Shown here: positions 1 through 64,000 of the stretch, piece after piece
Layout of the letters: the number at the start of each line of letters is the position of its first letter
How positions within the stretch are numbered: the stretch's first letter is position 1
From: Halorussus aquaticus
GTDB lineage: Archaea > Halobacteriota > Halobacteria > Halobacteriales > Haladaptataceae
Assembly (NCBI RefSeq): GCF_024218795.1
Contig: NZ_CP100400.1
Location: 2,790,001 to 2,854,000 of the forward strand
Direction: 5' to 3'
DNA length: 64,000 nt
The notes under the pieces: generated by a model
Seen by the model: only the letters and a program-made list of their open reading frames with translations
Told to the model about the DNA's origin: nothing
The model's database searches: none
Made by a program: the position numbers and the translations under genes

Positions 1-474
1 GCGGGCGCGCTGGGTCTTGATGGGGTCGGCGTTGTCGAGCAACCACTCGGCCTTGGTCGCCGAGAAGTAGGCGTCGGCTTCGAGACCGGTCTTGGCTCGA
101 ATCTCCTCGACCTTGCCCTCGGATTCGAGTTGCTCGACGCGGTCGGTGGTCCGGCGGTCCTGCCAGACGATGGCGTTGTGGACCGGCTTGCCGGTGTCGC
201 GGTCCCAGAGCAGCGTCGTCTCGCGCTGGTTGGTCACGCCGATGGCGGCGAGTTGCTCGGCGGAGAGGTCCGCGTCGTCGAGCGCCGCCCGTACGACCGA
301 CTTGGTGTTCTCCCAGATTTCGAGCGGGTCGTGTTCGACCCATCCCGGTTCCGGGTAGAACTGTTCGTGCGTCTCGTAGGCGTCCGTGACGACGGTCCCG
401 TCGTGGTCGAAGACCATGAATCGGGTCCCCGTCGTCCCTTGGTCGATCGCGCCGATGTATGAATTACCTGACAT
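1..474 (-). CDS. glpK: Glycerol kinase (N-terminal part, runs off the window)
   Basis: Phosphorylates glycerol with ATP to sn-glycerol 3-phosphate in the cytosol, the first step of glycerol use. The visible 158 residues begin MSGNSYIGAIDQGTTGTRFM, the FGGY-kinase phosphate-binding start (DQGTT), followed by WVEHDP, GVTNQRETTLLWDR and AIVWQDRR, all hallmark glycerol-kinase motifs. The ATG at 472-474 is the only sensible start. The gene diverges from glpABC across a 243-bp shared control region. The C-terminal two thirds lie outside the window. Haloarchaea commonly pair glpK with glpABC because glycerol from Dunaliella is a major carbon source. Confidence 0.96.
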   Translation of the reverse strand, partial: MSGNSYIGAIDQGTTGTRFMVFDHDGTVVTDAYETHEQFYPEPGWVEHDPLEIWENTKSVVRAALDDADLSAEQLAAIGVTNQRETTLLWDRDTGKPVHNAIVWQDRRTTDRVEQLESEGKVEEIRAKTGLEADAYFSATKAEWLLDNADPIKTQRAR

Positions 475-481
475 AGTTTAC

Positions 482-492
482 CACCGTCGGTG
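482..492. promoter_or_regulatory. 11-bp palindrome just upstream of glpK
   Basis: CACCG-T-CGGTG is a perfect palindrome 8 nt upstream of the glpK start, in or near its leader. It could be an operator or a leader hairpin. No binding factor can be named from the sequence. Confidence 0.3.
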
Positions 493-573
493 AGCGCCAG
501 TCGCTACCGGATTCAGACAACCGCGCGAACTTTACGCACGGTACCGTCCTACCCGTAAACAATATTGACTTTC

Positions 574-583
574 ATTATAAAAC
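574..583. promoter_or_regulatory. AT-rich TATA-like element between glpK and glpA
   Basis: ATTATAAAAC is the most AT-rich point of the divergent glpK/glpA spacer. Read leftward it resembles a TATA box and would give glpK a leader of roughly 75 nt; it could also serve the rightward operon. A weaker leftward candidate, GTAAAG, lies near 531-536. Confidence 0.4.
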
Positions 584-647
584 TTTCGTCGGGACTCCCC
601 ATACTGGCCGATTTTCTCCCGTCGAAGAGTTTCTCAGTGGCGGCTCG

Positions 648-663
648 ACAGAATTTACTCTGT
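648..663. promoter_or_regulatory. Inverted repeat upstream of glpA, possible operator
   Basis: ACAGA-N6-TCTGT lies 55-70 nt before the glpA start and just upstream of the TATA-like segment at 679-691. A 9-bp direct repeat, CAGTGGCGG, flanks it at 635-643 and 670-678. The position suits a regulator of the glp genes, such as a GlpR-type protein, but the binding factor is inferred. Confidence 0.35.
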
Positions 664-678
664 AAAGGACAGTGGCGG

Positions 679-691
679 TAAAGTAAAGTAT
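679..691 (+). promoter_or_regulatory. TATA-like promoter element of glpABC
   Basis: TAAAGTAAAGTAT lies 27-39 nt before the glpA ATG, the usual spacing for a leaderless or nearly leaderless haloarchaeal transcript. No Shine-Dalgarno sequence precedes the start. Confidence 0.45.
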
Positions 692-717
692 CGCGGGTCC
701 CACGTCTGAGAAAACGG

Positions 718-2466
718 ATGACAGCTACTACCGACGTTCTCGTCATCGGCGGGGGTTCGACGGGTACTGGCATCGCCAGAGACCTGGCGATGCGGGGCGT
801 GGAGGTCACCCTCGTCGAGAAAGGGAACCTGACCCACGGGACGACAGGGCGGATGCACGGCCTGCTCCACAGTGGAGGGCGCTACGCGGTCTCCGACCAA
901 GCGAGCGCGGAGGAGTGCATCGAGGAGAACCGCGTCCTCCGGGACATCGCGAGCCACTGCGTCGAGGAGACCGGCGGCCTGTTCGTCCAGTTGGAGGGCG
1001 ACCCCGACGAGTACTTCGAGGAGAAACTGGAGGGCTGTCGGCAGTGTGGCATCCCCGCGGAGGTCCTCAGCGCCCGGGAGGCCCGCGACGAGGAACCCTA
1101 TCTCACGAAGGACGTGAAGCGCGCGATTCGGGTTCCGGACGGCGCTATCGACCCGTTTCGCCTCTGCGTGGCGAACGCGGTCAGCGCCGAGAACCACGGC
1201 GCGCGCGTCGAGACCCACGCCGAAGTCGTGGACCTGCTGGGCGACGGCGAGCGCGTCACCGGCGCGGAGATACGCCACGACAGCGGCCCCGGCAAGCGCT
1301 CGCACGGGAAGTCCGGCGAAACCGAGGAGATTCGCGCGGAGTACGTCGTCAACGCGTCGGGGGCGTGGGCGGGTCAGATCGGCGAGATGGCGGACGTGGA
1401 CATCGAGGTCCGACCGTCGAAGGGCGTGATGGTCGTGATGAACTGCAGGCAGGTAGACACGGTCGTCAACCGGTGTCGGCCGAAGGGCGACGCCGACATC
1501 GTGGTGCCTCACGAGACAACCGCCATCCTCGGCACGACCGACGAGGAGGTCTCGGACCCCGACGACTACCCGGAGGAACGGTGGGAAGTGGACCTGATGA
1601 TAGACGAGTTGAAGCGACTCGTCCCCATCCTCGGGGAGGCCCGGACGGTCCGGTCGTTCTGGGGCGTCCGCCCGCTGTACGAACCGCCGGAGGTCGGGAG
1701 CGCCGACCCGACCGACATCACGCGCGACTACTTCCTGCTCGACCACGAGGAGCGCGACGACCTCCGCGGACTCACGTCCATCGTCGGCGGGAAGTTCACC
1801 ACCTACCGGATGATGGCCGAGGAGATTTCCGACCACGTCTGCGACCAGCTCGGGGTCAGCGCGACGTGTCGCACCGCCGAGGTCCCCCTTCCCGGCAGCG
1901 AGGACGAGTCGGTCCTCGACGCCGGGATGGACCGCTTCGGCCTGCGCTCGCCGGTCGCGCGCCGCAGCGCCCAGCGACTCGGCAGTCGCGCGGACGAGGT
2001 GCTCTCGTCGGTCGAACCGAACCCGGTCCTCTGCGACTGCGAGGCCGTCACCCGCGCGGAGGTGCGGGACGCCATCGACCAGTCGGGCACCGACCTCAAC
2101 GCGGTCCGCATCCGGACCCGCGCGTCGATGGGCAACTGTCAGGGCGGGTTCTGCTGTCACCGGATGGCGAGCGAACTCCACCCCGAGTTCGACGAACCGC
2201 AGGCCTACGCCGCGCTCGACGAACTGTTCGAGGAGCGCTGGAAGGGCGAGCGCCACGCCCTCTGGGGCGAACAGCTCTCACAGGCCGCGCTCAACTACGC
2301 GCTCCACGCGACCACGATGAACCGGGACCGCGACCCGGCCGGGGACGGTCGAGAGCGCGCGGGAGACGAGACCGGAGACGCCGACCCCGTAGACTTCGGC
2401 GCGTTCGACGCGGGCGAGTCGGCCGGTCGGCGGCCCGCCGCCGACGGAGGCCAGCGTGGCGATTGA
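718..2466 (+). CDS. glpA: Anaerobic-type glycerol-3-phosphate dehydrogenase subunit A
   Basis: Catalytic FAD subunit of the GlpABC complex, which oxidises sn-glycerol 3-phosphate to dihydroxyacetone phosphate and passes electrons towards quinone at the membrane. The 582-residue protein starts with a dinucleotide-binding GGGSTGTG motif (about residues 11-18) and a DAO fold. It ends with a BFD-like iron-sulfur domain whose cysteines C439, C441, C474 and C479 are visible (CDC and NCQGGFC). An acidic, glycerol-kinase-unrelated tail of about 50 residues follows. The ATG start follows a TATA-like element. The stop overlaps the glpB start by 11 nt, which implies translational coupling. Confidence 0.96.
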
Positions 2467-3811
2467 AGACGACGTGACGGTCGTCGGCGGCGGCATCGCC
2501 GGGATGACCGTCGCGCTCGCGGCCGCACGCGAGGGCGCGGACGTCCGCGTGCTCTCGCACAAGGACTCGACTCTCCGGAGCGCGAGCGGACTCGTGGACG
2601 TGCTGGGCTACCCGCCGGAGTCCGCGAACGCCGACCGCGGCGAGTCGGACTCGACCCGTGACGGCCCACTCGCCGACCCGTTCGACGCGATTCCGGACCT
2701 GCCGGAATCTCACCCGTACCGGACCGTGGGCGTCGAGGGTGTCCGCGAGGCGCTGGACCTCTTCGACGGAGTCGTCGGCGACCGGTATCGCGGCGGTCAC
2801 ACCGACCGAAACGCGCTCGTACCGACCCACGGCGGGTCGGTCAAACCGACCGCGCGCTACCCCGCCAGCGCGGCGGCCGGACTGGCGAGCGACGACCGGA
2901 ACGCCCTCCTCGTCGGCTTCGAGAGCGTCACCGACTTCGACGCGCCGCTGGCGGCCGACCACCTCGAATCCGCGGGCGTCCCGTTCGCCGCGCGCGGCGC
3001 GACGATTTCGTTCCCCGGCGACTTCCGGGTGGACGCCAAGATTACCCGGTTCGCCGACGCGCTCGACGGCGACGAGCGCGTGGCGGTCGAGGGCGACGGT
3101 TACACGACGGAACTCCCGGTCCGCGAGGCCCTCGCGGAGACCGTGAAACCACACCTCCGCGGAGAGGAGCGCGTGGGCTTTCCGGCACTCCTCGGTCAGC
3201 ACAACACCGCGGAGATTTGCGAGGCGCTCGAAGCCGAACTCGGCGCGGCCGTCTTCGAGGTCCCGATGGGGCCGCCGAGCCTCCCGGGGATGCGCCTCGA
3301 AGGCGCGCTCGTGTCGGCCTGCCGCGACGCGGGCGTGCGCTTCACGACCGGGAACCCGGTGGTCGATTACGAGACCGACGGCGGGGCGGGGAGCGGGACG
3401 GCCAGCGACGAAATCGCGGCGGTCCGCGTCGAGCGCAACGGCGCGGCGATTCCGTTCCACGCCGACCAGTTCGTGCTGGCGACCGGCGGACTGGTAGGCA
3501 AGGGCATCGACTCGGACCGGGAGGGCGTCGCCGAACCGATTTTCGACTGCCACGTGCCCCACTCGGGCGACCGGTACGACTGGTTCGCCGACGAGGCGTT
3601 CGGCGACCACCCCTTCGCGCGGTTCGGCGTGGAGACCGACGACGACTTGCGAGCCCTCGACCGGGGAGGCGACGCGGAGTTCTCGAACCTGCGGGCCGCC
3701 GGGGCGGTGCTGGGCGGTTACGACTTCGCCGCGGAGAAGTCCGGGGCGGGCGTCTCGCTCGCCACCGGCGTGGCGGCCGGACGGAGCGCGGCGCGGGAGG
3801 TGACGAGGTGA
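2456..3811 (+). CDS. glpB: Anaerobic-type glycerol-3-phosphate dehydrogenase subunit B
   Basis: Flavin-containing subunit of GlpABC, thought to move electrons from GlpA to GlpC. The 451-residue protein opens with [16 protein letters not shown], a GxGxxG nucleotide-binding fold, and carries [17 protein letters not shown] and [12 protein letters not shown], typical of GlpB. The GTG start at 2456 lies inside the glpA end; an ATG start would cut into the nucleotide-binding strand, so GTG is preferred. It is followed 6 nt later by glpC. The C-terminus has the [19 protein letters not shown] flavin-binding segment. Confidence 0.95.
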
Positions 3812-3817
3812 CTATCT

Positions 3818-5179
3818 ATGAGTGACGCAGAACAGCCGATAGACCCCAGTGACCCAGACGGAGCGAGTGACCCGAACGACGTGCGAGCGGAACAGACCGT
3901 CTCGGACGACGAGTTCGAACCGGTGCAGGTGTTCCCCGAGAGCGAAGACATGGACCTCCGACCGGGGAGCGACGACTGCTACAAGTGCTCGACCTGCGAC
4001 ACTAACTGCCCCGTCGCGGAGGTGGACGACGACTTCCCCGGGCCGAAGTTCCAAGGTCCCGAGCAGTGGCGGCTCAAGCGCAAGGAGGACACCGACATCG
4101 ACGACTCGGTGATGTCGTGTTCGAACTGCATGCGGTGCGATTCGGCGTGTCCCTCCGACGTGCCCCTCAGCCAGATGCACAACACGGCCCGGGGGGAGTA
4201 CGTCGAGAACCAGATGGACAAGCTCTCTCGGGAGTACGTCCGCAACCGGATTCTGGCGAACTACCGGACGATGGCCGAACTCGGGAGCAAGTTCCCGCGA
4301 CTCACCAACTTCGTGATGGGCAACTCGCTCGTGCAGGCGTTCAACGAGAAGGTGCTGGGCATCACCAGCGAGCGCGAGTTCCCCGAGTTCGCCGAGGAGA
4401 CGTTCCGCGAGTGGTGGGAGAAGCGAGGTGGCCCGCAGGTTCGGTCCGAAGAGAAACGGGTCGCGTACTTCCACGGCTGTTACTCGAACTACAACACCCC
4501 GGCGGTCGGCAAGGCGATGGTCCGACTGTTCGAGTCGTTCGGCTACGAGGTAGTCGTTCCGAAGCAGCGGTGTTCGGGGACGCCGATGTTCGCCAACGGG
4601 ATGCTGGAGGACGCCAAGCGCGCGGCCGGAATCAACGTCGAGAACTTCTCGGGCCTCGTCGAGGAGGGTTACGACGTCATCGCCTCCTGCACGTCCTGTT
4701 CGATGTCGCTCCGGCAGGAGTACCCGGAACTGTTCAGCTACGACGGGACCGCCAGCGTCGCGGCCCACACCTACGAGGCCCTCGAATACCTGCGACTCCA
4801 CGAGGACCTCGAAGCGGAGTTAGCGGACGCCGAGATCGATGCGGGCGAGTTCGCCTACCACGCGCCCTGTCACGCCCGGAATCAGGGGCTGGCGGGGCAG
4901 GCCGTCGAACTCCTCGACGGTCTGGACGGCGCGAACGCCGAGGACGTGGGAGATTCGTGTTCCGGCATCTCCGGGACTTACGGCTGGAAGGACGAGAAAT
5001 ACGAAACGTCCATGAAAATCGGGTCCGAGATGTTCGAACACATGGAACGGACCGACGCCGAGACGGGGATGACCGAGTGTCCGACCTGCGCGATGCAGAT
5101 GGAACACGGGACGGGCTACGAGATTCGCCATCCCCTCGAAGTGCTGGAGGAGGCCCTCGTCGGCGAGGGGTGCCGCTGA
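3818..5179 (+). CDS. glpC: Anaerobic-type glycerol-3-phosphate dehydrogenase subunit C (iron-sulfur)
   Basis: Membrane-associated electron-transfer subunit that delivers electrons from GlpAB to the quinone pool. The 453-residue protein has a low-complexity acidic N-terminus and two [4Fe-4S] motifs, C54-x2-C57-x2-C60-x3-C64 and C101-x2-C104-x2-C107-x3-C111. Two CCG (heterodisulfide-reductase-type) modules follow, seen as CYSNYN, CSGTPMF, CTSCSMSL, CHARNQG, CSGISGTYG and CPTCAMQME. No transmembrane helix is obvious, as usual for GlpC, which attaches peripherally. The next gene starts 6 nt downstream. Confidence 0.95.
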   Translation: MSDAEQPIDPSDPDGASDPNDVRAEQTVSDDEFEPVQVFPESEDMDLRPGSDDCYKCSTCDTNCPVAEVDDDFPGPKFQGPEQWRLKRKEDTDIDDSVMSCSNCMRCDSACPSDVPLSQMHNTARGEYVENQMDKLSREYVRNRILANYRTMAELGSKFPRLTNFVMGNSLVQAFNEKVLGITSEREFPEFAEETFREWWEKRGGPQVRSEEKRVAYFHGCYSNYNTPAVGKAMVRLFESFGYEVVVPKQRCSGTPMFANGMLEDAKRAAGINVENFSGLVEEGYDVIASCTSCSMSLRQEYPELFSYDGTASVAAHTYEALEYLRLHEDLEAELADAEIDAGEFAYHAPCHARNQGLAGQAVELLDGLDGANAEDVGDSCSGISGTYGWKDEKYETSMKIGSEMFEHMERTDAETGMTECPTCAMQMEHGTGYEIRHPLEVLEEALVGEGCR

Positions 5180-5185
5180 GAGCCG

Positions 5186-6340
5186 ATGGACCTCGAAGAA
5201 CGAATCGCTCGGCGGCAGGCCACGCGGGGCGACGACCTGTTCGTGGACCGAAGCCCCCTCAACCCCGCGGTCCACCTCCCGGACCCGGTCGGTCGCGGTC
5301 CCGTCCTCGAACGCCTCCTCGACGTGCTCGACCCGGTGTTCGACCGGCGACTCCCGCCGGACGCCGCTGTGTACGGACCGAAAGGCGCGGGGAAGTCGGC
5401 GCTGGTGAGCGCGCTGTTCGCCCACCTGAACGACCAGTTCGGCCGCCAGCACCGTCGAATCGGCACTACCACTCGCGCCGGAACAGCCACCGACACGGTC
5501 GAGTTCGTCCACGTCGACGCCTACCGCACGACCAGCGAGTTCCAGTTCTACCACACGCTGCTCGACGCCGTCGTCGAGGAGTCGGTCCCCCGACGCGGCG
5601 TCGGCACCGAGGAGTTCCGCGAGCGACTGGTCGAACAGTTCTCGTCGCCCGCCCGCAAGGCCGTCGTCGCCGTGGACCACGTCGCCGAACCGAGTTCGCC
5701 CTCCGGCGGCGAACTCCGCGAGTGGTTCGCGCCGGTCGCCGACGACGCCTCGCTCGTGGTCGTCGGCCGGGCGGTCCCCGACGACTGGGACTCGAAGACC
5801 GTCCACGTGCCGGAGTACCGCCAGCACGCGCTCGTGGACATCCTGACCGAACGGGCCTCGCGGGCGCTGACGAGCAGCGCCCTCCGACTCGGGCAGGCCC
5901 GACACCTCGCGGAGTGGGCCAGCGGCGACGCCCACGACGCCCTCGCGGCCGCGTTCGGGGCGGCCGACCTCGCGGACGCCGACGGTGTCGACCGAATCCG
6001 AGCGAGCGACGTGGACGCCGGTATCGCGGACGTGCCCGACGACGGGATTCACGTCGGCCGGGTCTTCGCCCTGCCGGAGAACCGACGGAAGGTCCTCCTC
6101 GAACTGGTCTCGCTCGAGGCGACGCCGCCGATAGACGAGGCGGCGAGCGCCATCGCGGAGCGCTCGGACCTGTCGGCGGCGACGGTCAAGCGGTTCCTCT
6201 ACGAACTCGCCGAATGCGGCGTCCTCGAACGCGTTCAGACCGAGGCCACGGACGGGAGCGGGCGTCGTCCCAGTCGGACGGTCCCGCGGTTCCCCACGAT
6301 TCCGTTCCGACGGTTCGAGGGCGAACTACGGGCGGAGTGA
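5186..6340 (+). CDS. Orc1/Cdc6-like AAA+ ATPase with C-terminal winged helix
   Basis: The 384-residue protein resembles archaeal Orc1/Cdc6 initiators: a lead-in with NPAVHLPDPVGR, a Walker A motif (G64-PKGAGKS), and a C-terminal winged-helix region about residues 285-375 (ENRRKVLLELVSL ... ATVKRFLYELAECGVLERV). The Walker B position reads VVAVDH (D164-H165) instead of the usual D-E, so ATP hydrolysis may be altered. It begins 6 nt after glpC and has no promoter of its own, so it is probably co-transcribed with glycerol oxidation genes. I see no origin-recognition boxes around it. It may be a diverged family member with a regulatory rather than initiator role; that is inference. Confidence 0.75.
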   Translation: MDLEERIARRQATRGDDLFVDRSPLNPAVHLPDPVGRGPVLERLLDVLDPVFDRRLPPDAAVYGPKGAGKSALVSALFAHLNDQFGRQHRRIGTTTRAGTATDTVEFVHVDAYRTTSEFQFYHTLLDAVVEESVPRRGVGTEEFRERLVEQFSSPARKAVVAVDHVAEPSSPSGGELREWFAPVADDASLVVVGRAVPDDWDSKTVHVPEYRQHALVDILTERASRALTSSALRLGQARHLAEWASGDAHDALAAAFGAADLADADGVDRIRASDVDAGIADVPDDGIHVGRVFALPENRRKVLLELVSLEATPPIDEAASAIAERSDLSAATVKRFLYELAECGVLERVQTEATDGSGRRPSRTVPRFPTIPFRRFEGELRAE

Positions 6341-6351
6341 GTGGCGCTCGG

Positions 6352-6768
6352 TCACCGACCGACACCGACCGACGAGTCGGGAATCTTCGAGACCAACCAG
6401 AGACCGACGAGCACACCGACCGCGTCGGTGACCGCGACCAGCGTCGCGGTCGTTCCGAACGGGCGGTGCCACGGTCCCGCGGCGACCGCATCCACGTGGT
6501 CGGGGTTGGGGACGCCGAAGTGGAAGGTGAGACCGAACGCCAGCGACGCCGCCATCGAGACGGCGAACAGCCACGCGCCGCCCCTCGGTCGTCCGCGACG
6601 GAGCAACTGGAATCCGACCAGCGGCGCGAGCAGGACCACGCCGACGACGAAGGCCGACTGCCACGGCGCGAGCGGTACCGGTGCCGCGAGGTGCGGCACG
6701 CCGTGCGCAAGATTCGCGACGACGTGGACGCCGAGCGCGAGCGCCGCGACCCGCGTCTTCCCCGCCAT
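6352..6768 (-). CDS. Small membrane protein, four predicted helices
   Basis: A 138-residue hydrophobic protein with about four membrane segments (around residues 5-20, 40-58, 66-85 and 110-130) and arginine-rich cytosolic loops (LLRRGRPRG). It abuts the epimerase gene upstream with no spacer (that stop is at 6769-6771), so the two are co-transcribed. No family is recognised. It converges on the Orc1/Cdc6-like gene 11 bp away. Confidence 0.75.
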   Translation of the reverse strand: MAGKTRVAALALGVHVVANLAHGVPHLAAPVPLAPWQSAFVVGVVLLAPLVGFQLLRRGRPRGGAWLFAVSMAASLAFGLTFHFGVPNPDHVDAVAAGPWHRPFGTTATLVAVTDAVGVLVGLWLVSKIPDSSVGVGR

Positions 6769-7794
6769 CTACGCTTCCGGGGCTGGCGTCGCGCTGCTCG
6801 CCCGCGCCTCGTCTCCTCGCCACTCGTACCCCTCCGCCGTTTCGCGGAGCGTTCCGTCCTCGCGCCATCGCTCGACCACCGCGTCGAGGCCCTCGCGGGA
6901 GGTCGGATACCGAGGCTCCCAGTCGAAGTCGCGCCGGAACTTCTCGGCGGTGGTGGGCATGGGACTCGTCAGGAGGCGTACCGTGGCCTCGCCCGCGAGA
7001 TACTTCGCCAGCCACCCCGGTACTCTGCGGGGGTCGGGCGCGTCGAGGCGGTCGGCCAAGGCCCGCAGGAACGCGGCGGTCGTGACGGGTCGCTCGTCCA
7101 CGACGTGGTAGAGACCGGTTCGCGCTCCGGTCGTCGCTTCGGCGAACGCCGTCGCGGCGTCGTCGACGTGGAGGAACGACAACTCGGCGTCTCTCCTCCC
7201 GAGGATTCCGCGTCCGACTATCGGCGCGTTCCCGGCGAGCAGTTGCTCGCCGAACGACCGGACGTGCGCCGAGTCGTGCGCGTAGAAGAACCCGCACCTG
7301 AGAACGGTCGTCTCGAACTCCGACTCTGCGGCCGCCTCCCGAGCGATTCGCTCGGCGTCGAGCGCCGACTGCGTGGTCCAGTCGGGGTTGGGGTCTGCGG
7401 TCTCGTCGAACGCAGACCCGTCGGGACGCCGGGCGACCCAGACGACGCTCTGCTGGACGAACCGCTGTGCGCCCACCTCCTCGGCGACTGCGGTCAGGTT
7501 CCGCGCGCCCTCCCTTCGCACGCGGTCGTTTCGCTCCCAGTCCGCCGGGTCGGGCTTGCGCTCGGTGGGAACGGCCGTCGCGGCGTGGACTACGGCGTCG
7601 GCCCCGACCGCGGCGTCCCGGAGCGATTCGCGGTCGAGCACGTCGCCCCGGCGGGGGTCACCGCCCCGCGCTCGGACCAGTCGGTCGCCCGATTCGTCTC
7701 TGGTCAGGCCGACGACGTCGTGCCCTCGGTCGGCGAGTTCCGCCACGAGTCGTCGCCCGAGGACGCCCGTCGCGCCAGCGATGAAGACTCTCAT
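6769..7794 (-). CDS. NAD(P)-dependent epimerase/dehydratase (extended SDR)
   Basis: A 341-residue Rossmann-fold enzyme beginning MRVFIAGATGVLGRRLVAEL, the GxxGxxG cofactor motif of extended short-chain dehydrogenases. HAATAVPT and RLDAPDPRRVPGW are typical of NAD-dependent epimerases acting on nucleotide sugars or isoflavone-reductase-like substrates. The catalytic YxxxK is not obvious in its usual place, so it may be an atypical member. An in-frame start 4 codons upstream exists, but the ATG at 7794 places the nucleotide-binding strand at the N-terminus. It diverges from the Bat-like regulator across 85 bp. The substrate is unknown. Confidence 0.8.
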   Translation of the reverse strand: MRVFIAGATGVLGRRLVAELADRGHDVVGLTRDESGDRLVRARGGDPRRGDVLDRESLRDAAVGADAVVHAATAVPTERKPDPADWERNDRVRREGARNLTAVAEEVGAQRFVQQSVVWVARRPDGSAFDETADPNPDWTTQSALDAERIAREAAAESEFETTVLRCGFFYAHDSAHVRSFGEQLLAGNAPIVGRGILGRRDAELSFLHVDDAATAFAEATTGARTGLYHVVDERPVTTAAFLRALADRLDAPDPRRVPGWLAKYLAGEATVRLLTSPMPTTAEKFRRDFDWEPRYPTSREGLDAVVERWREDGTLRETAEGYEWRGDEARASSATPAPEA

Positions 7795-7879
7795 ATCAGT
7801 TCGCACGGTCGGGACGACGGTATCGGTTCTGCCGGACCTGCGCGGTGGATTTATCCCTTCGGCGGCCGCGACTCGCCGT

Positions 7880-8524
7880 ATGCGTCGCTTGCAGTTGACG
7901 TTCTACGCGCCCGACGCCGAGGTCCACCCGCTCCACACCCTGATGGCCGAGCGCGACTACGTGAACGCGGCCGAGATGGTCCACTGGAACGACGCGGGCG
8001 AGACCATGACCCACGCCTTCTACGTCGAGGCCGACCGCGAGGCGTTCGCCGCTGCACTCGACGAACTGTCCGAGGTCCGAGCCTACGACCTGACGACGGT
8101 GGCCGAGGACCGGTTCTACCTCCACGTCCGGGCCGAGACGACGCCGGTCCAGCGGGCGATGTTCGACGCCTACAACCGGGGCGGTCTCGTGGTCACTTCG
8201 ACGCTCGAACACACCGACGACGGCGGCGTCACCTTCGAGGTGGTCGGCACCACCGAGGCCCTGCAGGACCTCCACGGTGGCGCTCCGGACGGCATCGAGG
8301 TGGACATCGACCGCGTCGGCGGGCCGTCCGCTGAGTACGAGACGCTCCTCTCCGAGCGCCAGCGAGAGGCCGTCGAGACGGCTGTGAGGGTCGGCTACTA
8401 CGACGTGCCACGGACCGCTACTCACGAGGACGTGGCCACGGAGTTGGCGTGCGCGCCGAGTACCGCGTCCGAACACCTCCGGAAAGCCGAGTCGAAGGTG
8501 CTACAGTCGCTGTTCGGAGCGTAG
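7880..8524 (+). CDS. Bacterio-opsin-activator-type HTH transcription regulator
   Basis: A 214-residue haloarchaeal regulator with an N-terminal ligand/sensor-like half (RRLQLTFYAPDAEVHPLH) and a C-terminal HTH_10 domain: LLSERQREAVETAVRVGYYDVPRTATHEDVATEL...PSTASEHLRKAESKVL. The signature GYYxxPR and the EHLRKAE recognition helix define the Bat family. An ORF extends upstream but has no coding character, and the ATG at 7880 gives the standard family N-terminus. The gene stands alone between the divergent epimerase and the convergent DUF368 gene. Its regulon cannot be told from the sequence. Confidence 0.88.
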   Translation: MRRLQLTFYAPDAEVHPLHTLMAERDYVNAAEMVHWNDAGETMTHAFYVEADREAFAAALDELSEVRAYDLTTVAEDRFYLHVRAETTPVQRAMFDAYNRGGLVVTSTLEHTDDGGVTFEVVGTTEALQDLHGGAPDGIEVDIDRVGGPSAEYETLLSERQREAVETAVRVGYYDVPRTATHEDVATELACAPSTASEHLRKAESKVLQSLFGA

Positions 8525-8552
8525 CGCAGAATCGGTGAGAGTCGATTGGGTC

Positions 8553-9527
8553 TCAGTCGTTTCGCGGTGCGGGGGTCGGGTCCGTGTGCTCGTCCTCGAC
8601 GTAGTCGAGGTCGTCGGTGTAGTAGTCGACCAGCAGGACCGCCGCTCCGCCAGCGAGCGTCGCGAGTGCGACCGCGGCCACGCGTGCGACCGGCCACGCC
8701 CCCTCCGCAGTGACGACCTCTGCGGCCGGTAGGCGGAGCGCGCCGACCATCAGCGCGACCAAGAACGTCAAGGTCACTTCCCGGTAGTTCGACAGCGCCC
8801 ACTCGACCACGCGGGCGAAGGTGAGGACGCCGACCGCCGCGCCCGCGCAGAACGACGTGACCGCCACGGCGGGACCGACCAGCGAGTCGAGCGACCCGCC
8901 CCGTAGGACCGCGATGGCCTCGTCGATGAAATCGTGAAGCGCGTTCGACATGAAGTTGTACTGGCCGAACAGCAAGAGCAGGAACGCCCCGGAGACTCCC
9001 GGTAGCACCATCGCGGTGACCGCGAACCCGCCCGCGAGGAACAGCACGACCGGCGAGTGGGGGACCGACGTGGCGGACGAGACGCCAGCGAGCAGGAACG
9101 CGGCGACGAACCCAACCACGGCGGCGGCGCGTTCCGCGTTCGTGTCGAGTCGCACCTCGGTCCAGAGCGCGACCGCTGAGGCGGCGATGAGACCGAAGAA
9201 GAACCCGTACAACACGGCCGGGTTCGACTCCTTGACCGAGAGGATAGCGCCCGTCACTGCGACGATGGCGCTGATCATCCCCGCCAGCAACACCGCGAGA
9301 AACACCACGTCCATCTCTCGGAGCATCGAGACGATTCGACCCCGCGCTTCGGAGTCGTACGCTCGGGGCAGGTCGGTCACGACGCGCGGGTCGAAGGCCG
9401 CGATGGCTCCCACGAGTCGCTCGTAGATGCCGGTTATCAGCGCGATGGTACCGCCAGAGACGCCCGGGACGCCTTCGGCGATGCCCATGAACACGCCCTT
9501 CAGGTAGATGGAGAGCAACTCTCGCAT
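8553..9527 (-). CDS. DUF368 family polytopic membrane protein
   Basis: A 324-residue membrane protein. The N-terminus LLSIYLKGVFMGIAEGVPGVSGGTIALITGIYERL and the later repeat MVLPGVSGAFLLLLFGQYNFM are the two PGVSGG/A signatures of the DUF368 family. Seven to nine membrane segments are likely. Some DUF368 and related DedA/DUF368 proteins move polyprenyl phosphate across the membrane in bacteria, and the neighbouring gene cluster uses dolichol-phosphate-linked glycans, so a lipid-carrier recycling role is a reasonable but unproven idea. It has its own start region and is not overlapped by neighbours. Confidence 0.85.
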   Translation of the reverse strand: MRELLSIYLKGVFMGIAEGVPGVSGGTIALITGIYERLVGAIAAFDPRVVTDLPRAYDSEARGRIVSMLREMDVVFLAVLLAGMISAIVAVTGAILSVKESNPAVLYGFFFGLIAASAVALWTEVRLDTNAERAAAVVGFVAAFLLAGVSSATSVPHSPVVLFLAGGFAVTAMVLPGVSGAFLLLLFGQYNFMSNALHDFIDEAIAVLRGGSLDSLVGPAVAVTSFCAGAAVGVLTFARVVEWALSNYREVTLTFLVALMVGALRLPAAEVVTAEGAWPVARVAAVALATLAGGAAVLLVDYYTDDLDYVEDEHTDPTPAPRND

Positions 9528-9657
9528 TCGCGCGTTCGTACGACGACCCGCCGGAAAACGGTTTGCTTTCGCGGCAGTAGAGCGTGGGATAGCGGTGGAC
9601 GCCGAGAGACCCGTGTAGAATCAGCCGCGGAAAATCGGTCCGCCGAGACGACTCGTT

Positions 9658-12600
9658 TCAGTCCCGCAGACCGACGACGAGCGCACCGGCGTAGGCACCG
9701 ACGAGACCGGCCCGCATCGGGGTGGTCTCCTCGCGGTCGGGCAGGGCGCTCTCGGGCGTCGAACGCGACTCGGCATCAGCGTCCGACCGTGCGCTCGGGG
9801 TCGCGAGCGCCGAGGTGTTATCGCTCGACTCGTTGCCCGACGCCGTCTCGTTCGTCTGGTCGCCCGATGCGGTCTCGTTACCGGACGCCGTCTGGTTGCC
9901 CGACTGGTTCTGCTGGAGCGAGACTGACTCCTTCGTCAGTTCGACCGTCACGTTCTCGTCGCTCTCGCCGATGACCTGCGCCTCGGTCACCTCTGCGGAG
10001 GCGTTGGAGAACGTCAAGTTGCCGTCCTCGATGCTCCGCGACGTGAAGAACTGGTACGGACCGGTCGCCCGCACGCTGACGTTGGTGTACCCGTTCTCCG
10101 GTCCCCAGTTGTCGTACCCCGTCGAGGAGTACGGCAGCGTCATCGTGAACTGACCGTCCGGACCGGTCCGAGCCTGCTGACTGTAGGCGAACGAACCGGA
10201 CTGGCCGACCGGCGACAGTTGGACGCGCGCCGTGACCGTGGTGTTTGCCGGGCCGGTACCCGTCACCGTCGCGCCGGGGACGCGCTCGAACGTCTTGACC
10301 CACGACGGCGAGGTCTGGAGAATCTGGCGCGGGTTCATCCCGGCCTGCTGGAGCAGTCGCATCTCGCTCCGCAAGTTGCGTGCGTAGCCCGAGGAGTTCG
10401 CGGCCGAGGATTCACTCTGCTTGACCACGCGGTAGTGTTCGAGCGCCGGAACCGGTTCGCTCGGGAACGGTCCGATGCCCCCTATCTGGGACGTGCTGTC
10501 GTTGGCGACGAACTGCCGGGCCTGCTGCATCGTCTGGAACTTCCGGACGAGCGTCGCGTTCGGTCCCTGTTCGGCGATCTTGTACGAGACGGTCTCGCCG
10601 TCGGGCGTCCGGTAGGTCTGGGCGCGCCAGTCAACGACGACAGGTGCGGGTTCCATCCGACCGCCGTGGTAGAGGTAGAGTCGCGCCACCTGACTCTGAT
10701 AGTAGCGCTGGGTTCGCAGGTTGAACGCAGTCCGGGGTCCGTTCTGGCCCTGCTGGTAGACAGGTTCGTAGAAGTCCGACCGAGAGACGTTCGGGTTGAA
10801 CGTCGCTGGCGCGAAGAACTTCCCGCCGGAACTGGAGTACACCGAAGCCATCTTCCAGTCGGCCATCACGTACCGAGTCTCCTCGCTGTCGTTACCGAGC
10901 GTCTGGAGGATGTTGTTCGCTCGCTGCTCGCTCGGTGCGAGCAGGTACTTCGCGGCGGTCTCGGCACCCTCCTGGAACGGGTTGGCGTTCGGGATGCGCT
11001 CGCCGCGGGTCGTAATCCAGTGGCCGTAGTCCCACCACGACATGACGCCGTAGGAGCCTTCGGGGTACTGGAAGTCGTTGTTGCTCTGCTGATAGGTGCC
11101 GTAGTAGTCGAGTTCACCCTCGTTGTTGGCGTTGCCGTAGTCGCCCTCCGCGGGCGTGTTGTTCGCCAACCAGTCGAGCGACCCGGCCCAGTTGACCGTG
11201 CCGGGTTTGGGACCGGACTGCCCCGTCTGCATCGCAGTGTTCGTCTTGTCGATCGACGGGTACCCGGACGACCCGAGGCTGGCAGGGGTGACCAGCACGG
11301 GGACGACGAGCAGGACCACGAACACGACCGCGACTACCTGATACCCCTCGATGTCGGTCAGCGACTTGCGGTCGGTCAGGTTGGCGACAGAGAGAATCTG
11401 CTTGAGGAGGAAGGCGTTCAGCACCGCGACCGGGACCGCGAGGTAGTAGTTGAACCGCACCTGCGTGAACGCCGCCGCGGTGATGAAGGCGGCCCACACG
11501 AGCACGAGCAGCTGCTCGGCCCGGTGGTCGTCGGTCCGATAGGTATTCCAGACCATCCAGACAGCGGCGATGATGGCCGTGAACAGCATCAGACCGTACT
11601 CCTGCATGATGACGTCGTACCACTCGATACCGAATCGCGGTCGGACGTTCGAGAGGAACGGTTTGGCCTCGCCGATGGTCCGGGTCTGCGCACCGGCGCT
11701 GAAACCGATGAATCGGACGAGGTTCCGGCGAATGAGGTTGAACAGCGACGGGAGCGCGAGGTAGACGAAGCCGGTGACGGCGAGAACGATGCCGCCGATA
11801 GTCGCGGGATAGAGTGCGGTCGCGAGGTCGCGGGCGTCCCACTCGCGGGCGAGCCACGCCATGAAGACACAGCCACCGGCCACCGCGAACGCGAGCAGCG
11901 GTTGCAGCGGCGAGAACCGGGTCGGGTTCATGTCGAACGTGCCGAGCGGGACCAACAGGAGCAGGCCCGTCACGGTCATGCTGACAGCGCCGACGAACGC
12001 GAGGTGGTCGGGACTGACCCCGCGAACGTAGTCCGCGGTGAGTTTGATGCCGAAGAAGACGCCGAAGATGCCGACGAGAAGCACGCCGGGCGGCCACGTC
12101 CAGAGGTACAGGGCGGTGGCGACCCCGGCGAGCGTACTGAAACCGAGGGGGACGCGGAGCGCCTCGAAGTCGCCGTCGGCCAGCAGTTCGTAGACGGGTC
12201 GCTCGCGTTCGGCGACGGTCAGTGCGACCATCATCGCCAGCACGGCGAACGTCTGGAACAGCGGTTCCGCGATGTTGTGGTCGGCGAATCCGACCAGTCC
12301 GCGCCGCAGGAACGTTCCGGGGAACAGCGCGAGGACGACGACGCCGAACAGACCGCCGGGACGGCCGCCGAGGCGCTTCCCGACGAGATACGTCGGGATT
12401 GCGACCAGCGCGCCGAAGATTGCGGGTGCGACCAAGAGGGTCTTCGCCACGAGCGTGCTGGAGGGGTCGCCGAGTCCGACCACGAGGGCGGCAGTGGCGA
12501 TGAGTTGGTCGTAGAGAGTGCCGAACTGACCGACGCTGGTCCCGAACGGGAAGTAGGTCCACGGGTCGAAGGGCATCGTCGCGGGCCAGTTCTGGACCGT

Positions 12601-12813
12601 GTACTGTACCTGTCTGAGGTGGTACCACGCGTCGTTTCCTTTGAAGATGACCTCACCGTTTCTGATGAACTTTCCGTAGGACTGGAGCCGTACCCAGAGC
12701 ATAAACGCGATAGCCGCGGCGAGTACGGGGACGTGATACCAGTCCTCGAACGAGTCGAGGACCGAATCGGCCGACTCGGTCGAGTCCTCGACCTGCTCAG
12801 TTTGCTGGCTCAT
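9658..12813 (-). CDS. aglB: Dolichyl-phosphooligosaccharide-protein glycotransferase (oligosaccharyltransferase)
   Basis: Transfers lipid-linked glycans to Asn in N-X-S/T sequons of S-layer protein, archaellins and other exported proteins, on the outer face of the membrane. The 1051-residue STT3-family protein has about 13 membrane segments in its first half, an early acidic KGNDAWYHLRQ loop with the catalytic metal-binding Asp, and the WWDYG motif at W593-G597. A long extracytoplasmic domain follows, then a Thr/Ser/Asn-rich linker with many sequons (around residues 950-1015) and a terminal membrane-anchor-like segment. It is the last gene of the leftward cluster, 81 nt after the flippase. 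Length fits haloarchaeal AglB. Confidence 0.96.
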   Translation of the reverse strand: MSQQTEQVEDSTESADSVLDSFEDWYHVPVLAAAIAFMLWVRLQSYGKFIRNGEVIFKGNDAWYHLRQVQYTVQNWPATMPFDPWTYFPFGTSVGQFGTLYDQLIATAALVVGLGDPSSTLVAKTLLVAPAIFGALVAIPTYLVGKRLGGRPGGLFGVVVLALFPGTFLRRGLVGFADHNIAEPLFQTFAVLAMMVALTVAERERPVYELLADGDFEALRVPLGFSTLAGVATALYLWTWPPGVLLVGIFGVFFGIKLTADYVRGVSPDHLAFVGAVSMTVTGLLLLVPLGTFDMNPTRFSPLQPLLAFAVAGGCVFMAWLAREWDARDLATALYPATIGGIVLAVTGFVYLALPSLFNLIRRNLVRFIGFSAGAQTRTIGEAKPFLSNVRPRFGIEWYDVIMQEYGLMLFTAIIAAVWMVWNTYRTDDHRAEQLLVLVWAAFITAAAFTQVRFNYYLAVPVAVLNAFLLKQILSVANLTDRKSLTDIEGYQVVAVVFVVLLVVPVLVTPASLGSSGYPSIDKTNTAMQTGQSGPKPGTVNWAGSLDWLANNTPAEGDYGNANNEGELDYYGTYQQSNNDFQYPEGSYGVMSWWDYGHWITTRGERIPNANPFQEGAETAAKYLLAPSEQRANNILQTLGNDSEETRYVMADWKMASVYSSSGGKFFAPATFNPNVSRSDFYEPVYQQGQNGPRTAFNLRTQRYYQSQVARLYLYHGGRMEPAPVVVDWRAQTYRTPDGETVSYKIAEQGPNATLVRKFQTMQQARQFVANDSTSQIGGIGPFPSEPVPALEHYRVVKQSESSAANSSGYARNLRSEMRLLQQAGMNPRQILQTSPSWVKTFERVPGATVTGTGPANTTVTARVQLSPVGQSGSFAYSQQARTGPDGQFTMTLPYSSTGYDNWGPENGYTNVSVRATGPYQFFTSRSIEDGNLTFSNASAEVTEAQVIGESDENVTVELTKESVSLQQNQSGNQTASGNETASGDQTNETASGNESSDNTSALATPSARSDADAESRSTPESALPDREETTPMRAGLVGAYAGALVVGLRD

Positions 12814-12894
12814 TGAGTTGATGGAGTGCCAAAACGCGCATAAGCCTTGTGACTTTGAGTTTCGACACTTCGAGGCGGACCGTTCGGGCGGGGG

Positions 12895-14358
12895 TCAGCC
12901 CTCGGAACGGCCGCGGCGCGCGAGCACCTGCTCGTAGACCGGTCCCAACACGTTCGCCAGCGTGAGTCTGAAGTGCGAACTCGCGACGGCGAGGACCGCG
13001 AAGTAGACGGCCGCACCGACCCCGACCAGTACGATGACCGGAAGCCAGTAGTCCAGCGCGATCATCCCCCTGACCTCGGTGATGACTGCGAACATCGCCA
13101 GTCCGCTCACCGTCTGTGCCGCGATGGGGGTCGGGAAAATCGTCCCCCCGAACAGTTCGCGACAGAGGTACTGGAACGCGAGGAACATGAACACTTCGGC
13201 GACGAGCGTCGCACCGATGACGCCGAGGAGGCCGTACCGCTGGGCGAGAACGATTGCGAGCGGAACGTGAACGAGGAGACCTGCGAAGTTCACGCGAAAC
13301 GTGAGTTCGGGTCTGTCGGTCCCGTCGATTGCGGATTCGAGCGGAAGCTGGTAGATGTAGAAGACGTAGAACAGCGCGACGCCGACGAGCGCCTCGCCGC
13401 CCTCCCCGAACCCGGAACCGAAGAACGTTCGCATCAGCACGTCCGGCAGCGCCAGCGCGCCGAAGAACATGGGGATGCCGAGCAGTCCGGCGTAGGTCAT
13501 CGCGTTGGCCACGTCCTCACGCACGCCCTTCCCGAGCGACGACCGACCGCTGACTTTCACCTCTAACGGGTTGCTGATACTGGCGGTCAACTGCGAGGCC
13601 GGAAGCACCAGTCGGAGCGCCGTCTCGTAGAAACCGACCGCACCGGTGCCGACGAACCACCAGATGAGGAGCGGGTCGGCGCGTTTGTACACGTCGTTGA
13701 CGACCGAAGTCGGGATGCTCCACCGGGCGAACTCGCCGGTGTACGCGAACGTCTCGCGGGAGGGGAGCGCGGGCCGGACGCCGCAGACGACCGCGACGAC
13801 CACGGCCGTGACGGCGCTCGCTATGGCCAGACCGAGCAGGATGCCGAACGCCTCCATCCCGAGGAGCAGGAGTACGAGTTGAAACGCGAGGGTCACGACG
13901 CTCCGCACCGTGTCTATCCAGAACGACCGTCCGGGGAACCCGATTCCGGCGTAGAACCGATTCAGAATCTGGAACGAACCGACGGTGCTGAACACGAGGA
14001 CGATGCCGAGGACGTCGTCGGCGGTGATGCCTTGGACCGGCAGGGCCGGTACCGCCGCCACGAAGGCGGCCGTGACGACCCCGACGTAGAGGGCGTGGAA
14101 GGCCAGTCCGAGACCGAGGTACTCCGAGGAACCGGTCTCGACTTCGCTGACTCGTTTCTTGATGGCGTTGCCGAGACCGGCCGAAACGCGCACGAGCATC
14201 AGCGCGATGGAAAGCGCGACGTAGTACCGGCCGACACCGGCGTTCCCCAGCACTCGCGCGAAGATCATCACGCCGACGAACCCGAACGCCGACATCGTGA
14301 ACTTCGCGGCGATGGAGACGAGCGCTTCCTTGCCGATGTCGAGGTCAGCGGTACTCAT
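12895..14358 (-). CDS. Polysaccharide/lipid-linked oligosaccharide flippase
   Basis: A 487-residue protein with about 12-14 membrane segments, of the MOP superfamily (polysaccharide biosynthesis/Wzx-like). The amphipathic N-terminus (DIGKEALVSIAAKFTMSAFG) and repeated small-residue helices match the family. Sitting between phosphatase-superfamily genes and aglB, it is the likely candidate for moving the dolichol-linked glycan to the outer leaflet, the role proposed for AglR in Haloferax. It starts 3 nt after the upstream gene's stop and is clearly in the same transcript. The symbol aglR is not assigned because orthology was not tested. Confidence 0.85.
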   Translation of the reverse strand: MSTADLDIGKEALVSIAAKFTMSAFGFVGVMIFARVLGNAGVGRYYVALSIALMLVRVSAGLGNAIKKRVSEVETGSSEYLGLGLAFHALYVGVVTAAFVAAVPALPVQGITADDVLGIVLVFSTVGSFQILNRFYAGIGFPGRSFWIDTVRSVVTLAFQLVLLLLGMEAFGILLGLAIASAVTAVVVAVVCGVRPALPSRETFAYTGEFARWSIPTSVVNDVYKRADPLLIWWFVGTGAVGFYETALRLVLPASQLTASISNPLEVKVSGRSSLGKGVREDVANAMTYAGLLGIPMFFGALALPDVLMRTFFGSGFGEGGEALVGVALFYVFYIYQLPLESAIDGTDRPELTFRVNFAGLLVHVPLAIVLAQRYGLLGVIGATLVAEVFMFLAFQYLCRELFGGTIFPTPIAAQTVSGLAMFAVITEVRGMIALDYWLPVIVLVGVGAAVYFAVLAVASSHFRLTLANVLGPVYEQVLARRGRSEG

Positions 14359-14361
14359 CTA

Positions 14362-15489
14362 TCAGAGGTAGCCGAGTGCTTCGAGGTCGTCGTGGGGGAG
14401 TTCGTCCTTCCGCACTGGTCTGGACGCTCTACTTTCGAACTCCTCCTTCGCTGCGAGTAGGTCGTCGTCCTCGGCGGGGTCGCCGTCGAGGGTCACCACG
14501 CCGTCGTCGGTCGCCACGTGGTCGCGGTTCATCGCGGCGTGGTTCCCGTTCGAGGCCGCGAACGCCGTCTCGCGCTCGAACGAACCGTGGTTGTACTCCT
14601 CGCCGAGCAGGAGCGTCGGCACGTCCACGAGGCTGAGAACGTCGCTCTCGATGGGGATGTTCCTAGTCGCCAGCGGCAGACGCAGGAGTTCGGGGCACAT
14701 GGTCGCGTGGTGGCCCCATTCGCCGTACTCGCCGAGCAGTTCGCCGTGGTCCGCGACGAACAGCACTCGCGTGTCGTCCGGAATCGCGTCCCAGAGTCGC
14801 GCGAGGCGGTCGTCGAGTTCCTCGACCTCGCCGCGGTAGAGTTCGCGGGCGAGTTCCTCGTCGCGTTCGCTCGCGCGACCGTTGAGGACGCGACGCGTTA
14901 TCTGCTGGGCCTCGCCGCGCGAGACGGGACCGTCGTCGGGGTTGTAGGGGTGGTGCGGTTCCATGAAGTGGAGCCATCCGAACCACTCGTCGCGGCCCTC
15001 CGTCGCGTCGAGGAACTCGGTAATCACGTCGGCGGCGGGGCGGTAGTCGCGGTCCACCGAGGAGATTCGCTGCTGGACCTCCTGAACGACGTTCCAGACG
15101 CGCGAGGCGATGCCGAACAACGTGCTCTGGGGCGTCATGTGTTCGGCGACCCGGTCTTTGAGTCCCTTGCTCTCTCGGCCCGGTGCCGTGAACTCGTCGA
15201 ACCCGCGGTCGTAGCCGTAGCGGTTCGAGAGGAAGCGGTTCGTCGAGACGCCGTACTTGTACGGGGAGTCGAGCGCGACGCCGACGTTCGAGTCCGCATC
15301 GACGCCCACCTCGCCGGGGTAGATGCCGCCGATAATTGACTGGAAGCAGGATGGCGTGGCGGTGTTGGTCGCGAACGTCGCGGGGTGAGACTCGCCGAGG
15401 AACTCCCTCGTCGCGGTCATGTACTGGTAGTGGTCGTAGCGGAGCGAATCGACCGTGACCAGAAGTGTCGTGTCAGTCATCGGAATCAC
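14362..15489 (-). CDS. Sulfatase-like enzyme of the alkaline-phosphatase superfamily
   Basis: A 375-residue soluble enzyme with TLLVTVDSLRYDHY (metal-binding D14) and FVADHGELLGEYG (C-terminal metal Asp/His). The nucleophile position reads T45-P-S-C instead of the Cys-x-Pro-Ser-Arg that is matured to formylglycine, which suggests a phospho-transfer or phosphatase type rather than a true sulfatase. A GTG at 15489 overlaps the upstream stop by 4 nt, like the other junctions of the operon; an ATG at 15480 is the alternative. By position it probably modifies the N-glycan or its lipid carrier. Confidence 0.8.
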   Translation of the reverse strand: MIPMTDTTLLVTVDSLRYDHYQYMTATREFLGESHPATFATNTATPSCFQSIIGGIYPGEVGVDADSNVGVALDSPYKYGVSTNRFLSNRYGYDRGFDEFTAPGRESKGLKDRVAEHMTPQSTLFGIASRVWNVVQEVQQRISSVDRDYRPAADVITEFLDATEGRDEWFGWLHFMEPHHPYNPDDGPVSRGEAQQITRRVLNGRASERDEELARELYRGEVEELDDRLARLWDAIPDDTRVLFVADHGELLGEYGEWGHHATMCPELLRLPLATRNIPIESDVLSLVDVPTLLLGEEYNHGSFERETAFAASNGNHAAMNRDHVATDDGVVTLDGDPAEDDDLLAAKEEFESRASRPVRKDELPHDDLEALGYL

Positions 15490-16460
15490 TTGTACCCAAG
15501 CGCGCTTAAACGCTGTTCAACGTCGTCTCCCGTTTCGTCTTCGGCGTCGCCCTCTCTCTCCAGTTCGGGTTCGTACTCCCCGGTGTCGGTCGCGCTGGTC
15601 TCTATCCACGGGACTCGTTTCAGCGCCGGAATCGGGACGTAGTCGGGATGGGCGTAACACCACCACTCGCCCATCGCGTTCGCGTGGTCGCTTGAGATGA
15701 CCACGGTGTCGGCGTCGGCGTTGTCGAGGAAGAGCGCGACGTCTTCGAGGACCCATTCGAGGTTGTCCCGGTAGCCCTGCCAGAGGTCGTCGCGGGAGAG
15801 GTCGCCGTCGAGGAGTCGGTGCCACGGACCGCGTTCCTCGCCGGTTCCGCCGTCCTTGACTCCGAAGTTCTCCTCGGGGTCGCCCCACCGGAATCCGGCG
15901 TCCGGCATCGAGCGGAAGGGAACGTGGGGTTGCAGATAGTGGACGATGAGTCGGTCGGGGTCGCGGTTTCGCTCGACCTCTATCGCTCGGTCGGTCAGCG
16001 GCCGCGGTGGCATCAGGTCGCGCTCGTCGTCCCACGCGTAGCGCCACACCTCGTCCAACAGGCCGAACTCGTCGGGGTCGAGGTCGCGGGTGAACGGGTT
16101 GCCCGAGACGTACGCCGTGTTCGCCTTCTCGTCGGCGTACTCGTCGCCGAAGTTCTTCTCCATCCACTCCTCGGACATCGACGCGGCCGAATCGAACGTC
16201 TCGAAGTCCGGGTCGAGGAACGGGAAGCGGTCTCCCTCTTCGGCGGCGACCTCCCGCATCAGGTCCACTCGGCACGCGTCGAGGACGAGTAGCACGTCCC
16301 AGTCGCGCTCGTAGATTGGTTCGCCGTAGTTCCAGACGTCGCGGCCGAACCGCCGGAGCATCCCGACCCAGAACTCGTTCGCCGAGGCGACGGCCCCTCG
16401 TTTCGCGCCCATCGTCTGGAACCGCGTCCGGGTCTCCTCAACCCAGTCGCCGAACGTCAT
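15486..16460 (-). CDS. Alkaline-phosphatase-superfamily protein, tandem paralogue 1
   Basis: A 324-residue protein. It shares with the next gene upstream the segments DWDVLLVLDACR (metal Asp D61), HY.QPH.PFRS, SSDH.NAMGEWW and ALKRVPW.....TDTGEYEPELE, so the two are clear tandem duplicates of each other. Both lack a CxPSR sulfatase motif; a conserved S-x-A-S around residues 91-94 sits where a nucleophile is expected. The ATG at 16460 is chosen because it overlaps the upstream stop by 4 nt and gives both paralogues the same N-terminus (MT..DW.EE). A role in glycan modification is inferred from the surrounding aglB cluster. Confidence 0.82.
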   Translation of the reverse strand: MTFGDWVEETRTRFQTMGAKRGAVASANEFWVGMLRRFGRDVWNYGEPIYERDWDVLLVLDACRVDLMREVAAEEGDRFPFLDPDFETFDSAASMSEEWMEKNFGDEYADEKANTAYVSGNPFTRDLDPDEFGLLDEVWRYAWDDERDLMPPRPLTDRAIEVERNRDPDRLIVHYLQPHVPFRSMPDAGFRWGDPEENFGVKDGGTGEERGPWHRLLDGDLSRDDLWQGYRDNLEWVLEDVALFLDNADADTVVISSDHANAMGEWWCYAHPDYVPIPALKRVPWIETSATDTGEYEPELEREGDAEDETGDDVEQRLSALGYK

Positions 16461-17428
16461 AGGTATCCGAGATTCTTGAGTCGGTCCTCGTACTCCGCCT
16501 CGCTCACCTCGACGTCTTCGGCCTCCAGTTCGGGTTCGTACTCCCCGGTGTCGGTCGCGGAGAACGTGACCCACGGCACCCGTTTGAGCGCGGGTATCGG
16601 AATCGGGCTCTGGTGGCCGTACACCCACCACTCGCCCATCGCGTTCCCGTGGTCGCTGGAGATGGCCACGGTGTCGGCGTCGAGGTTCTCGGACAGCAAC
16701 GCCATGTCGTCGAGAACCCATTCGAGGTTGTCGCAGTAGGCCTCCCACACGAGGTCGTGGGGCACCTCACGGTCGCGGAGTCGCCGCCAGAGCGTCTTGT
16801 GCTGGCTGGGTGCCGGGTTGTCGAGTCCGACCTCGAACCGGAACCACTCGGGGTATTCGTCCACCAGCGACCGGAACGGGAGGTGCGGTTGCATGTAGTG
16901 GACGATCATCCGGTCCGGGTCGTGGTCGCGCCACACGTCGATAGCCCGGTCTGTCATGGCTCGCGGCGGGACGACCCCGTACTCGGTGTCCCATCCGTAC
17001 TTCCACACTTCGTCGAAGAGATACAGCGAGTCGGGGTCGGGAACGTCTCGCGAGTGGGGGTTCGCCGTGACGTACGCCGTGCCCGAAAGCTCGTCGGCGT
17101 ACGTTTCGGGGTCGAACGTCTTCGCTATCCACTCCGGCGACCGCGACGCCACCGAGTTTGTCGCGTCGCGGTCCGGGTCGAAGCCGTCGAGTACGTCGTA
17201 CTCCGTCTCGTCGGCCACGTCGGCCAACAGGTCGATTCTACAGGCGTCGAGGACGAGCAACACGTCCCAGTCTTTGTCGTGAATCGATTCGCCGTAGTTC
17301 CAGACGTGACGGCCGAAGTGACCGAGCGCACCGGCCCAGAACTCCTGAGCTGACGCGTACGCACCCTTCTTGACACCGTCGTATCTGATTCTATCTCGAC
17401 TCTCTTCGATCCAGTCACTGAGTGTCAT
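16457..17428 (-). CDS. Alkaline-phosphatase-superfamily protein, tandem paralogue 2
   Basis: A 323-residue paralogue of the downstream gene, similar along its whole length. Visible features are LLVLDACRIDLL (metal Asp D61), NSVASRSPEW (candidate Ser nucleophile S92 or S95), HYMQPHLPFRS and SSDHGNAMGEWW (second metal site). No signal peptide is present, so it acts in the cytosol or on the inner membrane face. Start and stop both overlap neighbours by 4 nt (ATGA junctions), showing tight translational coupling from the glycosyltransferase through both paralogues. The substrate is unknown. Confidence 0.82.
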   Translation of the reverse strand: MTLSDWIEESRDRIRYDGVKKGAYASAQEFWAGALGHFGRHVWNYGESIHDKDWDVLLVLDACRIDLLADVADETEYDVLDGFDPDRDATNSVASRSPEWIAKTFDPETYADELSGTAYVTANPHSRDVPDPDSLYLFDEVWKYGWDTEYGVVPPRAMTDRAIDVWRDHDPDRMIVHYMQPHLPFRSLVDEYPEWFRFEVGLDNPAPSQHKTLWRRLRDREVPHDLVWEAYCDNLEWVLDDMALLSENLDADTVAISSDHGNAMGEWWVYGHQSPIPIPALKRVPWVTFSATDTGEYEPELEAEDVEVSEAEYEDRLKNLGYL

Positions 17429-18546
17429 AGTTGTTCTATCGTCGTTTGCTTCTCGTGCGGTTCGATGGCGGCCGCCTCGACGGCGTCCGCGACGACTTCG
17501 CGCATCTGCTCTCTGAAGCGGTCGGCCCCGAATCGCTCGGCGAACGCCGCAATCTCGTCGGCGTCCCACTCGACGCCGTCGCGCTCGAACGCCTCGACCG
17601 ATTCGCGGATGCTCGCAGGGTCCGGGTCGTGGAGGCGGCCGTTCTCGCCGTCGAGAATCTGGTACTTGGTGTAGCCCTCGTTCACGCCGAGGACGGGCGT
17701 CCCGCTGGCGAACGCCTCGACGGGGATGATACCGAAGTCCTCGTTCATCGCGTTGAACAGCACGGCCTTCGCCTCGCCGAGTCGCCGGACCTTCTCCTCC
17801 TCGGACATGTAGCCGACGAACTCGACGTTGTCGGGGGCGAGTCGTTCGAGTTCCTCGCGCTCGTCGCCCGCTCCCCCGACGACCAGTTTGGCGTCGAGCG
17901 CCTCGAAGGCCCGAACGATGGCGTCGATGCGCTTCTCGGGAATCAGTCGGGAGTAGGTCAGGTAGTAGTCCGCCGTGTCACGGCTCTCGTACTGGTCCAC
18001 GTCCACGGGCGGGTAGACGACCTCGATCTTCTCGTCGGGGATTCCCCAGTAGCGCCGGAGGCGGCGGGCGACGAGTTCGCTGTTCGCCACGAACTTGTCG
18101 GGGAACTTCGTGTTCGGGAGGAACATCGTCCGGGCGACGAACGCGTACAGCCGCGAAAACAGCGAGTCGGCGCGCTGTTGGAACAGGTCGTAGGGAATCC
18201 GCGGCGTGCTGTGAGTGTAGTGAATCACGACCTGTTCGTCTTCGGGGACGTACCAACTGAGTTCGTTCTTCGAGAGGACGACCACGTCGTAGTCGGTGAG
18301 TTCGGGGATGCGCTGGGCGTTCCACGCGTAGTAGAGGTCGCGGAGGAACACCGACTTCTTCACCGCCGACAGCGGCGAATCTTCGTAGAGGCTCCTTGCG
18401 TCCACGTCCTCGGAGGCGTGTTCGTCGCTTCCGAATCCGTAGTACAGCGGTGCGTCGAACGTGCGGGCGAGTTCGTCCGACAACGCTTCGGCACCGCCCC
18501 GTTCGAGGTAGTTCCCGTGGGCGATGGCGATGGACTGGTCGTTCAT
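17425..18546 (-). CDS. Family 4 glycosyltransferase
   Basis: A 373-residue GT-B enzyme with AIAHGNYLERGGAEALSDELA at the N-terminus, YYLTYSRLIPEKRIDAIVRAFE in the middle and NEDFGIIPVEAFASGTPVLG, the E-x7-E motif of GT4 retaining transferases. It probably adds a sugar to the lipid-linked N-glycan on the cytosolic side. It follows the family-2 enzyme by 78 nt and overlaps the next gene by 4 nt. The donor sugar cannot be told. The ATG at 18546 puts the glycine-rich GNYLERGG loop in its usual place. Confidence 0.88.
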   Translation of the reverse strand: MNDQSIAIAHGNYLERGGAEALSDELARTFDAPLYYGFGSDEHASEDVDARSLYEDSPLSAVKKSVFLRDLYYAWNAQRIPELTDYDVVVLSKNELSWYVPEDEQVVIHYTHSTPRIPYDLFQQRADSLFSRLYAFVARTMFLPNTKFPDKFVANSELVARRLRRYWGIPDEKIEVVYPPVDVDQYESRDTADYYLTYSRLIPEKRIDAIVRAFEALDAKLVVGGAGDEREELERLAPDNVEFVGYMSEEEKVRRLGEAKAVLFNAMNEDFGIIPVEAFASGTPVLGVNEGYTKYQILDGENGRLHDPDPASIRESVEAFERDGVEWDADEIAAFAERFGADRFREQMREVVADAVEAAAIEPHEKQTTIEQL

Positions 18547-18619
18547 GCTGTCCTGTCGGTTGCGGTTTCTGCTGACGCGGCTTTAACTGTACTCATTCCC
18601 GGCGACTGCGGAACCGCCC

Positions 18620-19762
18620 TCATTCGAAGGCCTCCCGCAGTTCCTCGTCCACTTCCCACGTCCCGTCGCCCTTCCCGCGGAGGAGTTCGACGGCGGCGTG
18701 GAGCAGCGACACCTGCGAGTCGAAGACGGCGTAGAGGGCCTGAAGCGGACCGAGAAGGTCCTTCTGGCCGATCCAGACGAATCCGACGAGCGCGGCCGGG
18801 ACGGCGAGTCCGGCGACACCCGCCACCGCGATTCCGGCCGCCGTGACCGCCAGCACGTCCAGCGCGACCAGCCACGGCGAGACGACCATGAACCACCAGT
18901 TGAACGGGAGGACGAGTTTCCCGTAGTTGCCGTACCTGCCGAGGGCGTCGCGGTGCTGTGCGAGCAGGCGAATCAGCCCCATGCCTCGGCGGTCCTTCTG
19001 AAGCCTGCGTTTGCTGAAGTCCGAGTGAGAGGCCTCCTTGTACCGGACTGCCGGGTCGAAGAGGACTCGGTCACCACTTCGTCGAATCTTCAGGGCGAGT
19101 TCGGTGTCGTCGGCCAGCGAGTTGGGGTCGACGGGGACGATGGCGTCGTTCTCGAACGCCGAGAACGGCCCGTGGAAGATGAGCGTCGAGTCGAGGTGGG
19201 ATTCGAGCGTCTGAATGTGGGCCTGTACGCCGCGGTAGCCCGCCTCGACTTCGCTCCCGCCGAGGACTTCGGCGTTCTGACCCGTGACGGCCGCCACGTC
19301 GGGGTCGGCGAGGTTCGCGGCGGCCTCTCGGAGGGCGTCGTCGGCGACGTAGGAGTCGCAGTCGGTCTTGACCACCATCTCGTTGTCCGCGGCGGCGTAC
19401 GCGTCGTTGAGCGCGGGGGCGAGTCCCCGGCGCTCCTGTTCGCGGATGAGATTCAGGTCGGGATGCTCGCGGTCGGCGAAGAACTCCTCGATGCGGTCGG
19501 GCGTCTCATCGTCGCTCGAGTCCACGACGACCAGTTCTACCTTCTCCATCGGGTAGTCCAGCGACACGATGTCGTCCAGTTTCTGTTCGATGATGCCCGA
19601 CTCGTTGTACGTCGGGAGGACGATGCTGACGGTCGGTTCCGCCTCGCGCTTGTCCGCGGGCGAACCGCTCGGACTGACCAGCGCGTAGAGGGCGAGATAC
19701 GCGAGGTACGGGAGGGCCGTGGCGGCGACGAGTGCGCCGGCAACGGCGACGAGAGGGTTCAT
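18620..19762 (-). CDS. Family 2 glycosyltransferase with membrane segments
   Basis: A 380-residue membrane-bound GT2 enzyme. It has an N-terminal helix (residues 3-28), a catalytic domain with VSIVLPTYNES, VVVDSSDDETPD and KTDCDSYVAD (DxD), a QxxRR-like stretch FSKRRLQKDRRGMG, and C-terminal membrane helices (about 290-345). It is the first gene of the leftward run of seven. A TATA-like ATGTTATAGC about 20-30 nt before the start suggests a leaderless transcript. It likely extends the glycan on dolichol phosphate or makes a dolichol-phosphate sugar. Confidence 0.87.
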   Translation of the reverse strand: MNPLVAVAGALVAATALPYLAYLALYALVSPSGSPADKREAEPTVSIVLPTYNESGIIEQKLDDIVSLDYPMEKVELVVVDSSDDETPDRIEEFFADREHPDLNLIREQERRGLAPALNDAYAAADNEMVVKTDCDSYVADDALREAAANLADPDVAAVTGQNAEVLGGSEVEAGYRGVQAHIQTLESHLDSTLIFHGPFSAFENDAIVPVDPNSLADDTELALKIRRSGDRVLFDPAVRYKEASHSDFSKRRLQKDRRGMGLIRLLAQHRDALGRYGNYGKLVLPFNWWFMVVSPWLVALDVLAVTAAGIAVAGVAGLAVPAALVGFVWIGQKDLLGPLQALYAVFDSQVSLLHAAVELLRGKGDGTWEVDEELREAFE

Positions 19763-19822
19763 AAGACCGGGTATGGAATCGGGCTATAACATACTGTTGG
19801 TCGCTCGTCGCGGTGAAACGGC

Positions 19823-19832
19823 AAAAGTAAAA
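19823..19832 (-). terminator. Probable transcription terminator of the archaellin gene
   Basis: On the leftward strand the RNA reads UUUUACUUUU about 35-45 nt after the archaellin stop codon. Oligo-U runs are the usual archaeal termination signal. Confidence 0.45.
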
Positions 19833-19865
19833 CGCGGACAGGATGTGAGAGGAAGGTCTGCCGCG

Positions 19866-20495
19866 TTAGACCGTGACTGCGCTCTCCTTGGAGAGCGACT
19901 GCGGGACGTTAGCGCGGTAAAGCGTCACTGCACCGTACTGGGTGGTGAGTTTGAGCTTGACTTCCTCACCTTCGCCGAGACCTTCGCCATTGATATCCGT
20001 AGCGCTCATGTTGATTTCGAGGCGGTCGTCCTGCGTGTTGAGGACGGGTTTCGAGCCGTCGGGGTCCTTGATGGTGTTGACCGTGAACGCGTTCGAGTCA
20101 GGACCGTCGCCTTCCTTGTTCTCGTCGACGTCGTACACGAGCGTCTGTGCTTTCTTCGGGCCGATCCACTCGATAGTGGCCGCCGAGAGATTGATGTCGT
20201 CGGACCCGGACCCGCGCATGACAGTCAGGCTGATGTCCTTCACTCGCTCGTTGCCGACGTTACCGAACGCACTCACGACCTGCACGCGGTTCGAGACCTG
20301 CGCGCTGGACTCCTGACCGGTCTGTTCGGACTTCGTCTGGAGGAATCCTGCCGTGTTGATGAGAACGCCCGCCGCGATCGCGGCGACCAGCACCATCGCG
20401 ATGAACACGATGAGCGTACCGATACCCACCTGGCCGCGGTCGTTGACCGCGCCCTCGATTCTGTCTTTGACTGCTGAGAGATGGTTTCGTGTCAT
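19866..20495 (-). CDS. Archaellin (archaeal flagellin)
   Basis: Structural subunit of the archaellum filament. The 209-residue protein has a class III (type IV pilin-like) signal: a basic leader then [28 protein letters not shown], with preflagellin-peptidase cleavage predicted between G21 and Q22. The hydrophobic segment [20 protein letters not shown] is the conserved archaellin core. Two N-glycosylation sequons, N102-L-S and N162-M-S, lie in the exposed domain. No other arl (fla) genes are adjacent; instead it lies between N-glycosylation genes. A strong TATATATA element precedes it. Confidence 0.93.
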
Positions 20496-20550
20496 TCTTC
20501 AGATCGTATGGTATTCGGGAACTTTCCCAACGAGCAAGTACCACCACCGA

Positions 20551-20558
20551 TATATATA
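20551..20558 (-). promoter_or_regulatory. TATA box of the archaellin gene
   Basis: A perfect TATATATA lies about 56-63 nt upstream of the archaellin ATG, giving a leader of about 30-35 nt. It is one of the strongest TATA boxes in the window, as expected for an abundant structural protein. Confidence 0.7.
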
Positions 20559-20699
20559 ACATTCGTCCGTTTTCACGGCTGATAATCGCGGGACGCGCTC
20601 GGGTCGATTCCCGTATACCATCTATCACGTGCGGGGCCAAATGGTGTCATAGCAATAGGTTGGAAAGCCTTTTGCGCTCGTGGTGACCACTCACTTCCA

Positions 20700-21605
20700 A
20701 TGGCCGACAGCGAGGACGTGTGCGTACTCGTTCCGACGTTGAACGAGAGTGAGACCATCGGCGAGGTCATCGACGGGTTCACCAGTCGCGGATACGAGAA
20801 CGTTCTCGTCATCGACGGTAACTCCACCGACGGGACGTCCGACGTCGCTCGTGAACACGGCGCGCGAGTGATACAACAGTCCGGAGACGGCAAGGGACAG
20901 GCGATTCGAGAGGCGATTCGACACATCGACGCCGAGTACGTCCTGATGCTCGACGGTGACGGGACCTACCGTCCGGAAGACGCCGACGCGATGCTCGACC
21001 CGCTCGTGAACGGCGAGTACGAACACGTCATCGGCGACCGGTTCGCCGACATGGAGGACGGTGCGATGAGTCGCCTCAACCACTTCGGCAACGGACTGTT
21101 CAACTGGGTGTTCCGTTACATCCACGGCAAGAACTTCGAGGACATCCTGAGCGGTTATCGCGCGTTCACCCGCGAGTCCGTGGAGAACTTCTACCTCGAC
21201 GCCGACGGGTTCGGCGTCGAGACCGAGATGGCCGTCGAATGCGTCAAGCACGGCGTGCCGACGACGGTCGTCCCCATCCGGTACGAGGCGCGGCCGGACG
21301 GGTCGGACACCAACCTCCACCCGATTCGGGACGGCGGGGTCATCCTCGTCACGCTCTACCAGTTGGCGAAGACGAGCAACCCGCTGTTCTACTTCGGGAG
21401 CATGGGCGTCCTCAGCGGACTGTTCGGCGCTGGCGTCGCCGTGTACGTCGGATACGAGTGGTTCGTCCCGCCCCGAACCTCCCACGAAGTGCTGGCAGTC
21501 GTCGCGGCGTTCGGCATCCTGTTCGGCGTGCAACTGTTGATGTTCGGCGTCCTCTCGGACCTCATCGTGACGCTGCACCGCGAGCAGATGCGACGGTTGG
21601 ACTGA
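20700..21605 (+). CDS. aglJ: Dolichol-phosphate glycosyltransferase AglJ (first N-glycan sugar)
   Basis: AglJ adds the first hexose to dolichol phosphate in haloarchaeal N-glycosylation. The 301-residue GT2 protein has VLVPTLNESETIGEVI, VIDGNSTDGT, LMLDGDGTYRPEDA (DxD) and DILSGYRAFTRESVENF, matching DPG-synthase-like AglJ. Two membrane segments lie at the C-terminus (around residues 225-248 and 255-285). The gene diverges from the archaellin gene across 204 bp and is transcribed separately from the rest of the cluster. The start has no Shine-Dalgarno, so a leaderless mRNA is likely. Confidence 0.92.
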   Translation: MADSEDVCVLVPTLNESETIGEVIDGFTSRGYENVLVIDGNSTDGTSDVAREHGARVIQQSGDGKGQAIREAIRHIDAEYVLMLDGDGTYRPEDADAMLDPLVNGEYEHVIGDRFADMEDGAMSRLNHFGNGLFNWVFRYIHGKNFEDILSGYRAFTRESVENFYLDADGFGVETEMAVECVKHGVPTTVVPIRYEARPDGSDTNLHPIRDGGVILVTLYQLAKTSNPLFYFGSMGVLSGLFGAGVAVYVGYEWFVPPRTSHEVLAVVAAFGILFGVQLLMFGVLSDLIVTLHREQMRRLD

Positions 21606-21652
21606 CCGGGCTTCGTTCCGACGACGTTCGTCTCTGAAAACTGCCGGTACTG

Positions 21653-21660
21653 TTATTTTT
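21653..21660 (+). promoter_or_regulatory. TATA box of the acyl-CoA synthetase gene
   Basis: TTATTTTT lies 24-31 nt before the ATG at 21684, the standard position for a leaderless haloarchaeal mRNA. Confidence 0.6.
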
Positions 21661-21683
21661 GTTACCTGAGTACGGACGTTCGT

Positions 21684-23381
21684 ATGGTGGACGGTCACAA
21701 CCTACACGACTACGACGACGTGCGCGAATCGTTCTCTTGGGACGACATCTACGCGGAGGCCGACTGGGACGCGCCCGGGGAACTCAACGTGGGCCACGAA
21801 GTCTGCGACCGCCACGCAGAGAACAGGGAGAAGGTCGCCCTGTATCAGGTGAGCGAGGACGGTGACCTCACGAAGACGACGTTCTGGGAGTTGGCCGACC
21901 GCTCCAGCCAGTTCGCCAACGTCCTCGAAGACCTCGGCGTCGAACGGGGCGACCGGGTGTTCTCGTACATGCCACGGATTCCGGAGCACTACGTCGCGCT
22001 GGTCGGGACCCTCAAGCGCGGCGCGGTGTTCGGCGGCGTCAACGAGCGGTTCGGCCCGGACGGCATCTCGTACCGACTCGACGACTGCGACGCCTCGGTG
22101 GTGGTGACCACGAGCGACAACCGCGAGACGGTCGAGACGGCGCTCGAAGACGCGCCCTCGGTCGAACACGTCGTCACGGTGGACCGCAGCGACGGGTCGG
22201 GCGAGGGAGTGGCCTCGGAGGACGTGGCGTTCGGAGAAGCGCTCGACGCCGCGAGCAGGGAGTACGAACCGGCCGGAACCAGCGGCGAGGACGACGCGCT
22301 GCTCTACTACACCAGCGGGACGACCGGTCCCGCGAAGGGCGTCCGCCACAAGCAGCGGTGGGTCGCTGGCGTCGCGGCGACCCAGAAGTACGCCGTGGAC
22401 CTCCAACCGGGCGACCTCTACTGGTCCACGGCCGACCTCGGATGGCTCACCGGTCCCATCAACACCCTCGGCGCGTGGTTCTGGGGCGCGTCGCTGTTCA
22501 CCTACGAGGGCGAGTTCGACCCCGAGACGTGGGCCGACCTGCTCGACGAGTACCCGATTTCGGTCCTGTTCAGCGTCCCCACGGCCTACCGGATGCTCCG
22601 CGAGAAGGACCACGTTCTGGAGGGCGTGAATCTGGACCTCCGCCACGCGCTCTCCATCGGCGAACCGCTCTCGGCGGGCGTCGTTGACTGGGGCGAAGAG
22701 ACGCTGGGGGTCACCATCCACGACACCTACGGCCAGACCGAGACGGGCAACATGATAATCAACAACTACCCGACGATGGACCTCAAACCGGGGAGCATGG
22801 GCAGGCCCCTGCCCGGCATCGAGGCCGACGTGGTGGACCCCGAGACCGGCGAACCGATGGAACCGGGCGAGACGGGCGAAATCGCCCAGCGCGGCGACTA
22901 CCCCTGCTTCTTCGCCGAATACTGGCAGAAGCCCGAGAAGACGGCCGACTGCTTCGTGGACGGACCGGACGGAGAGTGGTACCTCTCGGGAGACCTCGCG
23001 AGAAAGGACGAGGACAGCTACTTCTGGTTCGAGGGCCGCGCGGACGACGTGATCATCTCGTCGGGCTACCGCATCGGCCCGTTCGAGGTCGAGAGTTCGC
23101 TGGGCGAACACCCCGCGGTCGCGGAGGCCGCGGTCGTTCCCAAACCCGACCGAGAGCGCGGTAACATCGTGAAGGCCTACGTCGTCACGAGCGACGACGC
23201 CGAGGCCGGAGACGACCTCGCTGAGGACATCCGGACACACGTCCGCGACGAACTCTCGGCCCACGAGTACCCCCGCGAAATCGAGTTCGTCGAGGAACTC
23301 CCGAAGACGGTGACGGGCAAGATTCGTCGGACGGAACTGCAGGACGACGCCGAGCAGGAGGCCGAGGTCGAGCAGGAGTAG
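21684..23381 (+). CDS. Acyl-CoA synthetase (acetate/medium-chain CoA ligase family)
   Basis: An ANL-superfamily enzyme that activates a carboxylic acid to its CoA thioester through an acyl-adenylate. Of 565 residues, motifs seen are LLYYTSGTTGPAKGVRH (AMP-binding P-loop), HDTYGQTETGNMI (adenine-binding), WYLSGDLARKDEDSYFWFEGRADDVIISSGYRIGPFEVE (hinge and A8) and PKTVTGKIRRTEL with the catalytic Lys. The WYLSGDLA form and absence of a long N-terminal domain point to the acetate/propionate or medium-chain acyl-CoA synthetase group. It stands alone with its own promoter. The precise acid is not determinable. Confidence 0.92.
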   Translation: MVDGHNLHDYDDVRESFSWDDIYAEADWDAPGELNVGHEVCDRHAENREKVALYQVSEDGDLTKTTFWELADRSSQFANVLEDLGVERGDRVFSYMPRIPEHYVALVGTLKRGAVFGGVNERFGPDGISYRLDDCDASVVVTTSDNRETVETALEDAPSVEHVVTVDRSDGSGEGVASEDVAFGEALDAASREYEPAGTSGEDDALLYYTSGTTGPAKGVRHKQRWVAGVAATQKYAVDLQPGDLYWSTADLGWLTGPINTLGAWFWGASLFTYEGEFDPETWADLLDEYPISVLFSVPTAYRMLREKDHVLEGVNLDLRHALSIGEPLSAGVVDWGEETLGVTIHDTYGQTETGNMIINNYPTMDLKPGSMGRPLPGIEADVVDPETGEPMEPGETGEIAQRGDYPCFFAEYWQKPEKTADCFVDGPDGEWYLSGDLARKDEDSYFWFEGRADDVIISSGYRIGPFEVESSLGEHPAVAEAAVVPKPDRERGNIVKAYVVTSDDAEAGDDLAEDIRTHVRDELSAHEYPREIEFVEELPKTVTGKIRRTELQDDAEQEAEVEQE

Positions 23382-23453
23382 GCAAACCGCCGCTCTCGCC
23401 CGAATCGAGCTACTTCTTTCTGCAACTGGCGAGCGCCAGTCTCCTCCCACGTA

Positions 23454-23795
23454 TCAGACGACGCCTCGAACCAGCGACCCGAGCGCCGACAGGCCGACCG
23501 GAATCCCGACGCTCAGGTAGAGCAGTCGGCCCATCCCGGCGTACTTCAGCAGGCCGCCATTGGCGGCCACCAGTCCCGCGAAGAAGGCCCACGCCAACAC
23601 GCCGAAACTGATTCCGGCCAGCAGGCCGCGTTTGGCGTCCTTCGAGACGACGCCCACGAGCGCGCCCCCGAGGACGAACCCGTACCAGTGGACCTGTGCC
23701 GCGGCGAGTCCGACCGCGACCCCGGCCGCCAGCGCGAACCACCGTTCTCTGCGGTTCGTCCGAATCTCGGTCAACCACGCGCGAGCGACGCTCAT
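23454..23795 (-). CDS. Small four-helix membrane protein coupled to the acylase gene
   Basis: A 113-residue protein with four hydrophobic segments (about 21-36, 38-52, 57-78 and 88-110) and a basic N-terminus (LTEIRTNRRER). The ATG at 23795 overlaps the acylase stop by 4 nt, so it is made from the same mRNA. No family is recognised with confidence; similar four-helix haloarchaeal proteins are annotated only as membrane proteins. It might anchor or assist the acylase, a guess from the coupling alone. Confidence 0.78.
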   Translation of the reverse strand: MSVARAWLTEIRTNRRERWFALAAGVAVGLAAAQVHWYGFVLGGALVGVVSKDAKRGLLAGISFGVLAWAFFAGLVAANGGLLKYAGMGRLLYLSVGIPVGLSALGSLVRGVV

Positions 23796-26170
23796 TCGTC
23801 GCCCTCCCGTGCGTCCGTGAAACGGACGGCGCTTTCGCCCGCGAGTTCCCGACTCATCGACTTGTACTTCCCGTCGGCCCAGAGTCGGAGTTGGTCGTCG
23901 TAGTGGTCCGAGAAGTACTCGCCGGAGTTGCCGCCCGGCAGGACGCAGACCGACCGTTCGCGGTCGGCCATCGGGCAGACCATCCGCCAACTGCTCCCGA
24001 CCGCCGACTCCTTCCGGAAGTTGTTCAGCGTGTAGGGCGACCCGTCGGTCGGGTACGCCGGGTAGTTCAGGAACGACTGGTCGAACGGGTGGGTGACGGT
24101 CTCGGTGGTGTTGTAGTCGCCGTAGGTCTCGCCCGCCTCGATTCCGTCGAGGGCCGTCCGGAGCGCCCGGACCATCACCGCCGCGCGTCCCTCGTCGCCG
24201 AACCACCGACTGTCGGCGGGCAGGTTCGCCAGCACCCAGTCGTTCGGGTAGTACGACTCGTCGAGACCCGCCGCGTCGAACTCGTCGGCGAACGCCTCGC
24301 TCCGGAACTGCTCGGCCCACTTCGCGAAGACGAGCGCGGCCCGCGAGTCGCGGGTCATCCGGGCGTCCCACTCGCGGAGCGCCGCCACCGCGTCCCCGAG
24401 ACCGTCGCGCCCCTCCGCGGCCGAGACCAGTTCGTCGCGCAACTGCTCGGCGCGGGCCGACTTGGCGTCGCGCTGGACGCGTCGCATGAATTCGGGGTCC
24501 ATCGGTTTCCCGGACTCGGCGCGCCGGTCGAGCAGTTCGTAGAGGCGCTGACCGCGGTACGGCGTGCCGTACTGCTCGCCGATGTAGTGGTCGGGGTCGT
24601 CCTCGATGCGCTGGTTCGCGGTGCCGACGTAGTCGGGGTTGACGGCGTGCGGTTTCTCCTCGAAGGGGACGAACCCCTCCCACGAGGAGACGCCGAAGGG
24701 TTCGAAGCCCTCCCACTCGGCCTCGCCCGCCGACCCGTCGAACACCCGCGTTCCCCACACCTCTTCGCCATCTATCCGCCGGATCGGAATCTTCCCCGTC
24801 ACGTAGAACAGGGTGTTGCCCTCCCTGTCGGCGTAGACGACGTTCTGGGTCGGCAGGTCCATCTTCCGGGTCGCCGCGAGGAAGTCGTCCATCCCCTCGG
24901 TCTTGCTGTAGCGGTGAATCGCCCGCGAGGTCCGGGTCGCGGTGTGACCGGTCCACGAGACGCCCACTCGCTGGCCCTCGCGTTCGATTACCGGACCGTG
25001 GACCGTCTTCCGGACCGTGGCGGTCCGGTCCTCGCCGTCGGCGACCGAAATCGTGCGCTCCTCGGTTTCGAACTCGCGCCACTCGCCCCGATATCGGTAA
25101 CGGTCTCCCGCGTCGTCGGTCTCGTAGCTGTAGAAGTCGATGACGTCGGCCCCGGAGTTGGTGAACCCCCACGCTCCGGCGCTGTTCTCGCCGATGACCA
25201 CGAACGGGACGCCCGGGAAGGTGACCCCGCGGACGCTCACGTCGTCGGTCCGGAGGTTCATCTCGTACCAGACCGGCGGAGCCATCAGCGTGAGGTGCGG
25301 GTCGTTGGCCACGATGGGTTTCCCGCTCCGGGTCTGGTTCCCGGAGACGACCCAACTGTTCGACCCGACGCCCGGCGGAGACTCGAACGCCGAGAGCCAG
25401 TCGAGCAGCGCGTCGGCCCCGACCTCGCCCGATGGCGTGACGGTCCGCCGAGAACCGGCGGCGGGAGCGTCGCTATCGCCCCTGATGATGGGCGCGTCGT
25501 GGTCCATCCGGAAGGGGTACAACTGCTCGGCGGCGTCCGTGCCGAACGCGCGAGCGAGACGTTCGCGACGGAGCGTCCAGAAACTCCCGGTCAGCCCCCA
25601 CGAAATCTGTTGCTCCATCAGCATCGTGTCCGCGGGGGTCCACGGGTCGGGTTCGTAGTCGAGCAGCCCGAATTCGAGGGGCAGGGCCTCCCGCTCTCGA
25701 CAGGCGTTCACGCCCTCGACGAACGCTTCGACCGCGTCGCCGGTCGGGGTGTCGTCGAGGAGTTCCAGATTCGCCTCCGCACCGCCCGCGAAGTCCATCT
25801 GGACGTGGAACTCGTCGGAGTCGAGCGCTCGCTCGCCCACGACTTCCGAGAGCTCGCCGCGCATCACCCGGCGCTGGAGGTCCATCTGGAACAGTCGGTC
25901 GGCGGCCTGCGCGTACCCCACCGCGAAGTAGAGCGCCAGTTCGCCGTCCGCCTCGACGTGGGCGGTCCCGTAGTCGTCGTAGCGCACTTCGGCCGCGCCG
26001 TACGGACTCTCGACGCGCCGGTCCGTCCGGTCGGTCGCGTCGCGCCACGCCGACCCGGAGTGCGGGGCGAACCTGTCGAGGTAGCCCCGGACCGGCGAGA
26101 GCGACCCGCCGACGGTCCCGCCGCCGACGATGGCGGCGACGAGCGCACGTCGCGTGGTATCCATGTCCAT
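23792..26170 (-). CDS. Penicillin-acylase-family N-terminal-nucleophile hydrolase
   Basis: A family that cleaves amide bonds of acylated amino compounds such as beta-lactams or acyl-homoserine lactones. The 792-residue precursor has a hydrophobic start (TRRALVAAIVGGGTVGG, export-like with twin Arg), then PYGAAEVRYDDYGTAHVEA and ADRLFQMDLQRRVMRGEL typical of the alpha chain. The autocatalytic Gly-Ser junction GVGSNSWVVSG lies near residue 270, where Ser becomes the beta-chain nucleophile, and NDPHL follows. Starts at 26194, 26185 and 26164 are also possible. The real substrate is unknown; quorum-signal or lipid-amide cleavage are options. Confidence 0.88.
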   Translation of the reverse strand: MDMDTTRRALVAAIVGGGTVGGSLSPVRGYLDRFAPHSGSAWRDATDRTDRRVESPYGAAEVRYDDYGTAHVEADGELALYFAVGYAQAADRLFQMDLQRRVMRGELSEVVGERALDSDEFHVQMDFAGGAEANLELLDDTPTGDAVEAFVEGVNACREREALPLEFGLLDYEPDPWTPADTMLMEQQISWGLTGSFWTLRRERLARAFGTDAAEQLYPFRMDHDAPIIRGDSDAPAAGSRRTVTPSGEVGADALLDWLSAFESPPGVGSNSWVVSGNQTRSGKPIVANDPHLTLMAPPVWYEMNLRTDDVSVRGVTFPGVPFVVIGENSAGAWGFTNSGADVIDFYSYETDDAGDRYRYRGEWREFETEERTISVADGEDRTATVRKTVHGPVIEREGQRVGVSWTGHTATRTSRAIHRYSKTEGMDDFLAATRKMDLPTQNVVYADREGNTLFYVTGKIPIRRIDGEEVWGTRVFDGSAGEAEWEGFEPFGVSSWEGFVPFEEKPHAVNPDYVGTANQRIEDDPDHYIGEQYGTPYRGQRLYELLDRRAESGKPMDPEFMRRVQRDAKSARAEQLRDELVSAAEGRDGLGDAVAALREWDARMTRDSRAALVFAKWAEQFRSEAFADEFDAAGLDESYYPNDWVLANLPADSRWFGDEGRAAVMVRALRTALDGIEAGETYGDYNTTETVTHPFDQSFLNYPAYPTDGSPYTLNNFRKESAVGSSWRMVCPMADRERSVCVLPGGNSGEYFSDHYDDQLRLWADGKYKSMSRELAGESAVRFTDAREGDE

Positions 26171-26360
26171 ATCGGAGAGAGACATCTCCGGCATAAAACC
26201 GCTGTTCCACGAGCCGTGCGTTGTTCGCCGTTGTTTCGGCCGACGGTCCGCGGACGCGACTCGGACCGTAACTGGAACGAGTTCGTCTCGGTCAGGTAGA
26301 AGAGGCCGACGGTGACTCCGAAAGACCGAAATATCGCGTTTGATTACGGTCCCACCGATT

Positions 26361-26507
26361 ATGCCCGCTATGAGTACCATCGACTGGCTCGGGTTGGCCG
26401 GGCCGTACGTCGTCTTCTTCGTGCTGTTGATAGTGTACTACGTCTGGGAGGGGAAGCGAGAGCGGCGACTCCGGGAACGCTACGAGGAGGGAGAGTATGC
26501 AAGGTAG
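26361..26507 (+). CDS. 48-residue single-helix membrane peptide upstream of the SSS symporter
   Basis: Reading from the ATG at 26361, this short frame encodes one membrane helix (GPYVVFFVLLIVYYVWEG, about residues 15-32) followed by a highly charged tail (KRERRLRERYEEGEYAR). A second in-frame ATG at 26370 is possible. Its stop overlaps the symporter start by 11 nt, so the two are translationally coupled. Small one- or two-helix partners encoded just before sodium:solute symporters are common in prokaryotes. A role as an accessory subunit is inferred. Confidence 0.75.
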   Translation: MPAMSTIDWLGLAGPYVVFFVLLIVYYVWEGKRERRLRERYEEGEYAR

Positions 26508-28242
26508 CGGCGGCATCGCGGGCGAGGCGGGCGTCTGGGTGCTGGGCGCGTTCTCGCTCTACCTGCTCGTCCTGCTGGGCATCGGTCTCTACTCCTCGCG
26601 GTTCATGGACTCGGTGGGCGACTACGTCATCGGCGGCCGCGAAATCGGACCGGTCGTGACCGGGTTCTCCGAGCGCGCCTCGGAGATGAGCGGGTGGCTC
26701 ACCCTCGGCGTACCCGCCGACGCCTACGGAACGGGTATCATGGCGTTCCTCAACGGTCTCGGGATGATTCCGGCCGACCTGTTCGCGTGGGCGGCCATCG
26801 CCAAGCGCCTCCGGAAGTACACCGAACTCGTCCAGTCGGTGACGCTCCCGACGTTCTTCGCCACCCGACTCGGCGACGAGACGGGCGCGGTCAAGGGCAT
26901 CTCTGCGGTCGTCCTCATGCTGTTCGAGGGCGGCTACGTCGGCGCGCAGATCGTCGCGGCCGGGACCCTGCTCGAAATCCTGACCGGCATCCAGCCGTGG
27001 GTCGGTATCGTGGTCGGCGGCGTCATCGTCATCGGCTACACGTTCCTCGGCGGCTACTTCGCCGTGGCGTGGTCCGACTACTTCCAAGGGGCCATCATCC
27101 TCGGCTCGTTCGTCCTCCTGCCCGTCATCGCGTTCACCAACATGGGCCTGCCGTTCGAGGAGGTGGCGGCCACGGCGGGGTCGTCGATGACCAGCATCAC
27201 CGCCGGGGCCGCGGGTTGGGCCGCCGTCTTCGGCGTCATCAGTTACGCCGCAATCGGTCTCGGAGTGCCCGGCAACCCTCACATCATGGTGCGGTTCATG
27301 GGCATCGACCGGGTGAAGAACGTCCGACTCGCGGCGCTCGTGGCCCAGTTGTTCATGTTCGTCGCCTACATCGGCGCGGCGCTGGTCGGCCTGTACGCCG
27401 TCGCCATGTTCGGCGACGGTGCGCTCGCCAACCCCGACAACGCGATGCCGCGCCTGACGCTCGACCTCCTGCCGGGCGCGGTGGCGGGCATCGTCCTCGC
27501 GGCGGCGCTCGCGGCGATGATGTCGAGCGCCGACTCCCAACTGCTCGTGGCGACCAGCGCCGTCGTGGAAGACGTCTACCACGGGTTCATCGACCCGAAC
27601 GCCTCCGAGAAGGAACTGGTGAAGTACTCGCGGTACGTGACCTTCGGTCTCGGTGCCGCAAGCGTCGCGTTCGCGTTCCTCGCCAAGGACACGCCAATCT
27701 ACACGCTCGTCCTCAACTACGCGTGGGGCGGTCTCGGCGCGGCCATCGGTCCGACCGTCGTCGCCACGCTCTGGTGGAAGCGGGTGACTGCGAAGGGGTC
27801 GGCCGCCAGCATGGTGGTCGGCGCGTCCGCGATGATTCTGTGGACCCAGCTTCAGACCGTCCTCGGAGCGGTCGGCCTGATGCCGCCGGAGTCGGCCGCG
27901 TTCTGGTACGGCCTCGTCACGGTCTACGGCCTGTTCCCGGCCTTCGTGCTCTCGTCGCTCACGCTCGTAGTCGTCTCGCTGTTCACCGAACCGCCGGGCG
28001 ACGTGGACGACCACTTCGACGCGTTCGACAAACCCCTCTCGGCGGTCGTCTCCGCGGACGCCGACGGTGCGCCCGACTACGCCACCGACGGCGGTGAGCG
28101 GACCGACGGGCCGCGAGCCTCGTCGGACCTCCTGTCCGACGGCGGGACCGCCGTCGACACCTCCCCGAAGGTCGTGACCGAGGGCGACAACATCCGCGGC
28201 CACGTCGCCGCGTCGGGGTACTGGAGCGACGATGAGCGCTGA
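26497..28242 (+). CDS. Sodium:solute symporter (SSS family)
   Basis: A 581-residue secondary transporter with about 13 membrane helices. SSS hallmarks are YVIGGREIGPVVTGFSERASEMSGWLTLGVPADAYG, the GGYFAVAWSDYFQG segment, and LAAMMSSADSQLLVATSAVVEDVY, which resemble PutP-like sodium/proline or related carriers. A soluble acidic C-terminal tail of about 80 residues follows the last helix. It is flanked by overlapping genes on both sides (11 nt each). The substrate is unknown; proline, pantothenate or an organic acid are possible. Confidence 0.93.
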   Translation: MQGSGGIAGEAGVWVLGAFSLYLLVLLGIGLYSSRFMDSVGDYVIGGREIGPVVTGFSERASEMSGWLTLGVPADAYGTGIMAFLNGLGMIPADLFAWAAIAKRLRKYTELVQSVTLPTFFATRLGDETGAVKGISAVVLMLFEGGYVGAQIVAAGTLLEILTGIQPWVGIVVGGVIVIGYTFLGGYFAVAWSDYFQGAIILGSFVLLPVIAFTNMGLPFEEVAATAGSSMTSITAGAAGWAAVFGVISYAAIGLGVPGNPHIMVRFMGIDRVKNVRLAALVAQLFMFVAYIGAALVGLYAVAMFGDGALANPDNAMPRLTLDLLPGAVAGIVLAAALAAMMSSADSQLLVATSAVVEDVYHGFIDPNASEKELVKYSRYVTFGLGAASVAFAFLAKDTPIYTLVLNYAWGGLGAAIGPTVVATLWWKRVTAKGSAASMVVGASAMILWTQLQTVLGAVGLMPPESAAFWYGLVTVYGLFPAFVLSSLTLVVVSLFTEPPGDVDDHFDAFDKPLSAVVSADADGAPDYATDGGERTDGPRASSDLLSDGGTAVDTSPKVVTEGDNIRGHVAASGYWSDDER

Positions 28243-28738
28243 GAACGCGGAGGCTCCCCACCCGCTGGTGGGCGACCGTCACGAGTCGGTCCAACTCCCG
28301 GTCATCCCGCCAGAAGTCGCCCGCGAGGAGGTCCAGTCGTCGGGACGGGTGGGCGCGGTTGCCTACCCCTACCGGGTGTACGAGACCGAAGTCGAGGTGG
28401 ACCGACCGCTCCTGTCGCCCCGGCGGGACCGCCGCGTCGTCAGCGTGGACTGCTCGCGGCGACTCGCGCTCCGGGCCGATACGGTTCCGGAGTTCGAGAC
28501 CCGGACGGTCGAGGACGCGCTGGTCCTCCCGAGCGAACTCTCGCCCGAACAGGCCGACGAGAAGGCCCGCGAGGCCGCCTTCAAGTGGACGCTCCGAACG
28601 TCGATACTCGCGGACGTGCCCGACGTGGAGTTCGCCCGCGTCGCCGACGCCTACAAGTTGTTCTGGCTCGCCGAGCGTCCCGACGGCGACGTGATTATCG
28701 ACAGTCTCGACGGTGACGAGCGGCCGCTAAGAGACTGA
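28232..28738 (+). CDS. Conserved-looking hypothetical protein coupled to the symporter
   Basis: A 168-residue soluble acidic protein without recognised domain. It contains VGAVAYPYRVYETEVEVDRPLLSPRRDRRVVSVDCSRRLALRAD and a C-terminal half that reads like an alpha/beta fold (EQADEKAREAAFKWTLRTSIL...VADAYKLFWLAERPDGDVIIDSL). The start ATG overlaps the symporter stop by 11 nt. Tight coupling suggests it works with the symporter, perhaps as a cytosolic regulator or maturation factor. No catalytic motif is visible. Confidence 0.7.
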   Translation: MSAENAEAPHPLVGDRHESVQLPVIPPEVAREEVQSSGRVGAVAYPYRVYETEVEVDRPLLSPRRDRRVVSVDCSRRLALRADTVPEFETRTVEDALVLPSELSPEQADEKAREAAFKWTLRTSILADVPDVEFARVADAYKLFWLAERPDGDVIIDSLDGDERPLRD

Positions 28739-28759
28739 CGCTGGATTCGGACTCCTCAG

Positions 28760-28768
28760 TATATTTTT
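28760..28768 (+). promoter_or_regulatory. TATA box of the 106-residue membrane protein gene
   Basis: TATATTTTT ends 24 nt before the ATG at 28793, which fits a leaderless transcript independent of the symporter cassette. Confidence 0.6.
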
Positions 28769-28792
28769 ACGAACGGCGCGTCACTTTCGGCC

Positions 28793-29113
28793 ATGGCCCT
28801 CTCCGTTCCCGTCGAACTGTTCGTTCTCGGCGTCGCGGCCGCGACCGTCGGTCTCGTCGTTCTGGCGTATCGCGAATTCCGCGCCGACTACCGGACGGGC
28901 GAGTACCACTTCACGTGGGGCGTCGGCGTCGTGACCCTCTTTCTGCTCGGATTCGCGCCGGGACTGGTGGGACTCGGTCTCTACGCCACCGTCGAGCGCA
29001 ACTATCCGATGCACTGGCTGTTCGCGTCGGTCGTCGGCGCACTGGTCGTCATCGGCGTCGTTGGCTACGGAGTGGACACGGCGACGGTCACGTCGTTCGT
29101 CGGCGTTCCGTGA
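28793..29113 (+). CDS. Three-helix membrane protein
   Basis: A 106-residue protein with three hydrophobic segments (about 7-25, 42-66 and 74-93) and a short charged loop (REFRADYRTGEYHFTWG). No family recognised. It has its own TATA box and is followed by a convergent phosphodiesterase gene 85 bp away. Function unknown. Confidence 0.75.
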   Translation: MALSVPVELFVLGVAAATVGLVVLAYREFRADYRTGEYHFTWGVGVVTLFLLGFAPGLVGLGLYATVERNYPMHWLFASVVGALVVIGVVGYGVDTATVTSFVGVP

Positions 29114-29198
29114 CGTTCGCCAGAAAAGTGACTCCGTCCCGTTGCGCCAACGTGCGACGCGTTCGGCCGAATCGTTCACGCTACGTTGGTTCCTGCAG

Positions 29199-29852
29199 TT
29201 ACAGCGGTCGGGTCAGTATCAGTCCGTCCACGCCGCGACGTTCGAGCGCCCGCGCGAGCGTCCGCGTCGCCACCGGCCACGCGTAGACCTCCATGCCCGC
29301 CTCGTGGGCGCTCTCGACGAGGTCGGTGACGAAACACAGCGACCAGTGGGGGTTGGCGTACTCGCAGTCGATGGCCTCTGCGGTGAGGAAGTTGGCGTCG
29401 GGTCGCACGCCGAAGTTGAACGCCAGCGGTATCGACTCGTCACGCAACTGCGTCCGCCAGAGCGGGTCGGGGTGGAGCGACGAGACGACCGCGTCGTTCT
29501 CGACGCTCTGCACGAGGTCCACCACGTCCGCGGCGATGCCGCGCTCCTTGAGGTCGAGGTTGACGCCCACCTCCGGCGGAATCGCCCCCAGTACGTCGGT
29601 CAACAGCGGGATGCCCCAGTCGGACCCGTCCACGCTCAGCGACGCGAGTTCCGACGCCGGGAGTTCCGACACGTCGCCCCGCCCGTCCGTGACCAGTTCC
29701 ACGTTGTCCCAGTGGGAGGCCACGAGTTCGCCAGACCCGCACCGACGCACGTCGATTTCGACCGCGTCGGCCGACGGCGATGCGCGCTCCGCCGCGCGGA
29801 CCGTGTTCTCGGGATACCGGTCTCCGAAGCCTCTGTGGGCAGTCACCTGCAC
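29199..29852 (-). CDS. Glycerophosphodiester phosphodiesterase
   Basis: Hydrolyses glycerophosphodiesters to glycerol phosphate and an alcohol. The 217-residue TIM-barrel protein begins VTAHRGFGDRYPENT (HRG...PENT), then EIDVRR and an active-site His in VASHWDNVE. NLDLKERG, EVYAWPVAT and GVDGLILTRPL close the barrel. The canonical HD pair is H-W-D here. A GTG start at 29852 gives the standard N-terminus. Its product could feed the glycerol-3-phosphate pathway encoded at the left of the window, but nothing links them directly. Confidence 0.88.
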   Translation of the reverse strand: MQVTAHRGFGDRYPENTVRAAERASPSADAVEIDVRRCGSGELVASHWDNVELVTDGRGDVSELPASELASLSVDGSDWGIPLLTDVLGAIPPEVGVNLDLKERGIAADVVDLVQSVENDAVVSSLHPDPLWRTQLRDESIPLAFNFGVRPDANFLTAEAIDCEYANPHWSLCFVTDLVESAHEAGMEVYAWPVATRTLARALERRGVDGLILTRPL

Positions 29853-29966
29853 GCGCTCGTATTGGTGGCGGAGACGAAAATGGGTTCGTGATTCTTCGAA
29901 CGGCCACTCCGTTCTATCGAACGATTACGACGCGGAGAATACGCTACTCGCTCTTCGAAACAATCG

Positions 29967-29983
29967 AAAAAGGGAGCGGAAAA
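29967..29983 (-). terminator. Oligo-T terminator after ndk
   Basis: Leftward, the sequence after the ndk TAA stop reads TTTT-CCGCTCCC-TTTTT, two T-runs within 17 nt, the usual archaeal termination pattern. It ends the ribosomal-protein/ndk operon. Confidence 0.55.
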
Positions 29984-29995
29984 CCGAACGCTACC

Positions 29996-30460
29996 TTACT
30001 CGTAGAGCCACTCGGCGTCGATGCGCTCGTAATCGACCAGTTCCTCCTCGTCGAAGAACAGGTCGATTTCGCGCTCGTTCGCGCCGGGGTCCTCGTGGTC
30101 CGAACCGTGGATGACGTTGCGGCCGAGGTCCAGACCGTAGTCGCCCCGGATGGTGCCCGGTGCGGACTCGGCGGGGTCGGTCTCGCCCATCATCTTGCGG
30201 ACCTGTCGGGTCGCGTCCTGGCCTTCCCAGACCATGGCGAAGACCGGGCCGGACGTGATGAAGTCCACGAGTCCCTCGAAGAACGGCTTGCCCTCGTGCT
30301 CGCCGTAGTGGTCGTGTGCGAGGTCCTCGTCTATCTGCATGAACTTCCCGGCGACCATCTTCAGGCCGCGGTCCTCGAATCGGGAGACGATGTCACCGAT
30401 GAGGCCGCGCTGGACGCCGTCGGGCTTGACCATCACGAAGGTACGCTCGGTCTCGCTCAC
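29996..30460 (-). CDS. ndk: Nucleoside diphosphate kinase
   Basis: Transfers gamma-phosphate from NTPs to NDPs through a phospho-histidine. The 154-residue protein shows [23 protein letters not shown], the active-site RNVIHGSD with the catalytic His, and the C-terminal [19 protein letters not shown] typical of archaeal Ndk. The GTG start overlaps the L24e stop by 4 nt (GTGA). It is the last gene of the classic archaeal rpl7ae-rps28e-rpl24e-ndk operon. Confidence 0.97.
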
Positions 30461-30648
30461 TGTTCACCCTCCTCGGCACCGCCTTCCTCGGTCCATTCGA
30501 GGTCGCGGGGTTCGCGGCCGAGGTCGGCGTTCTTCTCGCACTTCGCCGAGCAGAAGTGGACCGTACTGCCGTCGGTGCGGACGAACATCGTCCCCGTGCC
30601 GGGTTCGATGTCGGACCCGCAGAAGTCACACTCTCTCGTCTGGGGCAT
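30457..30648 (-). CDS. rpl24e: Large-subunit ribosomal protein L24e
   Basis: A 63-residue zinc-finger ribosomal protein: [20 protein letters not shown] followed by [10 protein letters not shown] gives the C-x2-C...C-x3-C zinc site. An acidic tail ([12 protein letters not shown]) replaces the usual end, as in other halophiles. It sits between rps28e and ndk with a 3-nt gap upstream and a 4-nt overlap downstream. Confidence 0.96.
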
Positions 30649-30651
30649 TGG

Positions 30652-30879
30652 TTACTGACCTCCGATGGAGTCGGCTTCGCGGGCGGTCTCGCGCAGTTGC
30701 AACACGTCGCCCTCGCGGACGGGACCGAGACAGTTCCGCGTGATGATGCGGCCCTGATTCTCGCCCTCGCGGATGCGGCACTTGACCTGCATGGCCTCGC
30801 CGTGCATCCCCGTCTTGCCGACGATTTCGATTACTTCGGCGGGCGTGGAGCTTTCTTCTTCAGTTTCCTCTGCACTCAT
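30652..30879 (-). CDS. rps28e: Small-subunit ribosomal protein S28e
   Basis: A 75-residue OB-fold protein of the 30S subunit: [24 protein letters not shown] and [20 protein letters not shown] are near-invariant in archaeal S28e. An acidic, Ser/Glu-rich N-terminal extension ([12 protein letters not shown]) is typical of haloarchaea. It lies 12 nt after rpl7ae. Confidence 0.97.
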
Positions 30880-30891
30880 GACTCAACCACC

Positions 30892-31254
30892 TCAGCGGAG
30901 TTCCTCGACCTTGTTGGCGATGTCATCGACGTCGTCTTCCGCTTCGCCGGAGTCGGTGATGGCCGCGGCGGCGCTTCCGACTTCCAGACCGGCGGCGTGA
31001 CCGATGTCGTCCTGGGTCTCGACGAAGACGAAGGGGATGCCCTTCTCGTCGGCGAGTTCCGGCAGGTGCATGACGATCTCTTCCGGCTGAACGTCTTCGG
31101 CGATGAAGACGAGATCGGCGTTACCGCGCTCGATCGCCTTGGTCGTCTCGTTCGTTCCTTTCTTTACGCTACCCGTGTCTCGTGCGACCTCGAGCGCCTC
31201 GACGGCGCTGTCTTGGAGGTCGGCTGGGACGTCGAAGTTTACGTATACTGGCAT
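30892..31254 (-). CDS. rpl7ae: Ribosomal protein L7Ae (kink-turn binding protein)
   Basis: A 120-residue RNA-binding protein of the 50S subunit that also binds kink-turns in box C/D and H/ACA guide RNAs and in RNase P. Motifs are [48 protein letters not shown], the core kink-turn interface. It is first in the operon and has a leader of about 90 nt with a GGAGG ribosome-binding site at 31266-31270, unusual in a genome rich in leaderless genes. That leader folds into a long stem with a kink-turn-like internal loop, suggesting self-control. Confidence 0.97.
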
Positions 31255-31269
31255 AGGTTGTTCACCCTC

Positions 31270-31341
31270 CCTGCACGTCGGCTCAGGCTCCCCTGCCGGG
31301 CAAATCCTTTGCGGCTAGGAGCATCATCAACCGCGCGCAGG
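31270..31341 (-). promoter_or_regulatory. Structured leader of rpl7ae with kink-turn-like internal loop
   Basis: On the mRNA strand, CCUGCGCG (31341-31334) pairs with CGUGCAGG (31277-31270). CGGU pairs with GCCG, GCUCC (31322-31318) pairs with GGAGC (31291-31287), and GCC-GCAAA pairs with UUUGC-CC-GGC around a GGA loop. Between the second and third stems, UGAUGAU (31329-31323) faces CUGA (31286-31283), which look like box C and box D of L7Ae-binding RNAs. The ribosome-binding site GGAGG abuts the base of the stem. The register is not a textbook kink-turn (one extra base), so binding by L7Ae is a proposal. Confidence 0.55.
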
Positions 31342-31368
31342 TCGTATCCTTCCGTAGTTCGTCACCCC

Positions 31369-31374
31369 TTAAAA
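31369..31374 (-). promoter_or_regulatory. TATA-like element of the rpl7ae operon
   Basis: Leftward CTTTTAAGG places the transcription start near 31345, giving a leader of about 90 nt ahead of the rpl7ae ATG at 31254. That leader contains the stem described at 31270-31341. Confidence 0.5.
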
Positions 31375-31425
31375 GCGCTTTCAAATGCTCCGGCGGCGTG
31401 CGAAACGAATGCACGGGGACCGAGG

Positions 31426-31962
31426 TCACGGCGCTCCGTCCCACTCGTCGCGCAGGAGACCGTACAGCACCACGTCGCGGTACGCACCGTCGAGGAACAC
31501 GTGTTCGCGCAGGCGACCCTCCTCGGTGAAGCCGAGTCGCTCGACCACCGCCCTCGAAGCCTCATTGAAATCTACCACGCGCGCGTACACGCGATGCCGA
31601 CCGCTCGTGTCGAACGCGTGGTCGAGCAGGAGCGACACCGCCTCTGTGGCGTAGCCTTCGCCTCGGGCCTCCGGAAGGAGCCAGTACGAGATTTCGCCGT
31701 GGTCGTGTTCGGTCCGGAACAGGCTCACCTGACCGACGGGGTCGCCGCCCCGCTCGCACGCGACGAAACTGGCGTCCCCGTTGTCGGTCGAGACGAACTC
31801 CTCGTAGAATTCCTCGACCTGTTCGCGGGTCTGAGGCGCTGTGTGTGTCAGCGCCGTCCGGATGTCGGGGTCGCTCCGAGCGCGCTGGATGAGGTCGAGG
31901 TCCTCGCGCTCGGTTACTCGAAGGTCTACGCGCTCGCCGGAGATGAAGACCGGACCGGGCAT
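31426..31962 (-). CDS. GNAT-family N-acetyltransferase (RimJ/RimL-like)
   Basis: A 178-residue acetyl-CoA-dependent transferase. GERVDLRVTEREDLDLIQRA opens the fold, EISYWLLPEARGEGYATEAVSLLLDHAF carries the R/Q-x-x-G-x-G/A acetyl-CoA loop, and VYARVVDFNEASRAVVERLGFTEEGRLREHVFLDGAYRDVVLYGLL is the classic RimJ/RimL C-terminus. Substrates may be ribosomal protein N-termini or small molecules. It has a separate start region and ends 52 bp before the rpl7ae TATA box. Confidence 0.9.
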   Translation of the reverse strand: MPGPVFISGERVDLRVTEREDLDLIQRARSDPDIRTALTHTAPQTREQVEEFYEEFVSTDNGDASFVACERGGDPVGQVSLFRTEHDHGEISYWLLPEARGEGYATEAVSLLLDHAFDTSGRHRVYARVVDFNEASRAVVERLGFTEEGRLREHVFLDGAYRDVVLYGLLRDEWDGAP

Positions 31963-32084
31963 ACGTTAGCAGACGAACCTGTAGCTGAAAACTCCGCCGG
32001 TGCGTCACTGTTTCCGGCAAGCCTCCCGACCGGCCGAAGATGTGCGACCTAACGATTACCGCCTCGCTACGGGTAGTTCCGCCG

Positions 32085-33020
32085 ATGGCAGAATCGAGCG
32101 AGTCCACGACGACCTTCGACGCGGCGGAGTCGATAGACGACCTCGTCGGCGAGACGCCGCTGCTCCGCCTCGACGCGTTCGCCGAGAACCTCTTCGGGAA
32201 GGTCGAGGCGAGCAACCCCTACTCCGTGAAGGACCGCATCGCCCGCGAGATGGTGGACGCCGCCGAACGGAGCGGCGAACTCGGGCCGGACGGGACCGTG
32301 GTCGAATCGACCAGCGGCAACACCGGCATCGGACTCGCCGCGGTCTGTGCGGCACGCGGCTACGACCTCGTGCTGACGATGCCGACCTCCATGTCCGAGG
32401 AGCGCCGCAGACTGCTCCGGGCGCTCGATGCGGAACTGGAACTCACGCCCGCCGAGGAGGGGATGGGCGGCGCGAACCGACGCGCCGCGGAACTCGCCGA
32501 CGAACGAGCGGGCGCGGTGCTGGCCCGCCAGTTCGAGAACGCGGCCAACCCCCGCGCGCACCGGCGCACGACCGGTCCTGAACTCTGGCGCGCGACCGAC
32601 GGCGAGGTAGACGCCTTCGTCGCGGGCGTCGGGACCGGCGGGACCATCACGGGCGTCGCCGAGTACGCGAAGGAGGAGCGCGGCGCGGACGACTTCACTG
32701 CGGTCGCTGTCGAACCCGCCGAGTCGCCCACGCTCTCCGAGCAGTGCGCCGACGGCCACGACGTTCAGGGAATCGGTCCGGGGTTCGTCCCCGAGATACT
32801 CCGCGAGGAACTCGTAGACGAGGTGCGGGCGGTCTCCGGAGGCGACGCCAAGGAGGCCGCCCGGAACGTCGCGCAGACCGAGGGTCTCGCGGTCGGCATC
32901 TCCTCCGGAGCGGCCGTCGCGGCCGCCGCGGGGTACGCGCGCGACCGCCCCGACGAGACGGTCGTGGTAATGCTCCCCGACGGCGGCGAGCGATACCTCT
33001 CGACCGACCTCTACGAGTAG
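32085..33020 (+). CDS. cysK: Cysteine synthase / PLP-dependent beta-replacing enzyme
   Basis: Makes cysteine from O-acetylserine (or a related activated serine) and sulfide. The 311-residue fold-type II PLP protein shows VGETPLLRL, KVEASNPYSVKDRIA with the PLP-lysine, VVESTSGNTGIGLAAVCAARGY, VAGVGTGGTITGVAEY (phosphate loop) and GIGPGFVPEIL. The ATG at 32085 is preferred over an upstream start that adds a non-conserved stretch. It is followed 67 nt later by tmcA, same direction. Cystathionine beta-synthase-type use cannot be excluded. Confidence 0.93.
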   Translation: MAESSESTTTFDAAESIDDLVGETPLLRLDAFAENLFGKVEASNPYSVKDRIAREMVDAAERSGELGPDGTVVESTSGNTGIGLAAVCAARGYDLVLTMPTSMSEERRRLLRALDAELELTPAEEGMGGANRRAAELADERAGAVLARQFENAANPRAHRRTTGPELWRATDGEVDAFVAGVGTGGTITGVAEYAKEERGADDFTAVAVEPAESPTLSEQCADGHDVQGIGPGFVPEILREELVDEVRAVSGGDAKEAARNVAQTEGLAVGISSGAAVAAAAGYARDRPDETVVVMLPDGGERYLSTDLYE

Positions 33021-33087
33021 GTCGTCTCGACCCGAGACCGGACCCGCGAAGGAAAACCCCTTGTCCGCCTCGCGCCAAGCCCCGGAC

Positions 33088-35445
33088 ATGACTCTCGCCG
33101 AGGTCGCCGCCGCGCTCCGGGAGGAGGCCCGCGCGGTCGGCGAGCGCCGACTGCTCGTCCTCGCGGGCGAACGCGAGGCCTGTTACGACGCGGCCGACCG
33201 GGCGCTCGACGCCGCCGGAATCGACCGCGAGGCGACCACACTGGTCGGGACGGGGAAACTGGGCTGCGAGCGCGTCGGCCCGAAGCGCGCCGACCGCCTG
33301 CTCGGGACGACCCGCGACTGCGTCGTCTTCGACGCCCACGCCGACTTCCGGCCGAACGCGGTCGGCCGAGTCGTCGGCGCGGTGGACGGCGGCGGTCTGT
33401 TCGTCCTCCTGACCCCGACGCTCGACGAGTGGCCCGACCGCCGGACTGACTTCGACCGGGCGCTGGCGGTCCCGCCCGCCGACCTCGACGACGTGACGGG
33501 ACGGTTCCGACGGCGTTTCGCCGAGACGCTCCGGTCGCATCCCGGCGTCGCAATCGTGGACGCGGACTCCGGGCGCGTCGAGCGCGACGGCCTGACCCGC
33601 CCCGCTCCGCGACTCTCGACGGGGACCGACGTACCGCAGTTACCCGAGAATCGCGAATTCCCGGACGCGGCCTACGACGCCTGCCTCACTCGAGACCAGA
33701 TGGCGGTGGTCGGGGAACTGGAGGCGCTCCGGGGGTCCGGGCCGTCCGCGTCCCCGGCCGCGGTGGTCGTGGAGGCCGACCGGGGCAGGGGCAAGTCCAG
33801 CGCGGCGGGCATCGCGGCGGGGAGCCTCGCCGCCGAGGGCGCGGACGTGCTGGTCACGGCCCCGGAGTACCGGAGTTCCCGCGAGGTGTTCGTCCGGGCC
33901 GAGGCGCTGCTGGAGACGCTGGGCGAAGAAATCGAGACTGTCGGCGACCCGCCCCGCGAGATTCGAGTCACGGGCGAACGTCGCGGCGAGGGCGAACGGG
34001 GAGACGGACGAGGAGACGAACGGGGCGGCGGTCGCGTTCGCTTCGCCGAACCCACCGAGGCCGCCGACCTACTCGGCGACCCCGGAGACGACGCGCCCGA
34101 CGCCGTCTTCGTGGACGAGGCCGCGGCGCTGTCGGTCAGACTGCTCGAGCGATTTCTGGCCGCGCCGCGAGTCGCGTTCACGACGACCATCCACGGCTAC
34201 GAGGGGGCGGGGAGAGGGTTCTCGGTCAGGTTCCGCGACCGACTCGCCGAGAGCGACCACGAGGTCGTCGAGACCCGACTGGAGGAACCGATTCGGTACG
34301 CCGCGGGCGACCCCGTAGAGGTCTGGGCGTTCGACGCACTGCTGCTGGACGCCCGGCCGCCGGTCGAGGAGGTAGTTCGGGACGCCCGCGCCGAGTCCGT
34401 CGAGTACCGCGCGCTCTCGCCAGACGACCTGCTCGCCGACGAGACGCTGCTCCGGGGGGTGTTCGGCCTGCTGGTGCTGGCCCACTACCGGACCGAACCC
34501 GACGACCTCGCGCGACTGCTCGACGCGCCGAACCTCGCGGTCCGGGCGCTGGTCCGCCCCGACTCCGCGTCCCCGAGCGCGCGGAACCACGTCGTCGGGG
34601 TCGCGCTGCTGGCCCGGGAGGGCGACCTCCCCGCGGACGTGCGCGAACACATGTACGAGGGCGGCCGCGTGCGGGGCAACATGCTCCCGGACGTGCTGAC
34701 CTCTCAACTCCGCGACGAACGGGCCGGAGTCACCGCGGGGATGCGGGTCATGCGCATCGCAACACACCACGCGGTCAGGTCCCGCGGACTCGGGTCGCGC
34801 CTGCTGGCCGAGATTCGCCGGGAGTTCGCGGACGAACTCGACTGGCTCGGCGTCGGCTACGGCGCGACGCCCGAACTCCTCCGGTTCTGGCGCGAGAACG
34901 GCTACCGCGCGGTTCAGCTCTCGACCACCCGCAACGACACCAGCGGGGAGTACTCGGCGCTCATGCTCGACCCGCTGAGCGAGGCGGGCGCGGCCCTCCA
35001 CGACCGCCACGCCCGGTGGTTCGCCTCCCGCGTCGCGTCGATGCTGGCCGACCCCCTGCGCGACGCCGACGCCGACGTGGTGTGCGAACTCCTGCGGTCG
35101 GTGGACGCGCCGGTCGAACTCGACCTCTCGGACTGGGACTGGCGAACGGTCGCGTCGAGCGCGTACGGACCGGGGCTGTACGACGCCGCGCCGAGACCGT
35201 TCCGGCGAGTGGCGCTGAAGCACTTCGTGGACCCGCGGGAGGGTTCGGACGCGCTCTCCCCGCGCGAGGAGCGCCTGCTGGTCCGGAAGGTCCTGCAGGG
35301 CCACCCGTGGCGACAGGTGGCCGACGGACTCGGATTCCACTCGGCGGGCCAGTGCATGCGCGCGCTCGGCGACGCCTACGAACCGCTGGTGGACCGGTAC
35401 GGCACCGAGGCGGCGACGGCGGAGAAACGCCGGTACACCGATTAG
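33088..35445 (+). CDS. tmcA: tRNA(Met) cytidine acetyltransferase
   Basis: Acetylates cytidines (ac4C) in tRNA, and in some archaea also in rRNA, using acetyl-CoA and ATP. The 785-residue protein has an N-terminal DUF1726-like part, a RecD-type helicase domain with Walker A VEADRGRGKSSAAG and Walker B-like FVDEAAALSVRLL, a GNAT domain (MRIATHHAVRSRGLGSRLLAEI), and a C-terminal tail with LSPREERLLVRKVLQGHPWRQVADGLG. The ATG at 33088 replaces an upstream GC-rich extension. Length matches archaeal TmcA/Kre33. Confidence 0.93.
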   Translation: MTLAEVAAALREEARAVGERRLLVLAGEREACYDAADRALDAAGIDREATTLVGTGKLGCERVGPKRADRLLGTTRDCVVFDAHADFRPNAVGRVVGAVDGGGLFVLLTPTLDEWPDRRTDFDRALAVPPADLDDVTGRFRRRFAETLRSHPGVAIVDADSGRVERDGLTRPAPRLSTGTDVPQLPENREFPDAAYDACLTRDQMAVVGELEALRGSGPSASPAAVVVEADRGRGKSSAAGIAAGSLAAEGADVLVTAPEYRSSREVFVRAEALLETLGEEIETVGDPPREIRVTGERRGEGERGDGRGDERGGGRVRFAEPTEAADLLGDPGDDAPDAVFVDEAAALSVRLLERFLAAPRVAFTTTIHGYEGAGRGFSVRFRDRLAESDHEVVETRLEEPIRYAAGDPVEVWAFDALLLDARPPVEEVVRDARAESVEYRALSPDDLLADETLLRGVFGLLVLAHYRTEPDDLARLLDAPNLAVRALVRPDSASPSARNHVVGVALLAREGDLPADVREHMYEGGRVRGNMLPDVLTSQLRDERAGVTAGMRVMRIATHHAVRSRGLGSRLLAEIRREFADELDWLGVGYGATPELLRFWRENGYRAVQLSTTRNDTSGEYSALMLDPLSEAGAALHDRHARWFASRVASMLADPLRDADADVVCELLRSVDAPVELDLSDWDWRTVASSAYGPGLYDAAPRPFRRVALKHFVDPREGSDALSPREERLLVRKVLQGHPWRQVADGLGFHSAGQCMRALGDAYEPLVDRYGTEAATAEKRRYTD

Positions 35446-35468
35446 TCGGGAGCGAGTAGAACGCCGCC

Positions 35469-35630
35469 ATGGCCGAGTGCGCCGAGTCGGACTGCTCGGA
35501 ACCCGCGACCGTCAGACTCCACGTCCCGTGGGCCGAGAACCGCGAGGTCTGCGCGGCCCACGCCCGCGTGCTGGCCCAGCAGGACGGCGTGGTCGCGGAC
35601 CCGATAGCCGGGGACGACGAGTGGCCGTGA
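35469..35630 (+). CDS. 53-residue putative zinc-finger microprotein
   Basis: A short frame starting 23 nt after tmcA encodes MAECAESDCSEPATVRLHVP and continues with WAENREVCAAHARVLAQQ. C4, C9, C28 and H31 form a C-x4-C-x18-C-x2-H set suited to one zinc ion. Haloarchaea carry many such small CxxC-type proteins. The reading frame is acidic and uses normal codons. Function unknown; location suggests co-expression with tmcA. Confidence 0.65.
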   Translation: MAECAESDCSEPATVRLHVPWAENREVCAAHARVLAQQDGVVADPIAGDDEWP

Positions 35631-35642
35631 GACCGGCGTCGG

Positions 35643-36857
35643 TCAGCCTGACTCGTCGTCCATCGTCGCTTTCACGGCGACCGGATTGATGGGCGCGCCG
35701 GTCGCGCGCTCGATGTTCAGCGGTGCGCCCGCGAAGAGGAAGTCGTACACCCCGTCGGTCGCGCAGTTCTCCGCGAGTTCTTCGAGCCACAGCACCTCCG
35801 CGAACGGGACCCCGAGGTTGCGGTGGAACGCCCCGTGTAGCGGGACGAGATACTGCTCGCCGTCGATGACCTGCACGTTCTTCTCCACGCTGAGCGTGTC
35901 GCCGCCGACGACGGGGAACTCCATCTCGTGGACCCAGTTCACCAACTCCTCGCTGTAGCAGATTCCCGGTTCTTCGAGCGGTTTCCACTCGTACTCCGGG
36001 TCGTCGTCGCGGGCGCGCGCGGCCGACCCGGTCCGAATCAGGGGCACGTCGCGCTTCCCGAGCGTCACGTCCTGCTGGTAGGCGGTCCGCTGTAGGTCCT
36101 CCTTCGAGACGCAGGCGTTGGGTTCCAGTCGGTCGGTCTCCCCGCCCAGCGCCCGGCCCACGTCGAGCAGGACGCCCCGGCCGACGATGCCGTGGTCGGC
36201 GACGGGCGAGATGTCGGCTCTCCCCAGCCCGCGGGTCTCGCTCACCTGCTCGCCGTCGCAGCTCTCCAGCGGTTCGTCGAACTCCTTGGTCGCCGCGGTC
36301 GTGCTGGCGTCGAACCCGTTGTAAATCCGGTCGCCGTACCACGCGTGGCCCGGCGCGTCCACGTGACTCGTCCCCTGCGGGTAGAGTCGGTTGACGAATC
36401 GGTCGTCGCTGAACTTCAGGCCCCCGGCGGACGGGTCGGCCTCACCCTCCTCGTAGGACTGCTCGTCCTGCGTGTTCGTTCGTCTCGCGACGGTTCTCGT
36501 CGGGAAGATGGGGTCGTTCGCGACCTCGCCGGTCATCGAAATCTGGAGCGTGAACGTCTCGACTCCGTCCGCGTCGGCCCTCGTGGCGGCCTCCATCCCG
36601 GCGAGCGCCTCCTCGCTCCCGAGGAAGTTGAACGCCCCGAGTTCGTCGTCGTCGCCCCAGCGTCCCCAGTTCCGCGGCGCGTCTTCGAGCAGTGCTTCGA
36701 GGTCGCCCTCCGGTCGGTCGGACTGGGCGACGACCTCGCTCGGTGCGACCCCGGCGGCCGCGAACGCCAGCATCGCACCCGACCCCCGGAGGAACTCCCG
36801 GCGGTCGATGTCGCTATCCGTGCAGTCGCAGGTCGACTCCGTGTTCTCCTCTGTCAT
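35643..36857 (-). CDS. Exported cyclase-family (kynurenine-formamidase-like) hydrolase
   Basis: A 404-residue metal-dependent hydrolase of the cyclase family. A twin-arginine signal (DRREFLRGSGAMLAFAAAGVAP, R19-R20) sends it out through Tat in the folded state. The family metal motif is visible as GTSHVDAPGHAWYG (H-x-D-x-P-x-H). EWKPLEEPGICYSEELVNW and PLHGAFHRNLGVPFAEVLWLEEL follow. The ATG at 36857 is chosen because upstream sequence adds no conserved residues. It diverges from the HTH regulator. Substrate unknown; family members open cyclic imides, N-formylkynurenine or polyketide-like rings. Confidence 0.87.
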   Translation of the reverse strand: MTEENTESTCDCTDSDIDRREFLRGSGAMLAFAAAGVAPSEVVAQSDRPEGDLEALLEDAPRNWGRWGDDDELGAFNFLGSEEALAGMEAATRADADGVETFTLQISMTGEVANDPIFPTRTVARRTNTQDEQSYEEGEADPSAGGLKFSDDRFVNRLYPQGTSHVDAPGHAWYGDRIYNGFDASTTAATKEFDEPLESCDGEQVSETRGLGRADISPVADHGIVGRGVLLDVGRALGGETDRLEPNACVSKEDLQRTAYQQDVTLGKRDVPLIRTGSAARARDDDPEYEWKPLEEPGICYSEELVNWVHEMEFPVVGGDTLSVEKNVQVIDGEQYLVPLHGAFHRNLGVPFAEVLWLEELAENCATDGVYDFLFAGAPLNIERATGAPINPVAVKATMDDESG

Positions 36858-37011
36858 ATCTCCCCCAGCATTCCCCCGTAGAGACGCTCCAGCCCCAATA
36901 CATCGCGCATCCGACCTGCACCTCACGACCGTGCGCGACGGAATGCCACACGTACCGACTGCGCGAACACCTATGATTTTTTGGATGGGTTACCGCGTCG
37001 GCCGAACATTG

Positions 37012-37025
37012 ATACCAATTGGCAT
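37012..37025. promoter_or_regulatory. 14-bp near-perfect palindrome before the HTH gene
   Basis: ATACCAATTGGCAT is a palindrome with a CCAATTGG core and one mismatched pair. It sits 14 nt ahead of the ATG at 37039, so it would overlap the transcription start of a leaderless gene. This is a good position for autoregulation by the gene product, which is inference. A second element TCACG-AC-CGTGC lies in the same intergenic region at 36923-36934. Confidence 0.45.
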
Positions 37026-37038
37026 GGACCGGCTAGGT

Positions 37039-37890
37039 ATGACCACGGAAACCGAGGCGATATCCGACGACGCGTTGGCGGACGTGGCTTACCTGTCTCG
37101 GTCGAGAAACCGTATCACGATACTGGAGGCGCTCAGGTCGGGACCGCATCCCTCCGGACGCTTGGAGGAGAGAACGCAGGCGTCCCGTTCGACGTTAGAG
37201 CGCATCCTCACGGAACTCGAAGAGCGCGGTTGGGCCGAACGGAGTCCCGACGGGTACGTGACGACTCCGGTCGGCGAGCGAGTTATCGGCGAGTTCCGGC
37301 CAGTCGTCACGGCGATGGGGTCCATCCGAACGCTCGGAGAGGCGGTCGCGTGGCTCCCGGACGAGGAGCTATCCATCGGTCTCCATCACTTCGACGACGC
37401 GACGGTCAGACGGACGACCCCCAACAGTCCGATGGCGGAAGCCACCTATCTCCTCGAACTGATGCGAGAGGCCTCCGTGTTCCGCACTCTCACCTACATC
37501 GCACCGCCACTGTCACTGCTACAGAGCATGCGCGACAGCGTCGTCGAGGGGCGGATGACGGCGACGAACGTGCTCACCGACGACCTCGTCGGGTACCTCC
37601 GTGAGAGACCCGAACAGACGCCCTACTGGCGGGAATACGTGGAAGCCGGAGCGCGCATCTACTGCTACCGAGGACACATTCCGTGTAACGTTTTCGTCGT
37701 GGACGAGACGGTGCTCATCGCGAACAACGACCCGGATTCGGGCCACCCGTGCGAGTTCATCGAAACGACGGACGAGACGGTACGGTCGTGGGGCCGGGAA
37801 CTGATCGAAACGTACAGACGGAACTCCGAACGGCTCACCCCCGAGACGTTCACGGAAGAGTCTCGGATGTCGGCCGAGCATACCTCGTGA
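37039..37890 (+). CDS. Winged-helix transcription regulator (FilR1-like)
   Basis: A 283-residue haloarchaeal regulator. An N-terminal winged helix (YLSRSRNRITILEALRSGPHPSGRLEERTQASRSTLERILTELEERGWAERSPDGYVTTPVGERV) is followed by a larger sensor-like domain with the pattern IYCYRGHIPCNVFVVDETVLIANNDPDSGHPCEFIETTD, as in DUF1724/FilR1-like proteins. An alternative ATG at 37024 lies inside the palindrome and is less likely. It is upstream of two genes with the shared 37-bp element, so it may control them; the link is proximity only. Confidence 0.86.
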   Translation: MTTETEAISDDALADVAYLSRSRNRITILEALRSGPHPSGRLEERTQASRSTLERILTELEERGWAERSPDGYVTTPVGERVIGEFRPVVTAMGSIRTLGEAVAWLPDEELSIGLHHFDDATVRRTTPNSPMAEATYLLELMREASVFRTLTYIAPPLSLLQSMRDSVVEGRMTATNVLTDDLVGYLRERPEQTPYWREYVEAGARIYCYRGHIPCNVFVVDETVLIANNDPDSGHPCEFIETTDETVRSWGRELIETYRRNSERLTPETFTEESRMSAEHTS

Positions 37891-37928
37891 GGGTCCGCCG
37901 ACGGAATCGGGTCGGACGGTGCCCGTGT

Positions 37929-37965
37929 TCACGCCGTGAACAGATTCTCACGGAGTAAGGGTATG
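37929..37965. repeat. 37-bp repeat, copy 1, upstream of the cupredoxin gene
   Basis: Copy 1 and copy 2 (38989-39025) are identical at 36 of 37 positions. It contains three half-sites: TCACG (37929-37933), CGTGA (37935-37939) and TCACG (37948-37952), that is, a perfect TCACG-C-CGTGA palindrome and an overlapping CCGTGA-N8-TCACGG inverted repeat. It begins 73 nt before the ATG at 38002. A TAAGGGTAT segment at its right end may serve as a weak TATA region, placing the half-sites where an activator would bind. Confidence 0.75.
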
Positions 37966-38001
37966 ACAAACCGTACCATACCACATTCTGGGCGTGATGC
38001 G

Positions 38002-38853
38002 ATGACAGAACCCAACGAGAGAAAGACACGAGAACCGCGCGAACGAACCGAACGCGACTGGTTCGGCGTCGAGCGACGACCCCTTCTGAGGGCACTCGGC
38101 ATCGGTACGGCACTGCCGCTCGGAACCGGCCTCGCAACCGCCTCCCGCGAGGCGTCGAACGTCCGGGCCGACGCGGGGAGGGCGTCCCACCAGATCGACC
38201 CCGTGTTCGGATACCCCACGACGGACGTCGATTCCATTCCGGCGTCCATCCAACCGGATCACGAAGTCGAACTGCACAGGAACTTCCCGGAGAACCCGGA
38301 GAACCCCGAGCGCCCCTCTCTCTTCCACTTCGAGCCGAGCGGTCTCAAGGTTCACTCCGGCGACATCGTGCAGTTCACCTACACCAGCCCCAACCACACT
38401 ATCTCGCCGTACCATCCCGACCACGGCTTCCAGCGCCGAGTTCCGAAGGGGGTCCCGCCGTTCTCGTCGCCGCTCGTGGCGGAGGACGGCGCGTGGCTCT
38501 ACCGGTTCGACCACGAGGGCGTCTACGACCTGTTCTGTGGCGTCCACGAGGTCACGGGCATGGTGATGCGAATCGTCGTCGGCGACATCGGCAAGAACGA
38601 CGTTCCGGCGTACGTGGACACGTTCGAGGCCGAGCCACCGTTGTTCCCGCCGGTTAGCAAGGAACTCCTCGAAACCGAACTGAACGCGACGAGCGACAGC
38701 AACAAGAACGTCGAGTGGACGTGGCTGACAGCGCCCGAGGTCCTCAAAACGAACGCGCTGAAGCCGATGGCCGTACAGGAGAGCGGGTCGGTACCGTTCG
38801 AGGCGGTCGCCAACGAACTCGGCATCGCGTTCGACCCCGACGAGGAGCACTGA
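38002..38853 (+). CDS. Exported blue-copper (cupredoxin) protein
   Basis: A 283-residue secreted copper protein. A twin-arginine signal (ERRPLLRALGIGTALPLG, R25-R26) is followed by a plastocyanin-like domain in which H132, C179, H182 and M187 form the type-1 copper site (PNHTIS and DLFCGVHEVTGM). The C-terminal 90 residues are extra to the cupredoxin fold. The ATG at 38002 is preferred over 37963 and 37936 because it puts the 37-bp repeat outside the gene, at the same distance as in the second copy. It likely transfers electrons or binds copper on the cell surface. Confidence 0.87.
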   Translation: MTEPNERKTREPRERTERDWFGVERRPLLRALGIGTALPLGTGLATASREASNVRADAGRASHQIDPVFGYPTTDVDSIPASIQPDHEVELHRNFPENPENPERPSLFHFEPSGLKVHSGDIVQFTYTSPNHTISPYHPDHGFQRRVPKGVPPFSSPLVAEDGAWLYRFDHEGVYDLFCGVHEVTGMVMRIVVGDIGKNDVPAYVDTFEAEPPLFPPVSKELLETELNATSDSNKNVEWTWLTAPEVLKTNALKPMAVQESGSVPFEAVANELGIAFDPDEEH

Positions 38854-38988
38854 GCGGCGCAGTACTGTCGAACGCGCGAACGAACCGACGACGGTGACGG
38901 TGAACTCGACGGCGACGGGCGTGTCGGTCGAACGGCCGATGAGTCGGGGGTACTCCCGTCTCCCAGTTAGACGGGACACGTCCGGCAG

Positions 38989-39025
38989 TCACGCCGTGAA
39001 CAGATTCTCACGGGGTAAGGGTATG
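38989..39025. repeat. 37-bp repeat, copy 2, upstream of the SnoaL gene
   Basis: Second copy of the element at 37929-37965, differing only at one base (G at 39014 against A at 37954). It begins 75 nt before the ATG at 39064, almost the same offset as copy 1 from its gene (73 nt). The conserved position supports a promoter or operator rather than a random repeat. Confidence 0.75.
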
Positions 39026-39063
39026 GGAGGCTCTCCCGTAGGTAGACGAGGGTGAGCTAACAG

Positions 39064-39510
39064 ATGTCGGAAGCGAAATCGACCGCGGAACAGCTCGTGA
39101 GAACCTACGTGGACGTCTGGAACGAACGGGACTACTCGAAGCTACCGGACATCGTCTCGGAGTCGTTCGTGATGCACGACCGGGCCGCGCCCGAGGAAGG
39201 AGTTCCCGGCTCGGCGGGCGAGATTCACGGACCCGAGGGGCTGGAGCAGTTCGTTCGCGAGGTTACGACCGGCTTCCCCGACTTCGAGGTGACGATTCTC
39301 GACCTCGTTTCGACCGACGGACTGGTGATGTACGAAGGAGAGATTTCGATGACTCACGAGGGGGAGTTCGACGGAATCCCGCCGACCGGACGCACGGCGC
39401 AGTTCCGAGAGATGTCCAAGTTCCGCGTGGCGGACGGTGCGATACGGGAGCATCGAGCCTACTTCGACCAGCAGGAAATCTACGAACAACTCGGACTCAC
39501 GGAGGACTGA
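39064..39510 (+). CDS. SnoaL-like ester-cyclase-fold protein
   Basis: A 148-residue single-domain protein of the NTF2/SnoaL fold: AEQLVRTYVDVWNERDYSKLPDIVSESFVMHD, IHGPEGLEQFVREVTTGFPDFEVTILDLVSTDG and GIPPTGRTAQFREMSKFRVADGAIREHRAYFD match ester cyclases of polyketide pathways and a large group of uncharacterised proteins. No polyketide genes are nearby. It follows the cupredoxin gene and probably shares its regulation through the 37-bp element. Substrate unknown. Confidence 0.86.
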   Translation: MSEAKSTAEQLVRTYVDVWNERDYSKLPDIVSESFVMHDRAAPEEGVPGSAGEIHGPEGLEQFVREVTTGFPDFEVTILDLVSTDGLVMYEGEISMTHEGEFDGIPPTGRTAQFREMSKFRVADGAIREHRAYFDQQEIYEQLGLTED

Positions 39511-39615
39511 GAACGAATCGCTGGGTGTTCGAACCGGGAAGTCGTTGCGCGTAACCTCGACTCTTTCGTGCCGGGAGTTGGACTCGGAGACGGCCGACCG
39601 TCGGTTCCGAGACGG

Positions 39616-41346
39616 CTACTCGTGGGCGAAGTAGACGACCGTCTCGTCGTCGGCCTCTTGGCGGTCCACTCGCGCGAACCCGACGCGCTCGAACTGGACC
39701 ATCTCGTCGGGGTCGGCCTCGCGGAATCCGGGTTCGGCGTAGCCGACCACGTCGCCGTCGGGGGTCCGCATCTGCGTCAGCGTCGCGCTGTCGGCGGGCA
39801 CCCAGTGAATCACGTCCACGCCCTCCTCGCGGACCGCGGTGATGTCGTCGCCGACGTAGTCGAGTTTCTCGCCTTCCTTGCGGAAGCACCCGAAGCCCTT
39901 GAGCCAGATGCGCTCGCCGTCGGCGGGCACGTCTGACTCCTCGATGCGGACGCGGTTGCCCGGGTCGATGTCCCGGGTGCCCCGCTCTTCGTGGTCGGGG
40001 TGGACCGGCGGGTGGGCCGCGTCCGGGAACTCCCCGGCGAGCGTGAAGTCGGCGTGGTCCTCACGCACGAAGAAGTAGCGGTCGGCGTCGTCGTCTATCA
40101 GTTCGCGGTTGTTCGAGTAGACCGTACTCATCGCGAGGTCCACATTGCTCGTCGAGGTGCCGAGACCGACCATCGCCTCCACGATGGCTTCCCCGCGGAT
40201 GCCGCGTCGGCGGACGCTCGGGATGGTCGGGGCGCGCGGGTCGTCCCACCCGTCGAGTTCGCCCGATTCGATGAGTTCCCGGATGGTCGAGGTGGACATC
40301 TTCACGTCGTACTCGTCCACCTGCACGTGGCCCCAGTGGATGACCTCGGGGTACTCCCAGTCGAAGTAGTCGTAGACGAACTGCTGGCGCTTCGCGGAGT
40401 CCTGCAGGTCGATGCCGCGGATGATGTGGGTGACGCCCGTGAGGTGGTCGTCCACGCCCGACTGGAAGTCGAGCATCGGCCAACAGCGGTACTCCTCGGC
40501 CTCCTCGCGCGGGTGGGGCGTGTCGATGATGCGGAAGCCGACCCAGTCGCGCAGCGCCGGGTTCTTGTGTTCGATGTCGGTGCGCACGCGGAGGACCATC
40601 TCGCCGGACTCGTACTCGCCCTCGACCATCGCCTCGAACTCCTCCATCGTCGTCTCGGCGTCCTTGTCGCGGTGGGGGCAGGCCTCCGCGGAGTTCTTCA
40701 GGTCGGAGAACTCCTCGCCAGAACACGAGCAGGTGTAGGCCCCGCCCTTCTCGATGAGGCGTCGGGCGTGGTCGTAGTAGGTTTCGAGGCGGTCGCTGGC
40801 GCGGTAGACCTCGGCGGGTTCGAAGCCGAGGTAGTCGATTTCGTCCAGAATCTCGTCGTAGGCCCACAGCATCGGGCGACCGACTCCGGCCTCGGGGTTG
40901 GTGTCGTCGAATCGCAGAATGAACTCGCCGTCGTACTCCTCGGCGTAGGTACCGATGACCGCGGGCATCCGGGCGTGACCCATGTGCCACGGACCGTTGG
41001 GGTTGGGCGCACAGCGCATTCGGATGTCGTCGTACTCCTCGGCGTTTGGCAGGTCGGGGAGAATCTGGTCCTCGCCCTCGTCCTCGCTCTCTATCTCCTC
41101 CAACCAGTCGGGCGCGAGTTCGGCGAGTCGCTCGCGGCGCTCCTCGACGCTCGACTCGTTGACCCGCGAGACGACCGGGGCGATGACGCCGGGTATCTCG
41201 TCGCCGTGCTGGCGGAAGTCGGGGTTCTCGCCCATCAGCGGTCCCATGACTGCGCCCACGTCGGCCTCGCTCTCGTGCTTGACCGCGTTGACGAGGGCGT
41301 GTTTCTCTGCCTCCGTCTCGATTCGCTCTCGGAGTTCGTCGTTCAT
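39616..41346 (-). CDS. gltX: Glutamyl-tRNA synthetase
   Basis: Charges tRNA(Glu), and probably tRNA(Gln), which archaea then amidate. The 576-residue archaeal-type class I enzyme has a helical N-terminal region, CAPNPNGPWHMGHARMPAVIG (HIGH), a zinc-like insert CSCSGEEFSDLKNSAEACPHR, and DVKMSTSTIRELIES (KMSKS). A beta-barrel anticodon-binding C-terminus ends the protein. Length is normal. It is transcribed away from the sensor/regulator at 41461 and converges on the SnoaL gene. Confidence 0.96.
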   Translation of the reverse strand: MNDELRERIETEAEKHALVNAVKHESEADVGAVMGPLMGENPDFRQHGDEIPGVIAPVVSRVNESSVEERRERLAELAPDWLEEIESEDEGEDQILPDLPNAEEYDDIRMRCAPNPNGPWHMGHARMPAVIGTYAEEYDGEFILRFDDTNPEAGVGRPMLWAYDEILDEIDYLGFEPAEVYRASDRLETYYDHARRLIEKGGAYTCSCSGEEFSDLKNSAEACPHRDKDAETTMEEFEAMVEGEYESGEMVLRVRTDIEHKNPALRDWVGFRIIDTPHPREEAEEYRCWPMLDFQSGVDDHLTGVTHIIRGIDLQDSAKRQQFVYDYFDWEYPEVIHWGHVQVDEYDVKMSTSTIRELIESGELDGWDDPRAPTIPSVRRRGIRGEAIVEAMVGLGTSTSNVDLAMSTVYSNNRELIDDDADRYFFVREDHADFTLAGEFPDAAHPPVHPDHEERGTRDIDPGNRVRIEESDVPADGERIWLKGFGCFRKEGEKLDYVGDDITAVREEGVDVIHWVPADSATLTQMRTPDGDVVGYAEPGFREADPDEMVQFERVGFARVDRQEADDETVVYFAHE

Positions 41347-41460
41347 TACGTTGCGATTGGACGGTCGTCGGGAAAACTCGTCCGGATTCTGTTCACCCCG
41401 AACGCCTCGACGTACTAACCGGGACCCTTAGGTTCGCCGGAGCGTACGGACACCCAGAGA

Positions 41461-43548
41461 GTGACCTCCGAACGCCAGACCCCCGAACGGGCGAACCTCG
41501 ACCGACAACGTTCCGAACGGGTGACCGAAGACAGAACGACCCAAGCCGGACCGACGGGGGACCGACCGCCGGGCGACCGCGCGCGGAAGACGGTGCGAGT
41601 CCTCTCCGTGGACGAGGACGGCCCGCCGTCGGCGCTGTCGGACGACGAGGACGTGTCGGTGTCGGCCGTCTCGACGGCCACCGCCGCGCGCGAGGTCCTC
41701 GCGGCCGACGAGCGCGTCGACTGCGTCGTCAGCGAGTACGACCTCCCCGACGGCGACGGACTCGACCTGCTCGAATCCGTCCGGAACCACTACCCGGACC
41801 TGCCGTTCGTCCTCTTCACCGGGTCGGGCAGCGAGGCGGTGGCCAGCGAGGCCATCGGGATGGGCGCGACGGACTACCTGCCCAAAGGGACCTGCGGCGA
41901 CCGCCTCCGGGAGCGAGTCGGGCGGGCCGTCGCCACCGCCAGCGTCGAGACCGAATCGGGTATCTCCGTGGACAGACTCCGCGAACTGACCAACGCGTTC
42001 CCCGACGTGGCGTTCGTCATCGACGAGAACGGCCGGTATCTGGAGGTGATGACCGGCCCGGACACGCAGGACCTCCGGACCGTCGAACAGGAGCGACTAG
42101 TCGGGACGCACCTCCACGACGCCTTCCCCGAGTCGCAGGCCGACCGCTTCCTCGGTCTCGTCCGGAAGACGCTCGAAACCGGCGGCGTGGAGACGACGGA
42201 GTACGAGACCGAGACCGCGTCGGGCGAACGCTGGTTCGAGGGCCGAGTCGCACCGCTGGGCGGTACCATCGACGGCCGCGAGGCGGTGGTGTGGGTGGCC
42301 CGGGACGTGACCGACCGCCGGAACAACGAGCGCCGACTCGCCGAGAGTCGGGACGCGTTGACTCGTCTGAACCGCATCAACGGCCTGATTCACAGCATCG
42401 TCCAGTCGCTGGTCGGGTCGGCGACCCGCGAGGAGATAGAACGGACGGTCTGCGAGGAGCTAGCCAACTCGGAGTTCTACCAGTTCGCGTGGACCGGCGG
42501 ACCGTGGGTCAAAGACGAGCGAATGCATCCGGACGTCGTCGTCGGCACCGACCGCAGCGAACTGGAGCGACTCGTGGCGGCGACCAGCGCCCGCTCCGAC
42601 GAGGAGAACTCCTTCGCGCGCGTCGTCCGCGATGGGGAGTCGGTCGTCGTCCGCGACCCGGCCGAGTCCGAACTCCTCGCCGAGCGAGAGCGCGAGATGA
42701 TGCTCGACATGGAGATGTCCTCCGCGGTCCTCGTCCCGCTGACGTACGGGAACACGAACCACGGTATCCTCGGCATCAGTGGAGCGTGTACCGGTGCGTA
42801 CAGCGACCGCGAACTGACCGCACTCGAAACGCTCGGGGAAATCGTCGCCTTCGCCATCAACGCGGTCAAGAACCGGAACCTGCTGCTGTCGGACACCGCG
42901 GTCGAACTGGAGTTCCGGGTCGAGGGGTCGAGTTCCGGGTTCGGCCGACTCTCGTCCGAACTCGACTGCAAGTTCACCCTCGAAGGCGTCGTCGCCGTCG
43001 CCGAGGACAGACTGCTCGAATACGTCGCGGTCGAAGGCGCGTCGGCATCGACGGTGTTGAACCGGTTGGACGACATCGCTACGGTCGAACAGAGTCGAAT
43101 CGTGAGCGAGGACGACACCGAGAGCTTCATCGAACTCCACCTCCCGGAGTCCGGCGTCAACCAACTCGTCGAGGCCGGTACCGTCGTCGAATCCGCGGTG
43201 GCCGAGGACGGCGTGGCGCGGTACGTCGTGGAGGCGTCCTCGGACGTGAACGTCCGGAACCTCGTCGAAACCTTCCGAACGACGTACCCGGACGCCGAAC
43301 TGGTGAGCAAGCAGGAGGCCGACCGACCGGTCGATACGTCGCAGGGGTTCCGCCGGCGACTCGGCGAAGACCTGACCGACAAACAGCGAACCGCGCTCCA
43401 AGCGGCGTACTTCGCGGGCTACTACGAGTATCCTCGCGAGAGCACAGGCGAAGACGTCGCCGAATCGCTCGACATCTCGTCGCCGACGCTCCACCAGCAC
43501 CTCCGGGCCGCCCAGCGGAAACTCGTCGGTAGCTTTCTCGACAACTGA
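41461..43548 (+). CDS. Receiver-PAS-GAF-bacterio-opsin-activator regulator
   Basis: A 695-residue one-piece signal-transduction protein. An N-terminal receiver domain (VRVLSVDEDG, phospho-acceptor about D94 in VVSEYDLPDGDGLDLL, KGTCGDRLRE end) is followed by a PAS domain (LTNAFPDVAFVIDENGRYLEV ... VWVARDVTDRR). Then comes a GAF-like part (VLVPLTYGNTNHGILGISG), a bacterio-opsin activator domain, and a C-terminal HTH_10 (LTDKQRTALQAAYFAGYYEYPRESTGEDVAESLDISSPTLHQHLRAAQRKLVG). A GTG start at 41461 is used. No histidine kinase is adjacent, so its input is unknown. Confidence 0.9.
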   Translation: MTSERQTPERANLDRQRSERVTEDRTTQAGPTGDRPPGDRARKTVRVLSVDEDGPPSALSDDEDVSVSAVSTATAAREVLAADERVDCVVSEYDLPDGDGLDLLESVRNHYPDLPFVLFTGSGSEAVASEAIGMGATDYLPKGTCGDRLRERVGRAVATASVETESGISVDRLRELTNAFPDVAFVIDENGRYLEVMTGPDTQDLRTVEQERLVGTHLHDAFPESQADRFLGLVRKTLETGGVETTEYETETASGERWFEGRVAPLGGTIDGREAVVWVARDVTDRRNNERRLAESRDALTRLNRINGLIHSIVQSLVGSATREEIERTVCEELANSEFYQFAWTGGPWVKDERMHPDVVVGTDRSELERLVAATSARSDEENSFARVVRDGESVVVRDPAESELLAEREREMMLDMEMSSAVLVPLTYGNTNHGILGISGACTGAYSDRELTALETLGEIVAFAINAVKNRNLLLSDTAVELEFRVEGSSSGFGRLSSELDCKFTLEGVVAVAEDRLLEYVAVEGASASTVLNRLDDIATVEQSRIVSEDDTESFIELHLPESGVNQLVEAGTVVESAVAEDGVARYVVEASSDVNVRNLVETFRTTYPDAELVSKQEADRPVDTSQGFRRRLGEDLTDKQRTALQAAYFAGYYEYPRESTGEDVAESLDISSPTLHQHLRAAQRKLVGSFLDN

Positions 43549-43576
43549 CCGCTCGTACCGGCCGTCCGTTCGGCGC

Positions 43577-43605
43577 TTCACGCCCGGGTGAACGACCGTT
43601 CGTTC
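43577..43605. repeat. Operator-like repeat, copy 1
   Basis: TTCAC-N6-GTGAACG followed by CGTTCGTTC. A second diverged copy lies at 43615-43640. The pair sits upstream of the small DUF7344-type gene and shortly after the sensor/regulator gene. The TCAC/GTGA half-sites recall the half-sites of the 37-bp repeat. Confidence 0.5.
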
Positions 43606-43614
43606 GGCAGGGTC

Positions 43615-43640
43615 TTCACCCGTTGAGTGAACGTTCGTTC
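43615..43640. repeat. Operator-like repeat, copy 2
   Basis: TTCAC-N7-GTGAACGTTCGTTC, matching copy 1 apart from a shorter joint between GTGAACG and the terminal TTCGTTC. A TATA-like CTCTAAAAC follows at 43644-43652, and another, TACCTTAATG, at 43689-43698. The tandem arrangement suggests cooperative binding of a dimeric regulator. Confidence 0.5.
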
Positions 43641-43756
43641 TACCTCTAAAACCGTTGATATTCGGCGTTTGACACTCTCTCTCGGGGTTACCTTAATGTT
43701 GAGGCATGGGTTTGTTAGTCCCTTCAGGCGAACGATTCGAGTGGAGGTCAGCCGCC

Positions 43757-44158
43757 ATGAACTACGATTCCATTCGGTCGAGAAACGAGAGCGACCACGC
43801 CCTCCAGAACGGTCGCGCAGTCAGGACTCCTTCGTTCGACACGCTCTTCGACATCCTCGCGGAGAGTCGCCGTCGGTACGCACTGTACACGCTCCTCGGA
43901 ACCGGGGACGGGTTGGCCGACGTTGAAACGGTGGCCGACGAAGTCGCGATGTGGGAAGCCCGCACCGACGACGACCCGATCACCGAGTCCCTCCGAGAGG
44001 AGATTGCCGACGAACTCCGGGAGGAACACCTTCCGCGTCTCGCCGATGCGGACGTCGTCGAGTACGACGCTCGAAGCGACGTCGTCCGCTACTGGCGACA
44101 ACCGACGCTAGAGGAGTACCTCGAACACACCCACTACAAGGAATTTCCTGACGAATAG
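43757..44158 (+). CDS. DUF7344-like winged-helix protein
   Basis: A 133-residue small haloarchaeal protein. FDTLFDILAESRRRYALYTLLGTG, then a variable linker, then LREEIADELREEHLPRLADADVVEYDARSDVVRYWRQPTLEEYLEHTH matches the winged-helix pattern of the DUF7344 family. It is probably a DNA-binding regulator. An upstream ATG at 43706 would add 17 residues without conserved character, so 43757 is chosen. Two operator-like repeats lie 117-180 nt upstream. Confidence 0.78.
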   Translation: MNYDSIRSRNESDHALQNGRAVRTPSFDTLFDILAESRRRYALYTLLGTGDGLADVETVADEVAMWEARTDDDPITESLREEIADELREEHLPRLADADVVEYDARSDVVRYWRQPTLEEYLEHTHYKEFPDE

Positions 44159-44488
44159 TCCCCGCTACGAACAATCCACGCTGGGAATCGTCCCCCGCTG
44201 ACGCTGTTCCCCGCACGCGGTTCTCCGTATTTCCCTGTCTTCTCCCTCCGTCCGTCTTCATCGACTCTCTTGGTACTGCGCTCTCCGGACGTCACGTTCT
44301 CTCATACCAACCGGTCTTTGCTTCTCGCAGACTGCTAACGCGCGACTTCTGTCTGTGACACGTCCCGATAGCCTCTGAGCGGGCAGGTGGACACGGACGG
44401 CAAGTAGGGAGGGGACGAGAGACAGATGAACGCAACGACAGCTAGCCGTGGCTACTGCGTCATCGACAAGACGGAAAATTCGGAGGGG
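44159..44488. other. Gap between convergent genes, no gene seen
   Basis: 330 bp between the DUF7344-like gene and the idsA end. The left part is pyrimidine-rich (for example 44232-44260 on the plus strand), which could act in termination. No tRNA fold, promoter of note or credible ORF was seen. Confidence 0.6.
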
Positions 44489-45550
44489 TCAGTAACCGCG
44501 CTCGATGAGGTAGTCCGCGATTCCTTCGAGGAGTTCCTTCGACTCGTTGTCGGGGAGGACTTCGAGGCGGTTCTTCCCGGTCTCGACCAACTCCTGCGCT
44601 TTCTCCTTGGCGTAGTCGATGCTTCCGGCCTCTTCGAGACGACCGACCGCCGCTTCGATTTCGGCCTCGGTGACGGCATCGACGTCGTCGGTGCCGACCA
44701 GTCCGTCCACGTCCACGCCCTGCTCGCGGGCGTGGAGCGTGATGATGGTCTGCTTGCCTTCGACGAGGTCGCTCCCGCGCTGTTTCCCGAGTTTCTCGCT
44801 GGGCACCGTCAGGTCGAGGACGTCGTCCTGAATCTGGAACGCCCGGCCCACGTCGATACCGTACTGGTAGAGTTGCTCGATGGTCTCGTCGTCGGCACCG
44901 AGCAGGATGGCCGGGATGGTCGCCGCCGCGCCGTACAGCACGGCGGTCTTGTGTTCTATCATCTGGAGGTACTCCTCGGGGAGTACGTCGTCTCGCCCCT
45001 CGAACGCGATGTCGCGGGCCTGCCCCTCACAGATGTTCGTGCAGGTCGTCGCCAGCACGTCCACCGACTCGACCACGCGGTCGGCGGGCGCGTCGCCCTC
45101 GATGAGAATCTCGAACGCCTTCGAGTAGAGGGTGTCGCCAGCGAGAATCGCGGTCCCGGTGTCGTACTCCCGGTGGACCGCGGGGACGCCTCGGCGCAGG
45201 TCGTCGTCGTCCATGATGTCGTCGTGGATGAGCGTGAACGACTGGATGACCTCGATACTGACCGCGGCGGCCATCACGTCCACGTCCTCACCGTTGACGT
45301 CCGGGAAGTCCCGATAGTCCACGTCTCCGGGGTTCGCGTCTACGTCCGCGAGCGCTTCGGCGACGAGTAACAACACGGTCGGCCGCAGGCGTTTCCCGCC
45401 CGCGTCGAGCAGGTACCGAACGGCCTCGTAGAGACGCTCCGGTTCGTCTATCGGCAGGTCCTCGTCGATGGCCGCGTTGACGATTTCGCGTCGGTGTTCG
45501 ACCGCTCCGAGTACCTGCTCTTCCAATGTCTCGGCGCTCGCGTCAGTCAT
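44489..45550 (-). CDS. idsA: Geranylgeranyl/farnesyl diphosphate synthase (isoprenyl diphosphate synthase)
   Basis: Elongates dimethylallyl diphosphate with isopentenyl diphosphate to C15/C20 prenyl chains for archaeal lipids and other isoprenoids. The 353-residue all-helical enzyme has LLDAGGKRLRP, the first aspartate motif LIHDDIMDDD (D110-D114) and the second QIQDDVLDLT. It lies 1 nt after the RNase J stop (same transcript), so its expression depends on the RNase J leader. Length and motifs fit haloarchaeal IdsA. Confidence 0.95.
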   Translation of the reverse strand: MTDASAETLEEQVLGAVEHRREIVNAAIDEDLPIDEPERLYEAVRYLLDAGGKRLRPTVLLLVAEALADVDANPGDVDYRDFPDVNGEDVDVMAAAVSIEVIQSFTLIHDDIMDDDDLRRGVPAVHREYDTGTAILAGDTLYSKAFEILIEGDAPADRVVESVDVLATTCTNICEGQARDIAFEGRDDVLPEEYLQMIEHKTAVLYGAAATIPAILLGADDETIEQLYQYGIDVGRAFQIQDDVLDLTVPSEKLGKQRGSDLVEGKQTIITLHAREQGVDVDGLVGTDDVDAVTEAEIEAAVGRLEEAGSIDYAKEKAQELVETGKNRLEVLPDNESKELLEGIADYLIERGY

Positions 45551-45551
45551 G

Positions 45552-46904
45552 TTACTCGGCGAGTTGGATGATGTTGCCGTTGCTCGTCACGTGGAGGTCG
45601 CGGCCTAGTTTGTAGCCCTGACTCTCACAGAGGCTCACGTACGGGGAGAATCCTTTCATGTCCTGGTGGGCCGGGATGACGTTCTGAGGCTGGAGCGCGT
45701 CCAGCATCTCGTAGTGGCCCTCCTCGCGGAGGTGGCCCGAGACGTGGATGTCGTCGTAGATGCGCGCGCCCTGCATCTTCAGGAGGCGCTCGGACTGGTA
45801 GCGCTGGCCCTCGTTGGTCGGTTCCGGAATCACGCGGGCCGAGAAGATGACCTTGTCGCCGTCTTCCAGTTCGTACGGCGTCTCGCCGCGGCCCATCCGG
45901 GTGAGCATCGCGCGGGGTTCGCCCTGATGGCCGGTGACGATGGGGAGGTAGTTCTCCTTGCCCTCCTTCATGATTCGCTTGAACGTCCGGTCCACGGACT
46001 TACGGTGACCGAACATCCCCATGTCCTCGGGGAAGTCCACGAAGTCGAGTCGCTCTGCGGTGCCGGAGTACTTCTCCATCGACCGGCCGAGCAGGACGGG
46101 TTCGCGCCCGATGTCCTGGGCGAACTCCACGAGGCTCTTGACGCGAGCGATGTGGCTGGAGAACGTCGTCGCCACGATGCCGCCGTCGTAGTCCTCGATG
46201 GAGGTCATAACGTCTTTGAGGTGACGCCGTGCGACCGATTCGCTCGGCGTTCGACCCTTCCGACCCGCGTTGGTACAGTCCTCGATGTAGGCCAGCACGC
46301 CTTCGCCCTCGCGGCCGATTTCGCGGAAGCGCTTCATGTCGATGGGGTCGCCCAGAACCGGCGTGTGGTCCATCCGCTTGTCGAGACCGTAGACGACGGC
46401 CCCTTCGGGCGTGTGGAGGACGGGGTTGATGGCGTCGATGATGGAGTGAGTCACGTTGACGAACTCCAACTCGACTTGTCCGGAGTCGCCGATGGACATC
46501 GTCTCGCCCGCTTCCATCTTCACGAGGTCGTTCTCGACGCCGAACTTCTGCTCGCCCTGAATCTGCTGTTTCACCAACTCGATAGTGTAGGGCGAGGCGA
46601 CGACCGGCGCGTTGTATCGGTGGGCCAACTTGCTGATGGCACCGATGTGGTCGAGGTGACCGTGGGTCGGCACGATGGCCTGCACGTCGCCTTCGAGGTC
46701 CGACATGACGCGGTCGTCCGGGATGGCCCCCATGTCGATGAGGTCCAGACTGTGCAGTTTCTCTGTCTCGACGTTGTCGTGGAGGAGAACCTTCGAGAGG
46801 TTCAGCCCCATGTCGAAGATGACAACGTCGTCGCCTGCGCGCACGGCAGTACACTGCCGTCCGACTTCTTCGTAACCGCCGATGGTTGCAATTTCGATTT
46901 CCAT
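45552..46904 (-). CDS. rnj: Ribonuclease J (beta-CASP metallo-beta-lactamase RNase)
   Basis: An RNA-degrading 5'-3' exonuclease/endonuclease. The 450-residue protein shows the beta-lactamase core metal motif H81-G-H83-L-D85-H86, [11 protein letters not shown] at the start, [18 protein letters not shown] (beta-CASP) and [14 protein letters not shown], as in archaeal RNase J. The ATG at 46904 is preceded by a possible ribosome-binding AGGUGA and a leader of about 210 nt with strong RNA structure. A frame-extending start upstream would run into that leader and is rejected. It overlaps no gene on the left and is 1 nt from idsA. Confidence 0.94.
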
Positions 46905-46940
46905 AGTTTCACCTTTTGTACGCAAAGCCACGCCGTTTCC

Positions 46941-46996
46941 GTGGTGAAGCCACGCCGTTCCCGCGGCAAGGCCGCGTCGGTTCGTGGCAGAGCCAC
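46941..46996 (-). repeat. Three tandem 13-nt hairpins with a compensatory base change
   Basis: Plus-strand copies are at 46941-46953, 46963-46975 and 46984-46996. In the mRNA they read GUGGC-UU-CACCAC, GCGGC-CUU-GCCGC and GUGGC-UCU-GCCAC. In the middle copy the second base pair is C-G where its neighbours have U-A, a two-sided change that keeps the pairing. Flanking spacers are also similar (around GGAAACGGC, GGGAACGGC, GAACCGAC). An alternative register pairs GCCACG with CGTGGC around 46927-47006, including a perfect GCCACG-N3-CGTGGC at 46992-47006, so two mutually exclusive folds are possible. Confidence 0.7.
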
Positions 46997-47035
46997 GCCA
47001 CGTGGCGTCCGTACGTACGTAAACCTGCTCGGGCG

Positions 47036-47079
47036 CGAGGTCCCGTCCGCGGCGTCTTGCAGCCGTCGGCGGGACCTCG
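47036..47079 (-). repeat. Long hairpin in the rnj leader
   Basis: CGAGGTCCCG (47036-47045) is the perfect reverse complement of CGGGACCTCG (47070-47079). Inside, CCG pairs with CGG and GGC with GCC, giving a stem of about 16 bp with one-sided bulges and an 8-nt loop. This is far stronger than chance spacing would give and is the clearest RNA structure of the leader. Confidence 0.7.
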
Positions 47080-47081
47080 GG

Positions 47082-47095
47082 GTGGCAACAGCCAC
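47082..47095 (-). repeat. Perfect 5-bp hairpin, fourth GTGGC/GCCAC copy
   Basis: GTGGC-AACA-GCCAC on the plus strand; the mRNA reads GUGGC-UGUU-GCCAC. The same stem sequence recurs in the tandem hairpins at 46941-46996, on the other side of the long stem. Confidence 0.55.
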
Positions 47096-47116
47096 GTACT
47101 CCCGAGCTATCGGTCT

Positions 47117-47497
47117 ATGGGGGCTTTACGCACTCCGGTAATAAAAACTGCCGGGATTGACCGAGTTAATCGCGTGATGAAGGTTGCGGTTGGTACGCAC
47201 CGAGCCGAACCGGAACGAATCCAGTAGAGACCGGCACCGTCTCGGAGTCCGAGAACGACCGTCAGCCACGAGCAGAAGGACCGATAGGCCGTCTCGCCCG
47301 GTCTCTCTAACTACTCGCCGAAGTTTAAATGCGAAAACGGAGGTAACTCGGTACGGACGCTTCGTGCGGTCGCTCGGTGCGGGCCGCGAACCGCCAGTCC
47401 GACTAACTCGAAAGAGCTGAGCCAGAATTCACCGCGCTAACCGAGAGAAGGTCAGCGCCACGCACGTCGGGGTATCTTCAGTACACTCGGGACGAGT
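47117..47497. other. Spacer upstream of the rnj leader, no gene seen
   Basis: Contains the rnj TATA candidate and, further right, TTTAAAT at 47324-47330 preceded by CGAAG, which on the plus strand is a good BRE/TATA pair that would start a transcript near 47350 running against the ipk end. No ORF with coding character follows it. An antisense or small RNA is possible but not shown. Confidence 0.45.
47139..47147 (-). promoter_or_regulatory. TATA-like element of rnj
   Basis: Leftward TTTTTATTA places the start site near 47116, some 212 nt before the rnj AUG. It lies between the ipk gene end and the hairpin-rich leader. Confidence 0.5.
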
Positions 47498-48262
47498 TCA
47501 TCGCCCGTCGATTCGCGTACCGGGGTCCTCGCCCGCAAGGAAGTCCCGGAGGTCGTCGGGACCGAAAATCGTCGCTGGCGAACCCAGCGACAGCAACGCC
47601 CGGACCTTCCCGGCCATCCCGCCGGTCACGTCGGTCGCGTCGCTCTCGCCGAGATACTCGGCCACTTCGTCGTACGTGCTAATCTCGGGAATTACGTCGT
47701 CGCTGTCGTCCAGCACGCCGGGAACAGTCGAACAGAACCCAACGCGGTCGGCGTCGATACCGGTAGCGACGGCAGTGACCACTTCGTCGCCGCTGAGGAT
47801 GGTCACGCCCTCGCCCTCGTGGGACACCACGTCGCCGTGGAGAACCGGGACGAACTCCTCGCCGAGCATCGTCTCGACCTGCTCTGTCAACAGCGTCAGG
47901 TCGGCCGCCGCGTCCCGATAGGCCGCCGAGAAGGGGTGAACCGGAACCGCGGGGACGTCGCGGTCGTGGAGGCGCGCGAGGACGAAGTCGTTCAGCGTCT
48001 TCATCGCGCCGTGTATCTCGACCGCCGCCGCTGCGTCTCCGGAGCCGCGGGTCTTCGAGACGCCGTGTTCGCTGGCGTGGTGGTGGCCGAAGCTTCCGCC
48101 GCCGTGGACCACGACGAGGTCCGAAACGTCGCCCCCGGTGACTGCGTCGGCGATGGCGTCGGCGGCCGCGTCGAGCGCCGGGCCGTCCAGCGCCTCGGGG
48201 CGGTCCTTGTCGGTGACGACGCTCCCGCCGAGTTTGACGACGGTGGTTTCGCGGCCCGCCAT
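47498..48262 (-). CDS. Isopentenyl phosphate kinase
   Basis: Phosphorylates isopentenyl phosphate to isopentenyl diphosphate in the modified archaeal mevalonate pathway. The 254-residue amino-acid-kinase fold shows VVKLGGSVVTDK, VVHGGGSFGHHHASEHG with the key H60 that sets substrate choice, and DVTGGMAGKVRALLSLG. It abuts mevalonate kinase with no spacer, so they form an operon. The symbol ipk is often used. Confidence 0.95.
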   Translation of the reverse strand: MAGRETTVVKLGGSVVTDKDRPEALDGPALDAAADAIADAVTGGDVSDLVVVHGGGSFGHHHASEHGVSKTRGSGDAAAAVEIHGAMKTLNDFVLARLHDRDVPAVPVHPFSAAYRDAAADLTLLTEQVETMLGEEFVPVLHGDVVSHEGEGVTILSGDEVVTAVATGIDADRVGFCSTVPGVLDDSDDVIPEISTYDEVAEYLGESDATDVTGGMAGKVRALLSLGSPATIFGPDDLRDFLAGEDPGTRIDGR

Positions 48263-49297
48263 CTACTCGTCCTCCACGCGCACGCCGTCGGTGTCGAGTC
48301 GCGCACGGAACGCGGTCTCGCAGCCCTGCGTGTACTCCAGCGCGGTCTCGGTCCCCTCGGTCGGGTCCAGCGCGACGATGCAGCCGCCGCCACCCGCACC
48401 GGTTAGCTTCGCTCCGAGCGCGCCCGCGTCGCGGGCGGCCCAGACCATCTGGTCCAGCGACCGCGAGGAGACCCCGAGCGCTTCGAGCAGACCGTGGTTG
48501 AAGTTCATCAGTTCGCCGAGTTCCGCGATGGTTTCGCGGAGCGACTCCGACTCGCTCGCGCCGCCTTGCTCGCCGGTGGCCTCGGTGAGGGCCTGCTCGC
48601 CGTGGCGGACGATGTCGCCGATGCTCTCGACGGTGTCGGCCGCGAAGTCGTACTCCTCGCGGAGCGCCCGCACGCCCGCGACGAGTTCGCCGGTGTCGCC
48701 CTCGCCGCCGTCGAACCCGATGACGAACGACAGGTCGGGTGCGTCGATGGACCGGCAGTCGTCGCCCTCGACTCGGACTGCGCCGCCCGTCGCCGAGCAG
48801 AAGGTGTCGGCCCGAGAGGCTTCGCCGTCTTGTACCTCGAGTTCGGCCCGATAGGCTCGCTCGGCGACCTCTTCGGCGGGGAGTTCGACGCCCAACTCCC
48901 GGGTCCCGGCGTCGATACCCGCCGTGGTGACCGCCGCCGAGGAACCCAGCCCAGCGCCCAGCGGAATGTCGCTCTCGACGGTGATGTCGAAGCCAGCGTC
49001 GGGCGCGTCCGCGGCGTCGCGCGCCTGCTCGACCGCGGCGTCGATGTACCCGATTCCGGCCTGAATGAGCGACTCCGAGACGTCCACGTCGGGCGCGTCG
49101 TCGTTCTCGTCGCTGTACTCTACCGTGAACCCGTCCAGACTCAGGTCCTCGGCGTGCACTCGGATGCGGTCGTCGTCCCGCGCTTCGACGGTGACTCGCG
49201 CCCGGCGCTCGATGGCGCACGGCACCGCCGGTTCGCCGTAGACGACCGCGTGCTCTCCGAACAGGTAGACCTTGCCCGGAGCGCTCGAAACGACCAT
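48263..49297 (-). CDS. mvk: Mevalonate kinase
   Basis: Phosphorylates mevalonate with ATP, an early step to isoprenoids. The 344-residue GHMP kinase shows VVSSAPGKVYLFGEHAVVYGEPAVPCAI at the start, ESDIPLGAGLGSSAAVTTA (ATP loop) and GALGAKLTGAGGGGCIVAL (motif 3). The ATG at 49297 gives this standard N-terminus; the frame continues upstream without conservation. The gene diverges from the prolyl-oligopeptidase gene. Confidence 0.95.
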   Translation of the reverse strand: MVVSSAPGKVYLFGEHAVVYGEPAVPCAIERRARVTVEARDDDRIRVHAEDLSLDGFTVEYSDENDDAPDVDVSESLIQAGIGYIDAAVEQARDAADAPDAGFDITVESDIPLGAGLGSSAAVTTAGIDAGTRELGVELPAEEVAERAYRAELEVQDGEASRADTFCSATGGAVRVEGDDCRSIDAPDLSFVIGFDGGEGDTGELVAGVRALREEYDFAADTVESIGDIVRHGEQALTEATGEQGGASESESLRETIAELGELMNFNHGLLEALGVSSRSLDQMVWAARDAGALGAKLTGAGGGGCIVALDPTEGTETALEYTQGCETAFRARLDTDGVRVEDE

Positions 49298-49466
49298 GTT
49301 GGAGGGTTCCGCTCCGGGGGTTAATTCGTTTGCGAAGGCGACTGCAGGTGACGGAGTGCGAGAAGCGCCGAGTTCGGCGCGAGTGACGGAGAGATCCAGT
49401 CGGACCGACGTCATCGACCTGCAGACTCCCGGAACGTTAAGGACGATACATTGCCCAAAGCGTGGT

Positions 49467-51503
49467 ATGCACGACCCACCCGTTACCGAGCGACGCGAGG
49501 TCGTCGAGGAGATGCACGGCGAGGAGATACGTGACCCGTACCGCTGGCTCGAGGACGACAACGAGGGTGTCCACGAGTGGGTCGAACGTCAGAACGAGTA
49601 CGCCGACCGAGTCCTCGGTAGCGACGCCCGCGACCAACTCGCGCCGCGGTTGGAGACCCGGGCCGCGGTCCCGGAGTACGGCGTCGTCACGCCGCGCGAG
49701 CGGGGCTACTTCCAGACTATCGAGGCCGCCGACGAGGACCACGCGAAACTCTGCGTCCGGTCGGACCTCGACGCCGCACCGACCGTCCTCGCCGACCCGA
49801 ACGAGTGGCCCGACGGGGAGTCATTGGACTGGTACACGCCCTCGCCCGACGGGTCGCTCGTCGCCTACGGGCGGGCGGAAGGCGGCGAAGAGCAGTACGA
49901 CGTGACCGTGCTGGACGCCGAGACCGGCGAGACAGTGGAGGTACTCCGAGACTGCGGGCGGGCGGGTCCCGAAGGTTTCGCGTGGTCGGACGAGAACTTC
50001 TACTACGTCACCTCCGGGTCCGCCGACGAAGGCACCCAACTGGAGAAGCAGATTCGCTACCACGAACTCGACGCTGGCGAGTCCCGGGCGGTCGATGATC
50101 CGGTTCTCACCGACGACGTGGGAGAACACGTCTGGCCGTCACTCGGCTACACCGACGACACGCTCGTCGTCGCGTTCCACGCAGGGTGGACGCACTCGGA
50201 CGTGTACCGTTGGGAGTCGGACGGTCCCGCCCCCGCCGACGGCGAACTGGTTCGACTCGTCGCCGACACCGACGCCTCGTTCCGACCGAACGTCGCGGAC
50301 GGCACCGTCTACATGCTGACTGACTACGAGGCTCCGCGTTCGCGCGTGGTGGCCTGCGACGCGACAGCGACCGAGACCGACCCGGACGACCTCGCCGAAC
50401 TCGTGCCAGAGAGCGACGAGACGCTGACGTACTTGGTCGTGGCGGGCGATTCGCTCGTCGTCCAGAGCCAGCGCGACGCCCGGTCGTCGCTGTCCGTCTA
50501 CGACCGCGACGGCGACCACCGAGGCGAGGTCGACCTGCCGGAGGACACCGCCGTCGGTCGGGGAGACCTGACCGGCGACCCCGAAGCCCCGGAGTTCTGT
50601 TTCCGCGCTCAGACGTTCGACCGTCCGCCGTGGGTCGCACACGGCCGGACCGACACCGGCGAGACGACCACTATCAGCGAACGCGACCCCGAGTCGGACC
50701 TCGACCTCGTAGTCGAACAGCGGTTCTTCGAGTCCGCGGACGGTACCGAGGTCCCGGCCTTCGTCGTCCACCGCGACGGCGTCGAGCGCGACGGCGACAA
50801 CCCGACCGTCCTCTACGGCTACGGCGGGTTCCGCATCAACCTCACGCCGAGCTACGACCGGTTCCGTGTTCCGTTCCTCGAAGACGGCGGCGTCTACGTA
50901 CAGGCAAACCTCCGCGGCGGCGCGGAGTACGGCGAAGACTGGCACCGACAGGGCATGCGCGAGAACAAGCAGAACGTCTTCGACGACTTCTACGCGGTCG
51001 CCGAGGGTCTCGTAGACGCCGACTACACCCGACCGGAGAGACTGGCGGCGATGGGCCGGTCGAACGGCGGTCTGCTGGTCGGCGCAGCCGTCACCCAGCG
51101 TCCGGACCTCTTCGGCGCGGCGTCGTGCGGCGTCCCCCTGCTCGACATGCTCCGATTCCACGAGTTCCTACTCGGGGAGTCGTGGACCGTCGAGTACGGG
51201 TCGCCGGAGGACCCCGAGGCCTTCGAGTACCTCCGGGCGTACTCGCCGTACAACAACGTCGAAGAGCGCGCGTATCCGGCGGTCTACTTCGAGACCGCAG
51301 CGGGCGACACCCGCGTCCATCCCGGTCACGCCCGGAAGATGACCGCCCGTATGCAGGCCGCCAACACCGGCGAGGAGCCGATTCTCCTCCGGACCCGGAC
51401 GGAGACGGGCCACGGTGTCGGCAAGCCGACTTCGATGACCGTGTCTGAGCAACTCGACAGGTGGGCGTTCCTCTACGACCAGCTAGACGTATCGGAGACG
51501 TAA
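49467..51503 (+). CDS. Prolyl oligopeptidase family serine peptidase (S9A)
   Basis: Cleaves short peptides after proline in the cytosol. The 678-residue protein has the propeller-domain start PPVTERREVVEEMHGEEIRDPYRWLEDDN, then a C-terminal alpha/beta-hydrolase domain. Visible there are YGYGGFRINLTPSYD, NLRGGAEYGEDWHRQGM, GRSNGGLLVGA (nucleophile S532) and TGHGVGKP (H649). The ATG at 49467 matches family starts. It has no signal peptide. It stands alone between mvk and an alpha/beta-hydrolase gene. Confidence 0.93.
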   Translation: MHDPPVTERREVVEEMHGEEIRDPYRWLEDDNEGVHEWVERQNEYADRVLGSDARDQLAPRLETRAAVPEYGVVTPRERGYFQTIEAADEDHAKLCVRSDLDAAPTVLADPNEWPDGESLDWYTPSPDGSLVAYGRAEGGEEQYDVTVLDAETGETVEVLRDCGRAGPEGFAWSDENFYYVTSGSADEGTQLEKQIRYHELDAGESRAVDDPVLTDDVGEHVWPSLGYTDDTLVVAFHAGWTHSDVYRWESDGPAPADGELVRLVADTDASFRPNVADGTVYMLTDYEAPRSRVVACDATATETDPDDLAELVPESDETLTYLVVAGDSLVVQSQRDARSSLSVYDRDGDHRGEVDLPEDTAVGRGDLTGDPEAPEFCFRAQTFDRPPWVAHGRTDTGETTTISERDPESDLDLVVEQRFFESADGTEVPAFVVHRDGVERDGDNPTVLYGYGGFRINLTPSYDRFRVPFLEDGGVYVQANLRGGAEYGEDWHRQGMRENKQNVFDDFYAVAEGLVDADYTRPERLAAMGRSNGGLLVGAAVTQRPDLFGAASCGVPLLDMLRFHEFLLGESWTVEYGSPEDPEAFEYLRAYSPYNNVEERAYPAVYFETAAGDTRVHPGHARKMTARMQAANTGEEPILLRTRTETGHGVGKPTSMTVSEQLDRWAFLYDQLDVSET

Positions 51504-51627
51504 CCTGACATCAGACAAAACTGCTTTCGGCTACGTCGTTTCGGTGCGGTGAACCGCTCCGCGATTGTGTCGGGCCACAGTGCGCCACGGCACAACGGCT
51601 AACTTACCTGACGCCGAGTATTCAGGT

Positions 51628-52584
51628 ATGAAGCTACGCAAACTGCTTGTCGGAGTCGCAAGCGGACTCGGAACCGCCGCGCTCGGCAACCGACTGCTGG
51701 GCTGGAAGGCGGGCGACCTCGAACCCGCGCTGGACGGGCGACAGCGGACCTACCGATGGCGAGGGTTCGACGTGGCGTACACCGAGGCGGGCGACCCGGA
51801 GGACCCCGACCTCCTGCTCCTGCACGGCGTTCACGCCGCGGCGTCGAACAAGGAGTTCGACCAGGTTTTCGACCAACTCGCCAAGACGTACCACGTCGTC
51901 GCGCCGGACCTGCCGGGATTCGGCCGCTCTGACCGCCCGCCGCTGACGTACTCCGCGGCGCTGTACACCGCCTTCGTCACCGACTTCGCCGAGGACGTAA
52001 CCGAGGACGCCGCCTGCGTGGCCACGTCGCTGTCGGGCGCGTACGCGACGCTGGCCCAACACCAGTCCAACGTGTTCTCGCGGTTGGTCCTCGTCGCGCC
52101 CACGGCCGACACCGGGTCGCGCAGGACGTGGCTCCGGTCGCTGTTCCGGTCGCCGGTAGTCGGGCAAGGGCTATTCAACATCCTGACCAGCAAGCGGTCG
52201 CTCTACTTCTTCGACAACCGGGAGGCCTACTCGACCGAGGCCTCCTACACCGAACGCGACGTGGACTACCAGTGGGAGACCTCACACCAACCCGGAGCGC
52301 GGTTCGCGCCCGCCTCGTTCGTCTCCGGCTACCTCGACCCCGACGTGGACTTGGGCGAGGAACTCGCCAGACTCGACGTGCCGGTGACTATCGTCTGGGG
52401 ACGCGACGCGACGGTCTCTCCGCTCGAAGATGGCGAGGCGTTGGCCGAACGCGCCGACGCGAAACTGGTGGTGTTCGACGACGCGAAGCTACTCCCCCAC
52501 GCCGAGCATCCGGGTCCGTTCCTCGACGTGCTGTTGGACGAACTGACCGAGGAGGAAGTCGAGACCGGACCCGGTCGAGCGTAG
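51628..52584 (+). CDS. Alpha/beta-fold hydrolase
   Basis: A 318-residue hydrolase with a short hydrophobic N-terminus (LLVGVASGLGTAALGNRLLG), DLLLLHGVHAAASNKEFDQVFDQLAKTYHVVAPDLPGFGRSDRP (oxyanion-hole region), a nucleophile elbow CVATSLSGAYA, VTIVWGRDATVSP (acid) and LLPHAEHPGPF (His). The elbow reads A-T-S134-L-S instead of the common G-x-S-x-G, so the active site is slightly unusual. Similar haloarchaeal proteins are annotated only as hydrolases. The ATG at 51628 follows a TATA-like TAACTTA about 25 nt upstream. Confidence 0.87.
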   Translation: MKLRKLLVGVASGLGTAALGNRLLGWKAGDLEPALDGRQRTYRWRGFDVAYTEAGDPEDPDLLLLHGVHAAASNKEFDQVFDQLAKTYHVVAPDLPGFGRSDRPPLTYSAALYTAFVTDFAEDVTEDAACVATSLSGAYATLAQHQSNVFSRLVLVAPTADTGSRRTWLRSLFRSPVVGQGLFNILTSKRSLYFFDNREAYSTEASYTERDVDYQWETSHQPGARFAPASFVSGYLDPDVDLGEELARLDVPVTIVWGRDATVSPLEDGEALAERADAKLVVFDDAKLLPHAEHPGPFLDVLLDELTEEEVETGPGRA

Positions 52585-52655
52585 AGACGAGTTGCTACAG
52601 TTCCGTCGCCCGTCTCGGTACGATTTCGGCGAATTCTCGGCAGGTTATGCGGCGG

Positions 52656-53342
52656 TCAGGAACTGTTCGTCGTGGGCGTCGTGGTCGCGTTCCTCGTCTG
52701 GATTCCGAGAACGGGACCGCTCGTCGCGGTCACGAGCGCCTGCGTCTGGCGTCCCTCGGGCGTCCGGAGCGCGACTCCGTAGACGAGTTCTCCCCGTCTG
52801 AGCCCCACGTTGACCACGGTGCCGGTCGTCTGGTTCCGGACCAACCTGATGGCCTCTCCCGCCGTGCGTAGCTTCGAGAAGTCGAACGCCTCGCCGCCGA
52901 GGAACTGCGCTCTGACGACCGTAGTGTTGGGGCGAACCGAGGTGACGGTCCCGTCGGTGGCGTCCACCGTGACCTGCGAGACGCTGAGATTCCGGTGAAG
53001 GACGCTCACGTTGAACACCGGCGTCTCGTTCCGCGTCCCGAGCGACACGACGACCGCCTTCCCTCCAGTTCTGTTCTGGGCGAGTCGGACCGCTTCGAGC
53101 GCCGGGACCTCGACCGCGCTCAAGTTCACCTGCCCGCCCTGCTGGGCCGCGTTCGTTCCTCGGTCGCCCGGACGGCTAGCGGCGCTGTCTGCACCTGCCT
53201 GACGTTCGTGCCGTTCAGTTACGTCGAGTGCGTGCGACTGAGACTGTGCGTCCGTCGAGAGCGAAGTCGCAGCGCCGACCCCGCCCAGACTCCCCACCAC
53301 GAGGAGTACGAGACCGAGCGACGCGATTCTGTGGTACTCCAT
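52656..53342 (-). CDS. Secreted PepSY-domain protein
   Basis: A 228-residue protein with a signal peptide (LGLVLLVVGSLGGVGAA) and two PepSY-like repeats in the mature part, EAVRLAQNRTGGKAVVVSLGTRNETPVFNVSVLHRNLSVSQVTVDATDGTVTSVRP and EAIRLVRNQTTGTVVNVGLRRGELVYGVALRTPEGRQTQALVTATSGPVLGIQT. Several N-X-S/T sequons lie in it. PepSY domains often inhibit peptidases or bind peptides at the cell surface; it lies next to an HtrA protease gene on the same strand, which may be meaningful. Confidence 0.85.
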   Translation of the reverse strand: MEYHRIASLGLVLLVVGSLGGVGAATSLSTDAQSQSHALDVTERHERQAGADSAASRPGDRGTNAAQQGGQVNLSAVEVPALEAVRLAQNRTGGKAVVVSLGTRNETPVFNVSVLHRNLSVSQVTVDATDGTVTSVRPNTTVVRAQFLGGEAFDFSKLRTAGEAIRLVRNQTTGTVVNVGLRRGELVYGVALRTPEGRQTQALVTATSGPVLGIQTRNATTTPTTNSS

Positions 53343-53501
53343 CGGCTGTAATCCCGCTCCCTGCTTCGACGAACGCTCGCAAGAGCGTGCTGGCCAATTC
53401 CGCTGTCGTGGCTCGAGAGTGTCTCCAGCGGAGGCCAGAGAGCGATTACGAGTGACGTTCGAACTGTGGACGACCTCCGAAAAACGAGTGAGTGTCCGCG
53501 A

Positions 53502-54605
53502 CTACTGCTGTTCCTGACTCGGGCGCTCGGTGACGGTGACGTTGATGGTCTGGCGTTCCCCGTCGCGCAGGAGGGTCACTTCCACCGTGTCGCCGGGACG
53601 AGTCTCGGTGAACAGGTACGAGAGCAGGTCCTCGCGCGACGTGACGCTCTGGTTTCCGATGGCGACGATGACGTCACCGCCGACGGGAATCCGCTGTTCG
53701 TTCACGACGGTACTGTCGTTCGCACCCTGTATCGCCTCCGCGGCGGGCGTCCCCTCGATGGTGTCCAGCACGTAGACGCCGCGTGTCACGTCGAGGTCGT
53801 TCGCCTCGGCGAGCGGTTGGGTGAGTGTGACCCCCTGTACTCCGAGGAGCGGGAACGCGTACTCGCCCTGCTGGATGAGTTCGGGCACGATTTGGGTGAC
53901 GATGGACGCGCCGATTGCGAACCCGATGTTCTCCGCGCCACCGGCCTGATTCACGCCGACCACGGACCCGGTGTCGCACGCGATGAGCGGTCCGCCGCTG
54001 TTCCCGGGGTTGATGGGCGCGTCGGTTTGGACGGTGTTCGGCAGCGGGAACCCGACCGGCGACGTTCGGTTGACCCCGCTGACGATACCCGAGGTGATAG
54101 TCGTCTCTAAGCCGAACGGACTCCCGATAGCGGCGACGCGGTCGCCCGGATTCGGCGTCGCGTTCGCCACGGGAAGCGCCTCGACGTACCCCGGCGTCTG
54201 GTTCACGCGGACGACCGCGAGGTCCGCGAGCTGGGTCGCCCCGACCACGGTGCCGGTCCGCGTCTCGCCGCGGGCGAACCGGACGCCGACGCTCGTCGTC
54301 TGGTTGACGACGTGCTGGTTGGTGACGACGTAACTCTGCGCGTCACTGGCGTCGAAGACGAAGCCGGAACCGCTCCCCTGAGCGGTCTGAATCTGGACGA
54401 CCGAGTCTATCGTCTGGTTGTACAGCCGCGAGTAGTCGCAGGACGCGGCCTCTCCCTGTTGGTATAGCTGTCCCCCACCTACGGCCGACGGACTCGTCGC
54501 CTGCACGCGACTGTCTGTCGGCGTCGTCGCGCCGAGCGCCGCCATCGGTGCGACGGCGACGGCCGCGACCACGAAAAGCAGTGTCAGTTCGTGTCTCCCC
54601 ACCAT
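53502..54605 (-). CDS. HtrA/DegP-like trypsin-fold serine protease with PDZ domain
   Basis: An exported protease for protein quality control. The 367-residue precursor has a signal (LLFVVAAVAVAPMAALGA), a trypsin-like domain with the triad H98 (NQHVV), D128 (QLADLAVV) and S203 (INPGNSGGPL), and a C-terminal PDZ domain (VYVLDTIEGTPAAEAIQGANDSTVVNEQRIPVGGDVIVAIGNQSVTSREDLLSYL). The mature part carries several N-glycosylation sequons. It is followed on the same strand by the PepSY gene 159 bp downstream. Confidence 0.93.
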   Translation of the reverse strand: MVGRHELTLLFVVAAVAVAPMAALGATTPTDSRVQATSPSAVGGGQLYQQGEAASCDYSRLYNQTIDSVVQIQTAQGSGSGFVFDASDAQSYVVTNQHVVNQTTSVGVRFARGETRTGTVVGATQLADLAVVRVNQTPGYVEALPVANATPNPGDRVAAIGSPFGLETTITSGIVSGVNRTSPVGFPLPNTVQTDAPINPGNSGGPLIACDTGSVVGVNQAGGAENIGFAIGASIVTQIVPELIQQGEYAFPLLGVQGVTLTQPLAEANDLDVTRGVYVLDTIEGTPAAEAIQGANDSTVVNEQRIPVGGDVIVAIGNQSVTSREDLLSYLFTETRPGDTVEVTLLRDGERQTINVTVTERPSQEQQ

Positions 54606-54731
54606 GCAGTCAGCTAGCCAACGGAACGATGCGTAAGGGTGATGGCCAGTAGTTGCGACGACAGCACCGACCGAGGGAGAATAACGACCGCGAGGACAGA
54701 AACCGCGATTTCGGACGTGACGACGTTCCTC

Positions 54732-55136
54732 TCAGGGTGCGCGGAGGATCAGCACGCGCTCGTCCGCGGTCTCCGTCTCGCCCACGTCGGGCGCGACTTC
54801 GGTGCCGACCGTGACGTCGTCGGTGTCGATGCCGCGGACGATTCCGGTCAGTCGAATCCCCCCGAAGTCAGCGACCGCCGTGACGTAGGGGGCGTCGTCT
54901 ACGAACTCGGGGGCGGCGACGTGGACCGTGGTGAACGTCTCGACGTCGCCGGTCTCGGGCAACGAGGCCTCGCGGAGGTCGGTCGCGCCGCAGTGCGGGC
55001 AGACCCGCCGCGGCGGCAGCGATCCGTGGCCCTCGGGACATTCGAGGTAGAAGCCTTCCCCCGACTCGATAGCGTCGAGGAAGTCGTCGAACCCCTCGTC
55101 GCGCACGCGCTCGGCGTCGCCGGTTTCGTCGCTCAT
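54732..55136 (-). CDS. DUF35 acyl-CoA-associated OB-fold protein with zinc ribbon
   Basis: A 134-residue protein of the DUF35/ChsH2 type. It has an N-terminal helix, a zinc-ribbon-like part (C-x3-H-x9-C-x2-C in ECPEGHGSLPPRRVCPHC) and an OB fold (YVTAVADFGGIRLTGIVRGIDTDDVTVGTEV). Such proteins act as partners of thiolases, channeling acyl-CoA. The start overlaps the thiolase stop by 4 nt, so the two are made together and likely form a complex. One ribbon Cys is a His here. Confidence 0.9.
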   Translation of the reverse strand: MSDETGDAERVRDEGFDDFLDAIESGEGFYLECPEGHGSLPPRRVCPHCGATDLREASLPETGDVETFTTVHVAAPEFVDDAPYVTAVADFGGIRLTGIVRGIDTDDVTVGTEVAPDVGETETADERVLILRAP

Positions 55137-56296
55137 TCTTCCACCTCCAGCACGTGAACCGTGGTACTGGCCACCGTCCCACCCGCGTTGTGCGTGACGC
55201 CGACGTCTCCGGGCACGGCGTCGCTGTTGGGGTGGTCTCCCCGGAGCAGTCGCGTCATCTCCACGACTTGGCTGGTCCCGGTCGCGCCGACCGGGTGGCC
55301 CTTGGCCTTCAGGCCGCCCGAGAGGTTGACCGGCCGGTCGCCGTCGCGGGTGGTCTCGCCGCGCGCTGCCGCTCCGATACCCTCGCCGGGCGCGTAGAAG
55401 TCGAGCGCTTCGAGCGCGAGGACCTCCGCGATAGTGAAGCAGTCGTGGACCTCGGCGACCGACACGTCCCGCGGGCCGACGCCTGCGTCGTCGTAGGCCT
55501 CCTCGGCGGCGCGCTCGGCCGCGGGCGTCCGCGCGAGGAACTGCCTGTCCTGCAGGGCCATCTTGTCGCCGCCCTGTCCCGTCCCGGTGACCGAGACCGG
55601 CGCGTCGAGGTCGTGTTCGTCGGCGTACTCGTCGCTCACGAGGACCGCGGCGCTCGCGCCGTCGGTGATGGGGCAGGCGTCGTAGAGTCCCAGCGGGGCG
55701 GCGATAGTCGGGGCGTCGAGGGCGTCCTCCACCGAGATGGCCTTCTGGAACTGCGCGAACTCGTTGTCGAGCGCGTTGTCGTGGTTCTTCACCGCTATCT
55801 CGGCGAGGTCCTCCCTGCTCCCGCCGTACTGGTCGAAGTACGCGCGGGCCATCAGCGCGTAGGCCGCCGGGAAGGTCATGCCCGCCCGGACCTCGTAGAG
55901 GTCGTCGGCCGCTATCGCGAGGGCCTCGGTCGTCCCCGCGGTGCCGAGGTTGTTCATGCGCTCGGCCCCGCCGACGAGCAGTACGTCGGCCTCGCCGTTT
56001 CGGATGTCCTTGACGGCCTCGCGGACGGCCACGCCCGAGGACGCGCACGCGCTCTCGTAGCGCGTCGCGGGCGCGGTCAGGCCCGCGGCCTCGGCCATCA
56101 GGGGTCCCTGATGGCCCTGATGCTCGCTGAGTTCCCCCATGAAGTTGCCGTAGTTCAATTGTTCCACGTCGGCGCGGGGGACGCCCGCGTCCTCGAACGC
56201 GCGCTGACTGGCCTCCGCGAAGAGGTCCCGGCCCGTCCGTTCGGGATGCTGGCCGAAGTGGGTGAGACCGACCCCGGCGACTCGTACGCCTGTCAT
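55133..56296 (-). CDS. Thiolase family protein (SCP-x / acetyl-CoA acetyltransferase type)
   Basis: A 387-residue condensing enzyme. VRVAGVGLTHFGQHPERTGRDLFAEASQRAFEDAGV begins the fold, RYESACASSGVAVREAV holds the reactive Cys, and VAEVHDCFTIAEVLALEALDFY, LSGGLKAKGHPVGATGTSQVVEMT (GHPxGA with the catalytic His) and NAGGT follow. It is of the SCP2-thiolase branch that pairs with DUF35 proteins in archaea. It could make acetoacetyl-CoA for the mevalonate pathway or degrade acyl-CoAs; no HMG-CoA synthase gene is in the window. The ATG at 56296 is standard. Confidence 0.9.
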   Translation of the reverse strand: MTGVRVAGVGLTHFGQHPERTGRDLFAEASQRAFEDAGVPRADVEQLNYGNFMGELSEHQGHQGPLMAEAAGLTAPATRYESACASSGVAVREAVKDIRNGEADVLLVGGAERMNNLGTAGTTEALAIAADDLYEVRAGMTFPAAYALMARAYFDQYGGSREDLAEIAVKNHDNALDNEFAQFQKAISVEDALDAPTIAAPLGLYDACPITDGASAAVLVSDEYADEHDLDAPVSVTGTGQGGDKMALQDRQFLARTPAAERAAEEAYDDAGVGPRDVSVAEVHDCFTIAEVLALEALDFYAPGEGIGAAARGETTRDGDRPVNLSGGLKAKGHPVGATGTSQVVEMTRLLRGDHPNSDAVPGDVGVTHNAGGTVASTTVHVLEVEE

Positions 56297-56734
56297 GCGC
56301 GTAACTACGTGAGGGACAGTTAAGAAAGGCATCGGTGTATCGGTCGGGTGTCAGTTCCGGGCGGGAACCATGCAGCGTCGCCGAGCGAAGACGCCGGTCT
56401 GTCGGTTCCCGCGTTCGGCCGGACGCTGCTCCACCGACCGCGCGGGCGCGAGGGCGGCGACCATTTCCTCGATGTCGGACGTTCGACGCCGTCTCTATCG
56501 ACGTCCCCCTTCTGCGGTCCCAGTCATCGGTAGGGAAGAAGGCCGTCGGTGGTGGTCTGTGTTCTGGCTGTGACCCCACTCTCCCGTCACCCACTCGAAT
56601 CGGACGCTCCGTTTCCAAACGACGACCGACAATCGGTAGTTCGACTGATGCGCTCGACAGACCGTCTGTCTCGTGCGTATCCATTGGAATTCCGAGTAGT
56701 GAGTTTTTCATTTCGGGAGCCTGAACCTGCGACC
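56297..56734. other. Gap of 438 bp between divergent genes, no gene seen
   Basis: Contains a leftward TTTCTTAAC near 56322 that suits the thiolase promoter, and GAGTTTTTCATTTCGG near 56702 as the rightward promoter of the next gene. A short hairpin-like GTTCC-N5-GGAAC lies early in the gap. Open frames here lack coding character. Confidence 0.5.
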
Positions 56735-57061
56735 ATGGGAATGAGGCCACCGCCGTCGAACTCGGACGAGGGACCGGACGTCATCGAGTTCGGCATCGCC
56801 GAAGTGGCGGCCGAACTCGACGACGACCTCTCCTTTCCGGCGACCGGCACGGAAGTCGTGGAGTCGCTGGCGGACCCGCGAATCAAGTACGACGTGGACG
56901 GTCACACCGTTCCGCTCTCGGAGGCCGTCTCGGAGGTCGAGCGCGAGCGATTCGACAGCAAACAGGAGTTCCTGAACGCGCTTCACCCGGTGTTCGAGCG
57001 GTACCGCAACTCCCGGACGCCGGGCGTCATCGAACGCGTTCGGGCCGCGCTTCCGCTTTGA
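56735..57061 (+). CDS. DUF5789-like haloarchaeal protein
   Basis: A 108-residue acidic protein: VIEFGIAEVAAELDDDLSFPATGTEVVESLADPRIKYDVDGHTVPLSEAVSEVERERFDSKQEFLNALHPVFERY. The pattern FPAT...EV...L and a long amphipathic helix recall the DUF5789 family known only in haloarchaea. The assignment is from memory of the family shape. The ATG follows a leaderless-type TATA about 23-33 nt upstream. Function unknown. Confidence 0.65.
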   Translation: MGMRPPPSNSDEGPDVIEFGIAEVAAELDDDLSFPATGTEVVESLADPRIKYDVDGHTVPLSEAVSEVERERFDSKQEFLNALHPVFERYRNSRTPGVIERVRAALPL

Positions 57062-57467
57062 GGGAATCCTCTCTGTTTGGTCCGTACGTACTCGGGTGGC
57101 AGTGACGCGTCTAGTATCGGGTCGCGTGGCGAAGCGCAAACCGCGCGGAAGACGAGAACGTGGAGAGAAGTACCGGAAGGGAAGACGAATCGCGTCCGCC
57201 GAGCAATCGCGCGGTGACCGTTACGACAACAGTGCGTACCGACAGGCGGAACGGATACTCGTCCGTCAGATTACACCCCTTCAGAGAACCAAGTTTCAAG
57301 TACGAAGACGGGACGAACCCGGCCCGTGACCTGAACCGGGCCGGGACGCGTCTGCGGTCGCGCGGCGCGCGACGTTCCGGACTCCCGTCCGCAAGCGCGC
57401 CGCCTGTCAGCCACCTCTGGGAGCGCCAGCAGACGTTCGTCGCGAGGGCGTATTCAGTCGGTATCGG
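57062..57467. other. Gap of 406 bp between convergent genes
   Basis: Separates the DUF5789-like gene from metE. No gene or tRNA seen. It holds one strong inverted repeat, listed separately at 57318-57345. Confidence 0.5.
57318..57345. repeat. 8-bp perfect inverted repeat (hairpin) in a convergent spacer
   Basis: CCCGGCCC (57318-57325) pairs with GGGCCGGG (57338-57345) across a 12-nt loop. It is 257 nt after the DUF5789-like stop and 123 nt beyond the metE stop. No T-run adjoins it, so it is not a typical archaeal terminator; it could be a stable RNA hairpin or a protein-binding site. Confidence 0.55.
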
Positions 57468-58535
57468 TCAGTCGTCGGCGGTCACGGCCGACCGCTCGAC
57501 CTCGATTTCGCCAGCGTCGAGTTCCTGCTCGACCTCTCGGGCGGCGCGCACGAGATTCACCATCTTCTCGTAGGCCACCTCGCGCGGGAGGAGTTTGAGG
57601 CCGCAGTCCGGACTGACGGTCAGTTGCTCGGGCGGGACGACTTCCAGCCCTTTCTGGATGTTCTCCTTGATTTCGGGCACCGACTCCACCTCGGCGACGT
57701 GGGCGTCCACCACGCCGAGCGCGAGGTCCGCCGTGAATTCGGGGTCCTTGAACACGTCCAACTGCTCGTAGTCGCCGTTGGCGAGTTCGAGGTCGAACTC
57801 GTCCACCGGGAAGTCCAGAATCTCCGGATAGATGCGCGAGTAGTCGCCGTAGCAGACGTGGAGTCCGATGCGCACGTCGTCCGGAATCCCGTCCACGATG
57901 CGTTCGAGACAGTCGCCGACGATGGCGTGGTCGTCTGGCGTCGTGGCCAGCGCAGGTTCGTCTATCTGGATGTAACGAGCGCCCGCTTCGACCAGTTTCT
58001 CGACCTCCTCGTTCACGAGGTCGGCGAGGTCGTTGGCGAGCGCCTCGGTGTCCTCGTAGGCCTCGTTGAAACTCCAGTTCGCGAGCGTGTACGGTCCCGT
58101 GATGGGAACCTTGACCGGGCGGTCCGAGACGCTGGCCGTGAACTCGTACTCGTCCACGAGCCACGTCTCGTCGTACTCGACGTCCGAGACGACGGAGGGC
58201 TTGTCGAAGGTGTTGTGGCCCCACACCTTCACCGGTCCGTTGAACTCGTAGCCGTCGATGCGATGGGCGAAGTACTCGACCATCTCGTTGCGGCGCATCT
58301 CGCCGTCCACGATTACGTCGAGACCGGCGCGCTCGTGTTCGCCTGTGATGAGTCGGGCGGCGTCGTCCTTGGCCTCCCGCCACGCGTCGTCGTCGAAGTC
58401 GGCGTCCTCGTCTTCGTGGAGGTCGCGTGCGCGGTCCACCCACTTCGGCTTGGGGTAGCTTCCGACGACGGTCGTCAGCAGGAAGTGGTCGGTCGGGTGA
58501 TTCTCGGGTCGGAACTGGTCTCGGGTGTCGGTCAT
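57468..58535 (-). CDS. metE: Cobalamin-independent methionine synthase, C-terminal (zinc) domain protein
   Basis: Transfers a methyl group to homocysteine to make methionine. The 355-residue TIM barrel keeps all four zinc ligands expected from bacterial MetE: H226 and C228 (GLHVCYGD), E250 (FDLELANGD) and C311 (SPDCGL). Their spacing (2, 22 and 61) equals that of the E. coli enzyme (H641, C643, E665, C726). Its start overlaps the stop of the upstream partner by 4 nt. Archaeal short MetE proteins often take methyl groups from methylcobalamin rather than folate; which applies here is not known. Confidence 0.92.
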   Translation of the reverse strand: MTDTRDQFRPENHPTDHFLLTTVVGSYPKPKWVDRARDLHEDEDADFDDDAWREAKDDAARLITGEHERAGLDVIVDGEMRRNEMVEYFAHRIDGYEFNGPVKVWGHNTFDKPSVVSDVEYDETWLVDEYEFTASVSDRPVKVPITGPYTLANWSFNEAYEDTEALANDLADLVNEEVEKLVEAGARYIQIDEPALATTPDDHAIVGDCLERIVDGIPDDVRIGLHVCYGDYSRIYPEILDFPVDEFDLELANGDYEQLDVFKDPEFTADLALGVVDAHVAEVESVPEIKENIQKGLEVVPPEQLTVSPDCGLKLLPREVAYEKMVNLVRAAREVEQELDAGEIEVERSAVTADD

Positions 58536-59539
58536 GCTTTCACCTCCGCGAGGTCGGTCGCTTCGCCGAGCGCGGCGAGTTTCTCCTCGAACGTCGAGTA
58601 CGGCAGGTAGAACAGTTCGGTGTTCGGCGTCAGGTAGATCGTCTCGAAGTCGCTCGCGGGCGTGTTCTCCTGCAACCAGTCGGCACGGTCGGAGATGGCC
58701 TCGGCGTCTTCGACCAGCGTGTTCTGGCCGTCCACGACGCCCGCGGCGATGGAGTCCTTGGTGCCGTACTCGTTGATGTTGTACAGGTTGTCCTCGTGGT
58801 TGCTCACGAAGTCGTAACTGAGCGCGTCGAAGTCGGCGTCCAGCAGGTGAGCGTGGACCTTCTCGTCCAGCGCGCCCCAGTAGGTGTGGACCACGACGTC
58901 GGTGTCGGCCGGGGCGGCGCTCGTCACCGCATCGACCGCTTCGCTGGCGCGTTCGTCCTCGCCGTCGTCCGGCGAGTTCTCCACCAGCGACGGTTCGAGG
59001 ACGAACAGCGTCTCCACCTCGGGGAACGCCTCGACTTCGCCTGCGAGGAAGTCGGCGATGGCGTCGAGGAACTCGTCGTCGTCGCCGTAGTGCTCGTCGG
59101 TGGCGAGGTCGGCGAGCGAGTAGGGACCGGGGACGACCGCTTGCAACTCGTCGGCGTCCACGAACTCGCTCGCGGCGTCCAACTCTCCGGCGATGTCGCC
59201 GTCGAAGGTCAGGTCGTCGGTCACGACAGGGTCGCGGTAGAAGTTGTTGTTGTCGTAGTACCGGACGATGCCGCGGGTCTCCACCGAGTCGTGGACTGCG
59301 AGCGGATGGGCGAGCATGTCGTCCCATCGGAGTTGCCCTTCGACCACGCGGTCGAGCCCGGCGGACTGCTGGCTGTCGATAACTTCCTCGCGGGCCTGCT
59401 CGTAGACCTCGGTTACCGCTTCGCCCTCGTCACCGTCGACGAGGTCGTGCTTCTGGTGGCCTTTCAAGTCGGCTAAGTCGCCTTTCGCCCAGTCGGGAAG
59501 CGGGTATACCCCCGGCGTCGTCGCGACGTGTTCGGTCAT
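58532..59539 (-). CDS. MetE N-terminal-like barrel without the zinc site
   Basis: A 335-residue TIM-barrel protein related to its partner (the motif VPGPYSLADL matches ITGPYTLANW). The zinc-binding residues are lost: HVC reads H218-T-Y220, the Glu region reads SYDF, and SPDC reads TPNT. This is what is seen in the N-terminal, non-catalytic half of long MetE enzymes, so the two genes look like a split methionine synthase. It precedes metE and is coupled by an ATGA overlap. It could bind the methyl donor. Confidence 0.87.
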   Translation of the reverse strand: MTEHVATTPGVYPLPDWAKGDLADLKGHQKHDLVDGDEGEAVTEVYEQAREEVIDSQQSAGLDRVVEGQLRWDDMLAHPLAVHDSVETRGIVRYYDNNNFYRDPVVTDDLTFDGDIAGELDAASEFVDADELQAVVPGPYSLADLATDEHYGDDDEFLDAIADFLAGEVEAFPEVETLFVLEPSLVENSPDDGEDERASEAVDAVTSAAPADTDVVVHTYWGALDEKVHAHLLDADFDALSYDFVSNHEDNLYNINEYGTKDSIAAGVVDGQNTLVEDAEAISDRADWLQENTPASDFETIYLTPNTELFYLPYSTFEEKLAALGEATDLAEVKA

Positions 59540-59566
59540 GTACTCCGACCTACGGAATGCTGGTGC

Positions 59567-59588
59567 TTAATATTTTCCTCTAAGGAAA
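59567..59588 (-). promoter_or_regulatory. TATA box of the metE pair with overlapping inverted repeat
   Basis: Leftward AAAATATTAA (59576-59567) lies 28-37 nt before the ATG at 59539. TTTCC (59574-59578) and GGAAA (59584-59588) form an inverted repeat that overlaps the TATA box, the right place for a repressor. Confidence 0.5.
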
Positions 59589-59608
59589 TTACCCGCAATC
59601 ATAGTGCA

Positions 59609-59625
59609 GTGGTACCATACACCAC
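59609..59625. promoter_or_regulatory. Inverted repeat GTGGT-N7-ACCAC upstream of metE
   Basis: Lies about 70-86 nt upstream of the start of the metE partner, and upstream of the TATA box. It might serve either the leftward metE pair or the rightward small gene starting at 59693. Confidence 0.35.
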
Positions 59626-59692
59626 AATCGACGCGGTGCCACGTCTCGATTACTGAGAAAAGTATTTCAGCGACGTGGCAGACGACTAACTG

Positions 59693-60235
59693 ATGGAGAA
59701 GTTCACTACCGCAGTCGCGGGCGCGTTCGTCCTCGGACTCGTCGCCGGGGCGATAGGATGGGCCGGGTTCGGCGCGCCGGTCGGAACGGCAGACTCCGGT
59801 CCCGACGCAGAGTCGCCGGGGTACTCGCTGAGCACGTCGGGTCCAGACTGCCTCGACGTCCGCCCGCACGGCGGATGGGTCCACGAAGTCGCGGTCGGCG
59901 AGTCCTTCGCAGTCACGCTGAACGCCACCGTCGTCCACGACCCGGGCCGGACCGTCTCGGCGAACGTGAGTCGGACGACGCCGGGGACGTACCGAATCGC
60001 CCTCGAAACGGTCGCGGACGGAAGGGAAGTTTCCAAAGCGGCGGCGAACGACTCGCGCCGCGAAGGCTGTCGAGTCGCAACCCACGTCCGCCTCGGTACC
60101 GGACTGCCCACCGACTACCGGCAGTTCGACGTGACGGTGAACGGTCACCTGCTGCTGACCGTCGAGAACGAGGATACCACCGGAGACCTCTACCAGTTGC
60201 CGAACCCGGTGAACGCGACCGCCTCAGCGGAGTAG
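59693..60235 (+). CDS. Secreted or membrane-anchored protein of unknown function
   Basis: A 180-residue protein with an N-terminal hydrophobic segment (FTTAVAGAFVLGLVAGAIGWAGFGAPVG) and an exported domain with four Asn sequons (NATVV, NVSRT, NDSRR, NATAS) and two cysteines (C51-ish and the later REGCRV). Beta-strand-rich pattern. No family recognised. Its 3' end overlaps the convergent hemK2 gene by 12 bp. Confidence 0.75.
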   Translation: MEKFTTAVAGAFVLGLVAGAIGWAGFGAPVGTADSGPDAESPGYSLSTSGPDCLDVRPHGGWVHEVAVGESFAVTLNATVVHDPGRTVSANVSRTTPGTYRIALETVADGREVSKAAANDSRREGCRVATHVRLGTGLPTDYRQFDVTVNGHLLLTVENEDTTGDLYQLPNPVNATASAE

Positions 60236-60805
60236 CTTCAGCACCGTCAGCGTCTCGAAGGGGAACGACTCGTCCCGGAGCGCCACCGCGGAGAACCCCT
60301 CGGCGGCGGCTAACTCCGCGACCTCGTCTACGCCAGTGAGACTGCTGACCAGCAGGTAGACCGCTCCGTCAGGGTCGAGGACTCGACCCACGGATTCGAG
60401 GAACGGTTCGATGACCTCCCGGCCGTCCTCGCCGCCCGAGAGCGCGACCTCCATCCAGTCGTCGCGCTCCTCGTCGGGGTCGGTCGGAAGGTAGGGCGCG
60501 TTGAACAGAACGACGTCGAAAACGTCCGAGCGGAACGGTTCGAGCAGGTCGGCTCGGACCGCTTCCACGCCTCGCTCGCGGGCCTGTACGCAAGCGTGAG
60601 GGTTCACGTCGGACCCGAGAACGCGGGCGTGGGTCTCGTCGGCGACTCGCTCCGCGACGTACCCCGACCCGGTGCCGACCTCCAGCGCGAGCGATTTTGG
60701 GGCGTCTCCGAGGTCGGCGACGGCGGTCTCCGCGAGAAGGTGGGAGTCCTCGGCCGGTTGGTACACCTCGGTTTCGACGTCGCGTCGGTCGGCGAGGTCG
60801 GTCAC
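60224..60805 (-). CDS. HemK2/MTQ2-type protein methyltransferase
   Basis: A SAM-dependent methyltransferase, in archaea and eukaryotes the enzyme that methylates Gln of the class-1 release-factor GGQ motif. The 193-residue protein has YQPAEDSHLLAET, LEVGTGSGYVAERVA (SAM motif I), GSDVNPHACVQAR and the catalytic FNAPYLP (N-x-P-Y). It overlaps mscS upstream by 4 nt in the rpoF-ksgA run. Length fits HemK2. Confidence 0.9.
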   Translation of the reverse strand: MTDLADRRDVETEVYQPAEDSHLLAETAVADLGDAPKSLALEVGTGSGYVAERVADETHARVLGSDVNPHACVQARERGVEAVRADLLEPFRSDVFDVVLFNAPYLPTDPDEERDDWMEVALSGGEDGREVIEPFLESVGRVLDPDGAVYLLVSSLTGVDEVAELAAAEGFSAVALRDESFPFETLTVLKLLR

Positions 60806-61974
60806 TCTCGACTCACCTCGCTCGCGTCGGACGCGTCGTCGGTCAGGCCACCGTCGGCGGTGGCTTCACGCATGCCGGGTTCACCGGCGAGGCGGAACCC
60901 GCCCGACTCCTCGCGTCCGGTGAGTTCGCGCTGAGGGTACGGAATTTTGACGCCCTCGCGGTCGAAAGCCGCCTTGACCGACTCGATGACCGCGGTCCGG
61001 GCGCGCCACTGCCTGCGCGCACTCGGTTTGTCTATCCAGAAGCGCAGGACCAGCGTGACCGCGGAGTCGCCGAACTCCTTGAGGACGACCTTCGGCGTCG
61101 GCACCGTCAGCACCTCGTCCAAGTCCTTCATCGTCTCCTCGGCGAGGTCGGCCGCGTACCGCACGTCGGCCTCGTAATCGACGCCGACCTCGACCTCGAT
61201 GCGGAGTCGCCCCTTCCGACTCTTGTTGACTATCTTCTCGCCGCTCACGATGTCGTTGGGAATCATCACGTACTCGCCAGCGAACGTCTGGATGCGGGTG
61301 TTGACGATGGAGATGTCGGTCACGATGCCCTCCTCGTCGTCCACCTCGACCCAGTCGCCGATCTCGAAGGGCCGCGAGAACATCAGCACGAACCCGGCGA
61401 GCAGGGCACCGAGCGTCTGGCGGGCGGCCATCCCGACCACGATACCGAGGAACCCGGCCCCGACCAGCAGGCCGCTGAGGTCCACGCTCCACATTCCGAG
61501 GATGATGGCCACGGCCGAGACGTACACCGTGAGTTGCGAGACCCGATAGACGATTTCGCTCTGGTGCTGACTGATCGTGTCGTGACCGTCGGTGAACCGG
61601 TCGATGGCCTTCTTGACGAATCCGGTGACGATGTACGCACCAGCCACCACTGCCAACGCGAACACGACTCTGAAGCCCTTACCCACGGTGGCGTTGATCT
61701 GGTCGAGCGCGACGGTAGCGGTCGTCGCCCGGTCCCAGAGGACGAGCAGACTAACCGCCGCCCCGAACAGGAGCGTCCCGAAGGCGGCGAGCAACACCAC
61801 GTCGCCCACGTGTCGGGGGAACCGCTTGCGGAGTTCCGGCCGCACGCGACGGACGGCCCAGACCGCGACGGCGAGACCGACGAGGATGCCGACCGTCGCT
61901 GCCACCTGCTGAGTCCGAGTGAAGTTCGCCAACTGGTCGATGGCAGCGAGAATCCCGCCGTCGGTGCTGTTCAC
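60802..61974 (-). CDS. MscS-type mechanosensitive ion channel
   Basis: A 390-residue pressure-relief channel. About five membrane helices at the N-terminus precede the MscS pore-lining helix (LLVGAGFLGIVVGMAARQTLGALLAGFVLMFSRPFEIGD), the beta domain (WVEVDDEEGIVTDISIVNTRIQTFAGEYVMIPNDIVSGEKIVNKSRKGRLR) and a C-terminal alpha/beta vestibule. Its start overlaps the ksgA stop by 4 nt and its stop overlaps the hemK2 start by 4 nt. Tight packing with ribosome-assembly genes is notable. Confidence 0.92.
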   Translation of the reverse strand: MNSTDGGILAAIDQLANFTRTQQVAATVGILVGLAVAVWAVRRVRPELRKRFPRHVGDVVLLAAFGTLLFGAAVSLLVLWDRATTATVALDQINATVGKGFRVVFALAVVAGAYIVTGFVKKAIDRFTDGHDTISQHQSEIVYRVSQLTVYVSAVAIILGMWSVDLSGLLVGAGFLGIVVGMAARQTLGALLAGFVLMFSRPFEIGDWVEVDDEEGIVTDISIVNTRIQTFAGEYVMIPNDIVSGEKIVNKSRKGRLRIEVEVGVDYEADVRYAADLAEETMKDLDEVLTVPTPKVVLKEFGDSAVTLVLRFWIDKPSARRQWRARTAVIESVKAAFDREGVKIPYPQRELTGREESGGFRLAGEPGMREATADGGLTDDASDASEVSRE

Positions 61975-62867
61975 TCGGTCTCACCTCCGCCGCGGCCGTA
62001 CTCGTCGGCCACCGTCGCCAGCGCCGCGAACGTCTTCGGCGGAATCTTGCCCGCGCGTTTGCTCAGGACGTCCGGGTCGAGGTCCGTCTTTCCGTCGGCG
62101 ATGGCCTCGACGGGCGCGTCGGCGTCGTCTAGACCGGAGATGTGACCCGTGTTCCGAATCGCGTTCCGGAGGGTCTTGCGGCGCTGGGTGAACACGGCCT
62201 TCACGAACCGGAGGAAGAACTCCTCGTCTCCGACCTCGTAGTCGGGGTCGCGTGGCGTGGTTCGGACGACCGCGCTCTCGACGTCGGGCGGGGGCGAGAA
62301 CGCTTCCTTGGGCACGGGTTCGACCACTTCCACGTCGGCGTAGTGCTGGGCGCTCACCGACAGGCGGCCGTAGTCGTCGGTACCCACGTCGGCCGCCATG
62401 CGCTCGGCGAACTCCTTCTGGAACATGAGGACCGTCGGCTTGCCGCGGGGGAGCAGACGGAACGTGAGTTCGCTGGAGACGCCGTAGGGGAGATTCGAGA
62501 CCGAGACCGAGAAGTCTGGCAGGTCGACCGCGAGCGCGTCGCCGGAAATCACCGTCAGGCGTCCGGCCGCGATGTCGTCGGCGAACTCCTCGCGCAGGAA
62601 CGCCGCGAGGTCCGGGTCGCGCTCGATGACGGTCACCTCGTCGGCCACCGCGAGCAGTCGGTCGGTCAGCGCGCCGGTCCCCGGCCCGATTTCGAGGACG
62701 TGAGACAGGTCGAACCCCGCTTGCGCGGCGTAGTCGGGAAGTCGGTCGAGAACCCTATCGTCTATCAGAAAGTGCTGGTCGCGGTCGGGGTTGCCGCGGA
62801 CCCCCGCCCGCCTGAGCAGGGCGTCCGGGTCTCGGGGGCCGGTCCCCGAATCGCGTGAATCGGTCAT
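61971..62867 (-). CDS. ksgA: 16S rRNA dimethyladenosine transferase
   Basis: Dimethylates two adjacent adenosines near the 3' end of 16S rRNA during small-subunit assembly. The 298-residue protein shows DQHFLIDDRVLDRLPDYA, HVLEIGPGTGALTDRLL (SAM motif I), VSNLPYGVSSELTFRLL (catalytic NLPY) and QKEFAERM. A haloarchaeal N-terminal lead (TGPRDPDALLRRAGVRG) precedes the core. Followed by mscS with a 4-nt overlap; rpoF and DUF655 lie upstream in the classic archaeal order. Confidence 0.95.
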   Translation of the reverse strand: MTDSRDSGTGPRDPDALLRRAGVRGNPDRDQHFLIDDRVLDRLPDYAAQAGFDLSHVLEIGPGTGALTDRLLAVADEVTVIERDPDLAAFLREEFADDIAAGRLTVISGDALAVDLPDFSVSVSNLPYGVSSELTFRLLPRGKPTVLMFQKEFAERMAADVGTDDYGRLSVSAQHYADVEVVEPVPKEAFSPPPDVESAVVRTTPRDPDYEVGDEEFFLRFVKAVFTQRRKTLRNAIRNTGHISGLDDADAPVEAIADGKTDLDPDVLSKRAGKIPPKTFAALATVADEYGRGGGETE

Positions 62868-63015
62868 GTTGTCCCCGGATAGAAACCGGAGGTGGGTAAA
62901 GCCACCGAGTCCGCCGGAACGTGTCTGAGAACTGATTTCGAGGACGACGGTTAGACACGACTGTAGAGGCGAAAGGTTTGATTACGGGAGTGTCCGGGGA
63001 GACGAAAAGGGACGA

Positions 63016-63603
63016 CTACTGCTGCTGTTCTTCGACTCGCACGAACGTCCGGTACTTCAGGTCGTCCTCCCGAATTTCTTCGAGGATGCGCTCGACCAGC
63101 ACCTCTTTGGGGTTGTGAAACCCAGACACCCGGTCCTCCACGTCGTCGAAACTCTCGAAGGGCTTGCGCTTGCGCTGTTCGAGGATGTTGTTCCGGAGTT
63201 TCTTCCCGACGCCCGGGAGGAGATTTAGCTGGTGGAGGCGTAGCGTGATGGGTTGGGCGTCGCTGTAGAAGTCGACGAACCGCCGTTCGTTCGACTCCAC
63301 CACGTCTCGGATGGCGTGTTCGAGTTCCGACTGGGCCGCCCCGGAGAGGTCCTCGAACTCGATTTCGCGGACGCTGGCGACCAGTTCGTTCGACCGGTCG
63401 GCGTCGAAGCGGTCGGTGATGGTGAGGCTCACGTCCTCTTCGAGCGTCACCTCGAACAGTCGGAACTCCTCGACTCCGAGAGCGTACGTCAGCGCGGGTT
63501 TCTGGTACTGCGGCCGGTCGTCGTCGGCCCGGCCGTGCGGGAGATAGTCCAGCACGACCGCTGGCACTCGCTCGTCGCCGTCGTTCTGTTCGATCATTGT
63601 CAT
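63016..63603 (-). CDS. DUF655 domain protein (helix-hairpin-helix, RNA/DNA-linked)
   Basis: A 195-residue conserved archaeal protein: VVLDYLPHGRADDDRPQYQKPALTYALGVEEFRLFEVTL forms an S1-like/DUF655 core, and LHQLNLLPGVGKKLRNNILEQRKRKPFESFDDVEDRVSGF is a helix-hairpin-helix. It is nearly always found beside rpoF and ksgA in archaea, which suggests a role in transcription or ribosome assembly. A TATA-like CTTTAAG 22-28 nt before the start gives it its own leaderless promoter. A second ATG at 63597 is possible. Confidence 0.9.
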   Translation of the reverse strand: MTMIEQNDGDERVPAVVLDYLPHGRADDDRPQYQKPALTYALGVEEFRLFEVTLEEDVSLTITDRFDADRSNELVASVREIEFEDLSGAAQSELEHAIRDVVESNERRFVDFYSDAQPITLRLHQLNLLPGVGKKLRNNILEQRKRKPFESFDDVEDRVSGFHNPKEVLVERILEEIREDDLKYRTFVRVEEQQQ

Positions 63604-63641
63604 AGAATACGGCGACGACCCACTTAAAGAGTAGGTGGCAA

Positions 63642-63998
63642 TCAGTCGTACTTTGCGACGACGTTGAGGATGTCGTCGAGTTCCTCGCCCGAGAGGGTGT
63701 AGCGCTCTTGGGCGTACACCGCGCGGAGTTCGTCGCGGTCCTTCGGGAGGATGTCGGTGATCTTGTACGCCGTCGGTTCGTCCACTTTGTCGAGTTCGAG
63801 CAGTTCCTCGACGAGTTCGCGGGACTCCTCGGCTTCGAGCGTGGCGAAGCGGTTGACGTGTTCGATGGCACGGGCCAGTTCGTAGCGCATCTCGCGGTCT
63901 TCGTCGAGAGCGCGTTCCTCTTCGATGCCCGCGAGCAGGTCCTTGGCCTCGGCCGTGGTCAGGTACTCCTCCTCGACCTTCTCCTTGAATATCGTCAT
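63642..63998 (-). CDS. rpoF: DNA-directed RNA polymerase subunit F (Rpb4/RpoF)
   Basis: Stalk subunit of archaeal RNA polymerase that pairs with subunit E'. The 118-residue protein: TIFKEKVEEEYLTTAEAKDLLAGIEEERAL ... ARAIEHVNRFATLEAEESRELVEELLELDKVDEPTAYKITDILPKDRDELRAVYAQERYTLSGEELDDILNVVAKY fits the HRDC-like Rpb4 fold. It is complete; the ATG is 2 nt from the window end. Its usual upstream partner, ribosomal protein L21e, lies beyond the edge. Confidence 0.94.
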   Translation of the reverse strand: MTIFKEKVEEEYLTTAEAKDLLAGIEEERALDEDREMRYELARAIEHVNRFATLEAEESRELVEELLELDKVDEPTAYKITDILPKDRDELRAVYAQERYTLSGEELDDILNVVAKYD

Positions 63999-64000
63999 GC

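Follow-up and report, generated by a model that had tools for sequence, protein, structure and literature searches.

A conserved structured leader RNA before the RNase J gene of Halobacteria, a candidate cis-regulatory element

Background

Among the ribonucleases of bacteria, RNase E, RNase III and PNPase regulate their own synthesis; the leader of the RNase E mRNA contains a stem-loop to which the enzyme binds, and control of the rnc (RNase III) and pnp (PNPase) genes works by way of the decay of the respective mRNAs (PMC3997798). In Archaea, RNase J enzymes act as 5'-3' exonucleases, and in Haloferax volcanii, an organism that has no exosome, aRNase J is essential; aRNase J alone shows endonuclease activity, and it forms a complex with RecJ3/4 (PMC10470531). 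The leader described here, which precedes the archaeal RNase J gene rnj, resembles that of E. coli rne in being long, structured and placed before the gene of a central RNA-degrading enzyme, whereas the rne stem-loop is known to be bound by RNase E (PMC3997798) and autoregulation of rnj is something that we infer. No relation between the two was found (there is no Rfam match), and the enzymes belong to different families and to different domains of life. To our knowledge, a four-segment switch of the kind set out below has not been described for rne. The autoregulation of rnc and pnp depends on RNase III cleavage of a leader stem, the structure of which is unrelated to that of the rnj leader.

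Riboswitches and attenuators that choose between 1:2 and 2:3 pairings follow the same logic of mutually exclusive partners as the rnj leader, which in contrast has no known ligand or peptide and whose distal partner lies near the start codon; a terminator hairpin followed by a long run of U was not seen in the rnj leaders. Within the Halobacteria, the S15 leader motif is likewise a structured cis-regulatory candidate predicted from covariation (Eckert and Weinberg 2020, PMC7247131). That motif and the archaeal ribosomal leaders concern other genes and another motif, and the consulted passages of its tables name no rnj leader (PMC7247131).

Rfam 15 gave no match at gathering thresholds in the window, by which is meant the whole 64,000-nucleotide stretch of Halorussus aquaticus DNA analysed here, and none at E <= 0.1 in nine loci covering all leader classes. 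No description of an archaeal rnj leader was found in the open-licence literature, supplementary tables apart, nor in the consulted passages of papers naming HVO_2724. The rnj leader thus appears to represent a family of structured mRNA leaders that has not been described before, a large element conserved across an entire class and located upstream of a nuclease that H. volcanii cannot do without. If the proposed autoregulation is true, it would be, as far as we know, the first autoregulatory leader of a ribonuclease in Archaea.

The rnj locus of Halorussus aquaticus

In the window, rnj is followed by idsA with 1 nt between them, and upstream are genes for two kinases, isopentenyl phosphate kinase and mevalonate kinase. 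The gap between the kinase gene and rnj is 593 nt, and its rnj-proximal part is made up of a TATA box and a leader of about 214 nt. The features are as follows.

47139..47147, minus strand: TATA box TTTTTATTA of the rnj promoter (CAGTTTTTATTACC in 28/28 family genomes)
46905..47118, minus strand: rnj leader RNA (z -5.5; match to covariance model R1 at 46980-47114, 48.7 bits, E 2e-9)
47021..47116, minus strand: outer helix AGACC (47116-47112) with GGUUU (47025-47021), closing the 5' domain (minimum free energy fold and family alignment)
47101..47107, minus strand: segment 1 (A), GCUCGGG, paired with segment 4 in the minimum free energy fold and, as CUCGGG/CCCGAG, with segment 2 in RNA of nascent length
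47082..47095, minus strand: P2, hairpin GUGGC-UGUU-GCCAC (helix 2 of alignment A4; double changes in 6/6 pairs, 95.6% paired)
47071..47082, minus strand: segment 2 (B), CCCCGAGGUCCC, which pairs with segment 1 or segment 3
47050..47065, minus strand: P3 tip CGGC-[UGCAAGAC]-GCCG, with the near-invariant octaloop UGYAAGAC and closing pairs that are also nearly invariant across families
47036..47044, minus strand: segment 3, GGGACCUCG, base of P3, which pairs with segment 2
47027..47033, minus strand: segment 4 (C), CCCGAGC, which pairs with segment 1 (distal partner in the best two for 77/107 class I leaders in a rule-based scan)
46918..47014, minus strand: P4, GUACG (47014-47010)/CGUAC (46922-46918) and GCCAC (47006-47002)/GUGGC (46931-46927)
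46940..46997, minus strand: three tandem hairpins inside P4 (46997-46983, 46976-46962 and 46954-46940; 21-22 nt apart)
46909..46914, minus strand: Shine-Dalgarno-like AGGUGA, present in most Halorussus leaders and not seen in most other haloarchaeal rnj leaders
45552..46904, minus strand: rnj, archaeal RNase J, 450 aa (TIGR00649, 412.9 bits, cut-off 400)
44489..45550, minus strand: idsA, gene of a polyprenyl diphosphate synthase, separated from the end of rnj by 1 nt (NF040789, 612.6 bits)

An earlier note on this DNA had placed the leader before rnj and idsA in one transcript, which is likely because the two genes are only 1 nt apart. NCBIfam model NF040789 makes 'idsA' a geranylfarnesyl diphosphate synthase, and a score above its curated cut-off of 560 makes C25 lipids possible. 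A leaderless start near 46904 had been named as an outcome that would refute the earlier reading; the sole TATA box seen lies at 47147-47139 and points to a transcript start around 47118, 21-29 nt behind it, a position derived from the box alone. The status of the RNA as an mRNA leader is taken from this box together with the conservation that begins there: in a family comparison of 28 genomes the promoter and leader are conserved, with CAGTTTTTATTACC at a constant distance from the leader in all 28, and conservation does not extend upstream past the TATA box. In the approximately 350 nt from the kinase gene to the promoter (47148-47497), no conserved feature was noticed in relatives. The leader DNA matches only itself in a genome-wide comparison, and a genome-wide repeat or mobile element was rejected on these grounds.

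The long stem at 47079-47036, the hairpin GUGGC-UGUU-GCCAC and the three tandem hairpins reported in the earlier note are all present. The minus strand from 46904 to 47118 folds at -112.5 kcal/mol, compared with -88.6 +/- 4.4 for dinucleotide shuffles, none of which (0/200) was as low. The plus strand of the region also scores z -5.2, so folding energy alone carries no strand information, and the strand is given by the promoter, the gene orientation and the covariance model. The 3' end of P4 lies just before the Shine-Dalgarno-like AGGUGA.

Distribution and covariation

The covariance model R1 was built from Haloferacaceae and one Haladaptatus, with Halorussus left out, and it nevertheless recovers the window leader. 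It finds matches in 160 of the 292 sampled Halobacteria genomes, a lower bound, as some leaders with altered tips score low or escape (e.g., L063 and L138). Nearly everywhere there is one match per genome; three genomes have two, and in two of these both lie inside one leader. All of the matches that were checked lie directly upstream of rnj (106/106 with listed rnj coordinates, 40/40 and 3/3, i.e., 149/149), and none of these 149 lies away from it. A second match in the window (22780-22860 on the plus strand, 17 bits, E 0.06) was taken as chance. The same element stands before rnj in named genomes of other families.

These class I leaders run in the order 5' segment CCCGCGGG, P2, segment GCGGG, P3, a variable distal segment, UUU, P4 and AUG, and the P3 tip, CCGACGYGC[UGYAAGAC]GCCGGG, is near-invariant. 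A pyrimidine bulge in P3 is found elsewhere, and Halorussus and some Halobacteriaceae-like genomes do not have it. At the loci examined in other Euryarchaeota the upstream gene ends close to rnj and a similar leader was not seen, and a search of 69 non-haloarchaeal genomes with R1 gave no match; the simplest reading is therefore that the leader was gained in the haloarchaeal lineage. As far as sequence comparison can tell, it is kept, as class I or as the class II described below, in nearly all Halobacteria examined.

The covariation check proposed in the earlier note, an alignment of related haloarchaeal rnj leaders, came out in favour of the structure. When all class I leaders were aligned together with MAFFT, RNAalifold found only 14 pairs because the P2 and P3 arms misalign, and this alignment was replaced by a model of a homogeneous set and an Infernal alignment. 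In the resulting model-aligned set A4, with 87 leaders, 93.6% of cells are paired compared with 79.2% after shuffling, double changes occur in 27/33 pairs compared with 18.5, and there are 297 double-changed cells against 75 shuffled and 38-72 slid, with the proviso that these pair counts are biased upwards, since the structure guided the alignment and the leaders are related to one another. By eye, P2, the base of P3 and P4 differ in sequence between families. In Haladaptatus, CCCGC/GCGGG has become CUCGC/GCGAG and the outer helix is ACUG/CAGU instead of AGACC/GGUUU; the equivalent of P4 elsewhere is GAGCA..GCCAC/GUGGC..UGCUC, and its helices 6 and 7 in A4 have double changes in 9/10 pairs. 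That the rnj leader holds a real conserved RNA structure is virtually certain.

A second leader class and a second RNase J gene

A different leader, class II, occupies the same place before rnj in Haloarculaceae and Natronomonadaceae, which form a single group (support 88) on a quick RNase J tree. Its layout is UAACCGAG...GGYCGCCC-hairpin-GGGCGRCCGGC...CUCGG, then AUG. The pattern occurs once each in 45/292 genomes, the reversed-pattern control giving 0, and it starts 143-248 nt before rnj in all 29 of the leaders checked (29/29). Class II has no octaloop, so there cannot be one recognition element for the whole class of Halobacteria.

A second RNase J gene, rnj2, 82-85% identical, is found on another contig of the Halorussus genome (G000:C4:294326-295666; L030, L208) and in Natrialbaceae (the rnj2 loci also include L031 and L203-L207). 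Its leader is distinct and conserved, with UAACCGAAA near the 5' end and GGACUGCUAUGAUCGGC before the AUG, and these ends are common to the Halorussus and Natrialbaceae copies. Although idsA lies behind rnj in nearly all loci, it is not found behind rnj2 in L030 and L031, the two loci long enough to tell. Since rnj2 has a conserved leader of its own and no idsA, the leader, judged by its gene neighbours, belongs with the nuclease gene and not with isoprenoid synthesis. The tuning of the isoprenoid synthase that had been suggested earlier would be a by-product at most.

Two mutually exclusive pairings

Segment 1 has two possible partners in both classes: a local one, segment 2, or a distal one, segment 4, in which case segment 2 pairs with segment 3. 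In a rule-based scan of 20 class II leaders, in which segment 1 was fixed by position, the local partner is among the best two in 18/20, and a partner located 10-22 nt upstream of the AUG is among the best three in 19/20, in leaders whose length varies twofold, from 141 to 278 nt. For class I, the local partner is among the best two in 80/107 and the distal in 77/107, with each region making up less than 20% of windows. Duplexes 1:3 and 2:4 showed no comparable excess over shuffles; the segments used in a swap test were picked by eye. The survival of both pairings through sequence change is, on this comparative evidence, the strongest sign of function.

When the window leader is folded as a growing transcript, 1:2 forms first, and 1:4 with 2:3 appears from about 95 nt; at full length, the 1:2 fold is 9.5 kcal/mol worse than 1:4/2:3. 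In Halorussus and class II generally, 1:4/2:3 is better by 7-12 kcal/mol, and 1:2 may therefore serve only as an intermediate of folding in these leaders, and in Haloferax the two folds are nearly isoenergetic (ddG 0.1-0.6), all of these energies being for standard salt and not for the haloarchaeal cytosol. Two-state switching is somewhat more likely than not to be used in the cell. The idea that the leader could switch between folds had come with another register, GCCACG/CGUGGC, which is present (47006-46997); the capacity for switching holds, and the conserved switch appears to be the choice of segment 1 between segments 2 and 4, not that register.

Possible mechanisms

The leader is very probably a cis-acting regulatory RNA in the rnj 5' untranslated region, and the best explanation found is cis-regulation with aRNase J as the sensor, to which we give a probability of roughly 0.5. 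In the nascent RNA, hairpin 1:2 would form first and then rearrange; a factor recognizing the octaloop domain in class I would pick the winning fold, or leader cleavage, and this choice would set the translation or the stability of the rnj-idsA mRNA. The likeliest factor would be aRNase J, either by itself or complexed with RecJ3/4, and the outcome would be negative feedback on an essential nuclease, as for RNase E, RNase III and PNPase in bacteria. The chance that RNase J senses the leader directly is an even one. In both classes the leader is tied to the nuclease gene, and the finding of it at rnj and nowhere else points to control specific to that gene. The capacity for both folds has outlasted a complete turnover of sequence in each of the two leader architectures, and a class-wide archaeal switch, in which RNase J, a central nuclease of haloarchaea that have no exosome, would gauge its own concentration and its binding would choose the fold, is suggested only tentatively. 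Haloferax, a model genus for genetics, has the leader (L073-L083), and feedback control of archaeal RNA decay is thereby directly testable; an H. volcanii strain with tryptophan-inducible rnj exists (PMC10470531).

It is unlikely that the leader is an element of stability or translation only, its 5' structure shielding the mRNA from 5'-3' decay or aiding initiation with no sensing involved. The great stability of the folds and the position of P4 directly before the start codon would suit such a role, as would the 5'-3' exonuclease activity of archaeal RNase J (PMC10470531), but a plain barrier needs neither a near-invariant octaloop nor two partners for segment 1, and it would be expected before other genes, whereas this one is found at rnj only. 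Recognition by another trans factor, such as a general RNA-binding protein, RecJ3/4, a helicase or a small RNA, is quite unlikely: the near-invariant octaloop looks like a recognition site and RecJ3/4 is a partner of aRNase J (PMC10470531), yet a general factor should have several targets bearing the motif, and only rnj was found.

Control of rnj-idsA by a metabolite riboswitch, sensing for example an isoprenoid intermediate, is very unlikely. A conserved loop with alternative pairing does resemble riboswitch logic, and the general presence of idsA behind rnj and of mevalonate-pathway genes upstream would fit; against this, riboswitches usually occur at several genes of one pathway, whereas here there is about one copy per genome, at rnj and at no other pathway gene, and the reading is weakened further by the conserved leader of rnj2, which sits on another contig with no idsA behind it. 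Processing of the 5' domain to an independent small RNA, with the mRNA as carrier, is highly improbable, for although this domain is compact, with a short run of U at its end ahead of P4, conservation extends to P4 as well, and in class II the position of the distal partner, 10-22 nt before the AUG, ties the structure to the coding start. Control by an upstream ORF was rejected, as no upstream AUG follows the core in 54/116 leaders and the frames are mixed in the others, and a UUUCNRUG repeat around P4 failed as a universal motif, with two copies in only 56/116 leaders and none in 27.

Variation within the leader

The earlier note had made the tandem hairpins its main point. They sit between GUACG..GCCAC and GUGGC..CGUAC of P4, and the compensatory change reported for them is there, a U-A to C-G double change in the middle hairpin (CGCGGC/GCCGCG compared with CGUGG/CCACG in the other two), which is a comparison of repeat units inside a single leader. 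Among close relatives it is the structure that is conserved, though not the tandem hairpins: across Halorussus species the filling of P4 ranges from 33 to 196 nt and from 1 to 8 hairpins (by a simple counting rule), and most other genera have the P4 stem only. The tandem hairpins look like an expansion of the P4 hairpin, and from this comparison the conserved element is the 5' domain with stem P4, the hairpins being a filling of variable number by the start codon.

Other P4 insertions occur in a few Haloferacaceae. Some leaders of this family (L174, L175, L177, L178, L180-L182, L041 and L070) contain additional sequence, located either within P4 or between P3 and the distal segment, so P4 insertions are not unique to Halorussus. 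In another set of loci (L063, L065, L071, L088, L115, L138, L191, L196, L200-L202 and L209), CCCGCGGG and GCGGG are kept and the octaloop is altered or lost, as in the GGUUAGAC of one genus, and these leaders form a natural set for the study of coevolution with RNase J. In L179 (G041:C3), the rnj leader is interrupted by a repetitive, AT-rich insertion and so gives two partial R1 matches, and in a Haloplanus MAG (L125), the rnj leader, upstream of position 1500, carries the octaloop core hairpin twice in tandem.
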